A DNA stretch of 64,000 nt from Litoreibacter roseus (GTDB lineage: Bacteria; Pseudomonadota; Alphaproteobacteria; Rhodobacterales; Rhodobacteraceae), in assembly GCF_009811795.1 (NCBI RefSeq), contig NZ_BLJE01000006.1, positions 1 to 64,000 on the forward strand. Reading direction: 5' to 3'. Numbering within the stretch: the stretch's first letter is position 1; the number at the start of each line of letters is the position of its first letter. The notes under the pieces are model-generated. The model searched no databases, was not told the origin of the DNA, and saw only the letters and a list, made by a program, of their open reading frames with translations. Shown piece after piece: positions 1 to 64,000 of the stretch. A program made the position numbers and the translations under genes.

Positions 1-394
1 CAACGACAATCCAAACAGGTGGTGGAACAACGATCGCGGTTTGCCGGATCGTGTTGAGTGATCCATCTAGATGTCCCGAAAGGGGAAACTGGAGCACGTG
101 CAGCGAACTCATGCTTTGTCCCGCACACCGGACAATGAGCTTGGTGAATGCTGCGACGGCGGCTCCGCGAGACGAAGCTGCCTCTCGCTGCGCCATGCGC
201 CAACAGCTTCACGGGGCCGTTGATTGCTCAGTTCGTAGAGCGCCTCGCAAATTCATCCAGGTTAGGGGAGCCTTGTCTGGCTTCTTCATCAACCTCCCTT
301 TGCATACTAAACCCTCGAATGGTTGGAGGCTGACTTGCCCGAGCCTGAGTCTCCGGTTGGTAGATCGAAAAAATGTGGCATAGCGTTGGCTCTG
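1..394. other. Stretch without a recognisable gene
   Basis: I see no convincing gene here. The open frames are short, overlap one another on both strands and resemble no family I know. The stretch lies downstream of the M48 protease gene, which runs leftwards and stops at 395, so it probably holds the 3' end of that transcript. I found no clear hairpin with a T tract. Confidence 0.4.
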
Positions 395-1486
395 CTACTC
401 GGCGCAGATGGATGTCAAAGCCGCCCATTCATCCTCGGTGAGGATCGGGTCGTCGGAGAATTCCTTACTTTCGCTTGCGGCCAGTGCGGCTTCGATCCTT
501 CCGTCGTGTGCCGGATGGGTGTGCAGATAGGTCAGGATGCCGGATTGTTCGAGCGTCATCGACTGCATGAGGGTGAAGGCTTCGGCCAGGTTTATAGGGC
601 TGATCCCTGCCTCAGTCAGAATCTCGTGGGCGAATGCGTCAGCTTCCCGTTCCGATTGCCGCCCGAACGAGGAAGCTTGGAGGTTGCTGGTGAAATCCGC
701 GACGACCTGTCCACCTGGGAACGTAGCTAATAGCAGGTCGCCTATCCCGGTCGAGGCTGCGTTGCGCAGGGCGATCGCGGTCATGTGCTTTGCATAGACG
801 TGTCCGACCTCGTGCGCCATGATCGCAGCGAACTGCGCAGGCGTCTCGGTCGCGTCGAACAGCCCCTGATAGACCAGAATGCGGCCTGCAGGGAAGGCGA
901 CTGCGTTGGTACTGCGGTTGTCGGTCACTTTGACGTCCAGCTCGAACGGAAGTTCGAAATTGCCGAAAACTCGTACAAAGACCTTGTCCAGCGCGGCGTC
1001 CCCTTTGGGCGTCGAGCAGAAACGCATCGGCGCTTCCTGCCTGGCGCTAATGTTGGCGATCCACTTGTCATAAGGTAGATCGGCGATGCGCCTTTCTGCC
1101 TCGGCTGACATTATGCCAGCAAGGGAGCGAGACAGATACGGCAGCAGGACCGTTGCGGAAACGGCAACGGCCACGCTGGCTGCGGCTAACCACCCGACAT
1201 ATCGCAACGGGTTGGCAAGCGCAGGGCGCGCATGCAGGTTCGGACATGCCCGTCGCACCGCGGCGACAAGGGCGGAATCGGTCACATGAAGTCGTGCGGC
1301 GTCGTCTCGGATGCTGCTGAGCAAAAGCGCGTCTTTGGCACCAGCCTTGCTTTGTGACCGGATATCGGCCAAGGGCCATTCCGCGCGAGGAACGCCATTG
1401 ACTGAAATCGACAAGCTGTCGGTCTCGATTCTGGCTTGTGCTTCTTGGCTGACAGCCGTCTTTCCATTGAAATAGAACACACTCAT
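395..1486 (-). CDS. M48 family metalloprotease, membrane-anchored
   Basis: A 363-residue zinc metallopeptidase of the M48 (Ste24/HtpX/BepA-like) family. The zinc site HEVGH is at residues 225-229, and a third-ligand Glu is likely in SEREAD (Glu281). One hydrophobic segment at about 96-117 anchors the catalytic part, which probably faces the periplasm. The first 90 residues form a separate domain I do not recognise. It is the last gene of a four-gene operon; its ATG overlaps the stop of the DUF898 gene by 4 bp, suggesting translational coupling. M48 proteins of this kind usually act in envelope protein quality control. The substrate is unknown. Family call firm, role inferred. Confidence 0.9.
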   Translation of the reverse strand: MSVFYFNGKTAVSQEAQARIETDSLSISVNGVPRAEWPLADIRSQSKAGAKDALLLSSIRDDAARLHVTDSALVAAVRRACPNLHARPALANPLRYVGWLAAASVAVAVSATVLLPYLSRSLAGIMSAEAERRIADLPYDKWIANISARQEAPMRFCSTPKGDAALDKVFVRVFGNFELPFELDVKVTDNRSTNAVAFPAGRILVYQGLFDATETPAQFAAIMAHEVGHVYAKHMTAIALRNAASTGIGDLLLATFPGGQVVADFTSNLQASSFGRQSEREADAFAHEILTEAGISPINLAEAFTLMQSMTLEQSGILTYLHTHPAHDGRIEAALAASESKEFSDDPILTEDEWAALTSICAE

Positions 1487-2676
1487 ATCCCCATCCCCAT
1501 ATCCAGCGCCTCAAACAACCCGCTCGCGCCGGTCTGTGCCTCACCCTCACGCTGTGCAACCCGTGCCATCAACTCGGTGTTCTCCAAGATCACGCTGTCA
1601 GCAAAGAGCCGGGTCATCGGCACAAGGACAAAGACGTGGTTTAGGATGCTCCAGACCAGATAGATTACGGCAGTGGTCAAAAAGATAGTGCTCAGAACAA
1701 TCCACTGGACGGCATTATTGGTAACGAAGTCCATGTATTCCGAGAACTTGAGCCCTGCGAACCCTTGAGTGAAACCATTTGTCACGGCTGCAACTGCAAG
1801 CGCCCAGAACAGAAAGACAATCGTGTTTCCGATCATGAACGTGCGAACGATTTTTGCCGTTGGTGGTGCGGCTGCGATCTTCATGTCGCCAGCCTGCTTG
1901 CGGTTCATCAGTTCCCGGAAGCTTTCAGCGCGGAAGTAAAGAAAGCCAGCCAGCGCAATCGGGATCGTGCCCCAAAGCCCATACAGAATATGTGGATCCG
2001 CAAGGCGGCCCAGCGCGATCACCAGGACCGATGCCACAATGCCGATGAAGAAGTATCGCACATGAGGGAGCAGCATTCTCCAATCGCCGCCTTGTTCCAA
2101 ATTGACCGAGCCATACCAGGTCCGGTCGGTGAGGTATCTCTCGCGCTGAAAAACCATCCATGGCAGCAGCAGACCCAACGTCGCTACGCTGGCCGCAAGA
2201 CCCGCAAGCGAGCGCCAAACGAATCCACCGGCCCCGTCTTCCAGCGCGAACCGAATGCCGCGCCAGCGTGTTCGAGAACAGAGATAGGCCCGCGCGCGAT
2301 ATTGCGCATAGAAGGCGAGCGGTAAGAGACCGATGGCTGAGACAATCGCACCGCCATGTTCGGAGTAAACCAGGCTGAAGCTCAGATACATCAAGATGAC
2401 GTTGACCACGCAGATGTAGAACGCCAGAAATGCAACCGCCATCATGAAACCCAGAAACTTCTCGCTCCCCAGCCCGGTATATTCCAGCGGTTGATCGCCG
2501 ATCCGGACCGACGACCAGTACCAGCGCCGCAGCCGTGTCTTCATCCACGACTTGTAGAGGCCGGCGGTGAACAACGTTAGCAACGCAGTGATCGACACCT
2601 CCTTTGCGAGTTCGGCGCGATTACCGCTGAATTTCACCTTGTATGATGTGTTTTCCAAATGTGCTCCTGCATTCAT
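1483..2676 (-). CDS. DUF898 (YjgN-like) multi-pass membrane protein
   Basis: A 397-residue integral membrane protein that resembles the DUF898/YjgN family. The N-terminus carries the typical stretch with LLTLFTAGLYKSWMKTRLRR followed by a WYWSSVRIGD segment. Several hydrophobic helices follow up to about residue 350. The family has no established biochemical function. It lies 30 bp downstream of the RND pump gene and overlaps the M48 protease gene by 4 bp. DUF898 and M48 genes side by side suggest a shared envelope role, but the pairing with an efflux pump is only contextual. The start is the first ATG in a long open frame. Confidence 0.85.
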   Translation of the reverse strand: MNAGAHLENTSYKVKFSGNRAELAKEVSITALLTLFTAGLYKSWMKTRLRRWYWSSVRIGDQPLEYTGLGSEKFLGFMMAVAFLAFYICVVNVILMYLSFSLVYSEHGGAIVSAIGLLPLAFYAQYRARAYLCSRTRWRGIRFALEDGAGGFVWRSLAGLAASVATLGLLLPWMVFQRERYLTDRTWYGSVNLEQGGDWRMLLPHVRYFFIGIVASVLVIALGRLADPHILYGLWGTIPIALAGFLYFRAESFRELMNRKQAGDMKIAAAPPTAKIVRTFMIGNTIVFLFWALAVAAVTNGFTQGFAGLKFSEYMDFVTNNAVQWIVLSTIFLTTAVIYLVWSILNHVFVLVPMTRLFADSVILENTELMARVAQREGEAQTGASGLFEALDMGMGI

Positions 2677-2706
2677 GTCGGTCCGTTCCAGGCTCTGCTT
2701 TACGTC

Positions 2707-5700
2707 TTAGCTGGCCGCGGTCTTCTGGTCCGCCCGAACGTTGAAGAAGATGGTATATAGCGTTGGCACAACGATCAGGGTCAGGATCGTGGCGAAACTG
2801 AGCCCGCAGATGATGACGACCGCGAGGGATTGAAAGAACGGGTCCCACAGCAACGGGATCACACCCAGAACTGTTGTTAGAACACCAAGCGCGACGGGCC
2901 TGACCCGGCTGACGGCGGCGTCCACGATAGCCTGCATCGGTCTTTTGCCATCCGCGATCTGGCTGTCGGTCTCGTCGATCAAGACAATCGCGTTTTTGAT
3001 CAACATGCCTGTCAGTGACAGGATGCCAAGGATGGCCATGAATTCCAGCGCGGTCTGTGTGACGACCAGACCCCATACGACGCCGATCAAAGCAAGGGGC
3101 ACGGTCAGCCAGATGATCAGCGGCTGGCGTACCGCGTTGAACAGCAGAATGACGACGACGATCATCGCGCCAAAGCCGATGGGCATCGTTGTTGCCAGAC
3201 CTGCATTCGCTTCCCGGCTGTTGCCGAATTCGCCTTTCCATTCCATCGAATAGCCGGGCGGAAGATCGATCGCCTCGATGGGCGCGCGCACGGCATTGAA
3301 GAGATCACCCGAAAGCACATCCGGAGCGTTGTCCGATTGGGCGGTAATGGCTAGCGCCCGGTCGATCCGGCGCAGATTGCCGGCCTCAAAGACCAGCTGA
3401 AAATCATCGACGACCTGCGAGATCGGGACATAGCTGCCTGTCACCTGCGAAAAGACCTGGATGTCCCGCAATCCAGCGATGTTGTTGCGGTCCACTTCGA
3501 ACGGGCGCATCACGACGTTCATCAATTCGTCGCCCTCGCGGTAGACGCCGATCGAAGTGCCGGTCAAATGAGCATAGATCGCGTTCGATATCTCGCCCTG
3601 GGTCAGACCCAGCCGGCGGGCGTTTTCGGTGTTTATGAGCGGGCGCATCACTTTGACCTGCTCGCGCCAGTCATTCTTGATCGCGACTGCACCTGCCTGC
3701 GCCATTATGGCCTCAGCTGTGCCCGACAATTCGCGCAAGACCGCCGGATTGGGGCCAAAGAACCGTGCCTCGATCTTTGATCCGCCCCCGGGGCCGAGGA
3801 CGAATTGCCAAACCTTGGAGTTCGAGTCCGGATAGGTCTCGTCAATCCAATTCTGGATTGCCGGGCGCAGATCCGCGATGCTTTGATAGGTATCCACATC
3901 CACCAGGATTTGCCCATAGCCGGGGTTCCGATCTTCGGCGGCATAGATCAGCATGAATCTAGTATGGCCGCCGCCCACGACCGTGTTGGTGCCCGTCACC
4001 CCGTTCAGCCCGCGAATGTGCTCGGATAGCTCCAGCAGGTCCCGCTCAGTCCGTGCGATGTAAGTGCCTTCCGGCAGGAAGTAGTCCACGACGAACTGCG
4101 CCCGAGTCGAGGCGGGGAAAAACCCGGCTGGCACCAAACTGAACCCCAAAACAGCAGATGCGAACAACGCGACCACCAGCGCGACGGTCAAATACCGGAC
4201 CCGGATCGCGGTGTGCAAAAGGTTGCGATAGCCATTGAGGACGGCGTTTTCCTTGGGCGACTGGCCCTCGCCGGGTTTCAACAGCAGCGTGCAGAAATAC
4301 GGTGTCAGCCAGATCGCCACTAGCCAAGAGAACAGCAGCGCAATCGTGATCGTATAGAACAGACTGCCGGCATATTCGCCTGTGGAGTCGGGCGAAAATC
4401 CGATGGGCGAGAAGGCCAGAAAGCCAACAATGGTGCCGCCCAGAAGCGGCCATTTGGTTTGGTTGACAACAGCGACAGTTGCCTTTGCCGTCTGCTCGCC
4501 CCGTTGGACTCGTACCAAGGTGCCCTCGACCACGACGATGGCGTTGTCGACCAGCATCCCAAGCGCGATGATCAAGGCGCCTAGCGAGATACGCTGCATG
4601 TCCAGTCCGAAAATATACATGCCGAACAGCGTGCCTGAAACGGTCACCAACAAGATCCCGCCCATCAGCAGCCCCGACCGCAGGCCCATGAAGATCAGAA
4701 GTGTGCCGACGACGATGACCAAAGCCAGAACGACATTCATTACGAAGTCGTTGACCGAAGCCTTCACGCTGGCCGACTGATCCGAGATCGGCAGGATGTC
4801 TATCCCGATGGGCCGATCCACGGTCAGCGCGTCCATGCGCGCCTTCACGGCGTCGCCCATTGCGACGACATTACCGCCTAAAACGTTCGAGATGCCGATG
4901 CCAATTGCCGGTTCTCCATCGCGAAAGAGTAGGTTGGTTGCCGGTTCTCTCAGACCTCGCGAGACGGTCGCAATATCCGATAATCGAAACGATGCTCCGG
5001 TCTGGGCGCTGGATATGACAAGGTTTTCGATGGCCGCAGTCGATCCAATCGCCCCCTGTGCGCGTACCGCAATCCGGGTGTCGCCCACGGCCAGCGATCC
5101 GCCCGCCGTGACAAGGTTTTGGCCTTCCAGAACGTCGGCGATCTGAGCGGGCTGAAGGCGCAGCTTGATCAGACGCGCGGGCGAGTATTCCACATATATG
5201 ACTTCATCCTGAACGCCCGTCAGCACGACTTTCGAAACACCATCGATCAGCACCAGTTCACGTTGCAATTGCTTGGCGTAGTTATGCAATTCGGGTAGGG
5301 AAAAACCTTCGCCGGTGATCGCGAAATAAAGCGCATAGACATCACCGAAATCGTCATATATTTGCGGGGGCTGGGCATTCGGCGGTAACTGACTCGCACT
5401 GTCGTCAATCTTGGCACGCATCTGGGCAAAGCGCTGATAAAGCTGGGGAAAATCTGGAGCCGATGAGATGGTGAATTCAACCGTCACTGTGCTCAGGCCG
5501 GGGGAAGAGACGGATTTGATCTCTTTCACGCCCTGTAGCTGCTGCAACGCGCCTTCGATTGTGTCGCTGACCTCATTGGCCACTTCCTCGGCACTGGCGC
5601 CCGGGTAAGGTGTGATGATCTGTGCCTGGCGGATGATGAATTCCGGATCCTCGAACCGGGGCAGCGCTGTATAAGCGAACACGCCGGCGGCTAGAATAAG

Positions 5701-5757
5701 AACAGTGGCCAACGCCGAGATCAGACGTTTTTCCAGCGCAAATCGTGCAAAATCCAC
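2707..5757 (-). CDS. RND efflux transporter permease (AcrB-like)
   Basis: A 1016-residue proton-driven RND pump, the inner-membrane part of a tripartite efflux system. TM1 is at about residues 11-30 (RLISALATVLILAAGVFAYT). Large periplasmic loops follow TM1 and TM7. The TM4 motif GMLVDNAIVVVE carries Asp404, but the next residue is Asn, where many drug (HAE-1) pumps have a second Asp. The start is GTG at 5757, preceded by GAGGG, only 4 bp after the adaptor's stop. The adaptor lies upstream in the same operon, while no TolC-type outer-membrane gene is visible. Substrate cannot be read from sequence; the divergent TM4 and lack of a nearby regulator keep drug, lipid and metabolite export open. 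Confidence 0.93.
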   Translation of the reverse strand: MDFARFALEKRLISALATVLILAAGVFAYTALPRFEDPEFIIRQAQIITPYPGASAEEVANEVSDTIEGALQQLQGVKEIKSVSSPGLSTVTVEFTISSAPDFPQLYQRFAQMRAKIDDSASQLPPNAQPPQIYDDFGDVYALYFAITGEGFSLPELHNYAKQLQRELVLIDGVSKVVLTGVQDEVIYVEYSPARLIKLRLQPAQIADVLEGQNLVTAGGSLAVGDTRIAVRAQGAIGSTAAIENLVISSAQTGASFRLSDIATVSRGLREPATNLLFRDGEPAIGIGISNVLGGNVVAMGDAVKARMDALTVDRPIGIDILPISDQSASVKASVNDFVMNVVLALVIVVGTLLIFMGLRSGLLMGGILLVTVSGTLFGMYIFGLDMQRISLGALIIALGMLVDNAIVVVEGTLVRVQRGEQTAKATVAVVNQTKWPLLGGTIVGFLAFSPIGFSPDSTGEYAGSLFYTITIALLFSWLVAIWLTPYFCTLLLKPGEGQSPKENAVLNGYRNLLHTAIRVRYLTVALVVALFASAVLGFSLVPAGFFPASTRAQFVVDYFLPEGTYIARTERDLLELSEHIRGLNGVTGTNTVVGGGHTRFMLIYAAEDRNPGYGQILVDVDTYQSIADLRPAIQNWIDETYPDSNSKVWQFVLGPGGGSKIEARFFGPNPAVLRELSGTAEAIMAQAGAVAIKNDWREQVKVMRPLINTENARRLGLTQGEISNAIYAHLTGTSIGVYREGDELMNVVMRPFEVDRNNIAGLRDIQVFSQVTGSYVPISQVVDDFQLVFEAGNLRRIDRALAITAQSDNAPDVLSGDLFNAVRAPIEAIDLPPGYSMEWKGEFGNSREANAGLATTMPIGFGAMIVVVILLFNAVRQPLIIWLTVPLALIGVVWGLVVTQTALEFMAILGILSLTGMLIKNAIVLIDETDSQIADGKRPMQAIVDAAVSRVRPVALGVLTTVLGVIPLLWDPFFQSLAVVIICGLSFATILTLIVVPTLYTIFFNVRADQKTAAS

Positions 5758-5761
5758 GCGC

Positions 5762-7009
5762 TCAGCCCTCGACTTCGTTGATCGGCCGGATGACCATGCC
5801 GTCCTGCAGGCGGGTCACGCCCGCACTGACCACTGTATCGCCGGCCTCAACGCCTGCGGAGACCTGCACATCGCTGCCCTGCACATCGCCCAATGTAACG
5901 GGGGTCTTTGCCACTGCGCCGCTGGCCGTATCGACGACCCAGACAAACGGCGCGCCATCGGCATCGGCGTCAACGGCACTCAGCGGGATTTTCGTCACCA
6001 TCACTTGATCGTTCGTTGCCGTGGCGATGACGTTGCCCACCATGCCCGGCAAGATGTTTGCCCCTTCCGGCAAGGTAACCGCGACGCGCCCGCGATAGGT
6101 CTGTGTGGCGGAGTCGGCCTGGGTCGAGAATTCGACCAACTCGGCGTGAAGGAGTTCGTCAGGCAAGGCAGTGAAACTGACGTGCGTATCGACATTCCCG
6201 GTGCCCGCAAACGACAGAACGTCGGGGCCGGGCACATCGAAGACCAGATTAACAACCGACAAACGCTGCAAAAGGACGACGTCCTGTCCCGCCTGAATGT
6301 TGGTAAAATTCTCCACTTCGCGCCGTGCGATGATGCCGTCAAAGGGAGCACGCAATGTCGCATCCTCCAGATTGTCGCGCGCGGTCTTTATCTGCGTTTC
6401 AAGCCCGCGAATGGCCGCCTCGGCCGCTTCGATGTCTTCCGCGCGCCCGCCTGAACGGCCAATCGACAGTTGCTGCAACGCGGCCTGCAACTGTGCTTCG
6501 GCGACGCGCTGCGCCGCCCTGTCTTGCTCGACGCGGGCTTCGGCGACAACGCCGCGCTCGGCCAGTCCTTCACTGCGCTGCGCCGCTTCCCGTGCTTGGT
6601 CGGCCTGGGCCTGCGCCGCGTCCACGTCCGCTTGAAACGCGGCAATTTCCTCGTCCCGGGCGCCGGTCCGCAGCGCGCTCAGCTCGGCGTTGGCCTGATC
6701 CAACTGGCTGGTCAGTTGGGTGATCTGCGCTTCGAAGTCTCGAGGGTCAAGACGCGCAATCACATCGCCGTCAGTCACGAAATCAGACGCCCGCACAGGC
6801 AGTTCGATAACCCGGCCTGAGACGCGGAACGATAGAACGGCCTGCTGTGACGGCTCGACAATGGCAGAGTATTGACGTCTGAGCGTGTCTTCTGCCGCCT
6901 CAACGATGACCACCTTGGCGGGGCGGGGCGGGGTGTCCTTACTTTGGCCCTGTGACGCGAAAGCGTACATGATCATGCAGCACGACAGGGTGCACCGTCT
7001 AAAAAGCAT
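5762..7009 (-). CDS. RND efflux periplasmic adaptor subunit
   Basis: A 415-residue membrane fusion protein that links the RND pump to an outer-membrane channel. It shows the usual order: an N-terminal signal or anchor segment with two adjacent Cys, a biotinyl-lipoyl half (VSGRVIELPVRASDFVTDGD), a long Ala/Gln/Glu-rich coiled-coil hairpin at about residues 100-220, the second lipoyl half (LRAPFDGIIARREV) and beta-barrel domains. First gene of the operon adaptor-pump-DUF898-M48, divergent from the K+ channel-like gene with about 85 bp between them. The Cys pair near residues 10-11 could be a lipid anchor, but I do not see a clean lipobox. Confidence 0.92.
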   Translation of the reverse strand: MLFRRCTLSCCMIMYAFASQGQSKDTPPRPAKVVIVEAAEDTLRRQYSAIVEPSQQAVLSFRVSGRVIELPVRASDFVTDGDVIARLDPRDFEAQITQLTSQLDQANAELSALRTGARDEEIAAFQADVDAAQAQADQAREAAQRSEGLAERGVVAEARVEQDRAAQRVAEAQLQAALQQLSIGRSGGRAEDIEAAEAAIRGLETQIKTARDNLEDATLRAPFDGIIARREVENFTNIQAGQDVVLLQRLSVVNLVFDVPGPDVLSFAGTGNVDTHVSFTALPDELLHAELVEFSTQADSATQTYRGRVAVTLPEGANILPGMVGNVIATATNDQVMVTKIPLSAVDADADGAPFVWVVDTASGAVAKTPVTLGDVQGSDVQVSAGVEAGDTVVSAGVTRLQDGMVIRPINEVEG

Positions 7010-7094
7010 GCGTTTTGCCTCCGCTATGTCTTTTCCACTAAGGAGAATCTATGGCTTATTCGCACCGGTTGGTAAACATAGAGGGTGTTGGGCG

Positions 7095-7532
7095 ATGACG
7101 CTGATAGGGCAGATAACATCGGGAACGCTGCTCCTGGTTCTGTGCGCCTTTGCCCATGTGGGCATTATCGTTGGCAGTGTTCCTTGGATCGCAAGACTGG
7201 CGCGCCTGGCGGATATGCGGGTGCCCAGAATCAAGGTCGCGCTGCTTATCGGGTTTGCGTTCGTGATGATTGTCTTTGCCCATACACTTCAGGTCTGGGT
7301 CTGGGCGGTCTCGTTGCTTTACCTTGACGCCTTGTCGGGGTTCGAAAACGCGCTCTATTTCTCGTTGGTCACCTATACGACGCTGGGCTATGGCGATGTC
7401 GTTCTGGCAAAAGAGATGCGTCTTCTGGGGGCGTTTGCGTCTGTCACGGGGCTTCTGACATTCGGGTTGAGCACCGCGTTTCTAGTCGCGCTGGTCACAC
7501 GGGTCTTGCCGAATTCTCTGGGCGGGGATTGA
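7095..7532 (+). CDS. Two-TM potassium channel family protein
   Basis: A 145-residue membrane protein with an Ion_trans_2-type pore. The selectivity filter TTLGYGD lies at residues 95-101, preceded by a pore helix (ALYFSLVTY) and followed by an outer helix. Two further hydrophobic helices are at about 8-35 and 48-75. No RCK/TrkA or cyclic-nucleotide-binding domain is attached, so it would be a minimal channel working as a tetramer. The frame is open further upstream, but the ATG at 7095 gives the natural N-terminus (MTLIGQITSG). It is transcribed away from the RND operon. Homologues are common in Rhodobacteraceae, and the physiological role is unknown. Confidence 0.8.
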   Translation: MTLIGQITSGTLLLVLCAFAHVGIIVGSVPWIARLARLADMRVPRIKVALLIGFAFVMIVFAHTLQVWVWAVSLLYLDALSGFENALYFSLVTYTTLGYGDVVLAKEMRLLGAFASVTGLLTFGLSTAFLVALVTRVLPNSLGGD

Positions 7533-7538
7533 GCACAA

Positions 7539-7757
7539 TCAGGATTGTCCGCCGGACATGGAGCGTATATATCGTAGCCCGAAAAGTGGTTTCAACGGTC
7601 CGGCTCGGCGCACAGCTTCATAAAGGACCACGCTGATCACTACGGCTGATACCACCAGCAAGATATACGACAGAACGGCCGGGATTGCGATATCGCCAGC
7701 AAAGCAGCAACGACGTTGTGGACCGGATAATGCAGAATATAGTGTGAAACGGCATGC
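7539..7757 (-). pseudogene. Remnant of an acyltransferase-3 family gene (C-terminus)
   Basis: On the minus strand one frame reads HAVSHYILHYPVHNVVAALL, the typical Y-x-LHYPV segment before the last helices of acyltransferase-3 membrane proteins. The reading then continues in another frame as IPAVLSYILLVVSAVVISVV and a basic tail, ending at a TGA at 7539-7541. So at least one frameshift is present, and everything upstream of the HAV is missing, cut where the putative IS21-type end begins. I read this as the last roughly 70 codons of a membrane O-acyltransferase destroyed by mobile-element activity. Confidence 0.55.
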
Positions 7758-7812
7758 AAAATTGACCCCGTTGAGGGGGTGATCGGCGTCCAGAAGTGAT
7801 CACCCTGATAAT
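7755..7812. mobile_element. Possible terminal fragment of an IS21-type element
   Basis: Two imperfect units, AAAATTGACCCC and AAGTGATCACCC, are separated by GGCGTCC. They recall the multiple terminal repeats of IS21-family (istA/istB) elements. No istA or istB gene is present, and the segment is squeezed between the acyltransferase remnant and the IS6 element. The assignment is from memory of the family pattern only. Confidence 0.3.
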
Positions 7813-7833
7813 TCTGTTCAGATGCTTCCCAAA

Positions 7834-7893
7834 GGGATTGTTGCGTTAAGCGCCAACGTCGGCACATGATCGAGCTTCTGATTGAGGATCATG
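7834..7893. repeat. Left inverted end of the IS6 element
   Basis: This end matches the reverse complement of 8662-8721 over about 60 bp with four mismatches (positions 11, 43, 49 and 50 of the repeat). That is much longer than the 14-20 bp ends usual for the family. It includes the region around the transposase start on the other side. Confidence 0.85.
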
Positions 7894-7948
7894 GGGACTT
7901 TTGCGTTAAATTGTTTGGCATCGAATTGCCGATGCATTCTGGCAGGTC

Positions 7949-8659
7949 TCATGCTGCCTCTTTGAACAGGCTGACCACAAAGCGCACTTCGCCCGCGACG
8001 CCCGCTTCCCTGCCGACAACATGCCCTCGCTTGATACTGCGAACAGCCTCGATCCCCTTGAGCGTGTCCTTTGCGGCGCTGAGCGATTTGAAGCCGCGCG
8101 CCGGCGTGACCAGTTTCTTGAGCGCGGCATGATCGCTTCTGATCCGGTTGTTCTTCCATTTGCGATCAACGTGCCGGATTTCCTCACCCGGGAACGACCA
8201 ACGGTTCATCTCGCCAATGACCTTGGCGTAGCTATGAGCCTTGTCCGTGACGATCGTCATCGGCTGGTATAGCCGGGCGTTGTCGCACGCTTGTCGAAAG
8301 AACGCCCGGGCCGCTTTTGCATCACGCCGCGCAGTAAGACGAAAATCAATCAACCGGCCATGTTGGTCAACCGCTCGCCAAAGGTAGCGCCATCTGCCGC
8401 CGACCCGAACGTAGGTTTCGTCGACGTGCCAGATCAGGCTGCGGCAGGACTTGTGTTTGAATGAGCGTTTGGCGATCTCGGGTCCAAACTTTCGGACCCA
8501 CCGGTAAATCGTCGCCGCATCGACATGAACGCCGCGCTCCTCGAGCAAATCTTTCACGTCGCGATAGGACAACGCGAACCGGCAGTACCAGCGAACGGCT
8601 TGCAAGATGATATCCTTTGGAAAACGGTGACCTTTGAACGGGTTCTTCGGTGCTGGCAT
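7949..8659 (-). CDS. IS6-family transposase with altered DDE triad
   Basis: A 236-residue IS26-like transposase, starting MPAPKNPFKGH. An N-terminal helix-turn-helix part (SYRDVKDLLEERGVHVDAAT) precedes the catalytic core. Asp80 (IWHVDETYVRV) and Asp139 (MTIVTDKAHSY) match the first two catalytic residues. The DD34E spacing puts the Glu at residue 174, but the sequence there is NNRIRSDHAALK, so Arg174 replaces it. The codon is AGA where GAA would be expected. An upstream in-frame ATG at 8689 is possible, but the 8659 start places Asp80 at the family position. Predicted inactive unless helped by another copy. Confidence 0.85.
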   Translation of the reverse strand: MPAPKNPFKGHRFPKDIILQAVRWYCRFALSYRDVKDLLEERGVHVDAATIYRWVRKFGPEIAKRSFKHKSCRSLIWHVDETYVRVGGRWRYLWRAVDQHGRLIDFRLTARRDAKAARAFFRQACDNARLYQPMTIVTDKAHSYAKVIGEMNRWSFPGEEIRHVDRKWKNNRIRSDHAALKKLVTPARGFKSLSAAKDTLKGIEAVRSIKRGHVVGREAGVAGEVRFVVSLFKEAA

Positions 8660-8661
8660 GG

Positions 8662-8721
8662 CATGATCCTCTGTCAGATGCTCGATCATGTGCCGACGTT
8701 GGCGCTTAACTCAACAATCCC
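8662..8721. repeat. Right inverted end of the IS6 element
   Basis: Partner of the left end. It stops just before the transposase ATG at 8659 and so probably also contains its promoter and ribosome-binding site. Confidence 0.85.
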
Positions 8722-9019
8722 CGAAGAACGGTTTTACCGCACTCACCCAACCATCTGCCGCCATGGTCTGCAGACCGCCACCAAGCGAAGCCGTAAAGTC
8801 CATCTGGATTTCGTCCGTGAATACCGAGCGATGCAGGTCCCAATCCTGCATATCAAAGGCCAACCCGTAATTCGTAATGACCTGGCGGATTTCTTCGCGA
8901 TCCAGAAGGTTTTGTAGTTTGGTTTCGGTGCTGCTGGCCGGTTCCGCGATCGGGGCTTGCTGTGCGGCGACAAAGGTTGGCAACATGGATGCGGCAACAA
9001 GTGTAGCAATGCGGTTCAT
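8722..9019 (-). pseudogene. SnoaL-like protein, 3'-truncated by the IS6 element
   Basis: Begins MNRIATLVAASMLPTFVAAQ, a clear signal peptide, with AAGGAG 8-10 bp upstream of the ATG. The mature part has the SnoaL/NTF2-like pattern LLDREEIRQVITNYGLAFDM-QDW-F-DE-Q-DF. The native reading ends after about 99 codons at the IS6 right end; a few IS-encoded residues then lead to a stop at 8711. SnoaL-like domains usually need about 130 residues, so the last strands are missing. It lies 78 bp downstream of the SDR gene on the same strand and was probably co-transcribed with it. Confidence 0.75.
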
Positions 9020-9097
9020 TCTAACTCTCCTTGGGTGTTTGTTGAGCGATGCGGCGCGGCACAATTGGTGCCGCGCTGATCTATCCGTTTCGGCACA

Positions 9098-9883
9098 TCA
9101 CCGGGCCAGAAAGCCGCCGTTGATGAACAGGGTCTGCGCGGTCACCCACTGGCTGCTGTCAGAGGCCAGAAAATCAATCAGCGGGACGATGTCGGTGATT
9201 TCACCCAGCCGTCCGGCCACGCTCATGTTGCTGAGGTAGGCGGTTGATTGCTCGGTCTCTTCGCCGTGGAAGAATTCGGTATTGATCGGACCAGGAGCAA
9301 CGACGTTCACCGTCACACCCCGGCTGCCGATTTCCTTCGCCAATGCACGGCTGAAGTCTTCCAGCGGAGCCTTGGACCCGGCATAGACGCCGTACATGCC
9401 CGTCGTGGCCCCCAGTAATGTTGTGCCCATGTTGATGATCCGGCCGCCGTCTTCGATGTGTTTGGCCGCTTGTTGCATCGCGAAGAATGCCGCCTTGGTG
9501 TTGATACCGAAGGCGCGGTCAAAGTCGGCTTCAGTGATCTCGGTAAAGGGCTTCTTGATGACGACGCCCGCATTGTTGATGACGATGTCGATGCGCCCGA
9601 ATGCGTCCTTAGCGGCGGCAAAGATCGCGTCGACCGCTGATGCGTCGGACAGATCACCGCTGGTGATCAGGGCGCGCACCCCATGTTCCTGCACGAGGCG
9701 AGCCGTTTCTTCGGCGTCTGCTGCCGAGCTGGCTGCGTGGTGATGCACCACGATATCTGCGCCACGGGCCGCAAGGCTGAGCGCAAAGGCGCGGCCCATG
9801 TTGCGGGCAGAGCCGGTGATTAGTGCGACCTTACCGGTAAGGTCGCGACCGTAGTTTGCGGATGTGTTTGTTTCGGTTGTCAT
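9098..9883 (-). CDS. SDR family NAD(P)-dependent oxidoreductase
   Basis: A 261-residue classical short-chain dehydrogenase. It has the cofactor motif TGSARNMG at residues 24-31, NNAG at 103-106, and the catalytic Tyr167-x3-Lys171 (YAGSK). The usual active-site Ser before the Tyr appears to be Thr (NMGTTLLG). I chose the ATG at 9883 because GGAG lies just upstream; the frame extends further, but the extra residues look non-native. A LysR gene is divergent, and a truncated SnoaL-like gene follows. Dehydrogenase plus NTF2-fold partner suggests oxidation of a small hydroxy compound, substrate unknown. Confidence 0.9.
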   Translation of the reverse strand: MTTETNTSANYGRDLTGKVALITGSARNMGRAFALSLAARGADIVVHHHAASSAADAEETARLVQEHGVRALITSGDLSDASAVDAIFAAAKDAFGRIDIVINNAGVVIKKPFTEITEADFDRAFGINTKAAFFAMQQAAKHIEDGGRIINMGTTLLGATTGMYGVYAGSKAPLEDFSRALAKEIGSRGVTVNVVAPGPINTEFFHGEETEQSTAYLSNMSVAGRLGEITDIVPLIDFLASDSSQWVTAQTLFINGGFLAR

Positions 9884-9904
9884 TTTCTTTCTCCATCTGG
9901 TTGG

Positions 9905-9924
9905 AGACAGGATCATGCCTGTCT
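9905..9924. promoter_or_regulatory. Palindrome in the SDR/LysR intergenic region
   Basis: A perfect inverted repeat, AGACAGG-ATCATG-CCTGTCT, lies between the divergent SDR and LysR genes. Its position and dyad structure make it a likely operator for the neighbouring LysR regulator. No binding data are implied. Confidence 0.45.
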
Positions 9925-9984
9925 TGCCGATGAAGATGGCGCGGCAGCCAATTTTCATGTAGACAGAGATTTGTCATTCACTGC

Positions 9985-10902
9985 ATGCGAAAATCGCAAT
10001 TTATGTTTGAGACAAATGAACAGCTTTTCCTGCGCGTCGTCGATGCGGGCACCCTCAAAGCCGCTGCGGAACAGATAAACGCCGATCCCTCAGCCGTGAG
10101 CCGCAAGATTGCCGCTCTGGAAGATCGACTGAGCGTCAAGCTGCTTCAACGCTCTACCAAGCGCTCAAGACCGACCGAGGAGGGTACTCAGTATTACGAG
10201 GGCATGCGGGCCTTGATCGAACAGCAATCAGCGCTTGAGGCCAGGATCGCGGGCACAGCGGACACGCCGACGGGCATGCTGCGTGTCACCGCACCCGTTG
10301 ATTTCGGGGCCGAGTTTGTCGCGCCGGTCCTCAGTAAGCTTCAAGAGCAAGCACCGAACTTGAAAGTCGAGTTGCTACTCGGGAGCACGTTCTCGGATCT
10401 CTTGGAGCAAAACATCGATGTGGCGATCCGTATCGGACGTCTGCCGGACTCCAGCCTTATTGCGCGGCGGCTCGGATCCGTGCCACGGGTCATTGTCGCG
10501 TCAAACAGCTATGTGGAGGCCAATGGCATGCCGATGACACCTGCACAGGCAGAAAAGCACCGATTCATCATCTACCGGCCCGAACAGAACAATACGTCAA
10601 TAAAGATGCGCCAGAACGGAAAACAGGTAACGATGCCTATGTCAGGCAACCTGACAGTGAACAGCGTGGCAGCCATTCGCAAGCTGATCTCAGCGGGCAA
10701 AGGTCTGCACTTGGGCCCAACATGGGTATTCAAAGACGGTCTGTCCGAAGGGTCAATTGTACGGGTCCTGCCTGAATATGAGTTGGAGGCCTTTCCGCTA
10801 CACGCTGTCTATGTACCCTCGAATTATGTGCCAGCCAAAGTGAGGGCCTTCATTGATCTCATGAGGAGGTCCGTTCGGTCCAACACAGCAATTACTGACT
10901 GA
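9985..10902 (+). CDS. LysR family transcriptional regulator
   Basis: A 305-residue LysR-type regulator. The N-terminal winged helix-turn-helix runs to about residue 65 (AGTLKAAAEQINADPSAVSR, then IAALEDRLSVKLLQRSTKR). The substrate-binding fold follows (TGMLRVTAPVDFG and later VAIRIGRLPDSSL). It belongs to the group with a V/D-A-G-T-L recognition region. An alternative start is the ATG at 10003, and neither start has a strong Shine-Dalgarno. It is divergent from the SDR gene, which it probably controls through the intergenic palindrome. The co-inducer is unknown. Confidence 0.92.
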   Translation: MRKSQFMFETNEQLFLRVVDAGTLKAAAEQINADPSAVSRKIAALEDRLSVKLLQRSTKRSRPTEEGTQYYEGMRALIEQQSALEARIAGTADTPTGMLRVTAPVDFGAEFVAPVLSKLQEQAPNLKVELLLGSTFSDLLEQNIDVAIRIGRLPDSSLIARRLGSVPRVIVASNSYVEANGMPMTPAQAEKHRFIIYRPEQNNTSIKMRQNGKQVTMPMSGNLTVNSVAAIRKLISAGKGLHLGPTWVFKDGLSEGSIVRVLPEYELEAFPLHAVYVPSNYVPAKVRAFIDLMRRSVRSNTAITD

Positions 10903-11270
10903 GCCCAAATCCGTAACGTGCGGTGCGGCCCGAAAGCTGATTTTCAATAATACCAGCTGAACAGCGGCAAAGTCCCACGAACTGTGAATTCTCCATCCCT
11001 TGATTTCGCGGTTGCAACGAATGGCCGATCTGCTGCGCCGCACCGCAGCACGCCGACCGGTGGTTGAATGGCCGGTTTGGGCCGTCACCGATGGTCATTC
11101 GGAGCCTTGCATCATTCTTTAAAAATCGAGGGTTCGACCCGTCATAGCTGTAACTTGCCGCAACCGCAGCGGATGAATGTTCTGATCCATGCTCTGTTAA
11201 TCAACCGTCAATTATTCTCGTTTGCTATTTCAAACGTGTTACCGCACCACCCGGGCCAGTCGATGTGGTG
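10903..11270. other. Intergenic region with repeat copy A
   Basis: No gene is visible between the LysR gene and the convergent hlyD-like gene. The left two thirds hold copy A of the dispersed repeat. Near the right end GCACCAC (11244-11250) pairs with GTGGTGC (11265-11271). This hairpin follows the hlyD-like stop but lacks a T tract. Confidence 0.6.
10968..11084 (+). repeat. Dispersed intergenic repeat, copy A
   Basis: It starts near AAAGTCCCACGAACTGTGA and ends at TTTGGGCCG. It aligns by eye with copies at 19593, 20629 and 25513, all in the same direction. Shared landmarks are GTCCC..ACTGT.A.TT, then GCAACGAATGGCC, then CGCACCGCAGCA, then GGTTTGGGCCG. It lies at the left edge of the secretion-like module. 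Confidence 0.6.
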
Positions 11271-12599
11271 CTACCTTTCTGAGAAGGATTTTCTGAGGGT
11301 CGTATCGATGGGTTTCAAGAAGTAAGCGAGGACGGTCTGTTCGCCGGTTACAATCTCAGCGACCACAGTCATACCGGAGCGAAGAGCACGCACCTGTTTC
11401 TCTTGACCTATAACAGTCTGGTTCAGGCCAATAGCGGCACGAAAGTAGTGCTCACCCGTGACCTCATCAGTAATGGGTACGGGCGACAAGGATAGCAATT
11501 GCCCGGTGACCCTGCCAAATCGCCGCGGGTCAAACGTATCTACGCCGATAGACACAGGCTGAGCCATGTCGATATGTCCGATGTCATTGGCGGGAATGCG
11601 CGCCTCGACGACCAACCCCCTTTGAGCGGGAACAACTTCGAACAATGTCTCGCCAGGCTCAATTACTTCTCCCAGATTGGGGAAAGCGACAGATTGAACG
11701 ACGCCGCTTTCGGGGGCCACGACTGACAAGTCGGCATGACGTGCGGTCGTTTCGGCCAGTGCTGCGGCCAGTTCCACCAATGCGTCACCCTTGCTTTGAA
11801 TTTCGTCACGTGTCCGTTCCCGCAGGTCCAGGTGCGCTTGGTCCCGCTCAGCGGTCGTGCGCGCCAGTGCGCCACGCGCTTCGGCCAGTTCGACGCGCGC
11901 AGCGTTCGTCGCCACCTGAAGTGCATTCAGTTGCTCTTGTTCCACCTGAAATTGACGTTCGGTCATTAGGCCCTGTTCGCGTAGCGTGCGTGTTGTATCC
12001 ATCTGCTTTGATTTGGCCGCGACACGCTGTTCATTGAATGCAAGTGCGGCGGCAAGGACGCTGATCGTTTCGGACTGCCGATCAATTGCAAGTGTCCTGA
12101 CCGTCTGGTTTTGCACATGCAGGTCGAGCTGGTCGGCCGCACTGTCAAACCCACCGCTGCGCAGGACGTCGACACTGTTCGATGTGAGTGGCGCGCCGGA
12201 ACTCAACACTGTTTTCAAAGCCCGCAGGTTTTCGAGGCGAAACCGTTCATGTTGTTCCTGCGCGCTCAGGGTCGCGATGTTGCGCAGGAGGTCAGGCTGT
12301 TTCAAATCAACCAAAGGGGTGCCTGCGGCCACAAGTTCCCCTTCCACCACATGAATGGCGTCGACAATGCCGCCTTCAAGGGTTTCAACCTGGCTGTAGT
12401 TGCCTTGTGGCAGGATTTCGCCAGGTGCGCGCGTCACGTTTGGCATGTTGGTATTGGCGGCCAAAACAATCAGCCCAATGAGCATTGCGCACAAGCTGAA
12501 CGCGATACGCGCGGCGAGGCGCGGCTGGCGGATCAGCTCTTTTTGCTTTGCGCGGTCTATCGCACCTTTGGCGTGCGGAGGTCCTGTTCTACGTTTCAT
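11271..12599 (-). CDS. HlyD family type I secretion adaptor
   Basis: A 442-residue membrane fusion protein of the type I secretion group. A short cytoplasmic N-terminus is followed by one membrane helix at about 30-50. Then come VTRAPGEILPQGNYSQVE and LEGGIVDAIHVVEGELVAAG, the hallmark lipoyl-type start of HlyD/PrtE adaptors. A long coiled-coil (about 85-285) and the second lipoyl half with a beta-barrel (VVAPESGVVQSV onward) complete it. The ATG overlaps the stop of the upstream ABC gene by 4 bp. It would bridge the inner-membrane ABC pair to an outer-membrane TolC protein, for which no gene is present here. Family call firm. Confidence 0.9.
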   Translation of the reverse strand: MKRRTGPPHAKGAIDRAKQKELIRQPRLAARIAFSLCAMLIGLIVLAANTNMPNVTRAPGEILPQGNYSQVETLEGGIVDAIHVVEGELVAAGTPLVDLKQPDLLRNIATLSAQEQHERFRLENLRALKTVLSSGAPLTSNSVDVLRSGGFDSAADQLDLHVQNQTVRTLAIDRQSETISVLAAALAFNEQRVAAKSKQMDTTRTLREQGLMTERQFQVEQEQLNALQVATNAARVELAEARGALARTTAERDQAHLDLRERTRDEIQSKGDALVELAAALAETTARHADLSVVAPESGVVQSVAFPNLGEVIEPGETLFEVVPAQRGLVVEARIPANDIGHIDMAQPVSIGVDTFDPRRFGRVTGQLLSLSPVPITDEVTGEHYFRAAIGLNQTVIGQEKQVRALRSGMTVVAEIVTGEQTVLAYFLKPIDTTLRKSFSER

Positions 12600-14689
12600 G
12601 ACAAATCCTCAAGATTATTTAAAACAGCCATGACTTTTTTGAGCCCTTGTGCGCCCGTGTCATTCACCACAAGCCTTCCCTCATCAAGAAACAGAAAACG
12701 ATCAGCAAGGTGCAGAAAGGATCGATCAGACGTGGCAATGTATAGGGTGCGCGCGCCTTTCACTTGTTCCACCCATACCTTGAAACCCTTGCGACCTTGA
12801 TCGTTCAGACCTGCGGTTGGATCGGCAAAAAGATGGATCGGGGCAGACCGGGCGATACTGCGCGCAAGCGACAGCGCCTTGAGCCAATGCTCAGGCAGCG
12901 CGCTGGCCGCATCGTCGCGCAATCTGGTTTGGAGGCCCTCTGGCAACTCCTCAAAGTCGCCCTTGAGGCCGACATGCGCTAGGGCAGCTGTCATCTCCGC
13001 TTCGGACAGGATTGGGGTGCCGAGACGGAAGTTCTGTGCGACTGTGCCGTAGAAAAAAGCGCTGTTCTGGCGCGCTGACGTCACAGAACGCCGCAATTCG
13101 TCCCGCGCGAGTTGGCGCATATCAATGCCATCGATTTCAATTGTTCCAGCCTGAGGCACATAGAGCCCACCAATGAGGTCGAGCAGCGCTGTGCGGCTCG
13201 TCCCGGTTCCCATGACCACAACCAGTTCACCGGGTTTGCTGCCAAAGCTGACTTGGTTGAGTAAAGGACTCGTCAGTGGGTCGGGGCGGTATGTGACACC
13301 CGAAAACTGAATGGCACCCTCTAGAGTCATTTGATGTAAGGCCGCATGCCCCTGTTCAAACTCCTCAGTCAGGGCAAGCACACGGTCCGCTTGTTTCTGG
13401 CTTTTCAAGAACATCAGGATTTGAGGGATATTTGCATGTAGGGCGTGCAAAGGAGCGATGACCTTGGACACCAAGGCGATTACTGCGATCAACCCGCCGA
13501 AACTCAAATCGCCCGCCAGCACGGCCTGTGCGCTCAGCACAATTGCAGACACGGTCGCTAATGCCGTCGCGGTCTGCGCGAGCGACTGCATTGATGTCCG
13601 GAATTGATGCGCGCGGCCTGATGCCCGTTCAGACACTTCTGTCAAGGGCACACTGCGCAAGCGCCAGATCTCGGCCAGACCCAGATTTACAATTGCACTC
13701 TGGTGGTTGATTGCGTCCTGCAAGACCGCCTTGCTGGCCTCGGCTTCGGCGCTGGCCTTGGCATCCAGCCGCTTCTGTATGGGCAACGCCACACAGCTCA
13801 GAACAACGAAAAAAGCAATGACGCACAAGGTGAGCACGCCCACTGGAATACTGATATACATAAGGACCGCCAAAAAGATCAGTGCAAAAGGCAGGTCTAG
13901 AAGACCGCTCATGACTTGGCCCGTAAACACATCGCGCAGTGCTTCAAATTGGCGGAACCGCGACAGTTGCTGATTGACGCTAGACTTTTGCAGTTGCTGC
14001 AAAGGCAGCGCCATAAATTTGCGGAACAGAGCAACTGACAAAGACTGCTCAACCTCGCGTCCCACATAGGCAATGGCGGTGCTGCGCGCAGAGCGAAGGC
14101 TGAAATCTGTCGCTAGGATGACGCCCACCCCGATGGCCATCGACACCAGCAGATCAACCGAGCCCGCCGGGATGACGCGATCGTAAATCGCCATGATAAG
14201 CAGCGGGGTCAACAGGCCAAGCGCGTTGGTCAGAAACGAAGCGAGGATCAGCCATGGCAGCATGGGTCGTAGCGCGCCAAGCGTTTCGGACACATTTGTT
14301 GCGCGCCGGTCTACGCTTTGGCGCTGGTGTGGCTCAATCCGAAGGACCTGCACGATGCGGCGTGTGGCAGAGTGTGTTCGCCGACCTGACGGTTTAGCGC
14401 TTTCGATCAAAAGGCCACTGGCTGTCTGATCCAATGCGACGTAAACTGATCCCTTGTCCGGTATCACAAGTGCCGGACATTCAGCTTGTGTGATGTCCGT
14501 TTCGCGGCACCGCACCTCCGAAAAGGGAATGCGCATGTTGTTGAGCGTCTGGCGCAGTTCGGCCGGATGCAATTCTTGGGACATGTGCGGAAACGCTTCG
14601 AAGACAGTTACGTCATCACTGCGCCAGCCGCCCGCCAACAACACCGTTTGCAACAAAGCGTTCGCCTGTTGGATCGCGATGCCGGTCAT
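12596..14689 (-). CDS. T1SS-type ABC transporter with degenerate ATPase domain
   Basis: A 697-residue ABC half-transporter of the type I secretion group. Residues 1-120 look like a C39-like domain without the catalytic Cys. Six membrane helices follow (about 140-420), then a nucleotide-binding domain (about 455-690). Every ATPase motif is altered. Walker A at 493-503 is MGTGTSRTALL, one residue short, with Arg in place of Lys. The signature at 596-600 is SALPE instead of LSGGQ. Walker B reads HLFADPTAG, losing Asp-Glu, and Ser654 replaces the H-loop His. The Q-loop Gln541 is kept. It overlaps both neighbours by 4 bp, and the frame is intact, so this looks like divergence rather than decay. 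Confidence 0.85.
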   Translation of the reverse strand: MTGIAIQQANALLQTVLLAGGWRSDDVTVFEAFPHMSQELHPAELRQTLNNMRIPFSEVRCRETDITQAECPALVIPDKGSVYVALDQTASGLLIESAKPSGRRTHSATRRIVQVLRIEPHQRQSVDRRATNVSETLGALRPMLPWLILASFLTNALGLLTPLLIMAIYDRVIPAGSVDLLVSMAIGVGVILATDFSLRSARSTAIAYVGREVEQSLSVALFRKFMALPLQQLQKSSVNQQLSRFRQFEALRDVFTGQVMSGLLDLPFALIFLAVLMYISIPVGVLTLCVIAFFVVLSCVALPIQKRLDAKASAEAEASKAVLQDAINHQSAIVNLGLAEIWRLRSVPLTEVSERASGRAHQFRTSMQSLAQTATALATVSAIVLSAQAVLAGDLSFGGLIAVIALVSKVIAPLHALHANIPQILMFLKSQKQADRVLALTEEFEQGHAALHQMTLEGAIQFSGVTYRPDPLTSPLLNQVSFGSKPGELVVVMGTGTSRTALLDLIGGLYVPQAGTIEIDGIDMRQLARDELRRSVTSARQNSAFFYGTVAQNFRLGTPILSEAEMTAALAHVGLKGDFEELPEGLQTRLRDDAASALPEHWLKALSLARSIARSAPIHLFADPTAGLNDQGRKGFKVWVEQVKGARTLYIATSDRSFLHLADRFLFLDEGRLVVNDTGAQGLKKVMAVLNNLEDLS

Positions 14690-16380
14690 GCTGCACCTGC
14701 TTCAAGTCTGCGTGCCGCCTGCGCATCGGCCCGTGCGTCTGCATCCCATGCGGCCAAATCCGCTTCATTTGCGGGTCCAATCGACAGAATATCGTCAGCG
14801 AGACGTTTCATGCGGGGGTCTAGGCTGGCCATCAATATGGTCGGGCGCGATGGCAGGCTGGCGAGGCACTTGCTGAGCGCTTCGCGTTCGGGTGTTTCCA
14901 AAAAACTGGTTGGCTCGTCCATCAGCAAGACCTTGGGTTGCAGTGCCAGCACGCGCACCAGCGCAATCAATTGCCGATTGACGCGGTCCAGTTCAAAAAT
15001 ATTGCTGGTGTTCAACTCGGTCAGATACCCGGCCGGTTGCCGGAAGATTCGCCGCTCCAGACCAAGCTGTCGTGCGAAGCACTTGGCCCGCTCGATCTGT
15101 TCGGCATCGCCAAAGGCACTGATATTGTCCAGCACAGTGCCTGTGAAGATCGCTGGCGCACGCTCCAGCACGACCAACGCAGATGCACCGCGTTCTGACA
15201 GCCGGTCGACAGCCATCAACTCGTCAATAAGAATGCTGCCGCCGTGGGGGGAGGCCTGACCTGTGATCGCATCAATCAGAGATGCCATGGCCCATTCTTG
15301 TTGCGGCTCGACCAAGACAGTTGATCCTGCCGGGATAACTTTGGAGATCGGCGCTGTGCTGCCAGCTTCGCCCAAAACAACTTCTCTCAAGACAATGTCG
15401 CCCCGCAAGGGTTGCACCGGACGCTCGGGCGTATGCGGGCTTTCCAAAGCGTCCATCTTTTCCAGCATGCGCCGCGACACAGAGATCATCTCTGATTGAA
15501 CGCGCAGCGTAACAAGCCGCGTAAGCGGTTGGATGATCCGGCCATTCAGCATCATGCAGGCTGCCAGCTCAGCGATGCCAATGGATCGCTGAATAACCAG
15601 AAAGGCTCCGAACAAGCCAATGCCGGCAATCGACAATTGCGAAATGATTGATCCAAAGCTCTGTGCAAATCCTGAGAACAGAATCAGCTTGTGGCTGGTT
15701 TCAACTGTCTGACCCTGCAGCCTTTCGAACCGGCGGGTCATCTGCGGCTCCATCGTGTTCGATTTGACTGTCGCGATCTTGGACAACACGTCTGATAGGA
15801 ACGAATAGCGCCGTTCATCCAACGCTTTGCGATTGTCAAAGATAGAGCCCTGCGCGGACTTCATGATGGCGGCAAAGACCAGCACCGCCAGAAGACATGC
15901 CAGCGGAACCATGACCAGCCACCCGCCAATCAGAGCAACCATTGCAAAGAATACGGCGGTGAATGGCAAATCTATCGCAAGCGCTTGGTTCTGGCCGGAA
16001 AAGTGGTCACGCAATCGGGTAACCGCCCCGTATCGCTCAAGGTGTAAGGCCGCGGGAATGTTGGCAAATTTGCGCACGTTGGCCGCGCTGACCCGATTGA
16101 GAAATCGCATATGGTTGTCAACCGCCGCCCGCTCTGCGGCTGCGTTCAGAACGACCGATCGTGACCAGCGCAATATAAATTCCAACCCTGTAGACGCGCA
16201 CAGCAACAAGGTCAGCAGACTAAGTGTTTCATAAGACTGAAACGGGATAACGCGGTCAAAAATCAGCAAGATTGTCACGGGCGTCAGCAATGCAAGGGTA
16301 TTGAGCGCCAAAGACGCTGCAATAATAGGACCATCTATGCGGAGGCCACCAACGCGACCTCTCCATGTGTCATTGAGCAT
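14686..16380 (-). CDS. T1SS-type ABC half-transporter lacking Walker A
   Basis: A 564-residue ABC half-transporter without a C39-like domain. Membrane helices occupy about 15-300 (LLTPVTILLIFDRVIPFQSY is typical of T1SS permeases). The nucleotide-binding domain is degenerate in a different way from its partner's. The Walker A position (357-368) reads VEPQQEWAMASL. The Q-loop Gln is Glu406, the signature (461-465) is IFELD, and the H-loop His is lost (near Ser519). Walker B is intact (LLMDEPTS, Asp488-Glu489). First gene of the operon, divergent from the PA14 protein gene across 184 bp. It probably forms a heterodimer with the next gene product. A fully canonical ATP site cannot be assembled from the two. 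Confidence 0.85.
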   Translation of the reverse strand: MLNDTWRGRVGGLRIDGPIIAASLALNTLALLTPVTILLIFDRVIPFQSYETLSLLTLLLCASTGLEFILRWSRSVVLNAAAERAAVDNHMRFLNRVSAANVRKFANIPAALHLERYGAVTRLRDHFSGQNQALAIDLPFTAVFFAMVALIGGWLVMVPLACLLAVLVFAAIMKSAQGSIFDNRKALDERRYSFLSDVLSKIATVKSNTMEPQMTRRFERLQGQTVETSHKLILFSGFAQSFGSIISQLSIAGIGLFGAFLVIQRSIGIAELAACMMLNGRIIQPLTRLVTLRVQSEMISVSRRMLEKMDALESPHTPERPVQPLRGDIVLREVVLGEAGSTAPISKVIPAGSTVLVEPQQEWAMASLIDAITGQASPHGGSILIDELMAVDRLSERGASALVVLERAPAIFTGTVLDNISAFGDAEQIERAKCFARQLGLERRIFRQPAGYLTELNTSNIFELDRVNRQLIALVRVLALQPKVLLMDEPTSFLETPEREALSKCLASLPSRPTILMASLDPRMKRLADDILSIGPANEADLAAWDADARADAQAARRLEAGAA

Positions 16381-16564
16381 GTTTGCAGAGCCACCTTAGA
16401 AACACCCTTCACTTGGCACGCTGATCATTGCTCGATGGTAAATTCTCAAAGAAAAGATCGACAGTATTTCAATCAATTGCTTCGGAATAAAGAAACGGAT
16501 CGTCAACGATGTCCTGATAGCCCGAGATTCATTCAGAGTGAATATTTTAGTGAGGGTCGCCGTG

Positions 16565-19120
16565 ATGAAACCATCTGACAACGTTTTTGGAGAAGGTCGC
16601 ACCGAACAGGACAGGCCCGACGACAAAGAACAACTCGCGGATGCGTTTTCCAGAGCGACGACAGTGACGGAAGAGGATCAGACGCGTAGCGCCCTACACT
16701 ATGGCAGCGAAGAAAACGGCACCCTCGGTCGCAGCGGACAACCCGGTGCCCGGTCCTCGGGGAACGAGCCATGGGGTCGCATTACACCCGACACTAAGAA
16801 CAGTGAAGGAGATGGCGGGGACAGCTTCCCAGCCCGTCATCAGAGCAGCACCAACGATGGCTCAGAGCCAGGCGCGGCCCAACAAATTCCTACAGAGATT
16901 CCGGTTCAAATCGACGCTCCTGAACCCGCGCAAGAGCGTGGACAGCCTGAAAGTGTTACGCCTGCGGATAGTCTCGCAACGACGGGTTCGGACATAACTC
17001 AATCGGCACCAAATGCTCAAACCGGCGCATTGGGTTTCGTTTCCATTGAACAACCAGCTTCTGATCCACAACAGATCGACGATGCCGAAAACACTCCTAA
17101 TCGCGCGCCTGAACAGATCGAGCTTTCCAACATGGCGGTGGCCGAGAATGCCAGTGGCGCTGTGGTCGGCACGCTGTCGGTCATTGATCCCGATGCGGAT
17201 GATCAACACAGCTTTGACGTGTCCGATGATCGCTTTGAAGTCGTAGACGGCGCATTGCAGCTCAAGCCGGGGATCAGCCTTGATAACGAAGATGCCGCCC
17301 GGATCGAGGTCGAGGTCACCGTCACCGACAGCGCTGGCGCGTCCCTCACCCAGAGCTTTGCCCTTGAAGTTTTGGAAGTGCCAGATGTCTCGATCATGTC
17401 TGGCTTCGAAGCTGAGTATTTTGACGTTGACCACAGGTTGTCCGAGTTAAATGACATTGACTGGTCCGGCCCACCGACCCATCAGGAGGTGACATCGGAA
17501 ATCAACTACACCAACGGGCGCGGCTCCTTTTGGGACGGTGGATCCACTGACACGTTTGGCGTAAAAATCTCAGGCAACGTCGAGGTTGAGGAGGCCGGAA
17601 GCTTTACTTTTTTGCTGGGCGGGGACGACGGGGCGATGCTTTTTGTCAACGGCGAGCCTGTTGTGAACAACGACGGATTGCACGGGTTCAGGACACGTAC
17701 GGGCGAGATCGAACTCGAACCGGGCACCCACCACATCGAGGTCCGTTACTTCGAGAACTATGGCCGTGCTGGTCTGAAGCTGGAGTGGGAAGGCCCTGGG
17801 ATTGACGGCCGCGAACTTGTGGCTTCACCTGATCAAGATGCTTTGCAAACGATTGGCGGGATCCCTTTGACTGTCGATCTGGATATTGATCAGGCCGCCT
17901 TAGGTCCCGAGGACACGGTCAAGCTTACAGCGCTTCCCGAAGGCACTGTTGTGTCAGCTGGCGACATATCGATCACGGTGGACGATGCGGGTGTGGCCGA
18001 CCTCACAGGCTTGGACACGCACATCATGTCCATCACCCCATCGCCAGATTTTGTCGGACAGATTGACGCCGAAATTATTATCACCGTGCACGACGTATCC
18101 GGCCAGTCCGCAAGGTCCGCACATCCGCTGACCTTTGACGTCAACGAAGCCAACTTGAACGCTCCAGAGGCCACGATGGTTGGCGGCTTCAAGGCGAGCT
18201 ACTTCGATGTCGATCACAGCTTGCGCGAGATCGCTGACATCGATTGGGACAGCGATCCAACCCATCAGGAATTTGTGCAGGACATCAATTATGTCAACGG
18301 CAAGGGGTCATTCTGGGCCGGCGGATCTACCGATACGTTCGGGGCAAAACTGGAAGGGCAGATTACTGTCAAAGAGGGGGGTGACTACACATTCTTTGCT
18401 GGCGGTGATGACGGTCTGATCGTTTACATCAATGGAGAACCGCTGATCAACAATGATGGGTTACACGGCTTTCGAACCCGCTCTGGCGAAATTGATCTGG
18501 AACCCGGCACATATGACATCGAAGTCCAATACTTTGAAAATTACGGCCATGCCGGACTGAAGCTGGAATGGGAAGGTCCCGATACAGAGGGGCGTCAGCT
18601 TGTCACCTCCGACCTCGATACCGCTGTTGACGAAAACGCTACACTCGAGGTCGGGCTTGATATCGGCGATGCCAGCGATGCGGCAATGATTTCAATCGAC
18701 GGGCTTCCTGCCAATACAATTTTGCACATTGGGGACGTGTCCATCGTAACGGATGGGAAACCTGCAGACTTGACAGGTCTAGACGTGGAGGTGCTGGAAA
18801 TTTCGCCTCCCCCAGGTTTTGAAGGTGTCATCGAAGGACACATTTCGCTGACCGACAAAGCGTTCAACGGGGCAGAAGTAAGCACACACACACCCTATTC
18901 GCTGACTGTTGGCGATGCTGAAATTGCTTCTGAACAGCAAAATCAGGATGACGATCTTTTGCAGCAAAGCGGCGCGAACCAACAGGGTTGGGACGCCGAG
19001 ATGGACCAAAGTGCTGAGGGTTTTTTGGAGGGCGATGTGATGTCAGAAAGTGTGCCGCAACATTCAAGCGACGAGATCGCTGCAGTCAGCACTGATACCT
19101 ATGAGCGGGTCGATTGGTAG
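16565..19120 (+). CDS. Large PA14/cadherin-like secreted protein
   Basis: An 851-residue acidic protein with no signal peptide, consistent with type I export. Residues 1-180 are hydrophilic and of low complexity. A cadherin-like domain follows at about 185-275 (ENASGAVVGTLSVIDPDADD). Two tandem units of 260 residues come next, each a PA14 domain (about 278-422 and 538-682) plus a beta-sandwich module with ADLTGLD. The PA14 domains keep GGDDG, NNDGLHGFRTR and LKLEWEGP. The last 60 residues are Gln/Asp/Ser-rich and end DTYERVDW, a possible C-terminal export signal. No RTX nonapeptides are seen. I chose the ATG at 16565 (GAGG 9 bp upstream) over a GTG at 16538. Probable substrate of the divergent ABC-HlyD operon; PA14 suggests glycan or surface binding. 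Confidence 0.8.
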   Translation: MKPSDNVFGEGRTEQDRPDDKEQLADAFSRATTVTEEDQTRSALHYGSEENGTLGRSGQPGARSSGNEPWGRITPDTKNSEGDGGDSFPARHQSSTNDGSEPGAAQQIPTEIPVQIDAPEPAQERGQPESVTPADSLATTGSDITQSAPNAQTGALGFVSIEQPASDPQQIDDAENTPNRAPEQIELSNMAVAENASGAVVGTLSVIDPDADDQHSFDVSDDRFEVVDGALQLKPGISLDNEDAARIEVEVTVTDSAGASLTQSFALEVLEVPDVSIMSGFEAEYFDVDHRLSELNDIDWSGPPTHQEVTSEINYTNGRGSFWDGGSTDTFGVKISGNVEVEEAGSFTFLLGGDDGAMLFVNGEPVVNNDGLHGFRTRTGEIELEPGTHHIEVRYFENYGRAGLKLEWEGPGIDGRELVASPDQDALQTIGGIPLTVDLDIDQAALGPEDTVKLTALPEGTVVSAGDISITVDDAGVADLTGLDTHIMSITPSPDFVGQIDAEIIITVHDVSGQSARSAHPLTFDVNEANLNAPEATMVGGFKASYFDVDHSLREIADIDWDSDPTHQEFVQDINYVNGKGSFWAGGSTDTFGAKLEGQITVKEGGDYTFFAGGDDGLIVYINGEPLINNDGLHGFRTRSGEIDLEPGTYDIEVQYFENYGHAGLKLEWEGPDTEGRQLVTSDLDTAVDENATLEVGLDIGDASDAAMISIDGLPANTILHIGDVSIVTDGKPADLTGLDVEVLEISPPPGFEGVIEGHISLTDKAFNGAEVSTHTPYSLTVGDAEIASEQQNQDDDLLQQSGANQQGWDAEMDQSAEGFLEGDVMSESVPQHSSDEIAAVSTDTYERVDW
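17396..18955 (+). repeat. Tandem 780-bp intragenic duplication (PA14 plus beta-sandwich)
   Basis: The first unit begins at 17396 and the second at 18176, exactly 780 bp or 260 codons apart. Both encode the same domain order and share long identical peptides such as NNDGLHGFRTR and AGLKLEWEGP. The second unit ends near 18955. An in-frame tandem duplication is the simplest explanation, now diverged at many third positions. Confidence 0.8.
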
Positions 19121-19824
19121 CTATTACAGATCTGTCGTACTAAGGTGGCGCGTCACATTGGATTGGCAAGTCAAGACGTGGTGGGTTCGGCGGGCCATGT
19201 CGTGCGGGTTCTGACAGCCGCGATGTTCAAAGGGAGTGAGGTACCCAATATCGCAACCTCCGCCGCAATACTAATTGCGGGTCGTGCTACATTCGCTTGC
19301 TCTCATACACCGGCATTTCCTCCACCCAGATCCTTGAGTCCATCTGTGAATCACGCTGTGCTCGCTAACATCGCGGCTGTGCTTTTGATGCCTGTCGTTG
19401 GTAGGTTAAAGACCCACCCTGAACGGCGCTTTCTTGAGTGTACAAATCGAAGTTTTTGAGCGATGAATTCGCCACATCATACATTCCAACAAGTTCTGAG
19501 TCGCGGCAGAGAGCGTCTATAAACAGCGACATAGACGATCAGTGATTTTGACGATAGCCGGCATCCATGTCGGATGTTTAAATTACTGGTTTTGTCCGTA
19601 GACAGTCAGTTCGCTGGCACATCATTTCCGCACTGCAGCGAACGTCTCCTTCGGCGGGCCGCGCCGCAGCATAGCCGAGGGTAGGTCAATGGCAGCTATG
19701 GGCCGGGCTTGAATGCGGCCAGAGTCGCCTGCCGCATGGATGCTGCGGTTGCTCCGAGGTCGGCACAGAGCCCTCTTTACCTGATGCTGCACTTCGCACG
19801 AATGTCCGAATGGTGGGCATAACT
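19121..19824. other. Long intergenic region with repeat copy B
   Basis: About 700 bp without a gene I can support. An open frame at 19145-19459 has no recognisable domain, no convincing ribosome-binding site and unusual composition. The right half contains repeat copy B. The region separates the PA14 gene from the convergent DUF4304-like gene and marks a change to more AT-rich sequence. Confidence 0.55.
19593..19759 (+). repeat. Dispersed intergenic repeat, copy B
   Basis: It starts at GTCCGTAGACAGTCAGTTCG, passes CTGCAGCGAACG and GGGCCGCGCCGCAGCAT, and reaches ATGGGCCG. It then continues with a second block ending GCTGCGGTTGCTCCGA that is shared only with copy C. Same orientation as the other copies. 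Confidence 0.65.
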
Positions 19825-20520
19825 CTACGTGCCCGATTTGATGCCTGAATTGAGAAGCCCCATCTCTATTGCCCAGTCTGAAACCACTTTGATATGGCCG
19901 AGATGGGGTGTTTCGTCTGCTTTCAATACCGAAAGGTAGTTATGAAGTATCTTCGAAGCTTCTTCATCATCCCCTCGGGCTGCCAAGATGCAGACCGCTA
20001 GAAGAGGCTTTGGTGTTTCAAAAAAGAAATGTGTGTTTTCTGATGTTGATAACGGCTTTCGGGCGTCAAATCTTCCACTTAGTGGCGTGACGTCTAATAT
20101 GGGATCATAGCTTTCGAAGAGTGCTAACATCTCCAGCGCAGTGTTCAGATGTGGGATAATCAAGTCAAGATTAGCCGCAACCGTTCTAATGCTCTGATAG
20201 TTCTGGGGAAATTGTCCGCGAACTGCACAAAGGTAGTCCGGCACCCATTTCGGATCGATTACATTCTTTCGATAGAGTTCTGCTTCCGGAATGTAGCAAC
20301 CAGCGTGAACGTAGAATTTGCCGTGATCGCATGAATAAGCCCCAACAGAGAAAATTGAAAGTTGGTGGATCAAGCCATTCTCCAGCCTCCGATTGAAGCC
20401 GTTGCGTCGTTTTTTATACCCAAGAGGTTTAAGGGTTTGCGCCATGAAGGCTGCTATTTTCTTTGTATCTTCTGCAAAAGAAGCTGGTTGATCGAAAAGG
20501 GTCAATTGCGCCTCTTTCAT
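19825..20520 (-). CDS. DUF4304-like protein of unknown function
   Basis: A 231-residue soluble protein. The N-terminal half fits the DUF4304 pattern: FMAQTLKPLGYKKRRNGFNR, then HQLSIFSVGAYSCDHGKFYV, then YVHAGCYIP. I recognise nothing in the C-terminal half. The gene is clearly more AT-rich than its neighbours (for example the stretch around 19990-20060), a sign of recent transfer. It stands alone, flanked by repeat copies B and C in the same direction. DUF4304 proteins are scattered in accessory regions and have no defined role, and some could be immunity or stress-type proteins. The start has only a weak ribosome-binding site. Confidence 0.6.
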   Translation of the reverse strand: MKEAQLTLFDQPASFAEDTKKIAAFMAQTLKPLGYKKRRNGFNRRLENGLIHQLSIFSVGAYSCDHGKFYVHAGCYIPEAELYRKNVIDPKWVPDYLCAVRGQFPQNYQSIRTVAANLDLIIPHLNTALEMLALFESYDPILDVTPLSGRFDARKPLSTSENTHFFFETPKPLLAVCILAARGDDEEASKILHNYLSVLKADETPHLGHIKVVSDWAIEMGLLNSGIKSGT

Positions 20521-21131
20521 TCTAATCGCAGAGCTGACGTACTCTGCAACAGAGCATGCACTACTTGCCTATCCTTTGTAAAATTCGATCTTCCGAACCA
20601 GACATTGGCGCAGCCGCAGCGAAGGTCCGAAAAGTCCCGCAGACTGTCAGTTCGCTTGTGCTGAGATCTTGCAATCGTAGCGAACGGCTGGTTCGACGGG
20701 GCCGCGGCGCAGCATCTGATATCGTCAACGGACGGCGGCTTTGGGCCGTCCCCGCCTACCGAGAGCCGCAGACCGAGCTGATGCCGCGGCTGCTCCGATG
20801 ACAGCAACGAGCCCCAGGAGGACTGTGAAATGGTGTTGCGCTTTCTTGTTGCTCAATTCCGCGATCTTGCAACAAGGTTTTGACACATTGCATCTTCAGG
20901 CGGACATGTTGGTTCGAAGCCATTCAATCTAAGAAGAAAAGCGATTACAGAGACTTACAAAACCTCACTATGCCACTCAGTATTGCGCAACCGGACGTTT
21001 TCGCACGGCCCACTATCTCAATAGGCTCCAGACCAAGCATTGCTGCTGTTCCGAGAGGTCACACCCGCCGCATTCGGCACGCTCAAGCCGTTTCAGACCG
21101 ACGTGCCGCTAGCCTGCACCCATCTGATCGA
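20521..21131. other. Intergenic region with repeat copy C
   Basis: About 600 bp without a supported gene between the DUF4304-like gene and phzF. The first half holds repeat copy C. The second half (20820-21130) shows no domain in any frame. The composition jumps to high GC at about 21130, where the phzF coding region begins. Confidence 0.55.
20629..20800 (+). repeat. Dispersed intergenic repeat, copy C
   Basis: The most complete copy. It contains AAAGTCCCGCAGACTGTCAG, GTAGCGAACGGCTGGTTCGA, GCGGCGCAGCATCTGAT and GGCGGCTTTGGGCCG, then the second block ending GCCGCGGCTGCTCCGATG shared with copy B. Same orientation as A, B and D. Confidence 0.65.
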
Positions 21132-21971
21132 TCACTCCATGGTGCGTGCGCGTCCGGCCACCCGCACCGCCGCCCCGACCTTCGCGGTCAGCCTCACGTC
21201 AATCACCGAGGGCGCACCCATGTCCTCGCCCTGGCGGATCGTGAAGCGACCCCCGTGGGGCCATCCGAGGTCGCGCAAATAGCCCGCGAAGGCTGCCGCT
21301 GCCGCGCCGGTGGCGGGGTCCTCAAGTACACCGCCGGACGCGAAGGCGTTGCGGGCTGTGAAGGCCTGATCACCCTCGACATGGACCAGCATGATCGTCA
21401 CCAATCCGTGCCGCCGCATGATGTCGCGCCCAGCACCCAGATCGTAGTCCATCGCCGCAAGCGTAACGCGGTTGCTCAGCGCGAGCACGACGTGGTCCGC
21501 GCCGCCGTGGATGCGCGCCGGGGGCAGGCGATCGTCCAGATCCGTCTCCGCCAGACCGAACAGGGCGAGCGCATCGTCACGCTCCTCGGCGGTCGCCGGG
21601 CGGCTACGGGTTGGCGGAGAAGTCAGGGTCGCCGCCATGCCCGTCGCAGTCGCCTCCGTATCGACACTGATGGCCGCGTCGTTCAGCGTTAGCCGATAAG
21701 TCCCGGGGCCGTACCGCTCTCCCAAGACCGCGCCGAGCGCAATGGTTGCGTGGCCGCAGAACGGCACCTCGGACTCGGGCGAGAAGTAGCGCACGCGCCA
21801 GTCGTCTGTGCCGTCGCCCTGCCGCGCGGCGAAGGCGGTCTCGGAATAGCCGACCTCGGCGGCGATGCGCGCCATCTCGGCCTCGGCGGCCGGTGCGTCA
21901 AGCAGGACGACGCCTGCCGGGTTCCCGCCCCGACCGTCTTGAGCGAAGGCGGCGATACGTTGGACGTCCAT
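21132..21971 (-). CDS. PhzF family isomerase-like protein
   Basis: A 279-residue PhzF-fold protein. The family start is visible (VQRIAAFAQDGRGGNPAGVVL), as is Glu44 in GYSETAF, equivalent to the catalytic Glu of PhzF. The FCGHATIALG motif (about 71-80) and the C-terminal EDPATGAAAAAFAGYL repeat the diaminopimelate-epimerase-like pattern. It probably isomerises or epimerises a small metabolite. There is no phenazine pathway here, so that name should not be taken as function. It is divergent from an Lrp/AsnC regulator with about 126 bp between. Very GC-rich compared with the AT-rich gene to its left. Confidence 0.9.
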   Translation of the reverse strand: MDVQRIAAFAQDGRGGNPAGVVLLDAPAAEAEMARIAAEVGYSETAFAARQGDGTDDWRVRYFSPESEVPFCGHATIALGAVLGERYGPGTYRLTLNDAAISVDTEATATGMAATLTSPPTRSRPATAEERDDALALFGLAETDLDDRLPPARIHGGADHVVLALSNRVTLAAMDYDLGAGRDIMRRHGLVTIMLVHVEGDQAFTARNAFASGGVLEDPATGAAAAAFAGYLRDLGWPHGGRFTIRQGEDMGAPSVIDVRLTAKVGAAVRVAGRARTME

Positions 21972-22097
21972 AGTCTATCCTTTCGTTTTCGGTTGACGAA
22001 CAGCATAGGCGCCGTCGGTATGGCCGTACCGGCGATACTGAAGGCCGAGACGACAAATGGTCTTTCCTTCTGCCGGTCAAAGCGGCAACCTGCCAGC

Positions 22098-22571
22098 ATG
22101 TCAAAGCCTCTCGATCAGATCGACCACGCGATCATCGCCGCGCTCGACGCCGACGGCCGCGCGAGCTTGGCGGAGATCGGGAAGCAGGTCGGCCTGTCCG
22201 GCCCGTCGGTCGGGGAACGGTTGCGCCGCCTACGCGACGACGGCGTGATCGAGGGGTTCGGCGTCCGCGTGGACCCGGACGCCCTCGGCTACACGCTGGA
22301 GGCCATCATACGGATCAAGCCGCGATCCCGGCAGATGCACCTGGTCGAGCAAATGATCCGCGACGAGCCGCGCTTCACCGCTTGCGACCGCGTGACAGGG
22401 GAGGATTGCTTCGTCGCCCGCCTCGCCCTCCTCAGCGTGGCGGAGCTGGACGCCATCCTGTTGCCTCTTCACGAGCGGGCGGAGACGCATACCGCCGTCG
22501 TCAAGTCATCCCTCCTTCGCGGCCGGATGCCCGAACTGGCGCCGCGGCGCCGGGACGAGGCTGCGCGATGA
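22098..22571 (+). CDS. Lrp/AsnC family transcriptional regulator
   Basis: A 157-residue Lrp/AsnC-type regulator. The N-terminal HTH (LDQIDHAIIAALDADGRASL, then EIGKQVGLSGPSVGERLRRL) is followed by the RAM ligand-binding domain (ALGYTLEAIIRIKP onward, with CDRVTGEDCFVARL). The frame is open for 116 codons further upstream, but that part lies antisense to phzF and is not coding; the ATG at 22098 gives the family N-terminus. Its stop overlaps the start of the downstream flavin oxidoreductase gene (ATGA). It probably regulates the divergent phzF and its own operon in response to an amino acid-like effector. Confidence 0.88.
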   Translation: MSKPLDQIDHAIIAALDADGRASLAEIGKQVGLSGPSVGERLRRLRDDGVIEGFGVRVDPDALGYTLEAIIRIKPRSRQMHLVEQMIRDEPRFTACDRVTGEDCFVARLALLSVAELDAILLPLHERAETHTAVVKSSLLRGRMPELAPRRRDEAAR

Positions 22572-23764
22572 CCTCAGATTCTGCTCCGCTCTTCCGACCG
22601 CTCGAACTGCCCTGTGGCGTGGTCCTTCCCAACCGGATCGCGAAGGCTGCCATGTCGGACTCACTTGGCGACGGGCGGGGCAATCCCACGGCGACGCAGA
22701 TGCGGCTGTACGAGCGATGGGCCGCGGGCGGGATCGGGCTGTCGATCATCGGCGAGGTGCAAGGCGACCCGCGCCATGCCGAGAAGCCGGGCAACCTCGT
22801 CCTGGGCGACCTATCCGACCATACGGCCTTCCGCGAACTGGTCCGGCGGGGGTCGGCGGATGGCACGCACCTGTGGGCGCAGCTCGGCCATGCGGGGGCG
22901 ATGACGCATCCGCCCATCGGCACGCCGAAGGGGCCGAGCGCGCTGGACCTGCCCGGCTTGACCAGCGTGGCGCTGACGGCGACGGAGATCGCGGCCCTTC
23001 CGGACGCCTTCGCGCGTACCGCCCAGCTGGCACGCGACCTGGGCTTCGGGGGCGTGGAGGTCCACGCCGCGCACGGCTTCCTGCTCAGCCAGTTCCTGTC
23101 CCCGCTCTTCAACCGCCGGACCGATGCCCATGGCGGCACCATTGCCAACCGGATGCGGCTATTGCTCGACGTAATCGCGGCCGTGCGGTCTGCCGTCGGA
23201 ACGCGCTTTCCCATCGGCGTCAAGCTAAACGCGACGGACCAGTTGGAGGGCGGGCTGACGCCCGAGGACGCGCTGGAGGTGGTCGCCGCCCTCGACAGTG
23301 CGGGGATCGACCTGATCGACGTGAGCGGCGGCACCTACTTCCCCGGTGCGCGCGCCGTCTCCGACGCGGGCGGGTCGGGCGCCTACTTCCTCGACTTCGC
23401 GCAGGCCGCCCGGGACCGGACGGACGTGCCGCTGATGGTCACTGGCGGGTTCAAGACGCGCGCCGCCGCCATCGACGCCGTAACCGGCGGCGGTGCCGAC
23501 GTAGTCGGCCTGGCCCGTGTCCTTGTGCTCGATCCTGACTTGCCCGAGCGGTGGCGCGGCGGTGGCGATTTCGACCCGATCTTCCCTCGCTTCCCCGATC
23601 CGCCTGAGGGTGGCATTACGGCTTGGTACACCATGCAGCTGACCGCGCTTGGGGAAGATCGTGAGGGGCCGGAGTGCGATTTGAGCGTAGCCATCGCTGC
23701 CTACGAGACGCGGGATACGGATCGCGTGACCCGGTGGAACGAACGATTCTCAGCAGTGCGGTAG
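22568..23764 (+). CDS. NADH:flavin oxidoreductase (Old Yellow Enzyme family)
   Basis: A 398-residue FMN-dependent TIM-barrel oxidoreductase. Visible family features are LPNRIAKAAMSD at the N-terminus, WAQLGHAG (about 100), VEVHAAHGFLLSQFLSP with the conserved His pair region, NRRTDAHGG, and GGGADVVGLARVLVLDPDLP in the FMN phosphate site. It should reduce activated C=C bonds of enones or related compounds. There is no C-terminal FeS/NADH domain, so it is the short OYE type. The start overlaps the Lrp stop by 4 bp. The gene is GC-rich like its operon partner. Confidence 0.9.
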   Translation: MTSDSAPLFRPLELPCGVVLPNRIAKAAMSDSLGDGRGNPTATQMRLYERWAAGGIGLSIIGEVQGDPRHAEKPGNLVLGDLSDHTAFRELVRRGSADGTHLWAQLGHAGAMTHPPIGTPKGPSALDLPGLTSVALTATEIAALPDAFARTAQLARDLGFGGVEVHAAHGFLLSQFLSPLFNRRTDAHGGTIANRMRLLLDVIAAVRSAVGTRFPIGVKLNATDQLEGGLTPEDALEVVAALDSAGIDLIDVSGGTYFPGARAVSDAGGSGAYFLDFAQAARDRTDVPLMVTGGFKTRAAAIDAVTGGGADVVGLARVLVLDPDLPERWRGGGDFDPIFPRFPDPPEGGITAWYTMQLTALGEDREGPECDLSVAIAAYETRDTDRVTRWNERFSAVR

Positions 23765-23853
23765 GGCCGTTCCTAGAGTTCGTTTCACGAGTATGTCCAT
23801 CCAGAACGACTTGTTGCGAAAACCAGCGAAATCGCGCGAGCGCCACGTAGTCT

Positions 23854-24870
23854 CTATCTCCCTGCCATGTCCGCGACGGCACCGCGCCGAGACAGCAACT
23901 TTGGGTTGGCGATGGCGAGGACAGACACGAGGATCAGCACGCAGCCGATGACTGCAGCGACGGTCGGAACTTCCGCGAAGACTGCGACGCCCACGATGAT
24001 CCCGAACACTGGCTGTAGCGCGAGGAGGTTGTTCGTCACCACGCCTTTGAGCTGCGGGATGGCGTAGTTGGTGCCCAGGAGGAAACCGATATTCGCTAGC
24101 CCGGCGGCAAGACCGACACCGAGGAGGTAGATCGTGAGGCCCGGCACGCGTCCCGTCCAGAGGCACCACGCGGCGGCTGCGAGCGCCATGACAATTACGG
24201 CGACCATTAGCATCAGGAACGTCGTTTCGTAGTTCGTCAGGTGCGGCGATTGCCACTTCCGCGCGAGGATGCCCCAGGACATGAACAGCGTTGCCAGAAG
24301 CGCGCAGAGCATCGGCCAGTCAAGTATCAAACCAAGCGCGGCACCTGCGCCTGTCCCGGCCAGGATCGTCAGAGCCGCGCCGACGAAGGCGAGCGTCACG
24401 AACATCCCGTCCCGCACGGACATCCGCTCTCCGAACATCACCACACTCAGGACGGCGGGGGTTGGGAGGGCCATAATCACGGCAGCGGAAGCGTAATTGC
24501 CCTCCACGAACGCCACCGTTCCAAGAGAAATCGCGATCACGAACATCGCGACGGCGCGGGCGGCCGTCAGGCGAAGGTCCGATCTCGGCGCGGTGCGGAA
24601 TTTACCGAAGTCGATGATCCGCCAGCACACACAAAGAAGGACAACCGCTCCTATCAGCGACCGAAGCGCGACCTGTTCAACAACGTTGAGGCCTGTGGCC
24701 AGCTCCCGCGCGAAGACACCCATGATCGAGCCAATAAACGCCGCGCCGCCCAGCGCGAGCATGGGGAGCGTCTTTGGCGGTTCGGGTGCTGTCTTTTCCA
24801 CGGTAACCTCAATGTCGGATGCTGCCGAGGCGCAGGTTTCACCCTTGCGCTTGGCTTCAAAACCACTCAT
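23854..24870 (-). CDS. DMT superfamily (EamA) transporter
   Basis: A 338-residue transporter with about ten membrane helices arranged as two EamA repeats (GGAAFIGSIMGVFARELATG near residue 37 and ILARKWQSPHLTNYETTFLM in the second half). It begins with an unusually long hydrophilic N-terminus of about 35 residues. Members export amino acids, metabolites or drugs by proton antiport, and the substrate cannot be read here. It is divergent from an ArsR-type regulator with 86 bp between them, containing a short palindrome, so the pair looks like a regulator-exporter unit. Confidence 0.88.
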   Translation of the reverse strand: MSGFEAKRKGETCASAASDIEVTVEKTAPEPPKTLPMLALGGAAFIGSIMGVFARELATGLNVVEQVALRSLIGAVVLLCVCWRIIDFGKFRTAPRSDLRLTAARAVAMFVIAISLGTVAFVEGNYASAAVIMALPTPAVLSVVMFGERMSVRDGMFVTLAFVGAALTILAGTGAGAALGLILDWPMLCALLATLFMSWGILARKWQSPHLTNYETTFLMLMVAVIVMALAAAAWCLWTGRVPGLTIYLLGVGLAAGLANIGFLLGTNYAIPQLKGVVTNNLLALQPVFGIIVGVAVFAEVPTVAAVIGCVLILVSVLAIANPKLLSRRGAVADMAGR

Positions 24871-24875
24871 ATAGT

Positions 24876-24889
24876 CACTTAGCGAAGTG
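24876..24889. promoter_or_regulatory. Palindrome between EamA transporter and ArsR gene
   Basis: CACTT-AGCG-AAGTG forms a perfect 5-bp dyad just upstream of the transporter start. It is a plausible site for the divergent ArsR-type repressor, although it is shorter than typical 12-2-12 ArsR operators. Confidence 0.35.
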
Positions 24890-24956
24890 TAAATGTAAAG
24901 CGGCGATTATCCGACTGCGCTATGCTCGCTTCGAACCACAGATGAGCAACTTCTAG

Positions 24957-25286
24957 ATGTCAGATCAGATCGTCGCCGTAGATCGAGCCACCCAGATCAA
25001 AGCGCTGTCCAGCGAAGTACGGATGAAGGTGCTCCGACTTCTGGCCGATCCGAAAGGGAACTTCCCCGATCAATGGTCCGCTGACCCGGCCACGGAAGGT
25101 GTGTGCATGTCGCTGATAGCAGAGGCCATCGGGGTGGCCCAACCGACCGCCAGCCGCCATCTCGATATTCTGCGACAGGCCCGCTTCGTCACTGTCACCC
25201 GCATTGGAAAATGGGGGCATTGCAAGCGCGACGACGCGGCGATCCGCGACTACCTCACATGGGTTGAGGAGGAGTTGGAGCTTTAG
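24957..25286 (+). CDS. ArsR-type winged-helix regulator
   Basis: A 109-residue winged-helix regulator. The pattern IKALSSEVRMKVLRLLADP, then MSLIAEAIGVAQPTASRHLD (recognition helix), then VTRIGKWGHCKRD (wing) fits the ArsR fold. I do not see the ELCVCDL metal-binding motif, so it is probably a non-metal-sensing member. It is divergent from the EamA transporter and probably its repressor. A 60-codon open frame on the opposite strand just downstream is not convincing. Confidence 0.85.
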   Translation: MSDQIVAVDRATQIKALSSEVRMKVLRLLADPKGNFPDQWSADPATEGVCMSLIAEAIGVAQPTASRHLDILRQARFVTVTRIGKWGHCKRDDAAIRDYLTWVEEELEL

Positions 25287-25667
25287 GTTTTGAAGCTCCA
25301 TTGGCGTTCCTTTTGTTTAAAGGATGCCGTTCGCTCTGCAATCTGTTGTACAAACCAGCGATTTGGCACCTCTGAGAATTGCTGGATTGCTATCCGTCCC
25401 TCGAACCAGCTTTGAATGCCCGGTCCGATGACGCTCGACGCGAAGGTAAGGTAGCCGTTCCTCAAGCGCGCAGGCCAAGTGTTGAAAAATGCTGGGTTAG
25501 CTCAGTGATCGGTTTTCCCGCTGGCTGTAAGTTCGAATGGATCAAGATCTCGGAAGTGCAGCCAATGGCTGGTTCGGTGGGCCGCATTGCAGCATGGCTG
25601 ACGTGAGGTCAGTGGTGTGGGCCGAGTGCGCCGCTTCTGGCGCTCGTAGGCGACCGCCCCAGCGAGA
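25287..25667. other. Intergenic region with repeat copy D
   Basis: About 380 bp between the ArsR gene and the 3' end of the integrase gene. The right half contains repeat copy D. The left part holds an open frame on the minus strand (25283-25465) that I could not assign. Confidence 0.55.
25513..25624 (+). repeat. Dispersed intergenic repeat, copy D
   Basis: It shares TTCCCGCTGGCTGTAAGTTCG, then GTGCAGCCAATGGCTGGTTC, GGTGGGCCGCATTGCAGCAT and GGTCAGTGGTGTGGGCCG with the other copies. Same orientation. It lies at the boundary between the cargo block and the integrase. Confidence 0.6.
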
Positions 25668-26996
25668 CTAGGAAAGTGTCTGTGGTTTCGCCTCGATCAG
25701 CATATCGTTGATCGCGCTCCGTCGAGTTTGTCGGTCAAGTGTGTAGGTGTTTCGCCTGAACTCGACCCCCTCAAGAAGAGCCTTCACGTAGCCTGACACT
25801 GTGTCGGCGGCCATGATCAAGGTCGAGTCGAGCGTGTGAACATACTTGCTCGTGACCGATCCCTTGGCATGACCGATCAGTGCGGCGATGGTAATTTCGG
25901 TAAAGCCAAGGTCGTTGGCGATACTGGCGAAGCTGTGCCGAAGGACGTGGGGCGTAACATCCCAAAGCGGCGTTTCCGAGAAGAGCTTCTTCCAACTCTG
26001 AGGGAAGTTCCCGACGGCGTTGTCGTCACCTTGGCCGGGAAAGACATAGGTCCCATCCCGTTTCAAACGTGCGGCCTCGAGATAGTCGACAACCGGAAGG
26101 CCAACTGGGCGCACGGAAGCGCCTTCTTTGCTGTCTTTCAGTCGCAGACAGCTTCCTTCAATGTCGACCTCGCTCCACCGCAGGCTAATGATCTCGCCTC
26201 GCCGGCAGCCGGTCAGCGCAATGAGACGTAGGATCTCGGCGTGGATGCCGTAGTGGTTGTCATATTGCACGTCCTTTAGCAGGCGACCCAACGTCCGATA
26301 CTCTGCTTCACTCAATCGGCGGTCCCGAACCTTGTACCTAGGTTTCTTGAGGCCGTGCGTCGGGTTCTGGTCTATGATCCCGGCCTCTATCGCGTAGGTG
26401 AAGATGCCGCCGAGAAGTCCCATAGTGCGGATCGCGGTGCCGCGGCCGCCGCGCACGATCGCCTTGCCGCGTAGCTTCTCCGTTTTCATCACAACGCGCG
26501 TCTTGCCAGCAATGATGTCCTTCATCAGGTTGTTCATGTCTGGCTTGGTGATGTCCTTGATCCTACGCGTGCCGAGCAAAGGAATGATGTGCCGGCGAAT
26601 GCGGCCTACGTCAGTTGCAACAGTCGTCGCTTTCTTGGGACGGCCACCTTTCCCAAGAACAAGACCGGCCTCCATGTCGGCGATATACTGCTCGCACAGT
26701 TCCCGAACGGTCGCCGCGCGACGTTCCTCCTCCCGCTCGGCTGCAGGATCCTCTCCCTGAGCGATCTGGCCAAGAAGCGCCTTCGCTTCCCGGCGTGCAG
26801 TCTCCGGCGTCCAGACGCCATGGAGTCCAATCGTGTAGCGTCGCGAGCGACCTTTGGCCCTGTACTGAACGAGGTAGCTTCGCTTTCCAGAAGGGTAGAC
26901 ACGAAGCCCGAAGCACGGCAGTTCATCATCCCAGATGACATGGCCTTTGCTTTTGGGGGCCACGGACTCGACAAATCGTTTGGTCAGTTTGCTCAT
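25668..26996 (-). CDS. Tyrosine-type site-specific integrase
   Basis: A 442-residue phage/island-type tyrosine recombinase. The N-terminal arm-binding domain of the DUF4102-related type (ELPCFGLRVYPSGKRSYLVQ, RRYTIGLHG) is followed by a SAM-like core-binding domain (about 95-215). The catalytic domain has Arg265 (TGCRRGEI), His350-x2-Arg353 (HVLRHSF), His376 (GHAKGS) and the nucleophile Tyr385 (TSKYVHT), so the active site is complete. I prefer the ATG at 26996 with AAGGA upstream; the frame extends to 27059. Its 5' end faces a tRNA-Arg 3' fragment about 180 bp away, the expected arrangement for an integrase that targets a tRNA gene. Confidence 0.93.
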   Translation of the reverse strand: MSKLTKRFVESVAPKSKGHVIWDDELPCFGLRVYPSGKRSYLVQYRAKGRSRRYTIGLHGVWTPETARREAKALLGQIAQGEDPAAEREEERRAATVRELCEQYIADMEAGLVLGKGGRPKKATTVATDVGRIRRHIIPLLGTRRIKDITKPDMNNLMKDIIAGKTRVVMKTEKLRGKAIVRGGRGTAIRTMGLLGGIFTYAIEAGIIDQNPTHGLKKPRYKVRDRRLSEAEYRTLGRLLKDVQYDNHYGIHAEILRLIALTGCRRGEIISLRWSEVDIEGSCLRLKDSKEGASVRPVGLPVVDYLEAARLKRDGTYVFPGQGDDNAVGNFPQSWKKLFSETPLWDVTPHVLRHSFASIANDLGFTEITIAALIGHAKGSVTSKYVHTLDSTLIMAADTVSGYVKALLEGVEFRRNTYTLDRQTRRSAINDMLIEAKPQTLS

Positions 26997-27340
26997 GCTC
27001 CGTTCCTTCGAAGGCCCGATTTCACGTAAGCACAGCGCAAGCACGCGGGCGGAAATCAAGGCGTATTCTCGGATAGAGACGTCGGAGCGATGATTTGAAA
27101 AATCCAGTTTTTTCAGCCATCTAGCGTGCTCTGGCGTATCCTATCGCGCAATTAGGAAAGGTCATTTGACCAGCTCCGAAGGCAGAGGTCTCAGGTTCGA
27201 ATCCTGATGGGTGCGCCAATCAGCCTAAAGATGGCAGACAACAGGCGGTGTTGTCGGGCGCTTTGGACAGTTCCAAAGTCCGGTGTCGTGAAAGATAAGC
27301 GCTGGCTAGATCGCACTCAGCGTATCGACGATAATGATGT
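26997..27340. other. Integrase upstream region with attachment site
   Basis: The stretch between the integrase start and the cueR stop contains the tRNA 3' fragment described separately. I see no further gene. The first 170 bp presumably hold the integrase promoter and arm sites, and the part right of 27218 is presumably original chromosome. Confidence 0.5.
27174..27218 (+). other. tRNA-Arg(CCG) 3' fragment, probable integration attachment site
   Basis: The 45 bp from CTCCGAA to the encoded CCA form the anticodon loop, the 3' anticodon strand (GGCAG), variable loop, T-arm (CAGGTTCGAATCCTG) and 3' acceptor strand of a tRNA. The loop CTCCGAA gives anticodon CCG (Arg). The bases to the left do not pair with GGCAG, and no D-arm or 5' acceptor (expected GGCGCACC) is present, so this is only the 3' half. 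Identity beginning at the anticodon loop is a common att core. Given the orientation, the element lies to the left and the intact tRNA gene should be at its far left end; I did not find it in the window. Confidence 0.75.
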
Positions 27341-27736
27341 TCATCCGGCGTTCGAACCTGCGAGATCGTTGAGTATCGGGCAATCGGGTCGGTCGTCGCC
27401 GTGACAGCGCGTCACAAGGGTCTCCAGCGTTGATTTAAGCGCCTCAAGTTCGTCGATCTTTTTGGCGATGCGCTGCAGATGGTCCGCGGCAACGGCCTTC
27501 ACGTCGGCGCTTGCGCGATTTCGGTCTTCGTAAAGTGAAAGAAGGGTTCGACAGTCTTCAATCGAAAACCCAAGCGATCGTGACCGCCCGAGAAACGTTA
27601 GTTTATGCACATCCTGAGCGCTGAAATCACGGTATCCATTGCCACCACGCGCGGGCCTGACAAGATCAATATCTTCATAGTATCTGATCGTTTTCGGCGG
27701 CAGCCCACTGGCGCGCGACACTTCTCCGATATTCAT
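27341..27736 (-). CDS. cueR: Cu(I)-responsive MerR-family regulator CueR
   Basis: A 131-residue CueR-like activator. The MerR winged helix is at the N-terminus ([20 protein letters not shown]), followed by a dimerisation coiled-coil (about 75-108). The metal-binding loop has Cys111 and Cys119 separated by seven residues (CHGDDRPDC), matching Cys112 and Cys120 of E. coli CueR. The seven-residue spacing and the length fit Cu/Ag sensors rather than MerR or ZntR. I chose the ATG at 27736 for the family N-terminus. Divergent from copA, with a consensus-type operator between them. Confidence 0.92.
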
Positions 27737-27803
27737 ACTCTCTTGCCCCCTAAATCGGGATGGACAAGTCCCGCCCACCGGAACGCTGGTAGCACATTAT
27801 CCC

Positions 27804-27834
27804 TTGACCTTCCAGCGACTGGAATCTCCATATT
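27804..27834 (+). promoter_or_regulatory. CueR-type copA promoter with 19-bp spacer
   Basis: A -35 box TTGACC (27804-27809) and a -10 box CATATT (27829-27834) are separated by exactly 19 bp. The spacer contains the dyad CTTCCAG-CGA-CTGGAAT. The over-long spacer with a centred dyad is the hallmark of promoters activated by DNA distortion by MerR-family proteins. It points towards copA, whose ATG is 38 bp past the -10 box. Confidence 0.85.
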
Positions 27835-27871
27835 GTGGTTTCTAGCCAATTTCAGCGACAAAGAGCGTCCC

Positions 27872-30391
27872 ATGACCACGAAGCACCAGACTGCGAAATC
27901 GGTCACATTTCCCATAGAGGGGATGACCTGCGCCTCCTGCGTGGGTCGGGTGGAGCGTGCGTTAAAGGCGGTGCCCGGCGTTGTTGGGTCCAATGTGAAT
28001 CTCGCGACCGCGCGCGCAGATGTTCATCTGGATAAGCCGGTCGACCAAGCCGCGCTTATCAGGGTGGTAGAGGATTTGGGGTATCGCGTACCTGACCAGA
28101 CAATCATTTTTGCGGTGGAAGGGATGAATTGCGCCTCCTGCGTGGGTCGGGTGGAACGCGCATTGAAAGCCGTGCCCGGGGTTGCCGAAGCCAGCGTGAA
28201 CCTCGCCGCAGAGCGGGCAACCGTTAGCACGATCACCGACGCAGCGGCTTTGATTTCGGCCCTCAAGGACATTGGCTACATCGCACGCGAGACCACGTCC
28301 GACATCTCACCGCAAGCGACGACGTCCGAAAAAACCGCCGAAGAGGTGCGCAAGCTCAGACGCAGTGTGATGATCGCCGCTGTTATGACTCTGCCTGTTT
28401 TTCTGCTGGAAATGGGCGCGCACCTTATACCCGGATTGCATACACTGATCATGACCACCATAGGCATGCAGGCCAATTGGTTGATCCAGTTAGCATTTAC
28501 AACAATCGTGCTCTTTGGACCCGGGTTGCAATTCTACACCAAGGGTGTTCCGGCACTCTTTAAGGGTGCGCCTGATATGAACAGCCTCGTCGCGGTGGGA
28601 ACCTCGGCGGCCTATCTGTTCTCAGTCGTGGCAACCTTCGCGCCGGGCCTGCTGCCGAAAGGCACGGTCAACGTCTATTTTGAAGCCGCCGCTGTCATCG
28701 TGACGCTGATCCTCGTCGGCCGTTGGATGGAAGCACGCGCAAAGGGGCGCACCTCAGACGCGATACGGCGTTTGGTCAACCTTCAGCCAAAAACAGCCCG
28801 CATCCGGCGCGATGGGACGGTCGTGGAGATATCTATCGCTGACGTTTTGATCGATGACATCCTAGAGGTTCGGCCGGGCGAGCGTTTGCCCGTAGACGGA
28901 GAAGTGATTGACGGGGCCAGTTACGTCGATGAGAGCATGATCAGCGGCGAGCCAATCCCTGTGGTCAAGAAGGTCGGCGCGACCGTGGTGGGCGGCACCA
29001 TCAACCAGACCGGCAGTCTCGTCCTGCGCGCGACAGCCGTGGGCGCCGACACGATGCTTGCCCAGATCATCCGAATGGTTGAGGCGGCCCAAGGTTCCAA
29101 GCTGCCGATACAGGCGATGGTGGACAAGGTGACGATGTATTTTGTGCCCGTCGTCATCGCGCTCGCCGTACTGACATTCATCGTCTGGTTCGCCTTTGGG
29201 CCGGATCCGTCACTGACATTTGGTCTTGTGAACGCTGTTGCGGTTCTGATCATCGCGTGTCCCTGCGCAATGGGCCTTGCCACACCAACGTCTATCATGG
29301 TCGGCACGGGGCGGGGTGCCGAGATGGGCGTCCTGTTTCGCAAAGGTGAGGCGCTGCAACTGCTGAAAGAGGCCCGTGTTGTTGCGCTCGACAAGACCGG
29401 GACGTTGACCGAAGGCGCGCCGCGCCTGACTGACCTTGAAGTGATACATGGCTTTGAGCGCACGGACGTTCTTGCGCGCATCGCTGCGGTGGAAGCAAAG
29501 TCCGAGCATCCCATTGCTCGCGCCCTCGTCGCAGCGGCCCGTGACCAAGGTCTCGCCCTGCCGGATGTGACCGCATTTGAAAGCGTCACTGGCATGGGGG
29601 TCGCCGCCGCGGCAGGGGGGCTAAGGGTTGAGATCGGGGCGGACCGGTACATGAGCGAGCTTGGTCATGATATTTCGGCCTTTGCCAACACCGCCCGTCG
29701 GCTTGGGGATGAGGGCAAGTCGCCGCTCTATGCGGCTATCGATGGCAGGCTCGCGGCTATCATTGCCGTAGCAGACCCGATCAAGGAAACAACGCCCGCC
29801 GCGATCCGCGCGTTGCACGATCTGGGTTTGAAGGTTGCTGTGATCACGGGTGACAACCATCGCACGGCCGAGGCGATTGCCCAGCAGCTTGGCATTGACG
29901 AGGTCATCGCAGAGGTGCTGCCTGACGGCAAGGTGGCGGCGGTGAGGGCGCTCCGCGCGGCGCATGGACGCTTGGCCTTTGTGGGCGACGGGATCAATGA
30001 CGCTCCGGCTCTTGCCGAAGCGGATGTCGGAGTGGCTATTGGGACGGGTACGGATGTGGCGATCGAGGCGGCAGATGTCGTACTGATGTCGGGCTCTCTC
30101 AGGGGCGTGCCGAACGCCATTGCACTATCGAAAGCGACACTCCGGAACATCAACCAAAACCTGTTCTGGGCGTTCGCCTACAACACGGCGTTGCTGCCCG
30201 TCGCGACGGGAATCCTGTACCCCGCATTTGGCCTTCTTTTATCACCGATCTTTGCAGCTGCCGCTATGGCGCTGAGCTCCGTGTTTGTTCTCAGCAACGC
30301 CTTACGGTTGCGAACATGGCACGCACCGATGCAAGACGAACGGCGTCCCGCCTCGCGAGGTCCGGCGTCAAGTGCCGTTCCTGCCGAATAG
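27872..30391 (+). CDS. copA: Copper-exporting P1B-type ATPase CopA
   Basis: An 839-residue P1B-ATPase that exports Cu(I) from the cytoplasm. Two N-terminal HMA domains carry GMTCASC (Cys20, Cys23) and GMNCASC (Cys87, Cys90). Eight membrane helices are expected. The transport motif CPC is at 463-465, the phosphorylation motif DKTGT starts at Asp507, and SEHP and [17 protein letters not shown] (ATP binding and hinge) follow. The CPC type and CxxC pairs indicate monovalent Cu/Ag. The frame is open 89 codons upstream, but [10 protein letters not shown] at 27872 fits the promoter. Regulated by the divergent CueR. The two HMA domains are nearly identical over their first 25 residues, suggesting an internal duplication. 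Confidence 0.95.
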
Positions 30392-30425
30392 CGAATATGC
30401 GTCAGCGCCGCCATCTTTCTGGACC

Positions 30426-31283
30426 TCATGCCGCTGTTTCTTGTTCGTTGGGAATTTCCAACGACACGTCCCTACCGACGCGCGCCCAATGGGACATCTC
30501 CGCAAGCACGTCGGATGCGTGGTCCCGGACGCAGTCAATAGCGTCGCTTCCCAAAGCCAGCCGCAGCGGCGGCGTGTCCGCGGCAATTGCGGTGGCGATG
30601 GCGCGCGCGGCTTTCGCGGGATCACCGTTTTGCGCACCATGCATGCTGTAGGCGAACCGCCGGGTTGGTCCGACGATGCTTTGATAGGCCTCTGTCTCTG
30701 GCAGATGAACCATTGTGCCGGGTGCTGCGAAGTTTGTCCTGAACGCGCCGGGCTCGACAATCATGAGCTTCAGACCGAAAGGGGCAATTTCTTGAGCAAG
30801 CGCTTCGGACGCGCCCTCTAGTGCGAATTTAGAAGCGGAATACGCGCCAAACCCGGCAAATGACATTTGTCCGCCCATGGATGACATCATCACAATCGCG
30901 CCGGTGCGCTGCCTGCGCATAAGCGGAAGGGCGGTGCGGGTTACGGTCATGGCCGCGAAAAAATTGGTCTCCATTACGCGCCGCAGGCTCGCGTCGCTCG
31001 TTTCTTCGACCGCACCAACCATACCGAAGCCCGCGTTATTCACCAAAACGTCGATCCGGCTGAACCGATCCGCCACAGCTTGAACGGCATTTTCGACGTC
31101 TTCGACCTCTGTGACGTCAGCTGCAATCGCGACAACACGATCGGGCGCCTGAGCGACCAAGTCTTGCAGGCTTTCGGTGCGGCGGGCAATCCCGACAACG
31201 TTGTCCCCTTGTGTGACCACATATTCTGCGATGGCCCGACCAAATCCTGACGACGCGCCTGTGATGAACCATGTTTGTGCCAT
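30426..31283 (-). CDS. SDR family NAD(P)-dependent oxidoreductase
   Basis: A 285-residue classical SDR. It has TGASSGFG at residues 8-15, NNAG at 82-85, a Ser in VMMSSMGG (about 134-135), and Tyr148-x3-Lys152 (YSASK). Arg residues in IARRTESL after the second strand suggest NADPH preference. It is convergent with copA (34 bp between stops). The next gene upstream on the same strand is an exported alpha/beta hydrolase 123 bp away, and further on lies an AraC regulator, so the three may form one regulated unit. Such oxidoreductase/hydrolase/AraC sets are frequent in environmental bacteria. Substrate unknown. Confidence 0.92.
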   Translation of the reverse strand: MAQTWFITGASSGFGRAIAEYVVTQGDNVVGIARRTESLQDLVAQAPDRVVAIAADVTEVEDVENAVQAVADRFSRIDVLVNNAGFGMVGAVEETSDASLRRVMETNFFAAMTVTRTALPLMRRQRTGAIVMMSSMGGQMSFAGFGAYSASKFALEGASEALAQEIAPFGLKLMIVEPGAFRTNFAAPGTMVHLPETEAYQSIVGPTRRFAYSMHGAQNGDPAKAARAIATAIAADTPPLRLALGSDAIDCVRDHASDVLAEMSHWARVGRDVSLEIPNEQETAA

Positions 31284-31406
31284 AGGAGTAAGCCTCTCAA
31301 TTTATGCGTATGATCAGTTGCGTGAAGCCGCGCGCCCCATGGCTATGCAGACCGATATGCCGCCCCAGTTTACCAAGGGGCGGCATATGGAATGGGGTGA
31401 ACCGGG

Positions 31407-32366
31407 TTAGCTGGCTTGATCTGAGGGGGCTGCGAAGTGGTCCGCAATCGTATCCGCAGCGCGGGTCACGTCCTCGGGATTGTCGTAGAAGTCGAACTGC
31501 GTGACCTCTTCCAGCATCTTCAGCGTGGCATCCCCGGTGAAACCTTCCAGAAAGGTGCGCACGCCTTGCGGGATAGCAGCGGCTTCCGAATGGACGATGG
31601 CCAGCGGTTGCGTGAGACGGTTGGGATTGTCGGCGGGATGATAGGTGAGCCAGCCTTCCCAGCCCGCGTTGTTCCACTGGTTGTCATAGGCCGGGATCGC
31701 CCCCCGCTGAGGATCGACATAGTATCCATCAAAGGGCATCAACACGCCTTCCGTGCCTGTCGGTCCGGCTGCCGGAATGATGTCACCACCGGCTGCTTCG
31801 GCAGCGCGACTGACGTCGATCAATCCGTTCACGCCGTCTTCGCCACCGTAGACGGCGTTCACGATCTCCTCGTTTTGCAACCATGGGGCGACGAGGCCGA
31901 TGCGGTTCACCAAATCATTGCCCGCGACGGCATCCACCATGTAGCCAGCGGACGCGCAAATGCCGAGACCGTTGATCTGTGCCTGATCAACTTCGGGCAG
32001 CGTTGCGACGAATTCGAATGCGGCTTCGATGTCACTGATCTTGGCCTCGGGGCTTTCGACGAAGCGCGCATTTTGGGCCAGATCTCCGGACTTGCCCCAG
32101 CCGCGGAAATCAAAGGTGAAGGCGGCAAATCCACGCTCGACCATTTCCTCGGCATAGATGGCTGGCATCTGCTCTTCCACCGTCGTCCATGCGCCCGTTA
32201 CGACAACTGTGGGCAGGGCAGAGCCATCATGACCTTCTGGCAGATAGAGCGTCCCGGACAATGTTGATCCTTCGTTTTCGAAGGTCACGGTGCGGGTTTC
32301 CATTTGAGCGATGGCCGCCGTTGAAGTCATCAACACCGCGGCAGTCGTGAGGGCTGTTATCTTCAT
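31407..32366 (-). CDS. Exported alpha/beta hydrolase
   Basis: A 319-residue alpha/beta hydrolase with a signal peptide (MKITALTTAAVLMTSTAAIA). The oxyanion and dynamic part reads VVVTGAWTTVEEQMPAIYAE, then FDFRGWGKSGD. The nucleophile elbow is GLGICASAGYM (residues 133-143). It lacks the plain GxSxG; Cys137 (dienelactone-hydrolase-like G-x-C) or Ser139 could be the nucleophile. The likely His is in the C-terminal TIADHF. I chose the ATG at 32366 because GGGAGA lies 7 bp upstream. Between the SDR and AraC genes on the same strand. Substrate unknown. Confidence 0.85.
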   Translation of the reverse strand: MKITALTTAAVLMTSTAAIAQMETRTVTFENEGSTLSGTLYLPEGHDGSALPTVVVTGAWTTVEEQMPAIYAEEMVERGFAAFTFDFRGWGKSGDLAQNARFVESPEAKISDIEAAFEFVATLPEVDQAQINGLGICASAGYMVDAVAGNDLVNRIGLVAPWLQNEEIVNAVYGGEDGVNGLIDVSRAAEAAGGDIIPAAGPTGTEGVLMPFDGYYVDPQRGAIPAYDNQWNNAGWEGWLTYHPADNPNRLTQPLAIVHSEAAAIPQGVRTFLEGFTGDATLKMLEEVTQFDFYDNPEDVTRAADTIADHFAAPSDQAS

Positions 32367-32535
32367 TGATCTATCTCCCGATGAGTCCGTTGGGCGTGTT
32401 GCCCGATGACACAAGAGATACGGCGCCGCTGTCCCGATAACTTGAAGAGGCGTCCAGAGTTTTTGAATATTCTTGCTTTGAACTCTACGCACGCGCCCGA
32501 TCAGCAACGTTATGGTGTGGGGTGGCTGCTTAGTC

Positions 32536-33429
32536 TTACGTGGTGGGCTGCAAGTTCGACCGATGTGCTGAAGGCGTGGTTCCCGTGAGTTGCTTGAACG
32601 TCCGCGTGAAATGCGCCTGGTCCGCGAACCCGCAATCAAGCGCTATCTCGCCCAATGACAGGGATTGGTCCTCCATGCGGCGCATGGCTTGCTCAACCCG
32701 GTAGGACAGCACAAATTGCATCGGAGATTTGCCCATCACCTCTTTGAAAACTCGACTGAAATGAGAACTCGACATGCCGACTTCAGCCGCCAGGTCATCC
32801 AGCACAATAGTGCGATCAATGTTGGCGCGCACAAAACCGAGCACCTTTTGATAATGGACCGATGTAAAGCGCGCCGACAAGGCGATCTCCTCGGGCCGAC
32901 GCTGGCCGTACTTTTGCAGAAGCTTGACCAGGAAAACCCGCGCCATGGCTTCGAACATAACAGCCGAAGACATATCACCGGCCGCTATACTGTCGCGCAG
33001 CATTACGCCGGCGGCACATAAATCTGCATCTGAAAACTGCGGAAGATCCTCGAACTGCTTGTCGGACAGCAGCATCCCAAGCTCTCGCTCGGCAAAGCGT
33101 TGCACCTCCGCGGGTTCCAAGGTGACGACGATAACGTCTGATTGCGCAAACCAGCGCCAGCCCGACCGCACACCCGCTGGTGTGAAGATGATATCGTTTT
33201 TGCGGAACTCAAAGTCACGCAGTTCGCCATTGCGGCGATTTTGCACCCGATGAGGGTCCTCTTTCAAGTTGAGCAGAAGATGATGCTCGGCAAAAACATC
33301 CTCGGGCATTGAGTCTGGCGGGGCCTGAAAATACTGCACCGACATGAGGCGGGCTGCAGAGACGTGTTCGATACCTTCGCTGTCTATGAGCGGGAGGGAC
33401 GGATAAATGTCTCTATAGCGCTGTGGCAT
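32536..33429 (-). CDS. AraC family transcriptional regulator
   Basis: A 297-residue AraC/XylS-type activator. The N-terminal half is a cupin-like sensing domain (HHLLLNLKEDPHRVQNRRNG). The C-terminal 100 residues hold the double HTH: IVLDDLAAEVGMSSSHFSRV, FKEVMGKSPMQFVLSYRVEQ, then LGEIALDCGFADQAHFTRTF and KQLTGTTPSAHR. It probably activates the downstream hydrolase and SDR genes on the same strand, 169 bp away. No effector can be inferred. Confidence 0.92.
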   Translation of the reverse strand: MPQRYRDIYPSLPLIDSEGIEHVSAARLMSVQYFQAPPDSMPEDVFAEHHLLLNLKEDPHRVQNRRNGELRDFEFRKNDIIFTPAGVRSGWRWFAQSDVIVVTLEPAEVQRFAERELGMLLSDKQFEDLPQFSDADLCAAGVMLRDSIAAGDMSSAVMFEAMARVFLVKLLQKYGQRRPEEIALSARFTSVHYQKVLGFVRANIDRTIVLDDLAAEVGMSSSHFSRVFKEVMGKSPMQFVLSYRVEQAMRRMEDQSLSLGEIALDCGFADQAHFTRTFKQLTGTTPSAHRSNLQPTT

Positions 33430-33825
33430 GTTTGACGTAGATCCTTTGTATGGCAGGCTGAATGTAGGCGTTTTAGCCGTCGTTCATAGGTTTATCACTT
33501 TGTAGATCGAGAAGCCCCAAAAGCGAACGGTAACGCAGATGCCGAACCGGATCTGAATGCGACGGGTAATCATCGGACCCGCTACAACTGATACGTTGCG
33601 ATTAGGTCAGACTCTGGCGGCTTCCTACGCTAACGCTGCCGTATCCCGGACGTTTTTACCGACCGTACGCAGGTGACCCGCACAATATGAACGCCTGAGT
33701 TTCTTTCGATGCACTCGGGGGCCAAGGCACTGCCATGCTACGGCAACATGGCATTCTTGAAAGCGTTGCTTGGTGCGGGAACGTTGGCGGTGGTGACTGG
33801 CTTTCTTGAGCGGTTTTCAAATAGT
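33430..33825. other. Intergenic region without a supported gene
   Basis: About 400 bp between the AraC start and the terminator of the dehydrogenase operon. A 24-codon frame starting ATGGCATTCTTGAAAGC near 33749 and the small dyad GCCATG...CATGGC just before it are the only features noticed. I do not call a gene. Confidence 0.5.
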
Positions 33826-33827
33826 AA

Positions 33828-33856
33828 AAAGGGGCAGGCGCGGGCCTACCCCCTTT
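33828..33856 (-). terminator. Rho-independent terminator of the tartrate dehydrogenase operon
   Basis: Read on the minus strand: AAAGGGG-GT-AGGC-ccgc-GCCT-G-CCCCTTT, followed by TT and then AC. The stem of 4+7 pairs has a small internal loop and the run of T expected of an intrinsic terminator. It lies 22 bp past the dehydrogenase stop. Confidence 0.75.
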
Positions 33857-33877
33857 GATCTCTACATGCGCCGGCCG

Positions 33878-34951
33878 TCATCCGTTGATTGCTTCGATAA
33901 TCGCCGTGGCGCTTTGCTCGGTATTGGCGGTGCCACCCAGATCTGCGGTCTTTGTCTCAGGCGCCTGCAACGTCGCTTCGATTGCGGCTTCAAGCGTCTT
34001 GGCCGCCTCGGTTTCACCCAGATGTTCCAGCATTATCGCGGCGGTCCAGACTGCGGCGACCGGGTTGGCAATGCCTTTGCCTGCAATATCAGGGGCCGAG
34101 CCGTGGACGGGTTCGAACATTGATGGGAACACTCCCTCGGGATTGATGTTCGCAGCTGGCGCAATCCCGATGGACCCGGCAACGGCAGGACCCAGATCAG
34201 ACAGGATGTCGCCAAAAAGATTGGAGCCGACCACCACGTCGAACCAGTCCGGATGCTGAACGAAATGCGCCGTGAGAATGTCGATGTGGTACTGAGATGT
34301 CTCTATTTCGGGGTGACGCTTCCCGGCCGCTGCGAACCGTTCGTCCCAGAACGGCATCGTGTGAACGATCCCGTTGGACTTCGTGGCGGATGTCACGTGC
34401 TTGCGTTTGCGCTGTTTTGCGACCTTGAATGCGTAATCCATGATCCTGTCGGTGCCGCGCCGTGTGAACATAGCTTCCTGAACAGCCACCTCATTTTCAG
34501 TGCCGCGGTACAGCCTTCCGCCGATCTCGGAATACTCGCCTTCGACATTTTCTCGGACGACGATGAAGTCGATTTCTTCAGGTTTACGATTGGCCAAAGG
34601 GGACTGCACCCCTTTGAGCAAGCGGACCGGACGCACGTTCGCGTAGAGATCAAGCTCGCGTCTCAAAGGGATCAGTAGACCCCAGAGCGAGACATGGTCT
34701 TCCACCGTCGGCCATCCGACAGCGCCCAGATAGATCGCATCATGTTCCTTGACCTGAGCGATACCATCATCGGGCATCATCTGGCCTGTTTCCACGTAGC
34801 GTTCGCACGACCAGTCGAATTCTGTCCATGTCAGGCTGAACCCGTGCTTGGCTGCCGCAGCTTCTGCTGCGCGCTGACCAACGGGTATGACTTCCTTGCC
34901 GATGCCATCCCCGGGGATGGAGGCGATTTTGTAGGTTTTGCCGCTGGCCAA
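33878..34951 (-). CDS. Tartrate/D-malate dehydrogenase (decarboxylating)
   Basis: A 357-residue enzyme of the isocitrate/isopropylmalate dehydrogenase family, closest by eye to tartrate dehydrogenase/decarboxylase (TtuC/DmlA). Characteristic pieces are IPGDGIGKEVIPVG, AIYLGAVGWP, the substrate Arg region LRRELDLYANVRPV, VVRENVEGEYSEIGGR, and the metal-binding Asp in VVGSNLFGDILSDLG with FEPVHGSAPDIAGKG. It oxidises D-malate or tartrate with NAD to give oxaloacetate or pyruvate-level products. The start appears to be TTG at 34951, with AAGGA 8 bp upstream, 4 bp after the dehalogenase-like gene. The operon context suggests use of an imported dicarboxylate. Confidence 0.88.
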   Translation of the reverse strand: MASGKTYKIASIPGDGIGKEVIPVGQRAAEAAAAKHGFSLTWTEFDWSCERYVETGQMMPDDGIAQVKEHDAIYLGAVGWPTVEDHVSLWGLLIPLRRELDLYANVRPVRLLKGVQSPLANRKPEEIDFIVVRENVEGEYSEIGGRLYRGTENEVAVQEAMFTRRGTDRIMDYAFKVAKQRKRKHVTSATKSNGIVHTMPFWDERFAAAGKRHPEIETSQYHIDILTAHFVQHPDWFDVVVGSNLFGDILSDLGPAVAGSIGIAPAANINPEGVFPSMFEPVHGSAPDIAGKGIANPVAAVWTAAIMLEHLGETEAAKTLEAAIEATLQAPETKTADLGGTANTEQSATAIIEAING

Positions 34952-34955
34952 GTGC

Positions 34956-35831
34956 TTAATCCTTCGCGAAGAAACGGTTAAATTGGGTTATGATTTCGTC
35001 GGGCAGCTCTTCGGCCAGATAATGTCCGGCGGGCAGAGCCTCGCCCTGGACCTCACGGGCGCGCATCCGCCAGAGTGCAAGGCAGTCAAAATGTGCCTCG
35101 ATTGCGCCATGGACACCCCACAGAGCCAAAACCGGGCATTTCAGCTTGAAATCGCCATCTTCATTGTCGTGCTTGATGTCGATCGTTGCGGCCGCGCGGT
35201 AATCTTCGCAACTGGCGTGGATCGTTTTGGGATTGCGGAACGCGGCAAGATAATCGTTCATCGCATGTTGGGTAAATGGCGTCAGTCCTGCCACCCCTGA
35301 TCCGCATTTCTTCTTCCAGTACGCGTCCGGATCAGGCTCGATCATGCGCTCAGGGAAAGGCGCCTTCTGGATGAGGAAGAACCAGTGCCAATAGGCGCGC
35401 GCGAATGCATCGGTGGTATTCGCATACATTTCGCGGGTAGGGGCGATGTCGAGCACCGCCAGCTTTTCGACCCGATCCGAGAAATCAATCGCAAGACGGT
35501 GAGCAACCCGAGCGCCACGGTCATGGGCGCCAACATGGAATTTGAGAAACCCGCGACCCTCCATAAGGCTTGCCATATCCTTAGCCATAGCCCGTTTCGA
35601 ATACGGCGCATGGTCGGATGTCGTCTCGGGCTTGGAAGATCGTCCATAACCTCGCAAATCAGCCGCGACTACCGTGAAGCTTTCGGCAAGCTTCGGGGCC
35701 ACCTTGTGCCACATTGCGTGGGTCTGAGGATAGCCGTGCAGAAGCAGAAGGGGCGGGCCGTCGCCACCGATGACACCGTAGATTTGGGCTTCACCGCTGT
35801 CGTGGGTGAATGGATGGAAACCTTCAAACAT
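34956..35831 (-). CDS. Haloacetate (fluoroacetate) dehalogenase-like hydrolase
   Basis: A 291-residue alpha/beta hydrolase that starts MFEGF like characterised fluoroacetate dehalogenases. From that start, the key residues fall at or within one position of the published numbers for the Burkholderia FA1 enzyme: Asp104-Arg105 and Arg108 (HDRGARV), Asp128 (VLDIAPT), His149-Trp150 (YWHW), Tyr211 and His270 (PAGHY). Asp104, Asp128 and His270 would be the catalytic triad, and His149, Trp150 and Tyr211 the halide pocket. An in-frame ATG 12 codons upstream is less likely. It lies between a LysR gene and a tartrate dehydrogenase gene on the same strand. Activity on C-F versus C-Cl bonds or an ester cannot be decided from sequence. 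Confidence 0.87.
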   Translation of the reverse strand: MFEGFHPFTHDSGEAQIYGVIGGDGPPLLLLHGYPQTHAMWHKVAPKLAESFTVVAADLRGYGRSSKPETTSDHAPYSKRAMAKDMASLMEGRGFLKFHVGAHDRGARVAHRLAIDFSDRVEKLAVLDIAPTREMYANTTDAFARAYWHWFFLIQKAPFPERMIEPDPDAYWKKKCGSGVAGLTPFTQHAMNDYLAAFRNPKTIHASCEDYRAAATIDIKHDNEDGDFKLKCPVLALWGVHGAIEAHFDCLALWRMRAREVQGEALPAGHYLAEELPDEIITQFNRFFAKD

Positions 35832-35893
35832 ATGCCCAGATAAGGTGTTCCAGTTGGGCTTGTCCAATCAGTTTAATTGAGACACATTTTTGA

Positions 35894-36775
35894 TTAATCC
35901 GGGTGATCGGGCACACATTCGAGGAAATCCAGGGCCGGTTTCATACCCTCACCAGAGCGCCACGCGACGTGAACATCAACAAGCGGACAGGGCTCGCTGA
36001 GGGGAAGGTAAACGACATCATCGCGTTTGAATTGGCTGACCCATTCGGGGACCAGTGAGACACCCAGACCGGCCGCGACCATTGCAATGATCATGTGCCG
36101 TTCATTCGCCTCTTGCAGGATATGTGGTTCGATCCCGTTATCACGAAAATGCTTGTGAATAACGTCAAAGAGAATGGGCCTGTGGGACCGCGCGGGGATG
36201 ACCAATGGCTGCCCCGCAATATCATGGAGCGATACGGAGCTTTCTTTTGCAAAGGGACTATCGCCCGGCAACGCAACGACGATCGGCTCGCTGAAGACCG
36301 CCCTCGACTCCAAATAGCTTTCCTTCGGCGGAATGCGCACGAAAGCGACATCCAGCGATCGGTTTGCAAGTGCATGAATTGCGGGCGCAGAAAGCATCTC
36401 AAAAATTTTGATTTCGGTCTGTGGATACCTACTTCTGAACCGGCGCACGACTTCAGGCAAAAGGCCGACAGTTGCCGAATCGACGCCGCCCACTTTCAGG
36501 AGGCCCATGCCATCGTCGCGCACGGATCGTGCCGCAGTTACGGCGGCATCTGCTTGCGCAAGGGTGGCTTTCGCCTCGGGCAGAAATGTCTCGCCCGCCC
36601 GTGTCAGGCTTACGCTTCGCGTTGTGCGCTCAAACAATTTGACGCCGAGGCGCTCTTCCAAGTTCTTGATCTGAGCAGATAACGCAGGTTGCGCCATATT
36701 CATTGCCTCAGCCGCGCGACCGAAGTGCAGTCCGTCTGCGACGGCAAGAAATATACGCAGCTGCTTAAGCTCCAT
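35894..36775 (-). CDS. LysR family transcriptional regulator
   Basis: A 293-residue LysR-type regulator of the CbbR/BenM-like shape. The HTH is MELKQLRIFLAVADGLHFGR with AAEAMNMAQPALSAQIKNLE. The effector domain contains LLKVGGVDSATVGLLPEVVR. GGAG precedes the start by 9 bp. It is divergent from the TctC gene and upstream of the dehalogenase-like gene on the same strand, so it is placed to control both the transporter and the catabolic genes. A perfect inverted repeat lies in the 126-bp gap. Confidence 0.93.
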   Translation of the reverse strand: MELKQLRIFLAVADGLHFGRAAEAMNMAQPALSAQIKNLEERLGVKLFERTTRSVSLTRAGETFLPEAKATLAQADAAVTAARSVRDDGMGLLKVGGVDSATVGLLPEVVRRFRSRYPQTEIKIFEMLSAPAIHALANRSLDVAFVRIPPKESYLESRAVFSEPIVVALPGDSPFAKESSVSLHDIAGQPLVIPARSHRPILFDVIHKHFRDNGIEPHILQEANERHMIIAMVAAGLGVSLVPEWVSQFKRDDVVYLPLSEPCPLVDVHVAWRSGEGMKPALDFLECVPDHPD

Positions 36776-36792
36776 GGCGGGTGTCTCCTTGT

Positions 36793-36826
36793 TTGAGATG
36801 TTTTATTTATAACAATTCCATCTCAA
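36793..36826. promoter_or_regulatory. Inverted repeat between LysR gene and tctC
   Basis: TTGAGATG (36793-36800) and CATCTCAA (36819-36826) form a perfect 8-bp inverted repeat with an 18-bp AT-rich centre. It starts 18 bp upstream of the LysR start and lies about 75 bp before tctC. The placement fits an operator for the LysR regulator on a divergent promoter pair. Confidence 0.55.
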
Positions 36827-36901
36827 TCAATTGAATTCGTCAGCGTTATGGTGGCGTCCGGGAGAAACATCAAAAAAATATTTAACTTGGAGGAGATCCA
36901 C

Positions 36902-37849
36902 ATGAAGAGATTCCTGACAGCCGTTGCGACGACCGCAGCTTTGGTCACCGCAACAACCAGCTTTGCCGCCGATTACCCAACCAAGCCAGTGACGTATATC
37001 ATTCCCTACAACCCGGGCGGTGAGTCCGACGTGACGGCCCGCTTTCAAGAGGCATATTTCAGTGACGTCGCCGGGCAAGACGTAGTTATCCAGTACAAGC
37101 CAGGGGCAGGGGGCGCGACCGCGTGGGCCCAGCTGAATACGCTTGAAGCCGATGGCTACACCATCATGAACGTGAACTTCCCGCACGCGATCCTTCAGCC
37201 CGCGATCAAGGATGTCGGTTACCAAACTGAAGACGTTATCCCGGCGTATATCTTCCACTACACGCCAGACGCCATCGTCGTGCGTGCGGACAGCCCCTAT
37301 CAGACCTTGCAGGACATGATCGACGACGCCAAGGCCAACCCTGGCTCGTTGACGTTCGGCGGATCCGGAACCAATTCGGCCAACCACTTGGCAGCCGTGC
37401 GGTTCGATCAGATGGCAGATGTCACATCGACCTACATCCCGTTCAAAGGATCGTCGCCCGCCATGGCAGCGCTTCTGGGAAATCAGATCAAGGCTGCGAT
37501 GACTTATACGACTCAAGGTATCAAAGCGGGCGACCAGGTACGGGTTCTGGCCATTGCTACGGACGAGCGTGTGCCATCCTTCCCGGATGTTCCAACCTTC
37601 AAAGAACTTGGCTTTGACTATGTTGCCGGAGCCTATCGCGGCGTCACACTGCCAAAGGACACGCCCCAAGACGTTCGTCAGAAGGTTTCGGACATCATCG
37701 GCGAGATCAACGCAAATCCTGAGTTTCAGCAAAAGCTGATCGAGAACGGCTATGTTCTGGTAGACATACCCACCGATCAGATGGCTGACTGGATCGAAGA
37801 ACGCCGCGCCGAGTATGCCGAAGGCATCGAAGCGCTCAAGGCAAACTGA
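36902..37849 (+). CDS. TTT transporter substrate-binding protein (TctC family)
   Basis: A 315-residue periplasmic binding protein of the tripartite tricarboxylate transporter family. It has a signal peptide (MKRFLTAVATTAALVTATTS, cleavage near SFAAD). The Bug/TctC pattern follows: YPTKPVTYIIPYNPGGESD, GAGGATAWAQLN, and TFGGSGTNSANHLAAV. The conserved Asp in YNPGGESD commonly contacts a substrate carboxylate. GGAGGAG lies 8 bp upstream of the ATG at 36902. It heads the tctC-tctA-tctB operon; the ligand is probably a small carboxylate. Confidence 0.93.
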   Translation: MKRFLTAVATTAALVTATTSFAADYPTKPVTYIIPYNPGGESDVTARFQEAYFSDVAGQDVVIQYKPGAGGATAWAQLNTLEADGYTIMNVNFPHAILQPAIKDVGYQTEDVIPAYIFHYTPDAIVVRADSPYQTLQDMIDDAKANPGSLTFGGSGTNSANHLAAVRFDQMADVTSTYIPFKGSSPAMAALLGNQIKAAMTYTTQGIKAGDQVRVLAIATDERVPSFPDVPTFKELGFDYVAGAYRGVTLPKDTPQDVRQKVSDIIGEINANPEFQQKLIENGYVLVDIPTDQMADWIEERRAEYAEGIEALKAN

Positions 37850-37875
37850 AGATCTGAAGCTGAAGAGGAACGCTG

Positions 37876-39375
37876 ATGTTAGAGTCGCTCTGGTCGGCCC
37901 TGTCGCCTTTCAATCTGACATTGGCGTTCTTCGGCGTCATCGCGGGAACTTTGATCGGGTCACTGCCCGGTCTTTCCGCGACGATGGCCGTCGCTGTTCT
38001 GGTGCCGTTTACCTTCGCGATGGATCCGGCCTCTGGCCTGATTGCGTTGGGGGCGGTTTATACAGGGGCCATCTACGGCGGAGCCTATTCCGCAATTTTG
38101 GTCAATACACCGGGAACACCCGCTGCCATTGCGACCGCAATGGACGGGTTTCCGATGGCCAAGCGCGGTGACGGTGATCTTGCGGTCACGCTGTCCTGCA
38201 TAGGGTCTGTCATCGGTGGTCTCGTCGGCGCCCTTGCGCTGCTGTTTCTGGCGCCGCCGCTGTCGACCATTGCTCTGGCCTTTGGGCCCGTGGAATACTT
38301 CTGGCTCGCGATATTCGGACTTTCGCTGATCGCCACCCTATCCAAAGGAAATACATTAAAGGGGCTCATCGGCGGCGCGATCGGGCTTTTGCTTGCCTGC
38401 GTCGGATCCGCTGTCGTAGGTGGCGATGTGCGCTACACCTTTGGCCAAGTGCAGTTGCTGGGCGGGATACCGGTCATTCCGGCACTCATCGGGCTCTATT
38501 GCATCCCCGTGCTGATAAACCTCGTCGTCAAACCGGACGATCACTTGGAGCGTCGGACTGCGCAGGTCAAAGGTTTTCGCCTGCTTGAGGCACTTGGCTT
38601 GATGTGGCGCTCTAAAGTTAATGTTCTTCGCTCGTCTGTTCTCGGAACAGCCATTGGTATCTTGCCCGCGGCGGGCGGATCTGTGGCAGGCCTTGTCGCC
38701 TATTCTGAAGCCAAACGTACATCGAAGACGCCAGAAGAGTTCGGCAAAGGTGCAACGGACGGCATCATCGCGTCAGAGACGGCGAACTCCGCCACGGTCG
38801 GGGGTGGCTTCATTCCCACACTTGTTCTTGGTATTCCCGGAACGCCGCCCGACGCAATCATCCTTGGCGCGCTTTTGGTTCAGGGCATCCGGACCGGGCC
38901 GCAGCTTTTCACCCAGCAGGCTGATATTGTCTTCACCTTTGTGATGGGGCTTCTCATCGCTACAATCCTGATGCTTCCCGTGGGGCTTGTGATGGGGCGC
39001 TATGCGTTTAAGTTGATCATCAATATCCCGAAAACTGCCCTCACACCTGCGGTCGCCTTGCTGACTGTCATTGGCGCCTTCGCGATCGAGGTGAACACGG
39101 TACACGTTCTGATCATGATCATTCTTGGCATCATCAGTTGGCTCATCGCCCGGATCGGGTTTGAGGCATCGCCGATCGTCTTGGGTCTCATCTTAGGGCC
39201 AATCGCCGAGGCCGGGTTTGTCCAGGCGTGGTTGATCGGTGGCGCGCAGGGCAACATTCCCGCGATGTTCTTCACGCAACCCATATCGTTGGCCATCATT
39301 GCGATGACTGTTCTAACGCTTGTCACGCCCTTCATCGCGGAGCGACGAAAGCGGATGAAAGGGGTAAAAACATGA
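37876..39375 (+). CDS. TTT transporter large permease (TctA family)
   Basis: A 499-residue membrane protein with about 12 helices. The duplicated TctA signature is visible: IGSLPGLSATMAVAVLVPFT in the first half, then TPGTPAAIATAMDGFPMAKRG and, in the second half, IGILPAAGGSVAGLVAYSEA and VLGIPGTPPDAIILGALLVQG. It forms the transport channel with TctB. GAGGA sits 6 bp before the ATG. It ends in an ATGA overlap with tctB. Confidence 0.95.
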   Translation: MLESLWSALSPFNLTLAFFGVIAGTLIGSLPGLSATMAVAVLVPFTFAMDPASGLIALGAVYTGAIYGGAYSAILVNTPGTPAAIATAMDGFPMAKRGDGDLAVTLSCIGSVIGGLVGALALLFLAPPLSTIALAFGPVEYFWLAIFGLSLIATLSKGNTLKGLIGGAIGLLLACVGSAVVGGDVRYTFGQVQLLGGIPVIPALIGLYCIPVLINLVVKPDDHLERRTAQVKGFRLLEALGLMWRSKVNVLRSSVLGTAIGILPAAGGSVAGLVAYSEAKRTSKTPEEFGKGATDGIIASETANSATVGGGFIPTLVLGIPGTPPDAIILGALLVQGIRTGPQLFTQQADIVFTFVMGLLIATILMLPVGLVMGRYAFKLIINIPKTALTPAVALLTVIGAFAIEVNTVHVLIMIILGIISWLIARIGFEASPIVLGLILGPIAEAGFVQAWLIGGAQGNIPAMFFTQPISLAIIAMTVLTLVTPFIAERRKRMKGVKT

Positions 39376-39827
39376 GCGGGCAGGGCGCATCACGATCCAT
39401 AGCTCCAGATCTTGCCGGCGCGCTTCTGGCTGTCTGTCTCGGCGCCTATGCGATATACGAAACCAAGGATATGTCAGATCTAGGGGCGGTTTTCCCGACG
39501 GCGGCCGGCACGCTTTGCATTCTCGGTGGCGTTGCTCTTACGCTGCTGGCCTTCAAAAACAGATCAAGACCTTCGGATCTTACATTGGAACGTCCGGACT
39601 GGCCGCGAATGGTCGCCTTGTCCGTCGTTTTGCTGGCTTGGGCGGTTCTGCTGAAACCGTTGGGCTTCATCATCTCCTCCCTCGTGGGCATGACGGCGGT
39701 GGTTTGGCTGACGTGGCGGGGTGCGGCGACCGTCAAAGCCGTGGTTGTTCACGCGGTGGCGCTGGCGATCCTTATGGTAGGGTTCTACAGCCTGATGGTC
39801 TTCGTCCTGAGAATAGCGGTTCCCTGA
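39372..39827 (+). CDS. TTT transporter small permease (TctB family)
   Basis: A 151-residue membrane protein with four hydrophobic helices, as usual for TctB: DLAGALLAVCLGAYAIYETK, FPTAAGTLCILGGVALTLLA, MVALSVVLLAWAVLLKPLGF and VVHAVALAILMVGFYSLMVF. The start ATG at 39372 overlaps the tctA stop; upstream open sequence in this frame is antisense shadow. Note the usual gene order tctC-tctB-tctA is changed here to C-A-B. Confidence 0.88.
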   Translation: MSGQGASRSIAPDLAGALLAVCLGAYAIYETKDMSDLGAVFPTAAGTLCILGGVALTLLAFKNRSRPSDLTLERPDWPRMVALSVVLLAWAVLLKPLGFIISSLVGMTAVVWLTWRGAATVKAVVVHAVALAILMVGFYSLMVFVLRIAVP

Positions 39828-39945
39828 GCCAGATCTGAAGGCGTCGGCCGTTCAGTAGAACATGCGGGCGACGAAACGGTTTGCGTTCACGCCACGCGAT
39901 GATATCGATTTTCGCGGGGGCCGGGATACGGGCATCGGATACATC

Positions 39946-40683
39946 ATGACTTCTTCTTTTCTTCGGCATGCGGCTGTCATCACGTCCGTGCTGGCGGTTG
40001 GTGGATGCTGGAGCACCCCGGAGCCGGTCGATCTGCTGTCGTTGGAATTTGGTCAGCCCGCCGATGAGGTGCTGGATCAAGAGCATGATCAGATCATCGC
40101 CATGACGGACACCCTTCAGGCGGCAGGTACCTTGAATTTGTTGGTCCGTCAGTCCGACCGCTTCACATTTGCCGGGGTCCCGCTGATCTACAAGGACGAT
40201 CCAGACTACCTGGAAAACCCAGATATCATGTTCCTTTTCTACTCGGAGACGGTCATGGAAGAGATCGCACAGCGGATTGCATCCGGACTGGGTGGGGCCA
40301 GCTTTAGTATCAAAGCAAGGCCAGAGCAGCCGGTCAGTTTTGCGGAGCGTCTGAAAACCCTCGGCGCACTGGACGCTCTAATTGGCATCGCGGTGACTTA
40401 TCACGACGAGGAGTTTCTAGCTCAGATTGACACCAATCTGTCTGAGCGTTTTGGCCAAGGCACGCCGATAGAACACATAGATGACGGGACTTTCTGGAAA
40501 GACGGTGGGCGCTACATCATGTTTGCCGCGGAATACGGTATACTCGGTATCTATCCCGACGCGCAGGCTTGGAACGGGTGTCTTTATGCGGGACCAATTG
40601 GCGTGGTTGATGTTGGCGGGTGTGACCGTGAGGGTCATGCGGCAGAGTGGCCGACCAACATGAGAAAACGGCCTGATCTATAG
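39946..40683 (+). CDS. Putative lipoprotein of unknown function
   Basis: A 245-residue protein. From the ATG at 39946 it has a short signal (MTSSFLRHAAVITSVLAVGG) ending in a plausible lipobox VGGC, so the mature protein would begin with a lipidated Cys. I do not recognise a domain. The protein is acidic, contains four further Cys-poor blocks, and ends with a cluster CLYAGPIGVVDVGGC. An in-frame ATG 28 codons upstream would mask the signal and is less likely. It lies between the TTT operon and the convergent DUF882 gene. Confidence 0.6.
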   Translation: MTSSFLRHAAVITSVLAVGGCWSTPEPVDLLSLEFGQPADEVLDQEHDQIIAMTDTLQAAGTLNLLVRQSDRFTFAGVPLIYKDDPDYLENPDIMFLFYSETVMEEIAQRIASGLGGASFSIKARPEQPVSFAERLKTLGALDALIGIAVTYHDEEFLAQIDTNLSERFGQGTPIEHIDDGTFWKDGGRYIMFAAEYGILGIYPDAQAWNGCLYAGPIGVVDVGGCDREGHAAEWPTNMRKRPDL

Positions 40684-40712
40684 CGCGTTCACCGTTCTGT
40701 CTGTCTTGAAAA

Positions 40713-40730
40713 AGACCCGCAGGCGGGTCT
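40713..40730 (-). terminator. Intrinsic terminator of the DUF882 gene
   Basis: On the minus strand AGACCCG-cctg-CGGGTCT is followed directly by TTTTTC. The 7-bp GC-rich stem with T run lies 29 bp past the DUF882 stop. On the plus strand the same hairpin lacks a T tract but may still help to end the lipoprotein transcript. Confidence 0.75.
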
Positions 40731-40758
40731 GACAGGCATTGCTTAACTCAAGTGGGGG

Positions 40759-41328
40759 TTAACGACCCCAAGTCCGAACAGGACCGCAATCCATGTGAAC
40801 AAAATTCGAGCCAGAGTATTTACCCACACCACCTGCAGAACAAGAAGCCGCCGCGCGGGCGATCTGACTGACGGAGCGGGAGTTCAGCCGAAGGTCAGCG
40901 GCCTGACCTTTCATATGAAGGGAATTCTTCGCAACACCGCGGGAGCGGGAGCGGAGCATCGCGTTTGTCTGAGGCGAGCGGTAGCCGGACAGAAGCAGAT
41001 AAGGCTCATCAACGCCCATTAGGTTGTGAGCGGCCGCCATGATATCGATGGTGCGGGTGTCCATGCTGGTGGTGGAGTTCTGACGCCAATCGCGCATCAG
41101 GTGGTTTACCTCTTTCAACCCTTCACGAATGTACTCGCCTTCGATCCAGTAGACCATGTCGAGTTTTTCGCCAGTCCGTGCAGAGTGCATTTGTATGCGC
41201 CGGATATCGCCCGCACCGCGCAGAAATCCGAATACGCCGGAGTAGACCGGTGCGGCGGAGACTGCGGTTGCAGCGAATGCGCCCAGCACAGCACGACGCC
41301 CAATAGAAATAGAGGTAGAATTGCCCAT
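40759..41328 (-). CDS. DUF882 (YcbK-like) peptidase M15-type protein
   Basis: A 189-residue exported protein of the DUF882/Peptidase_M15_2 family, related to E. coli YcbK (MepK). The N-terminus carries a Tat-like signal (IGRRAVLGAFAATAVSAAPV). The zinc-peptidase pattern is present: SGYRSPQTNAMLR, SLHMKGQAADLRL and FVHMDCG, supplying His and Asp ligands. MepK-type enzymes cut meso-DAP crosslinks made by L,D-transpeptidases. It is divergent from an L,D-transpeptidase gene, repeating the ycbB-ycbK neighbourhood of enterobacteria. Confidence 0.88.
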   Translation of the reverse strand: MGNSTSISIGRRAVLGAFAATAVSAAPVYSGVFGFLRGAGDIRRIQMHSARTGEKLDMVYWIEGEYIREGLKEVNHLMRDWRQNSTTSMDTRTIDIMAAAHNLMGVDEPYLLLSGYRSPQTNAMLRSRSRGVAKNSLHMKGQAADLRLNSRSVSQIARAAASCSAGGVGKYSGSNFVHMDCGPVRTWGR

Positions 41329-41640
41329 TTGCCTGTCCCAAGTGTTGCTGCATTCGCAGCTATTGTTTCTTATCCCCGCAGAATTCTTATGACATGAGTT
41401 GATTCTCTGACCAACCCCACGTTGCGCGGATACCCTTAAAAAAACACAAAGTAGGCAAAAAATTGCGCACGGAACGGAACTTTTTAAGTGACGCTATTTC
41501 GACACAATCAAAACTCAGGACTTGCGGTGATTTTAAGGCAACGGCGTGAAAAAAAAGCCACATTCTTAGGGTTGTGATTAGACTTCCCAATCAGACCATT
41601 GAATGGGTATTGTCCATGTCTCCGTGTTCCGAGGTTTTTG
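41329..41640. other. Divergent intergenic region of the DUF882 and L,D-transpeptidase genes
   Basis: About 310 bp with no gene. It is locally AT-rich (around 41440-41580) and should hold the divergent promoters. I did not identify specific boxes. Confidence 0.5.
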
Positions 41641-43251
41641 ATGACCAACAAGTTTAACCGTCGCTCTACTCTTCAATTGCTTGCCGCGGGCGCCGCATCC
41701 ACCGCGCTTCCGTTTTTTGGGGCAGGGCGCGCGAATGCCGCCGTGACAGCTCTCAAACAGTCGATCGCGGAGCAGGCGGCGAAAGACAAAGGACTGGCGG
41801 AGTTTTATCGCGGGCGTGGATTTGAACCTATTTTTGTTGGCCGCAGCGATGGTCGGCGGCGCAATGCGCTTCTCAAAGCTTTCGCGTCCGCGCAAGACCA
41901 TGGTCTTCCAGAGGCTCGCTATGGCGGCGGTGAACTGAAGGCGCTTTTCAAGAAACGCCTCGATGCGCGCAGCGCGGGTCAGGTCGAGATCATGGCGGCG
42001 CAGCGCATGTTACAGTACGCTGATGACATGAGGTCGGGCGCGATCAATCCACGCAAGGTTGACAGCACGATTGTTATTGACGTGGCTCGGTATGACCGCG
42101 CCTCGACGCTTGATGCATTTGCGGGTTCCAACCCTTCGTCTTTCCTCAAGAAATTGTCACCGCGGTCGCCTGAATACCTTCGCCTGCAGAAAGAAAAAAT
42201 CCGGCTTGAAAAGCTGATTGGCCGTGGTGGATGGGGGCCAAAAGTTCAGGCAAAATCCCTGAAGCTTGGTCAAAGCGATGGCGCTGTTGTTCAACTGCGC
42301 AACAGGTTGATCGCCATGGGATACATGCGCCGATCCGCGTCCAAAACCTATGACGCGAAATTGCAGAATGGTGTTGCCCAGTTTCAGGTGAAGCACGGCC
42401 TGAACCCCGACGGAATAGCCGGCAAAGGCACGCTGGCCGAGATCAACAAGCAGGCGCCGGACCGACTGGCCCAGATCATCGTTGCGATGGAACGGCAGCG
42501 TTGGAACAATCGCGCGCTTGGCAAGAAATATGTCTGGGTCAACATCCCGGACTATCACGTGGACATCATGGAAAACGGGAAGTCCACGTTCCGCAGCCGC
42601 GTTGTTGTTGGCAAGAATACGTCTGATCGCCGGACACCGGAGTTTTCCGATACGATGGAGTTTATGGTCATCAATCCCAGCTGGTATGTGCCCCGGTCCA
42701 TCGTGACCAAGGAATACCTGCCTTTGATGCAGAAAAATCCGAACGCGCAAAACCAATTGCAGATCATTGGATCCAACGGAAAGCCGGTATCACGTTCGGC
42801 TGTCAATTTCCGTCAGTATAATGAAAAAACCTTCCCTTACTCGATGAAGCAACCACCGTCGAAAGGGAATGCCTTGGGGCTTGTTAAGTTCATGTTCCCC
42901 AACAAGTATAACATCTATCTCCATGATACGCCTGCGAAAAAGCTATTTGGTCGCGAGACGCGGGCGTATTCACATGGCTGCGTTCGGGTTCACAAGCCGT
43001 TTGAATTCGCCTACGCGCTATTGTCGGCGCAGGAACGTGATCCGGAAAGTTTCTTCAAGAAGATGCTCGGCACCGGGAAAGAGCGTACGGTTAATCTTGC
43101 AAAGCCACTCCCCGTGCATCTGTCTTATTACACGGCTTGGGTCGATGCGAAGGGCCGGGCGAATTACCGGCGAGATGTCTACAACCGGGATGCGAAAATC
43201 TTTGCAGCACTGCAAGCTGCCGGGGTTTCGCTTCGCGCGGCTAAGGGCTAA
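41641..43251 (+). CDS. L,D-transpeptidase (YcbB/LdtD-type)
   Basis: A 536-residue YkuD-fold L,D-transpeptidase that makes 3-3 peptidoglycan crosslinks or attaches proteins. The signal is Tat-like (FNRRSTLQLLAAGAASTALP). A scaffolding domain comes first, then a PG_binding_1 domain near 208-265 (SDGAVVQLRNRLIAMGYM, LNPDGIAGKGTLAEI), then the catalytic domain with YSHGCVRVHKP and nucleophile Cys447. The order is that of LdtD. The ATG at 41641 has GAGG 6 bp upstream; the frame begins 14 codons earlier. Divergent from the DUF882 hydrolase, so synthesis and cleavage of the same crosslink may be co-regulated. Confidence 0.92.
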   Translation: MTNKFNRRSTLQLLAAGAASTALPFFGAGRANAAVTALKQSIAEQAAKDKGLAEFYRGRGFEPIFVGRSDGRRRNALLKAFASAQDHGLPEARYGGGELKALFKKRLDARSAGQVEIMAAQRMLQYADDMRSGAINPRKVDSTIVIDVARYDRASTLDAFAGSNPSSFLKKLSPRSPEYLRLQKEKIRLEKLIGRGGWGPKVQAKSLKLGQSDGAVVQLRNRLIAMGYMRRSASKTYDAKLQNGVAQFQVKHGLNPDGIAGKGTLAEINKQAPDRLAQIIVAMERQRWNNRALGKKYVWVNIPDYHVDIMENGKSTFRSRVVVGKNTSDRRTPEFSDTMEFMVINPSWYVPRSIVTKEYLPLMQKNPNAQNQLQIIGSNGKPVSRSAVNFRQYNEKTFPYSMKQPPSKGNALGLVKFMFPNKYNIYLHDTPAKKLFGRETRAYSHGCVRVHKPFEFAYALLSAQERDPESFFKKMLGTGKERTVNLAKPLPVHLSYYTAWVDAKGRANYRRDVYNRDAKIFAALQAAGVSLRAAKG

Positions 43252-43314
43252 GTCCTGTCTGAAAACCAAGCGCTCGGCCTGCGTGCCGGGTGATTTTTTG
43301 GATCAGGGGGCAAC

Positions 43315-44382
43315 ATGGCTGTCACATATACCGTCTCCGACATTGCCGCCGCGCTTTCCGCATCCGCTGTAGGCAACGGCGATATAGAAATATCGCGGAT
43401 ATCCGAACCCGCTACGGCTGACCGAGACGCCTTGGCGCTCGCTATGAATCCGAACTACGCCGAAGGTTTGAAGTCTGGACAAGCAAGGGCTGCCATCCTT
43501 TGGGATGGCGCAGATTGGCAATCTCTGAAGCTTGAGGCCGCGATTTACGTGCCACGGCCAAGATACGCGATGTCGGATTTGACACGCATGATGGACCCTG
43601 GTCCGGACATTGCAAAGGGTATCCATCCCAGCTCTATTGTTCATCAATCGGCAACAATAGGTGACGGGGCTGCCATCGCGCCCTTCGTGATGATCGGCGC
43701 GGATGTGAAGATCGGTGCGCGGGCCCGGATCGCATCTCATGTCAGTATTGCCGAAGGTGCCGTTATTGGTGACGACGCCATGATCATGAACGGTGTGCGC
43801 ATTGGCGCGCGTGTTCAGATCGGAAATGACTTCATCGCACAACCTGGCGCGGTCTTGGGGGCAGATGGGTTTTCCTTTGTGACCCCGGAAAAGGGGGCCG
43901 TTGAAAATGTGCGGGATAGCCTTGGCGATCGCCAGGACGCAGTCGCGCAGGAATGGACCCGTATTCATTCGCTCGGGGCGTTGCGGATCGGGGATCGGGT
44001 TGAAATCGGGGCGAACGCCACCATCGACCGGGGTACGATCCGTGACACCTCCGTCGGAAGCGGCACAAAGATCGATAACCTCGTGCAGGTTGGCCATAAC
44101 TGTCAGATCGGCGAAGATTGTCTGTTGTGTGGTCTGGTGGGCGTCGCGGGTTCGGTCAAGATCGGGAACCGGGTTGTGCTGGCGGGTAAGGTCGGGGTCA
44201 ACGACAATATTTTCATCGGTGACGACGTGGTTGCCGGGGGTGGATCCAAGATCTTTACGAATGTTCCGGCGGGCCGCGTTGTTCTTGGACATCCGGCTGT
44301 GAAAATGGAAACGCAGATGGAAATTCAGAAGGCCGTGCGCCGCTTGCCCCGGCTTATGGCGCGTCTGAAGGATGGAAAATAG
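43315..44382 (+). CDS. lpxD: LpxD-like UDP-3-O-acylglucosamine N-acyltransferase
   Basis: A 355-residue left-handed beta-helix acyltransferase. The N-terminal uridine-binding domain (about 1-100) precedes hexapeptide repeats ([20 protein letters not shown] and onward) and the LpxD-specific [20 protein letters not shown] and [12 protein letters not shown] with its catalytic His. A C-terminal helix ([15 protein letters not shown]) is present. It lies outside the usual bamA-lpxD-fabZ-lpxA cluster and instead begins a run with an ACP and a ketoacyl synthase. It may therefore be a second paralogue. The ATG follows AGGGGGCAAC. Confidence 0.88.
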
Positions 44383-44445
44383 CCAGTAGCAAATCGCGCC
44401 ACGCGGTCTTAAATGTGCCCCTGAGAGGAAGTTCGAGGGCGGGCC

Positions 44446-44712
44446 ATGACCAAATCAACGAAAGAGCAGGTGGTCGACATCATCGCAGAGCAGGCCGTGT
44501 TGGAGCCGTCAGATGTGTCGATGGATCAAACGCTTGAGGATCTGGGGATCGACAGCTTGGGCCTTGTCGAAAGCATCTTTGCGATAGAGGAAGCGTTCGA
44601 TATCCAAGTGCCTTTCAACGCAAACGAACCCGAAGACAGCACATTTGACATCTCCAGCGTCGCGACGATTGTAGATGCTGTCGAGAAGCTCGTGGCCGAG
44701 CAGAAAGGCTGA
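44446..44712 (+). CDS. Acyl carrier protein
   Basis: An 88-residue acyl carrier protein. The phosphopantetheine attachment site is in LGIDSLGLVES (Ser in DSL, about residue 38). The rest is the usual acidic four-helix pattern, but longer than the 77-78 residues of housekeeping AcpP and of different sequence (QVPFNANEPEDSTFDISSVA). This makes it a dedicated ACP. It starts 63 bp after lpxD and lies 3 bp before the ketoacyl synthase gene. It probably carries the chain made or used by the neighbours. Confidence 0.92.
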   Translation: MTKSTKEQVVDIIAEQAVLEPSDVSMDQTLEDLGIDSLGLVESIFAIEEAFDIQVPFNANEPEDSTFDISSVATIVDAVEKLVAEQKG

Positions 44713-44715
44713 CCC

Positions 44716-45924
44716 ATGCGCAGGGTCGTTATCACCGGACAAGGGTCGATCAACGCGTTGGGTCGAACTGTTCCGGAAACGCTTGAGGCTTTCAAAGAGG
44801 GGCGTTGTGGGATCGCGGAGCTTGATATTCGCGATGTCGACAGGCTCGCCATCCGCATCGGCGGGCAGGTGCGAGAATACGATCCCCATGAGCAGTTCAA
44901 CCGCCAGCAAATTGCGCTCTATGACAGGTTCACGCAATTCACGCTGATTGCTGCAGCCGAAGCGATCACCCAGTCGGGTTTGAGTTTTTCCGGCGAGTTG
45001 GCCGCGCAATCGGGCGTTGTCCTGGGCACCTCTGGTGGGGGTCTGAACACGCAGGACGAGAATTACCGCGCCGTGTACGAAGACGGGAAAAACCGCGTGC
45101 ATCCGTTCGTTGTCCCGAAACTGATGAACAACGCCGCCGCCTCCCATGTGTCGATGGAGCACAACCTGAAGGGACCATCGTTTACGGTGGCCACCGCATG
45201 TGCCTCTTCCAATCATGCGATGGGCCAGGCCTTTAATCTGATCCGGTCGGGTATGAGCCGGGTGATGATAACGGGCGGATCAGAATCAATGCTGTGCTTC
45301 GGCGGGGTGAAAGCGTGGGAGGGTCTGCGGGTGATGTCGAAGGATGCGTGCCGCCCGTTCTCTGCAAATCGCAACGGGATGGTGCAGGGCGAGGGGGCCG
45401 CGATCTTCGTGTTTGAGGATTATGAGCATGCGAAAGCCCGTGGCGCGGAGATACTGGCGGAGGTCGTCGGTTTCGCGATGACATCTGACGCAGCGGATAT
45501 TGTCATGCCCTCAAAACAAGGTGCCGCGCGGGCGATCACCGGGGCGATGAAGGACGCTAAGGTAAACCCGTCCGAGGTGGGTTATATCAATGCGCACGGG
45601 ACCGGCACCGCAGCAAATGACAAGACCGAATGCGCCGCGGTGGCCGCTGCGTTTGGAGCAGACGCTGATCAGTTGATGATGTCCTCAACCAAGTCCATGC
45701 ACGGGCACGTGATCGGTGGCACAGGCGCAATCGAGCTTCTGGCCTGCATCATGGCGTTGAAAGACGGGGTGATTGCACCGACGATTGGCTACGAAGAGCC
45801 CGACCCGGAATGTGCGCTTGATGTCGTGCCGAACGAGGCGCGGGATGCAAAGGTCGATGTGGTGCTGTCGAACGCGTTTGCGTTTGGGGGATTGAACGCC
45901 GTTCTGGCGTTGAGATCTGTCTAG
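44716..45924 (+). CDS. Beta-ketoacyl-ACP synthase (KAS II/NodE-like)
   Basis: A 402-residue condensing enzyme. The active-site Cys162 lies in TACASSNHAM, and the two His are His294 (NAHGTGTAAND) and His331 (STKSMHGHVIGGTG), so the Cys-His-His triad is complete. The shape is that of FabF/NodE. It follows the dedicated ACP gene by 3 bp and the lpxD-like gene. It is most likely part of a specialised fatty acid pathway for lipid A or another envelope lipid rather than bulk synthesis. No fabZ or very-long-chain acyltransferase is adjacent, so the pathway is incomplete here. Confidence 0.92.
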   Translation: MRRVVITGQGSINALGRTVPETLEAFKEGRCGIAELDIRDVDRLAIRIGGQVREYDPHEQFNRQQIALYDRFTQFTLIAAAEAITQSGLSFSGELAAQSGVVLGTSGGGLNTQDENYRAVYEDGKNRVHPFVVPKLMNNAAASHVSMEHNLKGPSFTVATACASSNHAMGQAFNLIRSGMSRVMITGGSESMLCFGGVKAWEGLRVMSKDACRPFSANRNGMVQGEGAAIFVFEDYEHAKARGAEILAEVVGFAMTSDAADIVMPSKQGAARAITGAMKDAKVNPSEVGYINAHGTGTAANDKTECAAVAAAFGADADQLMMSSTKSMHGHVIGGTGAIELLACIMALKDGVIAPTIGYEEPDPECALDVVPNEARDAKVDVVLSNAFAFGGLNAVLALRSV

Positions 45925-45925
45925 C

Positions 45926-46114
45926 CTAGCCGCGAAGTGTTGTGTCGCGGGGTCTGAACTGCACCACGTTTGTCGCGCGCCGAAATGTCAGATGCTCGAC
46001 CGTCACACGGCGAGGCACAATTGTCCGCTTGCTTACAAATTCGGGGGACGTCTGGCGCACAGTTGAAAAGATCGGCGTCTTCGCGTCCGGGGTATCGTGT
46101 TTCGAATGGTCCAT
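45926..46114 (-). CDS. Small basic hypothetical protein
   Basis: A 62-residue open frame, rich in Arg and Thr, convergent with the ketoacyl synthase (1 bp between stops). GGAG lies 7 bp before the ATG (GTGGAGTAAAAAATG), the main support for it being real. No domain is recognised. It fits in the gap between the synthase and the GlxA-type regulator without overlap. Confidence 0.4.
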   Translation of the reverse strand: MDHSKHDTPDAKTPIFSTVRQTSPEFVSKRTIVPRRVTVEHLTFRRATNVVQFRPRDTTLRG

Positions 46115-46198
46115 TTTTTACTCCACAAAATCAGTGGGTTCATATCGTTCGAAAAACATGGCCTCTGCATGACCAAAGCATGTCGTATGGTAAAAAAT

Positions 46199-47200
46199 CT
46201 ATGAAGCGGTGGTTATACGGGCCGCATGAGCGCCACGCTCGCGATAGGGCGTCGTGTCGTAATGGGATCTGTAGCATTTCGAGAAGTGCGACGGAGAGGC
46301 AAAACCGCAGGCCAGCGCAACATTTATCACGCTCATATCCGTCTGCATCAGCAGGTTGCGGGCCTTTTGAAGCCGGATTTCCATATAGTACCGTTTGGGA
46401 CTGCGGTTGAGATAGCGCCGAAACAACCGCTCAAGCTGGCGGGTCGACATGCCGACCTCCTTTGCCAGCAGGGATGGGCTGATCGGATCTTCGATATTAG
46501 TCTCCATGATCTGGATCACGCGGCTGAGTTTTGGATGCCTCACACCTATACGTGTCGGGATCGACAGGCGCTGCTGGTCCTGATCGGTGCGGATGGAGGA
46601 ATAGATCAGTTGATCTGCGACAAGGCTTGCAAGATCCTCGCCGATATCGGTCGCGATGATCTTCAGCATGAGATCGATGGACGAGGTGCCACCGGCTGTG
46701 GTCATGCGATTGCCGTCAATCACGAAAACCGATTTGGTCAGTTCGACGTCATCGAACTCTTCCGCAAAACTGTCCTGATTTTCCCAATGAATTGTGGCGC
46801 GTTTGCCGTCCAGCAGACCCGCGCGCGCCATGGCGTAGCTGGCGGTGCACAGCCCACCGATGGTTGCCCCGCGGCGGGCCTCGCGTCGTAGCCAGTTCAG
46901 CAGCCGCTTCGTTGTCGCGTTCTGAACATCCATGCCACCGCATAGAACTATCGTGTCGTCGCGACCGACCTCCTCGAAGTCCATGTCCAGCTTATAGCTT
47001 ATGCCTGCTGAACAGGTGGCGTAGTCGCCGCCCTCACCTGCAAGGGACCAAGTGTAAGTTTCACCACCAATCCGGTTCGCAATGCGCAACGCCTCTACTG
47101 CGCCAGCAAAGCACAGCATGGTGAAATCTTCCATCAATACGAACACGAAACGACGCGGTTTGACACCGGCACCGGTTCGTGCGGCCAGTCCATCGTTCAA
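46199..47200 (-). CDS. GlxA family (DJ-1/AraC) transcriptional regulator
   Basis: A 333-residue regulator. The N-terminal DJ-1/PfpI-like domain (about 16-190: FVFVLMEDFTMLCFAGAVEA, IGGLCTASYAMARAGLLDG, TTAGGTSSIDLML) is followed by an AraC-type double HTH (about 225-325: SPSLLAKEVGMSTRQLERLF, VINVALACGFASPSHFSKCY). The architecture and sequence resemble GbdR-like regulators of choline/glycine betaine use, but no target genes are near. The start seems to be TTG at 47200 with GGGAG 6 bp upstream; no in-frame ATG exists nearby. Divergent from the DAHP synthase gene. Confidence 0.9.
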   Translation of the reverse strand: MNDGLAARTGAGVKPRRFVFVLMEDFTMLCFAGAVEALRIANRIGGETYTWSLAGEGGDYATCSAGISYKLDMDFEEVGRDDTIVLCGGMDVQNATTKRLLNWLRREARRGATIGGLCTASYAMARAGLLDGKRATIHWENQDSFAEEFDDVELTKSVFVIDGNRMTTAGGTSSIDLMLKIIATDIGEDLASLVADQLIYSSIRTDQDQQRLSIPTRIGVRHPKLSRVIQIMETNIEDPISPSLLAKEVGMSTRQLERLFRRYLNRSPKRYYMEIRLQKARNLLMQTDMSVINVALACGFASPSHFSKCYRSHYDTTPYRERGAHAARITTAS

Positions 47201-47331
47201 CGGCTTCTCCCTTAGTCCCTAAGTTGACCCTTGCGCAGGTTTTGCGCATTGGCAAGCCCAGTTCTGACAGGCTATAAGCGCGCTCTGAACGTATTTCCAA
47301 AATGTGATCTTCTAAGGGACGGAGCAGACAG

Positions 47332-48726
47332 ATGGCGCAACTGGCAAACACCGACGGGACGACCCACAGCTGGAGCAAATCCAGCTGGCGGGCCAAGCCA
47401 CGGGTTCAAATGCCTGATTATACCGATGAGGCGGCCTTGAACGCGGTCGAAGCGCAGCTGTCCAAGTATCCGCCCCTTGTCTTTGCAGGCGAAGCGCGCA
47501 CTCTGAAAAAGTCGCTTGCTGCGGTGTCCCGTGGCGAAGCTTTTCTGCTGCAGGGGGGCGATTGCGCGGAAAGTTTTGCCCAGTTCTCGGCTGATACGAT
47601 CCGCGACACCTTCAAGGTGATGTTGCAGATGGCGATGGTGCTGACGCATGGCGCTAAGGTTCCGGTCGTCAAGGTGGGTCGGATGGCAGGTCAGTTTGCG
47701 AAGCCACGCTCGGCCCCGACCGAGGTCAAAGATGGTCAGGAGTTGCCCAGCTATCGGGGCGACATCATCAATGAATTGGAGTTCACGCCCGAGGCGCGGA
47801 TCCCCGATCCGAACAAGATGCTGCAGGCCTACACGCAGGCCGCGGCGACGCTGAACCTGCTGCGCGCATTTTCAACGGGAGGTTACGCGGACGTTCATCA
47901 GGTCCATGCATGGATGCTGGGCTTCACGGACAGCGAAGAGGCGGAGAAGTACCGCGCGATGGCAAATCGCATCGGCGACACGCTCGACTTCATGCGGGCG
48001 GCCGGGGTCAACCAAGACACGGCCCATACTCTGCAATCGGTGGATTTCTACACCAGCCACGAGTCGCTGTTGTTGGAATATGAAGAGGCGCTGTGCCGGA
48101 TTGATACAACCTCCGGCCTGCCTATCGCGGGTTCAGGCCATATGATCTGGATCGGCGACCGGACTCGGCAGCCCGACGGTGCCCATGTGGAATTTGCTCG
48201 TGGCGTCCAGAACCCCATCGGTCTTAAATGTGGGCCGACGACCACTGCGGACGATCTGAAGGTTCTGATGGAGAAGCTGAACCCGAACAATGAAGAGGGG
48301 CGTCTGACACTGATTGCCCGATTTGGTGCGGGCAGCGTTGGCGAACATCTGCCGCGGCTTGTGAAGACGGTGCAGGACGAGGGTGCGAATGTGGTCTGGT
48401 CCTGTGATCCGATGCACGGCAATACCATCAAATCGGTGAGTGGATACAAGACGCGTCCGTTCGATTCCGTCCTGCGTGAAGTCCGGGAGTTCTTTGACGT
48501 CCACAAAGCGGAGGGCACCGTGCCGGGTGGTGTTCATTTCGAGATGACGGGACAGGATGTAACCGAATGTACCGGCGGCGTTCGTGCCGTCACGGACGAG
48601 GATTTGTCAGATCGGTATCACACGGCCTGCGACCCCCGGCTGAATGCAAGCCAAGCGCTTGAGCTGGCTTTCCTGGTGGCCGAGGAATTGGGCGATCGCG
48701 TAGCGGAAGCGCGCGCCGTAGGCTGA
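47332..48726 (+). CDS. aroG: Class II 3-deoxy-7-phosphoheptulonate synthase
   Basis: A 464-residue class II (plant-type) DAHP synthase, the first step of the shikimate pathway, condensing phosphoenolpyruvate with erythrose 4-phosphate. Family marks are [12 protein letters not shown] (metal-binding Cys), [14 protein letters not shown], the PEP-binding part around [13 protein letters not shown], and [10 protein letters not shown] with [15 protein letters not shown]. Length is typical. GGAG lies upstream of the ATG. It is monocistronic, followed by a strong terminator. Class II is the usual type in Rhodobacteraceae. The symbol follows common annotation of this class and is not meant to imply E. 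coli AroG. Confidence 0.95.
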
Positions 48727-48747
48727 AAGTTCCAAGTTATAGAAAAG

Positions 48748-48777
48748 AAGAAGCCGGATCATCAGGTCCGGCTTCTT
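48748..48777. terminator. Rho-independent terminator after DAHP synthase
   Basis: AAGAAGCCGGA-tcatcagg-TCCGGCTTCTT is a perfect 11-bp stem followed by TTGGTTTTG. The A-rich flank on the left (AGAAAAG) gives T-rich sequence on the other strand, so it may also end the convergent PAS-protein transcript. Confidence 0.9.
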
Positions 48778-48811
48778 TTGGTTTTGACTATAATTTTAGA
48801 TAACGGGGCTG

Positions 48812-49513
48812 CTAAATCTCGCGCAGGTCCGATTTGACCAACCGCAGAAACGGCTTGCCGTCCTCGGTCTTGGGCGCATCCGGCGGCCCTTTGTAGACGA
48901 CGGGCTGTTCGCCGAAGCCCGCCAACTGTGGCTGACGCCCCGGCACCATGATCTCTTGCACGTTGCGCCCGGTGGTCAGCGATGTTGCCATTGTCTCGGT
49001 GATCCGGAAGCGGCGTGGAGGGACGCCAACATTTCCTTCCGTAGAGATACATCCGATCGCACGGTCCACCTGACCTTGATCGCTTTTCAGAGGAAGAAGC
49101 AACATTCGCGCGATCAACGGTGGTCCGCCGGGTGTGTCAGAGATCAATTGGTATTCATGCACTTCGGGTGCGTCGAATACGTTCTCAAGTCTTGCGGCAA
49201 AATCCGCTCGTGCGGCCGGTGCGATGAAGGACCGAAGTGGCATGCCGCGCACTTCCATTCCCATCAAATCGCTCAGATGCATCCCGGCCAGTCGAAACCG
49301 AACGGCGCCCGGTGCTGTTCGTTCTACGATGAAGCCACATTCCAGTGCCGATGCAATCGCTCGTGGATCGATCTCGGAGCGCAGGGGAACAAGTCGGCCG
49401 GCTCGCAGCTCTTGCCAGTAGTCCCTGAGCTCTTTGATCGGTGAATTCTGCATCTTCGCTTTACGGTTCCAGAGTGGCACGATCTCCGCCGTGTTCGTGG
49501 TGTTGTCCGTCAT
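48812..49513 (-). CDS. PAS domain-containing protein (PAS_5 type)
   Basis: A 233-residue soluble protein resembling the alphaproteobacterial PAS_5 family. The conserved pattern is LRDYWQELRAGRLVPLRSEI, IASALECGFIVERT, FRLAGMHLSDLMGMEVRGMP and RALGCIS-like (RAIGCISTEG). No output domain is attached, so it may act by protein contact. Members of this family are annotated only by the domain. It is convergent with the DAHP synthase gene across a shared terminator. Confidence 0.82.
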   Translation of the reverse strand: MTDNTTNTAEIVPLWNRKAKMQNSPIKELRDYWQELRAGRLVPLRSEIDPRAIASALECGFIVERTAPGAVRFRLAGMHLSDLMGMEVRGMPLRSFIAPAARADFAARLENVFDAPEVHEYQLISDTPGGPPLIARMLLLPLKSDQGQVDRAIGCISTEGNVGVPPRRFRITETMATSLTTGRNVQEIMVPGRQPQLAGFGEQPVVYKGPPDAPKTEDGKPFLRLVKSDLREI

Positions 49514-49675
49514 TTCTGCCTCACGCCTCAGTACAAGCCCCCACGACCTGTCCTTATATTGCCGCAGCGTTCAGGTATTGTTAACCTACACTGCAAATGG
49601 TTACGAATTTCTTAATCAGGGTATGACATATCTGCTTCCATTTTGGCAGTTACTAAAGTCTTAAAGGGTTAATCC

Positions 49676-50560
49676 ATGGTCCAATCTATGACGGCCTTCG
49701 CGGCAGGTACCGGCAACGCAGAGGGCGCGAGTTGGACCATTGAGATGCGTGGCGTGAACGGGAAGGGTCTGGATATCCGGTTTAGGCTGCCCGAACGCAT
49801 GCTATCTCACGAACAAGCATTGAAAGCGCGGCTTCAGAAGCTCGTGGCCCGCGGGACAATAAATGTCGGTATCCGCGTGGATCGCGCGGCAACCGGTGCC
49901 GCTATTGCCTTGGACGAAGATGTTGTCAAAGCCTATCTGTCCGCTGCTATTCAGATCAGATCACAGGCCAAGAACCTCGGCCTGAAGTTGGAGCCTTCGC
50001 GGGCTTCTGATTTTCTGGGCCTGCGCGGTGTTGTGATGTCCGGGGACGATGTGGCGGGCCTGCCCGAGGCGGATATCTTGCGAAGCTTTGACGAGGTCGC
50101 AGCCTCTTTCGTTGAGATGCGCGCGACAGAGGGCGCGGCCTTGCGCAATGTCCTGCTGGCTCAGTTGGAGACGCTCTCTGATCTGACCGTCAAGGCAAGC
50201 ACATTGGCAGAGGCCCGCAAGGACCAGACAGCAGAGAACCTGAAAACCAATCTCGCCGCCGTCTTGCAGGGTGCGTCCGGGGCTGATCCGGATCGCGTGG
50301 CACAGGAACTTGCCCTTATTGCGGTGAAGTCCGATGTCACTGAAGAGATCGACCGTCTTGGCGCACATGTTGAGGCGACCCGAACTTTATTGGGCGAGGA
50401 CGGCGCGATTGGCCGAAAGCTCGATTTCCTGATGCAGGAGTTCAACCGCGAGGCGAACACGCTCTGCGCCAAGTCCGGCTCGACCGAGCTGACCCGCGTG
50501 GGTCTTGACCTCAAAGCCATCATAGATCAGATGCGCGAGCAGGTTCAAAACGTGGAGTAG
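49676..50560 (+). CDS. YicC family endoribonuclease-type protein
   Basis: A 294-residue YicC-like protein. It has the N-terminal MTAFAAGTG and EMRGVNGKGLDIRFRLPERM, and the C-terminal DUF1732 part with SDVTEEIDRLGAHVEATRTL, GRKLDFLMQEFNREANTLCA and SKS-like SGSTELTRVGLDLKAIIDQM. The family has been linked to RNA turnover in E. coli. It is 3 bp upstream of gmk, the widely conserved yicC-gmk arrangement. Confidence 0.95.
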   Translation: MVQSMTAFAAGTGNAEGASWTIEMRGVNGKGLDIRFRLPERMLSHEQALKARLQKLVARGTINVGIRVDRAATGAAIALDEDVVKAYLSAAIQIRSQAKNLGLKLEPSRASDFLGLRGVVMSGDDVAGLPEADILRSFDEVAASFVEMRATEGAALRNVLLAQLETLSDLTVKASTLAEARKDQTAENLKTNLAAVLQGASGADPDRVAQELALIAVKSDVTEEIDRLGAHVEATRTLLGEDGAIGRKLDFLMQEFNREANTLCAKSGSTELTRVGLDLKAIIDQMREQVQNVE

Positions 50561-50563
50561 CCC

Positions 50564-51211
50564 ATGCAAGCGCGCAGGCGGGGTATCTTGATCATTCTGT
50601 CCTCGCCATCAGGGGCCGGGAAGTCCACCTTGGCAGGCCGCTTGATGCGATGGGACGATGCGCTCAGCTTTTCGGTGTCTGCGACGACCCGCGACCCACG
50701 CCCGGGCGAAGAAGATGGTCGCGAATATTATTTCCAGGATCGCGCTACGTTTGAAGCGATGGCCGGGGCCGGTGAAATGCTGGAACATGCCGAGGTGTTT
50801 GGTCATCTCTACGGCTCACCCCGCGCGCCGGTGGAGGCTGCGATCAGCCAAGGCCGCGATGTGATTTTTGACATCGACTGGCAAGGCGGGCAGCAGATCA
50901 GAAACTCCGGTCTTGCCGAGGATGTGGTGTCGATCTTCATCTTGCCACCATCCATTGCGGAGCTTGAAAGCCGTTTGCGGTCCCGTGCACAGGACAGCGA
51001 TGACGTAATTGCCAATCGCATGCGCAAGAGTCGCGACGAGATTAGCCACTGGGCCGAATACGACTACTGCCTCATCAATAGGGATCTAGATATCGCTGAA
51101 CGTGAATTGCGCGCGATCCTGATTGCGGAGCGGCTCAAGCGATCCCGGCAGCCGGGTCTGATCCAACTGGTGCGCAATTTGAACTCGGAATTTGAGGAGC
51201 GGACCACATGA
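50564..51211 (+). CDS. gmk: Guanylate kinase
   Basis: A 215-residue guanylate kinase that converts GMP to GDP with ATP. The P-loop [10 protein letters not shown] lies at about 13-22, followed by the GMP-binding stretch [20 protein letters not shown] and the lid-region [13 protein letters not shown]. Length is normal. Preceded by yicC (3 bp) and overlapping the gamma-carbonic anhydrase gene by 4 bp, so the three are co-transcribed. Confidence 0.97.
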
Positions 51212-51741
51212 CCCTTTACACACTTGATACCCTAGGGCCGGATTTGCCAGAGGGCGATGACTTCTGGATCGCACCGGACGCCAATGTGATCGGCAAAATC
51301 CGGGTGGAGACCGCTGTATCCATCTGGTTTGGCGCAACCCTGCGTGGTGATAATGAATGGATCACCTTGGGCGCTGGTACCAATGTTCAGGAAAACACTG
51401 TGATGCACACCGATATGGGCTTTCCGCTGACCATCGGCGCTGGATGCACGATCGGGCACAAGGCGATGCTTCATGGATGTACGATTGGCGAGAACAGTCT
51501 GATTGGCATGGGCGCGACCGTTCTCAATGGGGCTAGGATTGGCGCAAATTGTTTGATTGGCGCGGGTGCATTGATCACAGAAGGCAAGGACATTCCGGAC
51601 GGAAGTATGGTGATCGGTGCCCCGGGAAAGGTGGTGCGTCAGTTGAGCGACGCCGAGATCAGTGGCCTGAAGGCGTCCGCATTGCACTATCAGGACAACA
51701 TGCGGCGCTTCCGCGATGGGCTGGCTCTGCTCAAGCGTTAG
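51208..51741 (+). CDS. Gamma-carbonic anhydrase family protein
   Basis: A 177-residue left-handed beta-helix protein with hexapeptide repeats. The three zinc His candidates are in MHTDMGF and [13 protein letters not shown], the pattern of the YrdA/CaiE/gamma-CA group. Whether it hydrates CO2 is not certain because many short homologues are inactive. It overlaps gmk by 4 bp, and its stop overlaps the stop of the convergent chpT-like gene by 4 bp. Confidence 0.92.
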
Positions 51742-52337
51742 TAGCGCAGCGAGACGGCGGTGTCGGAATGGCCAACCTGCGCGGTTTTCCCCGTGTCGTT
51801 CAAGGCGTCCCGAAGCAGGGCAAACTGCACTTGGCTGGAACGGACCGAGGCACCTTGATGGGGCCCTTGCACGACGGACCAGACCTCGGGATCAAATCGG
51901 ATTTTAGTACCGTAGGCATGCAGATTCCACGTCCCACGATCTGACCCGATGGTCACGTCACCGCCCATGGGAAGTGACGCTTCAAGACACAGCAACCCCA
52001 GCATCGCAACTTTGGCCTCTGTGCGGGTCGGATCTGCCGTCATGTCCCAGCGGATCTTGATCCTCGTGTTGTTGTAGCAATCGCCCAGGAGTTTCATGAC
52101 ATCGGCCCGCGCCATGATCTGATTGCCCGTCGCAGCCCCGAAGGCGACCCGGAAGAACCTGATCCTCGCATTTGCAGCGGCAATGCTTTCTTCAATCAGT
52201 GTCAATTCGGGGGAGGATGCCGCGCCTGACATCGCCAGAAGCTCTAACCCATTGCTGATTGCGCCCAAAGGGCTGATAAGGTCATGACAGATGCGCGACC
52301 CCAAAAGTGCGGCGTTGTCGTTCAGATCATTTGTCAT
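51738..52337 (-). CDS. chpT: ChpT-like histidine phosphotransferase
   Basis: A 199-residue protein resembling ChpT, the phosphotransfer protein between CckA and CtrA/CpdR that controls the cell cycle, motility and gene transfer agents in alphaproteobacteria. The H-box region [20 protein letters not shown] supplies the phospho-accepting His. The C-terminal part is a degenerate ATPase-like domain. A start at 52364 is possible but would overlap the divergent DUF3553 start codon; 52337 leaves a 25-bp gap. I keep the function tentative, but the family pattern is clear. Confidence 0.85.
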
Positions 52338-52362
52338 TCGGGATATTTCGAGGATTTGCTGC

Positions 52363-52548
52363 ATGGCGAACGAATTGAACTCCTTGTTGGAACCGGGGAT
52401 GCTGGTGCGCCATCCCGCTCAGCCGGACTGGGGCCTTGGACAAGTTCAATCCAACATTAATGGTAAAATAACCGTTAATTTTGAGCATAATGGAAAAGTC
52501 ACAATCGATGGGGCACATGTGGCGCTTATGCTGGTATCCCAGTCATGA
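52363..52548 (+). CDS. DUF3553 family small protein
   Basis: A 61-residue protein. The pattern LLEPGMLVRHPAQPDWGLGQ, VQSNINGKITVNFEHNGKV is the DUF3553 SH3-like fold found at the end of UvrD-type helicases or alone in Rhodobacteraceae. GAGGA lies 8 bp before the ATG. Head-to-head with chpT. Function unknown. Confidence 0.85.
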   Translation: MANELNSLLEPGMLVRHPAQPDWGLGQVQSNINGKITVNFEHNGKVTIDGAHVALMLVSQS

Positions 52549-52674
52549 CATGTAACGGGGAAAAAAATATCGTAAGAACCCCCATGTTGACGCCGCGCCA
52601 GATCACTGGCAACGGATTTCTGCAGTCCGCAACGTAACGACCTCATCGCGCTGAAAACTTTGTAACTCGACACC

Positions 52675-53457
52675 ATGAACGACATCGCCAACCAGAACAC
52701 CTCTCTGTCCGTCAGGTTAGCTGCCTCAGATTCGGATTTGCAGGGCGCATGGCGTTTGCGTTACACAGTTTTCTGCGAGGAGCTGGGCGGTGACGGGGCG
52801 CTTGTCGATCATGACGCACGGTTCGAGCGTGACGCATTCGATCAGTTTTTTGAACATTTGATCCTTGTGGACGCGCGCAAATCGGTGGACCGGCTGGAGC
52901 ATGTGGTGGGCGTGTACCGCGTCATGGGTCTGGCACAGATGCAAAGGGCCGGGCGCTTTTACGGTGAGGATGAGTATGATCTGGACCCGCTAAAGGCCAG
53001 CGGTCGCAATCTGTTGGAACTCGGCAGATCGTGCGTTCATCAGGACTACAGAGGTGGGCTCGCCATGTATCACCTTTGGCAGGGCCTCGCGAATTACGTA
53101 GAAGACCACGAGATCGAGGTGCTGTTCGGCGTTGCCAGCTTCCACGGCACCGACCCGCAGGCCATCGCGCAACCGCTGGCCAATCTCTATCACGACCATC
53201 TGGCACCTGCCGATCTGCGCCCGCGGGCACGGGTGTATCAGCCGATGGATCTGGTGCCTGCGACAGACATCAACAAGCGGGCGGCAATGCGGGCGACGCC
53301 ATCCCTGATAAAGGCCTATCTCAGACTGGGCGGTGTCGTTGGGGACGGCGCCTATATAGATCATGATTTCAATACCGTAGACGTCTGTCTTGTCATGGAC
53401 ACAGCGCGCCTGTCAGCCCGGCATCGCGAAATTTACACGAGGCCGCGTGCAGGATGA
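52675..53457 (+). CDS. olsB: Ornithine N-acyltransferase OlsB (lyso-ornithine lipid synthase)
   Basis: A 260-residue GNAT-type acyltransferase. The pattern LQGAWRLRYTVFCEELGG, EHVVGVYRVM, NLLELGRSCVHQDYRGG and LFGVASFHGTDP is that of OlsB, which transfers 3-hydroxyacyl groups from ACP to ornithine. It overlaps olsA by 4 bp (ATGA). The two make ornithine lipids, phosphorus-free membrane lipids used under phosphate limitation. I saw no clear Pho box in the 126 bp upstream. Confidence 0.93.
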   Translation: MNDIANQNTSLSVRLAASDSDLQGAWRLRYTVFCEELGGDGALVDHDARFERDAFDQFFEHLILVDARKSVDRLEHVVGVYRVMGLAQMQRAGRFYGEDEYDLDPLKASGRNLLELGRSCVHQDYRGGLAMYHLWQGLANYVEDHEIEVLFGVASFHGTDPQAIAQPLANLYHDHLAPADLRPRARVYQPMDLVPATDINKRAAMRATPSLIKAYLRLGGVVGDGAYIDHDFNTVDVCLVMDTARLSARHREIYTRPRAG

Positions 53458-54293
53458 GCACTTGGGATGACGGCACCCGCCCGGCGCCGGTTCAGCTGGG
53501 ACTGGGGGCGTGGGCACGTATCCTGAGGCGCGGCATTCCCTTGGCGCTGGTGGTTTTCGGCGGGCTGGGGTTGCTCTTGCTACTGAGGCTGATCGAACGT
53601 CCGCTTCATGGGCTCAACAGACCTTGGACACCCGCCATAACGCAGGCCGTCTGTCGAATGTCGTTGCGCATTCTCGGCCTTTCGCTGCATGTCACGGGCG
53701 CACCGATGACGTCACACGGGGCGATGGTCGCCAATCATGGCTCGTGGCTCGACATCTTCGTTTTGAATGCCCACGCGCCAATCTACTTCGTGTCAAAGTC
53801 CGAGGTCGCTGGCTGGCCTGGGATTGGCTGGCTCGCCCGCGCGACCGGAACCGTGTTTATCAATCGCGACCGGCGCGACGCCGAACAACAGAAACAGGTC
53901 TTGGAGACGCGGCTGACCGCCGGTCATCGACTTTTGTTTTTCCCGGAGGGAACCAGCAGTGACGGCGCGCGAATTTTACCCTTCAAATCAACGCTCTTCG
54001 CGGCGTTCCTAAGCGGTGGGGTGAAGCATGACATATCTGTGCAGCCGGTTACAGTAAGTTACACAAGCCCGCTGGAACAGGATGAACGGTTCTACGGCTG
54101 GTGGGGCGACATGGAGTTCGGCTCGCATATGCTCAAGGTGCTGGCGACCAAGCATCAGGGCCATGTTGAGGCGATCTATCATGAGCCGTTGAAGGTAGAG
54201 AACTATTCTGATCGCAAGACGCTTGCCCGGGCGGCGGAACGCGCAGTCCGAGAGGGGTTCTCGCCTAGTGGAGCGGTGCCAGAAGTGCTTTGA
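53454..54293 (+). CDS. olsA: Lyso-ornithine lipid O-acyltransferase OlsA
   Basis: A 279-residue membrane-bound acyltransferase of the PlsC family. One N-terminal helix (about 28-45) is followed by the catalytic motif NHGSWLD (HX4D), the binding motif INRDRRD and FPEGTSSDG. With OlsB it completes ornithine lipid synthesis by adding the second, secondary acyl chain. Start overlaps olsB. The last 29 bp overlap the 3' end of the convergent thiE-like gene. Confidence 0.92.
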   Translation: MSTWDDGTRPAPVQLGLGAWARILRRGIPLALVVFGGLGLLLLLRLIERPLHGLNRPWTPAITQAVCRMSLRILGLSLHVTGAPMTSHGAMVANHGSWLDIFVLNAHAPIYFVSKSEVAGWPGIGWLARATGTVFINRDRRDAEQQKQVLETRLTAGHRLLFFPEGTSSDGARILPFKSTLFAAFLSGGVKHDISVQPVTVSYTSPLEQDERFYGWWGDMEFGSHMLKVLATKHQGHVEAIYHEPLKVENYSDRKTLARAAERAVREGFSPSGAVPEVL

Positions 54294-54894
54294 GTGCCGT
54301 TGACGGGTCGTCCGAAGACCAGATTTCTGGACCGACGGCGAAAAAATCCGTCACGCCTGCCAATTGTTCGACGATCTCTACGGTCAGCGCGCCTTCAGCC
54401 ACCACGGGAAGCTCGATCATCTGGGACCACCATTCGAAGATATCGAACTCTGCGAGGGTTCCGTCGCCCAGACCAGTGTCCGTCATTGGCCCGAACGAAA
54501 TGTAGTCGCATCCGATCTCACCCGCATTGAAGCCTTCATGGCGCGACGCGCCGCAGAAAGCGCCGATAACTGTATCCGCCCCAAGTTCTTTGCGGACGGC
54601 CCGAACCGAGCGGGCACCGTCTGTCAGGTGAACCCCGTCGAGCCCCAACCGCTCGACCAGCCGAAAATGTGTGTCGATAATCAACGGGATATCGCGGTTG
54701 TGGGCGTCTTCGCGGATCAGGTCCGCCGTGCGGCTGATTGTGTCCTCGTCCTTCGCGGCAAGGCTCAGGCGCAAGCAGGCGATGTCAGTGCTGTCCAGGA
54801 CCCTGCCAAGTGCTGCGGGAAAACTGGATAGCTCCACCTCGGGCGGGGTGATCAGGTAAATCTGCGGCGTTTCCTGCTGCGGGTCGTCGGACAT
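54265..54894 (-). CDS. Thiamine phosphate synthase family protein
   Basis: A 209-residue TIM-barrel protein of the ThiE/TenI group. The visible pieces are IYLITPPEVE, LRLSLAAKDED, DIPLIIDTHFRLVERLGLDG, GVHLTDG, ADTVIGAFCGASRHEG and CDYISFGPM. The usual ThiE motif GVHVGQxD reads GVHLTDG here and the DDxx Asp pattern is weak, so it may not make thiamine phosphate; a TenI-like role is possible. Start chosen at 54894 with AAGAGG 8 bp upstream. The longer frame to 55203 is antisense to trmJ. Its 3' end overlaps olsA. Confidence 0.8.
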   Translation of the reverse strand: MSDDPQQETPQIYLITPPEVELSSFPAALGRVLDSTDIACLRLSLAAKDEDTISRTADLIREDAHNRDIPLIIDTHFRLVERLGLDGVHLTDGARSVRAVRKELGADTVIGAFCGASRHEGFNAGEIGCDYISFGPMTDTGLGDGTLAEFDIFEWWSQMIELPVVAEGALTVEIVEQLAGVTDFFAVGPEIWSSDDPSTALKALLAPLH

Positions 54895-55013
54895 TGGGTC
54901 AGCCTCTTCTTGTTTCGCCCGTCTTAGCCAAGCCTGTGTCATGTCACAAGACCATTGCAGAGCGGTCAATCGCTGCCTAAACCGCCCAGCAATTGCCAAT
55001 GAGGGAAGTCCAC

Positions 55014-55787
55014 ATGTCTGGAACCGATCACGCGCATCAGGACGACTGGACCGGCCCGCAGCCTGTGTTTGTGCTGGTAGAGCCGCAGATGGGTGAGAAC
55101 ATTGGGGCTGCAGCCCGCGCCATGTGGAATTTTGGACTGGAGCATATGCGGCTTGTTCACCCGCGGGACGGCTGGCCCAATCCGAAGGCCACAGCCATGG
55201 CATCCGGGGCGTCCCGGGTTCTCGACAGGCTGGGCGTCTTCGACACGACGGCCGAGGCGGTGGGCGATCTGAACTATGTCTTCGCCACGACGGCGCGGGC
55301 GCGGGACCTGACCAAGCCCGTGGTCACGCCCGAACGCGCCATGGAACAGGCGCGCGCGATGACCCGGGACGGAAAGCGCGTCGGCATTCTCTTTGGACCA
55401 GAGCGCGCCGGTCTGGAAAATGTCGATATCGCGCAGGCCAACGCGATCATCTCGGTCCCGGTCAATCCGGGGTTCGCCTCACTCAACCTTGCGCAATGTG
55501 TGCTGCTGACGGCCTATGAATGGCGCAGGCAGACCGGTGATGACGTACCTGAAGTGGTTGCGATGGCCAAAACCCAGTTCGCTACCCAGCTTGAGATGGA
55601 CAAGCTCTACGAGCATTTTCTGGAACGTCTTGATACCGCCGGCTTCTTTTTCCCCGAAGCTAAGGCGGAGGGCATGAAAACCACCTTGCGCAATATGCTG
55701 TCTCGTATGCCGATGACTCAGTCTGACACGCAGATCTTTCACGGCATGCTGCGTCAGTTTGCGCGGTGGAAAGAACGGGGCGATTGA
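55014..55787 (+). CDS. trmJ: TrmJ-like tRNA (cytidine/uridine-2'-O-)-methyltransferase
   Basis: A 257-residue SPOUT methyltransferase of the TrmJ/TrmH family. The start region FVLVEPQMGENIGAAARAMW is typical, and the trefoil-knot SAM site shows ILFGPERAGLEN, ISVPVNPGFASLNLAQCVLL. A C-terminal helical extension (about 170-250) fits TrmJ, which methylates tRNA position 32. The start is the ATG at 55014, preceded by GAGGGAAG; an in-frame ATG lies 7 codons earlier. Confidence 0.9.
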   Translation: MSGTDHAHQDDWTGPQPVFVLVEPQMGENIGAAARAMWNFGLEHMRLVHPRDGWPNPKATAMASGASRVLDRLGVFDTTAEAVGDLNYVFATTARARDLTKPVVTPERAMEQARAMTRDGKRVGILFGPERAGLENVDIAQANAIISVPVNPGFASLNLAQCVLLTAYEWRRQTGDDVPEVVAMAKTQFATQLEMDKLYEHFLERLDTAGFFFPEAKAEGMKTTLRNMLSRMPMTQSDTQIFHGMLRQFARWKERGD

Positions 55788-55841
55788 CTTGTCCACACCC
55801 GCGTCCGGTCTTAGGTTGCGCGGAATAGTTTGAGGGCGGGT

Positions 55842-56978
55842 ATGGCGAAGCAACGCAGCATTTTCGAAGAGGTCGAGACGGCGGAAAAACCGACCGTTCA
55901 AGCCGGTGCCATAGATCGCGCCAAGCGCACCGGTGCGCGTGGGGCGATCCGTGTCTGGCTGATGATCCTGTTTGCTCTGGTGGTGGTTATGATCGCTGTC
56001 GGCGGTCTGACCCGTCTGACGGATTCGGGCCTTTCGATCACCGAATGGGCGCCGGTCACGGGGGCAATCCCTCCGTTGTCTGCTGCCGACTGGGCGTCGG
56101 AGTTCGAGAAGTACCGTTTAATCCCGGAGTACCAGCTTCAGAACGCCGGTATGAGCCTTGAGGAATTCAAGGTGATCTACTGGTGGGAATGGGGCCATCG
56201 CCAATTGGGTCGCGTCATCGGGCTGGTCTGGGCCCTGGGCTTTCTTTGGTTTCTGCTGCGCAAACAGATTCCGGTGGGCTGGACAGGGCGGATGTTGCTT
56301 TTGGGCGGTCTTGGCGGCCTGCAGGGCGCGATCGGGTGGTGGATGGTGTCCTCTGGTCTGGAAGGCACGCGGCTCGATGTGGCGTCCTATCGCTTGGCGA
56401 TCCATCTGGGGCTGGCCTTCGTGATCCTCGGTCTCATCGCGTGGTACGTGTTGAGGCTGGGCCGGTCCGAGGCTGATCTTTTACAGGCGCGACGTGCGGC
56501 TGAGCCGCGCCTGAAATCCATGGTGTCCGGCCTTTTGCATTTCAGCTATTTGCAGATTGTCGTGGGTGCGCTGGTCGCCGGTATAGACGCCGGGCGCACC
56601 TATACGGACTGGCCTTTGATGGGGGGGGAGTTGTTTCCTTCATTGGCCTTCCAACTCAGCCCGCTCTGGACGAATTTCTTTGAGAATGAAGCGCTTGTTC
56701 AGTTCAATCACCGGCTGCTGGGCTACATTCTACTGGCGTACGCCATTGCCGTTTGGCTCAAATCCCGAAAGTCGGCAAACACGTTCACGCGGGGGGCGTT
56801 CTCAGCAATGATGATGATGGTTCTGCTTCAGATGGTGCTGGGCATCGTGACTGTGATGTACGCGGCACCGTGGCAGATCGCGATCGTACATCAGTTCGGC
56901 GCCGTGGTTCTGGTCACGTTGATCCTGCGGGCCCGATTCCTGACGATGTATCCTGTCGCACAATCCGTGAGGGCCTGA
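55842..56978 (+). CDS. ctaA: Heme A synthase (COX15/CtaA type)
   Basis: A 378-residue membrane protein with eight helices that oxidises heme O to heme A for aa3-type cytochrome oxidase. Typical pieces are VVMIAVGGLTRLTDSGLSIT, EWAPVTGAIPPLS, EFKVIYWWEWGHRQLGR (heme His), YRLAIHLGLAFVIL (His), INAGRTYTDWPLMGGE-like (GIDAGRTYTDWPLMGGELFP), and FNHRLLGY and VHQFGAVVL (His pair). Complete length. GGGCGGGT precedes the ATG at 55842; an in-frame ATG is 4 codons earlier. Confidence 0.95.
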   Translation: MAKQRSIFEEVETAEKPTVQAGAIDRAKRTGARGAIRVWLMILFALVVVMIAVGGLTRLTDSGLSITEWAPVTGAIPPLSAADWASEFEKYRLIPEYQLQNAGMSLEEFKVIYWWEWGHRQLGRVIGLVWALGFLWFLLRKQIPVGWTGRMLLLGGLGGLQGAIGWWMVSSGLEGTRLDVASYRLAIHLGLAFVILGLIAWYVLRLGRSEADLLQARRAAEPRLKSMVSGLLHFSYLQIVVGALVAGIDAGRTYTDWPLMGGELFPSLAFQLSPLWTNFFENEALVQFNHRLLGYILLAYAIAVWLKSRKSANTFTRGAFSAMMMMVLLQMVLGIVTVMYAAPWQIAIVHQFGAVVLVTLILRARFLTMYPVAQSVRA

Positions 56979-56979
56979 G

Positions 56980-58449
56980 ATGACTGCCTACGAGGAATTG
57001 ATGGCGTTCGACCGGGTGACGCAGGCGTTATCGTCGGTTGCGGGCCGCACCGGCTGGGATCAGGAAACCGTCATGCCCGAAGGCGCGGCCGAGATGCGGT
57101 CCGAGGAAATGGCAGCACTTGAGGAGGTGCTGCACGCCCGGCGGACGAACCCGCGGATCGGGGAATGGCTCGAGAAAGCCGCACCCGAGACCGAAGAAAG
57201 GGAGGCCAATCTGCGCCATATCCGGCGGTCTTTCGAACGCGCGTCGAAGGTGCCCGCCCAGCTTGCGACTTCCATTGCGCGCCACACGTCCCGCGGGCAG
57301 GGGATCTGGGCGAAGGCACGGGCGGAGGATGATTTTGCGGCTTTCGCGCCCAGCCTGACAGAAATGATCGCGCTGAAGCGGGAGGAGGCCGGATATCTCG
57401 CGGATGGCGGCGATCTCTACGATGCGCTTCTGGACGGATACGAGCCGGATATGACAGGCGCCGAGTTGCAGGCGTTGTTTGACCGGATGCGTCCGCGTTT
57501 GGTTGATTTGCGCAAGCGGGCTCTTGATGCCGACGCCCCGCCCGCACTGGACCATGAATTTGACGAAGCCGGACAACTTGCGCTGTCGACACAGCTTGCG
57601 CTGGCCTTCGGTTACGATCTGCACACAGGCCGGATTGATAAGGCCGTGCATCCGTTCAGTTCCGGCTCTGGCACGGATGTCCGGATCACGACACGCACCA
57701 GTCTGCGTGATCCGTTCAACTGTTTTTATTCGACAATTCATGAGGTTGGCCACGCGTGTTATGAGCAGGGCATCAAGGACGTCTATGCGCTGACGCCGTT
57801 GGGATCTGGCGTGTCGATGGGGGTCCATGAAAGCCAGTCGCGCATTTATGAGAACCAACTTGGACGCAGTCGCGCCTTCACCGGGTGGCTGTTCGGTCAG
57901 ATGAAGGATCAGTTCGGCGATTTCGGCGTCGCGGATGCCGAGACCTTTTATAAGATCGTTAATCGGGTCAGCTCGGGCTATATCCGCACCGAGGCGGATG
58001 AATTGCAATACAATCTCCATGTCATGCTGCGCTTTGATCTGGAACGCCAGTTGATCGCTGGCGACCTTGAGGTCACCGATCTTGAAGAGGCGTGGAACAC
58101 GCGGTTCGCATCTGATTTCGGCTATGCGGTAGATAAGTCGTCAAACGGTGTTTTGCAGGACGTGCACTGGGCCTTTGGGTTGTTTGGCTACTTCCCCACC
58201 TATTCGCTGGGCAACGTTTACGCAGGGTGTCTCTATCAGGCGATGACAGCGGCTGTTCCTGATCTGGAGGGGGCGCTGGCCAAGGGGGATACCACCCCTG
58301 CGACGACGTGGCTGCGCGAGAACTTGCAGCAGTACGGTGGGCTCCGCGCACCGAGGGAAACGATTGAACACGCGGTCGGCGTACCGCCAACGGAAGAACC
58401 TTTGCTGACTTATCTGGAAGACAAGTTCGGTGATCTCTACAGCGTCTAG
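56980..58449 (+). CDS. M32 family carboxypeptidase (carboxypeptidase Taq type)
   Basis: A 489-residue metallocarboxypeptidase. The zinc motif HEVGH is at 254-258, and the family regions DVRITTRT, GVSMGVHESQSRIYENQLGR (third ligand Glu), GYIRTEADELQYNLHVMLRF and DVHWAFGLFGYFPTYSLGN are all present. The protein is mostly helical and cytoplasmic. It follows ctaA by 1 bp and its stop overlaps that of the convergent DUF1206 gene by 4 bp. Removes C-terminal residues from peptides. Confidence 0.95.
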   Translation: MTAYEELMAFDRVTQALSSVAGRTGWDQETVMPEGAAEMRSEEMAALEEVLHARRTNPRIGEWLEKAAPETEEREANLRHIRRSFERASKVPAQLATSIARHTSRGQGIWAKARAEDDFAAFAPSLTEMIALKREEAGYLADGGDLYDALLDGYEPDMTGAELQALFDRMRPRLVDLRKRALDADAPPALDHEFDEAGQLALSTQLALAFGYDLHTGRIDKAVHPFSSGSGTDVRITTRTSLRDPFNCFYSTIHEVGHACYEQGIKDVYALTPLGSGVSMGVHESQSRIYENQLGRSRAFTGWLFGQMKDQFGDFGVADAETFYKIVNRVSSGYIRTEADELQYNLHVMLRFDLERQLIAGDLEVTDLEEAWNTRFASDFGYAVDKSSNGVLQDVHWAFGLFGYFPTYSLGNVYAGCLYQAMTAAVPDLEGALAKGDTTPATTWLRENLQQYGGLRAPRETIEHAVGVPPTEEPLLTYLEDKFGDLYSV

Positions 58450-59300
58450 GCCGTTGCTTCCTTGGCTTTGTCCTTCGCCCAAGACCGCAGAGTGTCCATG
58501 TCGCCGTGGTTGAGTTTAGGAATGATGCGGTAACCACTGTTCACAAAGCAAAAAACCGCGAAGGCCAGAAGTCCGAGGCAACATGCCGTAACCATAAGCT
58601 GCCCGTAAACTTGCGTCGCCAGCATGTCGAAGACGTCACCCATGCCACCTGCATCACCTGCGTTCGCGCTGTAGGCCGCGCGGGCCAGAAACGCGCCGAT
58701 CATCAGGACGACGAACCCTTGGGCCGCGATACCGGCCTCCAGAACAAGGTTCCAGTTCCGGGTGATTTCGCAGGAGCGTAGCGTTTTCTGATAATCCCGC
58801 GTGATTGCTTTCTTCAGATAGTAGCCGCCTGCGATGACCGTAACAATGCCAGCGGCGCCAAGGATCACCCAGCCCATTGGCATAGCGATCACCTGTGAAG
58901 CTATCTTTTCGATTGATCCACCGCCGTCACCTTTTTCGTCCACTGTGAAAGCCGCAATGGCTGCAACTGCGCCCAACCCCAAATGGATGGTACCGGTGGT
59001 GATCTGGCCCCCGCGCGCGATCAAGCCTTTGATGTCCGTGCCATAATCCTCAAGGTCATAAACCGCGCAAACCACGCGCCAGACGAAATACGCGGTCATT
59101 CCTAAGGCTATGAGCATTAGGACAGCGTCGCCCCAAAAACTTCGGCCGAGGGCGTCGAACACCTCACCGGGACCTTCGGCTTGCCGCCCGCGCCACAAGG
59201 CATAGAGCGAAAATCCAGCGACGGCGACATAGGCAATCCCACGCCCGGCGTAGCCTGCCCGCATACAGGGGATGGTCCAGTTGAGCCCGTCATTCGCCAT
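58446..59300 (-). CDS. DUF1206 membrane protein
   Basis: A 284-residue membrane protein with six helices, made of three DUF1206 repeats of two helices each. The repeat pattern is GYAGRGIAYVAVAGFSLYAL, ARGGQITTGTIHLGLGAVAA and GIAAQGFVVLMIGAFLARAA. Function unknown. The ATG at 59300 with AAAGG upstream is preferred over a GTG three codons earlier. It lies downstream of the transporter operon on the same strand (55 bp after the monooxygenase gene). Confidence 0.87.
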   Translation of the reverse strand: MANDGLNWTIPCMRAGYAGRGIAYVAVAGFSLYALWRGRQAEGPGEVFDALGRSFWGDAVLMLIALGMTAYFVWRVVCAVYDLEDYGTDIKGLIARGGQITTGTIHLGLGAVAAIAAFTVDEKGDGGGSIEKIASQVIAMPMGWVILGAAGIVTVIAGGYYLKKAITRDYQKTLRSCEITRNWNLVLEAGIAAQGFVVLMIGAFLARAAYSANAGDAGGMGDVFDMLATQVYGQLMVTACCLGLLAFAVFCFVNSGYRIIPKLNHGDMDTLRSWAKDKAKEATA

Positions 59301-59355
59301 CGCGATCACCTTTGGTTTGATTGGGGGTCAACGTGGCGCAGGGCAGTGGGTTCCG

Positions 59356-59709
59356 TCAGCGACCCTCTGGTCCATCATACTGGCGCTCAACCTTGGAGAT
59401 GCGCAGAATATAATGATTGTACCAAGCGGATTTGCCCATCTGCTGGGCAATCAGGTGCTTGGCGTCGGCTTTCCAATCGAGAATATCGGCTTCCGTCTTC
59501 CAGTAGCTGACCGTGATCCCGAAACCGGTTTCGTCCCGTGTGGTTTCCATCCCGATGCAGCCGGGATGGGCTTGGGCCATCTCAGACATCTTGGCAGCCA
59601 TTGCGGCATAGCCGTTGTCGCCTGATGTGCGTTGCGCTGTGAAAATCACCGCGTAGTAAGGCGGGTCTGGCAGGGCCGCGAACGGGGTATTGGTGTCACT
59701 CGGCGGCAA
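59356..59709 (-). CDS. Antibiotic biosynthesis monooxygenase (ABM) domain protein
   Basis: A 117-residue protein of the ABM/DUF-type ferredoxin-like fold. The pattern YYAVIFTAQRTSGDNGYAAM, HPGCIGMETTRDETGFGITV and SYWKTEADILDWKADAKHL is that of the stand-alone ABM proteins in Proteobacteria, which may oxidise or isomerise small aromatics or help with heme. The first 14 bp overlap the 3' end of the ABC ATPase gene, so it is probably co-transcribed with the transporter. Confidence 0.85.
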   Translation of the reverse strand: MPPSDTNTPFAALPDPPYYAVIFTAQRTSGDNGYAAMAAKMSEMAQAHPGCIGMETTRDETGFGITVSYWKTEADILDWKADAKHLIAQQMGKSAWYNHYILRISKVERQYDGPEGR

Positions 59710-61783
59710 GGGTGATCACAGGCTCCATCCCCTCCAACGCCTCTTGCGACAGGTGGCATTTGATTTGATGCCCACCGGCCAGCATGCGTTGGGGCGGCAC
59801 CTCTTTCTCACACAAGCCGCCTGGCACCTCGGACTTCCACCGGCACCGGGTCTGGAAAGGACAACCTGGTGGCGGGTTCATGGCAGAGGGCACGTCGCCT
59901 TCAAGCACGATATGTTTCTTGGCGATCCGCGTGTCAGCAATGGGCACCGCAGAGAGAAGTGCCTCGGTGTAAGGATGATAGGGCGGCGCAAAAACCTGAT
60001 CTGTTGTTCCCAGTTCTACCACGTGGCCAAGGTACATTACCATAACGCGATCAGATAGATAGCGAACAATGCTCAAGTCGTGGCTGATGAAAAGCAGCGT
60101 CGTTTTGTTCTTGCGCTGGATCTCCATCAACAGGTCGGTCACGGCGGCTTGCACGGACACATCAAGGGCCGATACAGGTTCATCCGCCACCACAATTTTC
60201 GCGTCGCCAGCAAAGGCACGAGCGATGCCGACGCGTTGTTTCTGACCGCCGGAAAGTTGGCGGGGCATGCGACCTGCAAACTCCCGAGGAAGTTTAACAA
60301 GATCCAAAAGTTCGAGCATCCGCTGTTCGCGGGCGGCTTCGGTGTCGCCCACCCCAAAAATTTCTAACGCGCGGATGATCTGGCGGCCCACGGTCATGGA
60401 CGGGTTCAGGGTGTCGAAGGGGTTCTGGAACACCATCTGAACATTAGAGATCGTCTTGGTGTCGCGTTCCTCGATTGGGACGTCTTGTATCTCGGAATTG
60501 TTAAGGATGATTTTACCATCCGTCGCGGTCTCCAACCCCATCAGGACCTTGGCGAAGGTCGACTTGCCGCAACCAGACTCGCCCACGATGGCCAGCGTCT
60601 CGCTTTCATGGGCCTCGAAGCTGAGTGTCTCATTGGCCTTGACCACCTTCTTGCTTCCGCCGCCAAAGAGCGCATTCGCCGCGACCTCGTAGTATTTCTT
60701 CAAATCCTCCATGCGAAGGACGACATCGCCGGGCTCTGACTTCTCGGTCTGGTCGCCCCCCAGAGGCAGCTTAGACCAGTCGATCTCGGTCGTGCGCAGG
60801 CAACGTGTGTCGTGACGGTCGTCGCCTTCGACACCGACCATCGGGATATCTTTTGCATCACAGCGACCCGCCTCGAAATAGTCGCAGCGCGGGCCAAAAT
60901 TGCAGCCGTTGGGCCGTTCGTGGGGCAGGGGGAAATTGCCCGGAATGGCAATCAAAGGCTTGGAATTCTTGTCCGCACCGGGCAGAGGGATCGACCGGAA
61001 CAGCGCCTGCGTATAGGGGTGGCGCATCTTGTCGAACACGTCGGTGATCGATCCGGTTTCGACCGTTTCACCGGAATACATGACGCTGATCCTGTCGCAG
61101 GTTTCCAGCACAAGTCCCAGATTATGCGAGATAAACAGCATCGAGGTGCCGTATTTCTTGCCCAGATCCTTGACCAGTTCGACCACCGCCGCCTCAACGG
61201 TTACGTCCAACGCAGTGGTGGGTTCATCAAGGATCAGAAGCGACGGCTTGGACATCAGCGCCATGGCAATCACGATGCGTTGCTGCTGGCCGCCGGACAA
61301 CTGGTGCGGATAGCTTTTGAGAATACGTTCGGGGTCTGGCAGCTTCACGTCCGTCACGACTTCCAGTGCGCGGGCATAGGCCTCTTTCTCGGAGGTGCCG
61401 TAGTGTATCATCGGCACTTCCATCAGCTGCTTGCCGATCTTCATCGCCGGGTTCAGGGAGGCCATGGGTTCCTGATAGATCATCGCAATCTCAGAGCCGC
61501 GGATGTCGCGCAGCTCCTTGTCGCTCATCTCGTTCAGCTTGCGGCCCTTGAATTTGATGGAGCCGCCGACGATGCGTCCGTTGACGCCGAGGTCCTGCAT
61601 GACGCCCAAGGCCACGGTGGATTTGCCGCAGCCGGATTCGCCCACCAAGCCCATCGCTTCGCCCGGTTGTACGGTGCAGGAGAAATCCATCACGGCCGGG
61701 ATTTCCCTGAGGCGCGTGAAAAACGAGATGGAGAGGTTTTCGATCTCTAGGATCGGGCCGTCATAGGCTTGGTCATCCGCCAT
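59696..61783 (-). CDS. Fused dipeptide/oligopeptide ABC ATPase (DppD-DppF type)
   Basis: A 695-residue protein with two complete ATPase domains joined in one chain, as in YejF/GsiA. The first has Walker A GLVGESGCGKST (45-56), LSGGQ at 162-166 and LDEPTT (about 185-190). The second has AIVGESGCGKSTFAK, LSGGQKQRVGIA and VADEPVSALD. Each is followed by an oligopeptide-binding C-terminal part with a Cys cluster (CNFGPRCDYFEAGRCD; GCPFQTRCRW). It energises the two permeases encoded upstream. The contrast with the degenerate secretion ATPases at 12.6-16.4 kb is striking. Confidence 0.95.
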   Translation of the reverse strand: MADDQAYDGPILEIENLSISFFTRLREIPAVMDFSCTVQPGEAMGLVGESGCGKSTVALGVMQDLGVNGRIVGGSIKFKGRKLNEMSDKELRDIRGSEIAMIYQEPMASLNPAMKIGKQLMEVPMIHYGTSEKEAYARALEVVTDVKLPDPERILKSYPHQLSGGQQQRIVIAMALMSKPSLLILDEPTTALDVTVEAAVVELVKDLGKKYGTSMLFISHNLGLVLETCDRISVMYSGETVETGSITDVFDKMRHPYTQALFRSIPLPGADKNSKPLIAIPGNFPLPHERPNGCNFGPRCDYFEAGRCDAKDIPMVGVEGDDRHDTRCLRTTEIDWSKLPLGGDQTEKSEPGDVVLRMEDLKKYYEVAANALFGGGSKKVVKANETLSFEAHESETLAIVGESGCGKSTFAKVLMGLETATDGKIILNNSEIQDVPIEERDTKTISNVQMVFQNPFDTLNPSMTVGRQIIRALEIFGVGDTEAAREQRMLELLDLVKLPREFAGRMPRQLSGGQKQRVGIARAFAGDAKIVVADEPVSALDVSVQAAVTDLLMEIQRKNKTTLLFISHDLSIVRYLSDRVMVMYLGHVVELGTTDQVFAPPYHPYTEALLSAVPIADTRIAKKHIVLEGDVPSAMNPPPGCPFQTRCRWKSEVPGGLCEKEVPPQRMLAGGHQIKCHLSQEALEGMEPVITLAAE

Positions 61784-61942
61784 GGGCGCGACCTCCTTCG
61801 GTCAAGATATTCTTGTTTGAGGCATGGCCCGACACGGTTTCGGATTTGCGTCGGACTTTTATCGGACTTTCGTCGGACCGGTGATCCACGGTCTGCCGGT
61901 TCGCTACATCGCACGCGGTGCGTTTTTGGAAAAAACGCACCG

Positions 61943-63394
61943 TTAGTCCTTCAGGCTTTCTTCACGCAGACCGTCCGCCAAAAGGTTGAGCCCCAGAACA
62001 AGGCTCATCAAAGCGAGGGCCGGTGCGATGGCCGGGTGCGGGAAGATGCTGAGCAAGCGGCGGCCTGCGTTGATCGTGGTGCCCCAATCGGGGCTTTCCG
62101 AACTGAGACCCAGACCGAAGAAGCCCAATGTGCCCAGCAGGATGGTGGTGTAGCCGATGCGCAGGCAGAAATCGACGATCAGCGGTCCGCGTGCGTTAGG
62201 CAGAATTTCCCATAGCATGATGTACCACGGGCCTTCGCCGCGGGTCTGGCCCGCCGCCACATAGTCGCGGGTCTTGATGTCGAGAACGAGGCCTCGCACG
62301 ATCCGGAAGACGGTGGGCGCATTCACGAAGACGACCGACACGAACACGATCAGGATTGCGGGATCGACCGAGACGACGCCCAGCGGGTCCGCGTCCCATG
62401 CCAGCCCCAGATAGAGCCAGCCGCCGACCACCAGCGTAACCGCCAGAAAAAGGTTCCGCTTGGCGGGCTGGGTAAAATAGCGCGAGTTCCAGAGGATCAC
62501 CAAAAATACGATCGGGAACGCGAACAGCAGCGAGGCCATCATCGTCGGGATGGTCCAGCGATAGCTGCCGATGTCTATGCCCGCTTCCCGGATTTCCGGG
62601 GTGACCAGCAGGAAGAACAGAAGGATCACCGGAAAGGCCAGCACAAGATTGGCGATGAAGCTGAGGACGGTGTCCAAACGTCCGCCATAATAGCCCGCAG
62701 GCAGGCCCAGCGTGATGCCCACCATGAACGCGAACAGCGTGGCGGCCGGTGCGATGATCAGCACGACCTGACTGCCCTGGATGACGCGGGAAAACACGTC
62801 GCGGGCCAGATTGTCACCCCCCAGCAGGTAGTGGGGATAAGCGCCCTCGGGCGCACCGGCCAGCGGTGTTCCGGGGACCTTGTTTTTCATTCCCGAAACC
62901 TGGCTCAGTGGCTCGTGGGTCAGGATCAGGTCGAAGGCTGCGAAGAATGCGGCGAAGACCCAGAACATGACGAGCGCAAAGCCAACCATGCCGATGGGGC
63001 TGTCAAAGAGTTTGCCGTAAAGGCCCAGCTTGCGCTTGAAGGGGATAGAGATGGCGAAGGTCGCGGCCAGCGCAATCCAGACGGGGGTGAGGCGCGCGCC
63101 AATCTCGCCCAGAATGCCGCCGGTGCCGTAGGGCGTAACCACCCCGCTGAGAGGGTAGATCGCCACAACAACGACAAGCGCCATGAAAAGCAGATTGGTG
63201 ATCTTGCCGGTGGTGTTGGCCAAGCCCGGTTTCATGGCCAGCGTGCCGTCGGGGTTGATCTCCACCCCCTCGGCGGGGGCCACGAAGGACAGGATGAAGG
63301 TTGCCAGCAAAGCAATCGCCAAAAGCGCGATCAGGCCGAAGAAGATTGGGTTGAGAACGCCGCCGAGCATGCCGGTCCAGGTTAGAGGATCCAT
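61943..63394 (-). CDS. Peptide-type ABC transporter permease (DppC-like, N-extended)
   Basis: A 483-residue permease. The C-terminal 300 residues are a DppC/YejE-type domain with the EAA-loop region DYVAAGQTRGEGPWYIMLWE. The N-terminal 150-180 residues are an extra part with four hydrophobic segments (for example LNPIFFGLIALLAIALLATF), longer than the usual 300-residue DppC. An insertion between helices (YFTQPAKRNLFLAVTLVVGG) also adds length. The ATG at 63394 overlaps the stop of the small protein gene (ATGA). 159 bp without a gene separate it from the ATPase gene. Confidence 0.9.
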   Translation of the reverse strand: MDPLTWTGMLGGVLNPIFFGLIALLAIALLATFILSFVAPAEGVEINPDGTLAMKPGLANTTGKITNLLFMALVVVVAIYPLSGVVTPYGTGGILGEIGARLTPVWIALAATFAISIPFKRKLGLYGKLFDSPIGMVGFALVMFWVFAAFFAAFDLILTHEPLSQVSGMKNKVPGTPLAGAPEGAYPHYLLGGDNLARDVFSRVIQGSQVVLIIAPAATLFAFMVGITLGLPAGYYGGRLDTVLSFIANLVLAFPVILLFFLLVTPEIREAGIDIGSYRWTIPTMMASLLFAFPIVFLVILWNSRYFTQPAKRNLFLAVTLVVGGWLYLGLAWDADPLGVVSVDPAILIVFVSVVFVNAPTVFRIVRGLVLDIKTRDYVAAGQTRGEGPWYIMLWEILPNARGPLIVDFCLRIGYTTILLGTLGFFGLGLSSESPDWGTTINAGRRLLSIFPHPAIAPALALMSLVLGLNLLADGLREESLKD

Positions 63395-63756
63395 CAGTTC
63401 AGCCTTTCTTTGGTGGTGCTGTCGGAGAAGACCGCCGTGCCGTTTGCGGCGTATCCGGTCTCGAAGACATGTGTCTGGGTCTCGGTGGTCCATGCGCAGG
63501 AAATCACAGTGCGCACGGTTGTGGCGTCCGTGGTCGCGGGATCAGGGGGCGTGGCTGTGCAATCGGTGCGGGCAAGTTCCAGATCGCTCTGGGCAACCCT
63601 GTGGGCCAGATAGGCACCGTAGCCTTGGTCCAGCAGATCCTGATCGCTGGGACGGTTGATTTGCCCTGCAAGCGCGAGGCCCGCGGCGAACCCTATGCCG
63701 AGATAGAGCAGCCTTGGCCATGTCACGATCCGGCGAAGTATGGAGCGCCCGGCCAT
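63394..63756 (-). CDS. Small membrane-anchored protein in the transporter operon
   Basis: A 120-residue protein with one N-terminal helix (YLGIGFAAGLALAGQI, about 18-33) and an extracytoplasmic tail with two Cys (RTDCTAT and VISCAWT) that could form a disulfide. I do not recognise a family. It overlaps both permease genes by ATGA or a shared base, so it is translated with them and may be an accessory subunit. A similar small gene between permeases is not part of standard Dpp/Opp operons. Confidence 0.7.
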   Translation of the reverse strand: MAGRSILRRIVTWPRLLYLGIGFAAGLALAGQINRPSDQDLLDQGYGAYLAHRVAQSDLELARTDCTATPPDPATTDATTVRTVISCAWTTETQTHVFETGYAANGTAVFSDSTTKERLN

Positions 63757-64000
63757 CAGGAAATCCGGATCCGTGGGTTCAGGAACACGTAGCCGATGTC
63801 GGAGATCAGCTGCGTGACCAGCACCACGAAGACTGCGACGACGGAACAGCCCAGAAGCAGGTCGATGTCATTGTTCGAGGCCGCTTGCACCAGCGTCCAG
63901 CCGAAGCCTTTGTAGTTGAACAGCGTCTCGGTGATGACGACGCCCGTCAGCAGGTAAGGGAACTGCAACATGATGACGGTGAACGGTGCGATCAGCGCAT
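63756..64000 (-). CDS. Peptide-type ABC transporter permease (DppB-like), 3' part
   Basis: The C-terminal 80 or so residues of a DppB-type permease. The last helices are visible (LLTGVVITETLFNYKGFGWT, the conserved G-x-x-E-T-x-F loop) with the terminal VFLNPRIRIS. The frame stays open to the window edge, so the gene starts outside. Its stop overlaps the start of the small protein gene. Confidence 0.9.
   Translation of the reverse strand, partial: ALIAPFTVIMLQFPYLLTGVVITETLFNYKGFGWTLVQAASNNDIDLLLGCSVVAVFVVLVTQLISDIGYVFLNPRIRIS

What the first reader, a model, noticed from the sequence alone, without database searches (positions are those of the whole stretch)
11271..19120. Secretion-like locus whose two ABC subunits both lack a canonical ATP site
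Two full-length, translationally coupled T1SS-type half-transporters both have broken ATPase motifs. The 697-residue protein has Walker A MGTGTSRTALL (no Lys), signature SALPE, Walker B FADPTAG and no H-loop His. The 564-residue protein has no Walker A (VEPQQEWAMASL), signature IFELD and no H-loop His, but intact Walker B (MDEPTS). Known heterodimeric ABC exporters keep at least one consensus site by sharing motifs across the dimer. Here no pairing of the two gives a Walker A lysine or an LSGGQ. The frames are intact and the operon (ATGA overlaps) ends in an HlyD adaptor. The divergent gene encodes an 851-residue protein with no signal peptide. Either this is a new export mode (ATP-independent, or using a third ATPase), or the pair is a retained pseudo-transporter with another job. 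This is the best candidate for an undescribed system.
Basis: partly seen in the sequence, partly recalled or inferred. Interest (0 to 1): 0.88.

Follow-up and report, generated by a model that had tools for sequence, protein, structure and literature searches.

The report
ATPase-dead secretion transporter kept by evolution
Marine bacteria keep a protein-secretion pump in which both motor halves have lost the parts that bind and split ATP, yet selection preserves it together with a dedicated cargo protein, so either something else powers it or it does another job.

Summary
The 564-aa (A) and 697-aa (B) half-transporters lack Walker A lysine, LSGGQ and H-loop histidine, so no pairing restores a canonical site.

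It is not decay of one copy. Of 55 A/B pairs tabulated, 17 lack the lysine in both subunits: one clade (bootstrap 100) spanning at least seven genera, with Phaeobacter plasmids among them. The other 38 all keep it in B. In five close pairs, dN/dS of the dead ATPase domains is 0.07-0.19. New near-invariant residues occupy the old nucleotide site (A: DPVNR; B: P-loop Arg, ADRS).

Loss looks stepwise: no pair has LSGGQ, and the sister clade keeps B's lysine but no signature or His.

In 14 of 17 loci a divergent cargo gene is seen (three run off contig ends). Its LHxG and ER-x-DW end motifs recur in some cargos of ATPase-intact relatives. No third ATPase gene is common to the loci. The same genome holds a second, also crippled, A/B system.

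Best reading: a Type I secretion conduit that no longer hydrolyses ATP but still handles its adhesin-like cargo. Energy source (membrane potential and folding, or another ATPase) is inferred. A non-exporting tether is the main rival.

The parts
14686..16380 (-). Subunit A: 564-aa ABC half-transporter without C39-like domain; TMD about aa 1-325, dead NBD about aa 326-564
   Evidence: homologues 41-75% identical
12596..14689 (-). Subunit B: 697-aa ABC half-transporter; N-terminal region (C39-like by alignment to TIGR03375 from residue 23, inferred), TMD about aa 136-455, dead NBD about aa 456-697
11271..12599 (-). HlyD-family type I secretion adaptor, 442 aa
   Evidence: TIGR01843 251.4 bits, cut-off 208.65
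16565..19120 (+). Cargo: 851-aa protein with two PA14 domains and a sub-threshold cadherin match, no GGxGxD repeats, net charge -125, pI about 4.05 (alternative GTG start at 16538)
   Evidence: homologue next to all 11 loci compared
15280..15309 (-). A: former P-loop EPQQEWAMAS (no Gly/Lys); Trp kept in 15 of 17 of the clade
14971..15000 (-). A: former signature, IFELDRVNRQ; clade consensus E.DPVNRQ (E16 D16 P15 V15 N17 R16 of 17)
14908..14928 (-). A: Walker B region LLMDEPT (Asp kept here, replaced in most of the clade; Glu-Pro 17/17)
13187..13213 (-). B: former P-loop MGTGTSRTA, Arg at the Lys position (Arg 16/17 in the clade, Gly in L040)
12878..12904 (-). B: former signature SALPEHWLK
12815..12835 (-). 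B: Walker B region HLFADPT (Asp lost here and in 16 of 17)
12719..12736 (-). B: former H-loop ATSDRS; D, R and S each 17/17 in the clade
16682..16705 (+). Cargo N-terminal motif TRSALHYG (aa 40-47); LHxG in 14 of 14 clade cargos whose start is held
19097..19117 (+). Cargo C-terminal motif TYERVDW (aa 845-851); ER-x-(D/E)W in 11 of 11 complete clade cargos

Best explanation
A and B form a heterodimeric, type I secretion-type inner-membrane conduit that, with HlyD and the genome's TolC homologue, handles one dedicated surface protein (the PA14/cadherin-like cargo, most likely an adhesin). The pair does not hydrolyse ATP. Its nucleotide-binding domains have been re-purposed as a nucleotide-free dimer, with new fixed residues (Arg in B's P-loop, DPVNR in A's signature, ADRS in B's H-loop) where ATP used to sit. 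The cargo is still recognised by its two ends (LHxG near the N-terminus, ER-x-DW at the C-terminus) and still exported. The push comes from elsewhere: membrane potential acting on a chain of net charge about -125 plus folding outside the cell, or an ATP-competent ABC dimer sharing the HlyD ring. Shown: motif loss, its conservation and selection, cargo linkage and conserved cargo ends. Inferred: heterodimer, loss of ATP binding, that the ends are recognition signals, export, energy source, adhesin role.
For: Loss of Walker A Lys in both subunits in 17 of 55 pairs, exactly one clade (UFBoot 100), while 38 of 38 others keep it in B. dN/dS of the NBDs 0.073-0.186 in five close pairs of the clade, upper bootstrap bounds at most 0.31. 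New near-invariant residues at the ex-nucleotide site that the sister group mostly lacks. TMD dN/dS is at or below NBD dN/dS in all five pairs, and columns identical in at least 16 of 17 are 121/329 (A, before the NBD) against 59/231 (A NBD), and 108/320 (B TMD) against 77/240 (B NBD). Cargo gene beside all 11 loci compared, with no further gene common to all 11. The C-terminal pattern was found in 11 of 1334 distinct ORFs, all 11 cargo-type genes. A and B are one fused 1317-aa protein in L095, which supports pairing. HlyD and TolC over their curated cut-offs. In the HlyA system three HlyB dimers per complex are reported with only one as channel (passages of PMC9751043), which makes an engine in trans conceivable.
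Against: In HlyA, surface exposure needed an HlyB that binds and hydrolyses ATP, and Ca2+ did not change the secretion rate (passages of PMC5018854); a dead ABC should therefore not export by the known mechanism. No export, expression or structure data exist here; both AlphaFold models were useless (mean pLDDT 41 and 33). The P-loop Arg could still hold nucleotide weakly. The dead NBDs are less constrained than in the one ATPase-intact control pair (NBD 0.040 and 0.015). For B the TMD is barely more conserved than the NBD by columns (34% v 32%), and its N-terminal region much less (23/133). The claim that composite site 1 is more conserved than site 2 is weak (969 of 20000 random blocks do as well). 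The cargo end motifs are shared with only part of the ATPase-intact relatives.
Confidence: 0.5

Rival explanations
1. Pseudo-transporter: the pair no longer exports. It is an inner-membrane receptor, plug or tether that holds the cargo or the HlyD/TolC duct, or senses assembly, while another transporter exports the cargo.
For: ATP hydrolysis is essential in the one well-studied T1SS (passages). Re-fixed residues would suit a static NBD dimer. The genome keeps an intact PrtD-like transporter at C2, about 425 kb.
Against: The cargo keeps conserved ends like those of some cargos of ATPase-intact relatives, and no intact A/B pair was found in this genome to export it. TMDs, i.e. the conduit, are at least as constrained as the NBDs.
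Confidence: 0.25
2. Engine in trans: the A/B dimer is the cargo-specific channel, and an ATP-competent dimer of another system (for example the PrtD-like transporter) in the same HlyD ring supplies ATP hydrolysis. (This is one of the two energy variants inside the best explanation, scored here on its own.)
For: HlyB is reported as three dimers per complex with one channel (passages of PMC9751043). An intact PrtD-like transporter and other intact exporter-type ABC proteins (L098, L099) occur in the same genome.
Against: In the reported system all three dimers hydrolyse ATP. No ATPase gene is common to the loci. Nothing here shows mixed complexes.
Confidence: 0.15
3. Cryptic ATPase: a remodelled site still binds and splits ATP (B P-loop Arg + A DPVNR + B Glu).
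For: The catalytic-Glu position is Glu in 15/17 B and 17/17 A (Asp in the window's B). B P-loop Arg 16/17. A Walker A Lys-to-Arg change occurs in the degenerate site of ABCG5/G8 (passage of PMC7756269).
Against: The B A-loop aromatic and H-loop His are gone in 17/17, B Walker B Asp in 16/17 (kept in L040), and both signatures are remodelled. In the review passages the degenerate site is not the one that hydrolyses.
Confidence: 0.08
4. Simple decay of a redundant secretion locus.
For: Motifs are broken.
Against: Low dN/dS in several pairs, 17 loci with open frames, and conserved new motifs.
Confidence: 0.02

Closest known systems
LssB/LapB/HlyB type I secretion ABC transporters with HlyD and TolC (TIGR03375, TIGR01846; HlyB PDB 7SGR)
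   Same: Best NCBIfam matches of both subunits (358.5 and 220.8 bits to TIGR03375); HlyB is the best solved relative; HlyD adaptor, TolC homologue and adjacent large cargo.
   Different: Two subunits, both far under the TIGR03375 cut-off (693.1 bits); no Walker A Lys, LSGGQ or His; window cargo without RTX repeats.
Alphaproteobacterial A+B+HlyD pairs without LSGGQ but with Walker A and B (L022, L028, L076-L095; no name found)
   Same: Gene order A-B-HlyD where HlyD is held; acidic cargo beside many, in some with LHxG and EK-x-EW-like ends.
   Different: B keeps Walker A and Walker B Asp and usually the His; A usually keeps the Walker A Lys.
Heterodimeric exporters with one degenerate site (TmrAB, TM287/288, TAP; review PMC7756269, abstract and passages)
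   Same: Two different half-transporters with degenerate motifs.
   Different: Those keep one canonical site; here neither composite site is canonical.
MARTX RtxB/RtxE transporter pair (recalled; only a search listing seen)
   Same: Two-ABC type I secretion of a very large protein.
   Different: Recalled as ATP-competent; not compared here.
Salmonella SPI-4 SiiF with the SiiAB proton channel (passages of PMC12607715)
   Same: Giant non-RTX Ca2+-binding adhesin secreted by a T1SS, with a proton-channel component.
   Different: SiiF is described as hydrolysing ATP, and SiiE secretion continues without SiiAB; no gene beyond A/B, HlyD and cargo is common to the loci here.

Membership tests
Type I secretion system (ABC + HlyD + TolC) | HlyD-family adaptor in the operon | tested here: met
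   TIGR01843 251.4 bits over cut-off 208.65
Type I secretion system (ABC + HlyD + TolC) | TolC-type outer-membrane protein in the genome | tested here: met
   One TIGR01844 match, 271.7 bits over 225.15, G000:C1:489802-490989; not linked to the locus
Type I secretion system (ABC + HlyD + TolC) | ABC subunit with functional Walker A, Walker B, signature and H-loop | tested here: not met
   Motifs absent by sequence; activity itself not measured
Type I secretion system (ABC + HlyD + TolC) | One-step export of the linked cargo | not testable with these tools
   Needs deletion mutants and a surface or medium assay
LssB/LapB ABC family (TIGR03375) | Score over the curated cut-off (693.1 bits) | tested here: not met
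   B 358.5, A 220.8 bits
Heterodimeric ABC exporter with one degenerate site | At least one composite site with Walker A Lys, catalytic Glu, His and LSGGQ | tested here: not met
   Neither pairing gives it
RTX protein (cargo) | GGxGxD nonapeptide repeats | tested here: not met
   0 in the window cargo; Pfam finds PA14 and a weak cadherin match

The most novel reading that the evidence does not exclude
An ABC-derived protein secretion system that works with no ATP binding or hydrolysis by its own subunits. In one Roseobacter-family clade the ATP that glued the two NBDs has been replaced by direct residue contacts (B P-loop Arg facing A's DPVNR), and export of a highly acidic adhesin runs on membrane potential and extracellular folding.
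Probability: 0.25. Interest if true: 0.93.

Novelty: new variant of a known kind. Interest (0 to 1): 0.8.

Why it matters
Known type I secretion and ABC exporters are treated as needing at least one working ATP site. A conserved lineage that lost both, with intermediates still alive and motif-intact relatives for comparison, is a natural experiment on what ATP does in type I secretion (gate or motor). It also occurs on plasmids of cultured Phaeobacter strains, so deletion tests look practical.

Tried and rejected
Decay: rejected by dN/dS, conservation and breadth. Sequencing or frame artefact: rejected by 17 open loci. 'A partner operon in the same genome supplies the lost motifs': the only other A/B pair found (L003) lacks A's Walker A, has Gln for the catalytic Glu in B and no LSGGQ; no intact A/B pair among the matches. 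Third ATPase at the locus: none common to the 11 loci; the A/B homology group also holds one unrelated ABC ATPase in L020 and one in L035. Structure: both models far too poor, so no fold search was run. Site-1 against site-2 asymmetry: suggestive only. A's P-loop as a purely drifting loop: on 7 sequences its pairwise identity was 0.19 against 0.52 for the NBD, but 17 sequences show one Trp kept in 15. dN/dS of distant pairs is saturated and not used as a number. An idea that B's TMD is much more conserved than its NBD was dropped: 108/320 v 77/240 columns. Literature: ten searches (listings of titles and abstract starts) showed no description of such a double-dead pair; most subscription papers are not held. 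The Phaeobacter gallaeciensis genome paper PMC4148982 (passages only) mentions another T1SS on pGal_F69; this locus was not in the passages seen. PMC8277102 and PMC11026475 were seen as passages only.

Rows dropped: L072 and L073 left out of alignments (L073 identical to L071, L072 98-99% identical to L074 in A and B; their P-loops also lack the Lys). Seven of eleven Phaeobacter plasmid hits were not opened. L082 (B cut by a contig end) left out of the trees; one search used 38 of 39 loci, one search used 41 of 55. L055 and L060 were wrong-strand ORF picks and were ignored. One search printed 8 of the 17 loci asked for. dN/dS pair L072 v L074 (too few changes: B NBD 0 synonymous, 2 non-synonymous; B whole 0.59, 0.19-2.5) is not in the five-pair range.
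Full report
WHAT IS THERE. Four genes: A (14686-16380 -, 564 aa), B (12596-14689 -, 697 aa) and HlyD (11271-12599 -, 442 aa), with ATGA overlaps, and a divergent 851-aa cargo (16565-19120 +) after a 184-base gap. Pfam finds ABC_membrane and ABC_tran in A and B, and two PA14 domains and a sub-threshold cadherin match in the cargo. NCBIfam's best match for both A and B is TIGR03375 (LssB/LapB type), far under its cut-off; HlyD passes TIGR01843. The B A-loop aromatic and B Walker B Asp are gone too.

A SECOND COPY. The genome (G000, 4.47 Mb in 27 contigs) has another four-gene set of the same layout (L003: cargo 750 aa, A 556 aa, B 735 aa, HlyD 446 aa). Its A has no Walker A; its B keeps the Lys but has Gln for the catalytic Glu, no LSGGQ and no His. 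Searches with B-type queries find no intact A/B pair in this genome: these two, an intact PrtD-like transporter and other exporter-type ABC proteins.

RELATIVES. Search by A: 15 of 101 relatives (E 1e-40), 3 of 21 genomes of the genus, own included, 7 of 394 of the family (E 1e-60), 18 of 390 of the order (query L039 A, E 1e-90); 29 plasmids, 11 of them Phaeobacter; a 75% homologue in the Rhodobacteraceae MAG ALOHA_ZT_56 (L035). A more distant query (L028 A) matches 48 of 385 class genomes (E 1e-80). I tabulated 55 pairs (39, 16 more).

MOTIFS. LSGGQ: 0 of 55 A and 0 of 54 readable B (one B cut by a contig end). Outside the clade and its nearest relatives A mostly reads LPxG; B is more mixed (LPAG, LAGG, FPTG, MSAG and others). 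Walker A Lys in B: kept in 38 of 38 loci outside one group, lost in 17 of 17 inside it (Arg in 16, Gly in L040). In A it is lost in all 17 and also in 11 of the other 38. The 17 are the window, L035, L038, L039, L040, two Phaeobacter plasmid loci (L071, L074) and L140-L149. Genus labels seen are g1, g84, g127, g166, g233, g333 and g380, so at least seven genera (Phaeobacter may be one of these; the MAG's genus is unknown). They form one clade (UFBoot 100; sister L020, L021, L150-L154, UFBoot 93; same picture with fewer members). The sister group keeps B's Lys (7/7) and A's in 5/7, but has lost signatures and His, and has Asn for the Walker B Asp in 7/7 B and 5/7 A. The order suggested by the tree is therefore signature first, then His and Walker B Asp, then Walker A and the B A-loop; L040, the earliest branch of the clade, still has the B Walker B Asp.

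SELECTION. Nei-Gojobori dN/dS with codon bootstrap. Phaeobacter L071 v L074 (dS 0.26-0.49 by domain): A NBD 0.132 (0.072-0.235), B NBD 0.186 (0.106-0.292), A TMD 0.090, B TMD 0.058, B N-terminal region 0.28; L071 v L072 is similar (A NBD 0.137, B NBD 0.171). L144 v L145, L141 v L143, L142 v L145 (dS 0.68-0.90): A NBD 0.117-0.135, B NBD 0.073-0.089, TMDs 0.043-0.105. Window v L035: about 0.1, dS near or past saturation. L072 v L074 has too few changes to use (B whole 0.59, 0.19-2.5). Control, an ATPase-motif-intact pair L022 v L088: NBD 0.040 (A) and 0.015 (B), TMD 0.012 each, dS 0.94-1.42. So the dead NBDs are under clear purifying selection, though weaker than in that one control.

NEW MOTIFS. 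In the 17: A has Trp in the P-loop (15/17), E.DPVNR in the signature (E16 D16 P15 V15 N17 R16), S-P-D-P-R at the H-loop (16, 16, 17, 17, 16). B has RPDPL at the A-loop (17, 16, 17, 17, 16), Arg in the P-loop (16), FSEPT at Walker B (17, 14, 15, 17, 17), T-A-D-R-S at the H-loop (16, 14, 17, 17, 17). The sister group lacks most of these (exceptions: B's A-loop Arg, Walker B Pro and H-loop Asp are already there). I read this as re-use rather than drift. Whether the composite site B-P-loop/A-signature is favoured over the other is suggestive only (969 of 20000 random blocks reach the difference).

CARGO. All 11 loci compared share three homology groups: HlyD, A/B and a divergent cargo; no other group reaches all 11. 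L020 and L035 each have an unrelated intact ABC ATPase gene a few kb away. Of the 17, cargo is seen in 14; in the other three (L140-L142) the contig ends within 1 kb upstream of A. LHxG is in 14 of 14 clade cargos whose start is held, and all 11 complete ones end in ER-x-(D/E)W, as do 6 of 6 of the sister group. ATPase-motif-intact relatives: L079, L080, L090 and Palleronia L075 match the C-terminal pattern; L028, L076 and L077 end EKIEG/EKIEI, L094 has ERIEW before four Gly, L029 has none; the L003/L026 pair lacks it. The pattern matched 11 of 1334 distinct ORFs of at least 150 aa in all loci then held, all 11 cargo-type genes. LHxG is in L028, L079, L080, L084, L086 (and in L003, L026), but the pattern was not found in L022 (which has IHMG), L029, L075-L078, L083, L085, L087, L088, L090, L093 or L094. 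Clade cargo length runs from 833 to over 2800 aa; Pfam cadherin stretches from none (L040) to 16 (L071). All 15 cargos measured are acidic; window net charge -125, pI 4.05. RefSeq starts of the cargo in three of four opened Phaeobacter records are too far downstream: the open frame with LHTGE runs on upstream.

PAIRING. In L095 (G456) A and B are one 1317-aa protein, which supports a heterodimer.

MECHANISM. Known facts against easy export: in HlyA secretion, exposure at the surface needed HlyB able to bind and hydrolyse ATP, Ca2+ did not change the rate, and proton motive force is named as a possible or early contributor (passages of PMC5018854). A Ca2+ folding ratchet is reported for CyaA (same passages). 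HlyB is reported as three dimers per complex, one the channel (passages of PMC9751043). From these I favour a conduit that does not hydrolyse ATP itself (0.5 in all), the energy being membrane potential and folding or an engine in trans; next a non-exporting tether (0.25).

NOVELTY. A review of degenerate exporters (abstract and passages) describes one degenerate plus one working site; none of my ten searches listed a double-dead pair. I class it as a new variant of a known kind; if export without ATP were shown it would be a new kind.

LIMITS. No experiment, no usable structure (mean pLDDT 41 and 33), uneven sampling, NG86 rather than codon-model dN/dS, a single intact control pair, and orthology judged by tree and gene order.

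Noticed in passing
L003 (G000:C1:834000-853000), 6292-13866: Second four-gene copy in the same genome: A without Walker A, B with Walker A Lys but catalytic Glu to Gln; a similar one in L026 (same genus). A separate route to a crippled transporter.
   Followed up: partly
L095 8037-11990: A and B fused into one 1317-aa protein.
   Followed up: partly
L003 13876-14955 (-) and L026 12976-14004 (-): A conserved neighbour gene next to the paralogous system; only a sub-threshold NMT1-like Pfam match in L003, none in L026.
   Followed up: no
L022, L028, L076-L095: Wide alphaproteobacterial two-ABC secretion family without LSGGQ (LPxG-like in A, mixed in B) although Walker A and B mostly remain; I found no name for it.
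   Followed up: partly
L072, L073, L074 (Phaeobacter plasmids), upstream of 8532: Annotated start of the PA14 cargo is too far downstream; the conserved N-terminus lies upstream in frame.
   Followed up: yes
window 7949-8689 (-): DDE transposase of the IS240 type (Pfam PF13610) about 2.6 kb from the operon's end.
   Followed up: no
window 6885-7532 (+): Ion channel gene (PF07885) overlapping the start of an HlyD/RND-type adaptor gene on the other strand (5762-7009).
   Followed up: no
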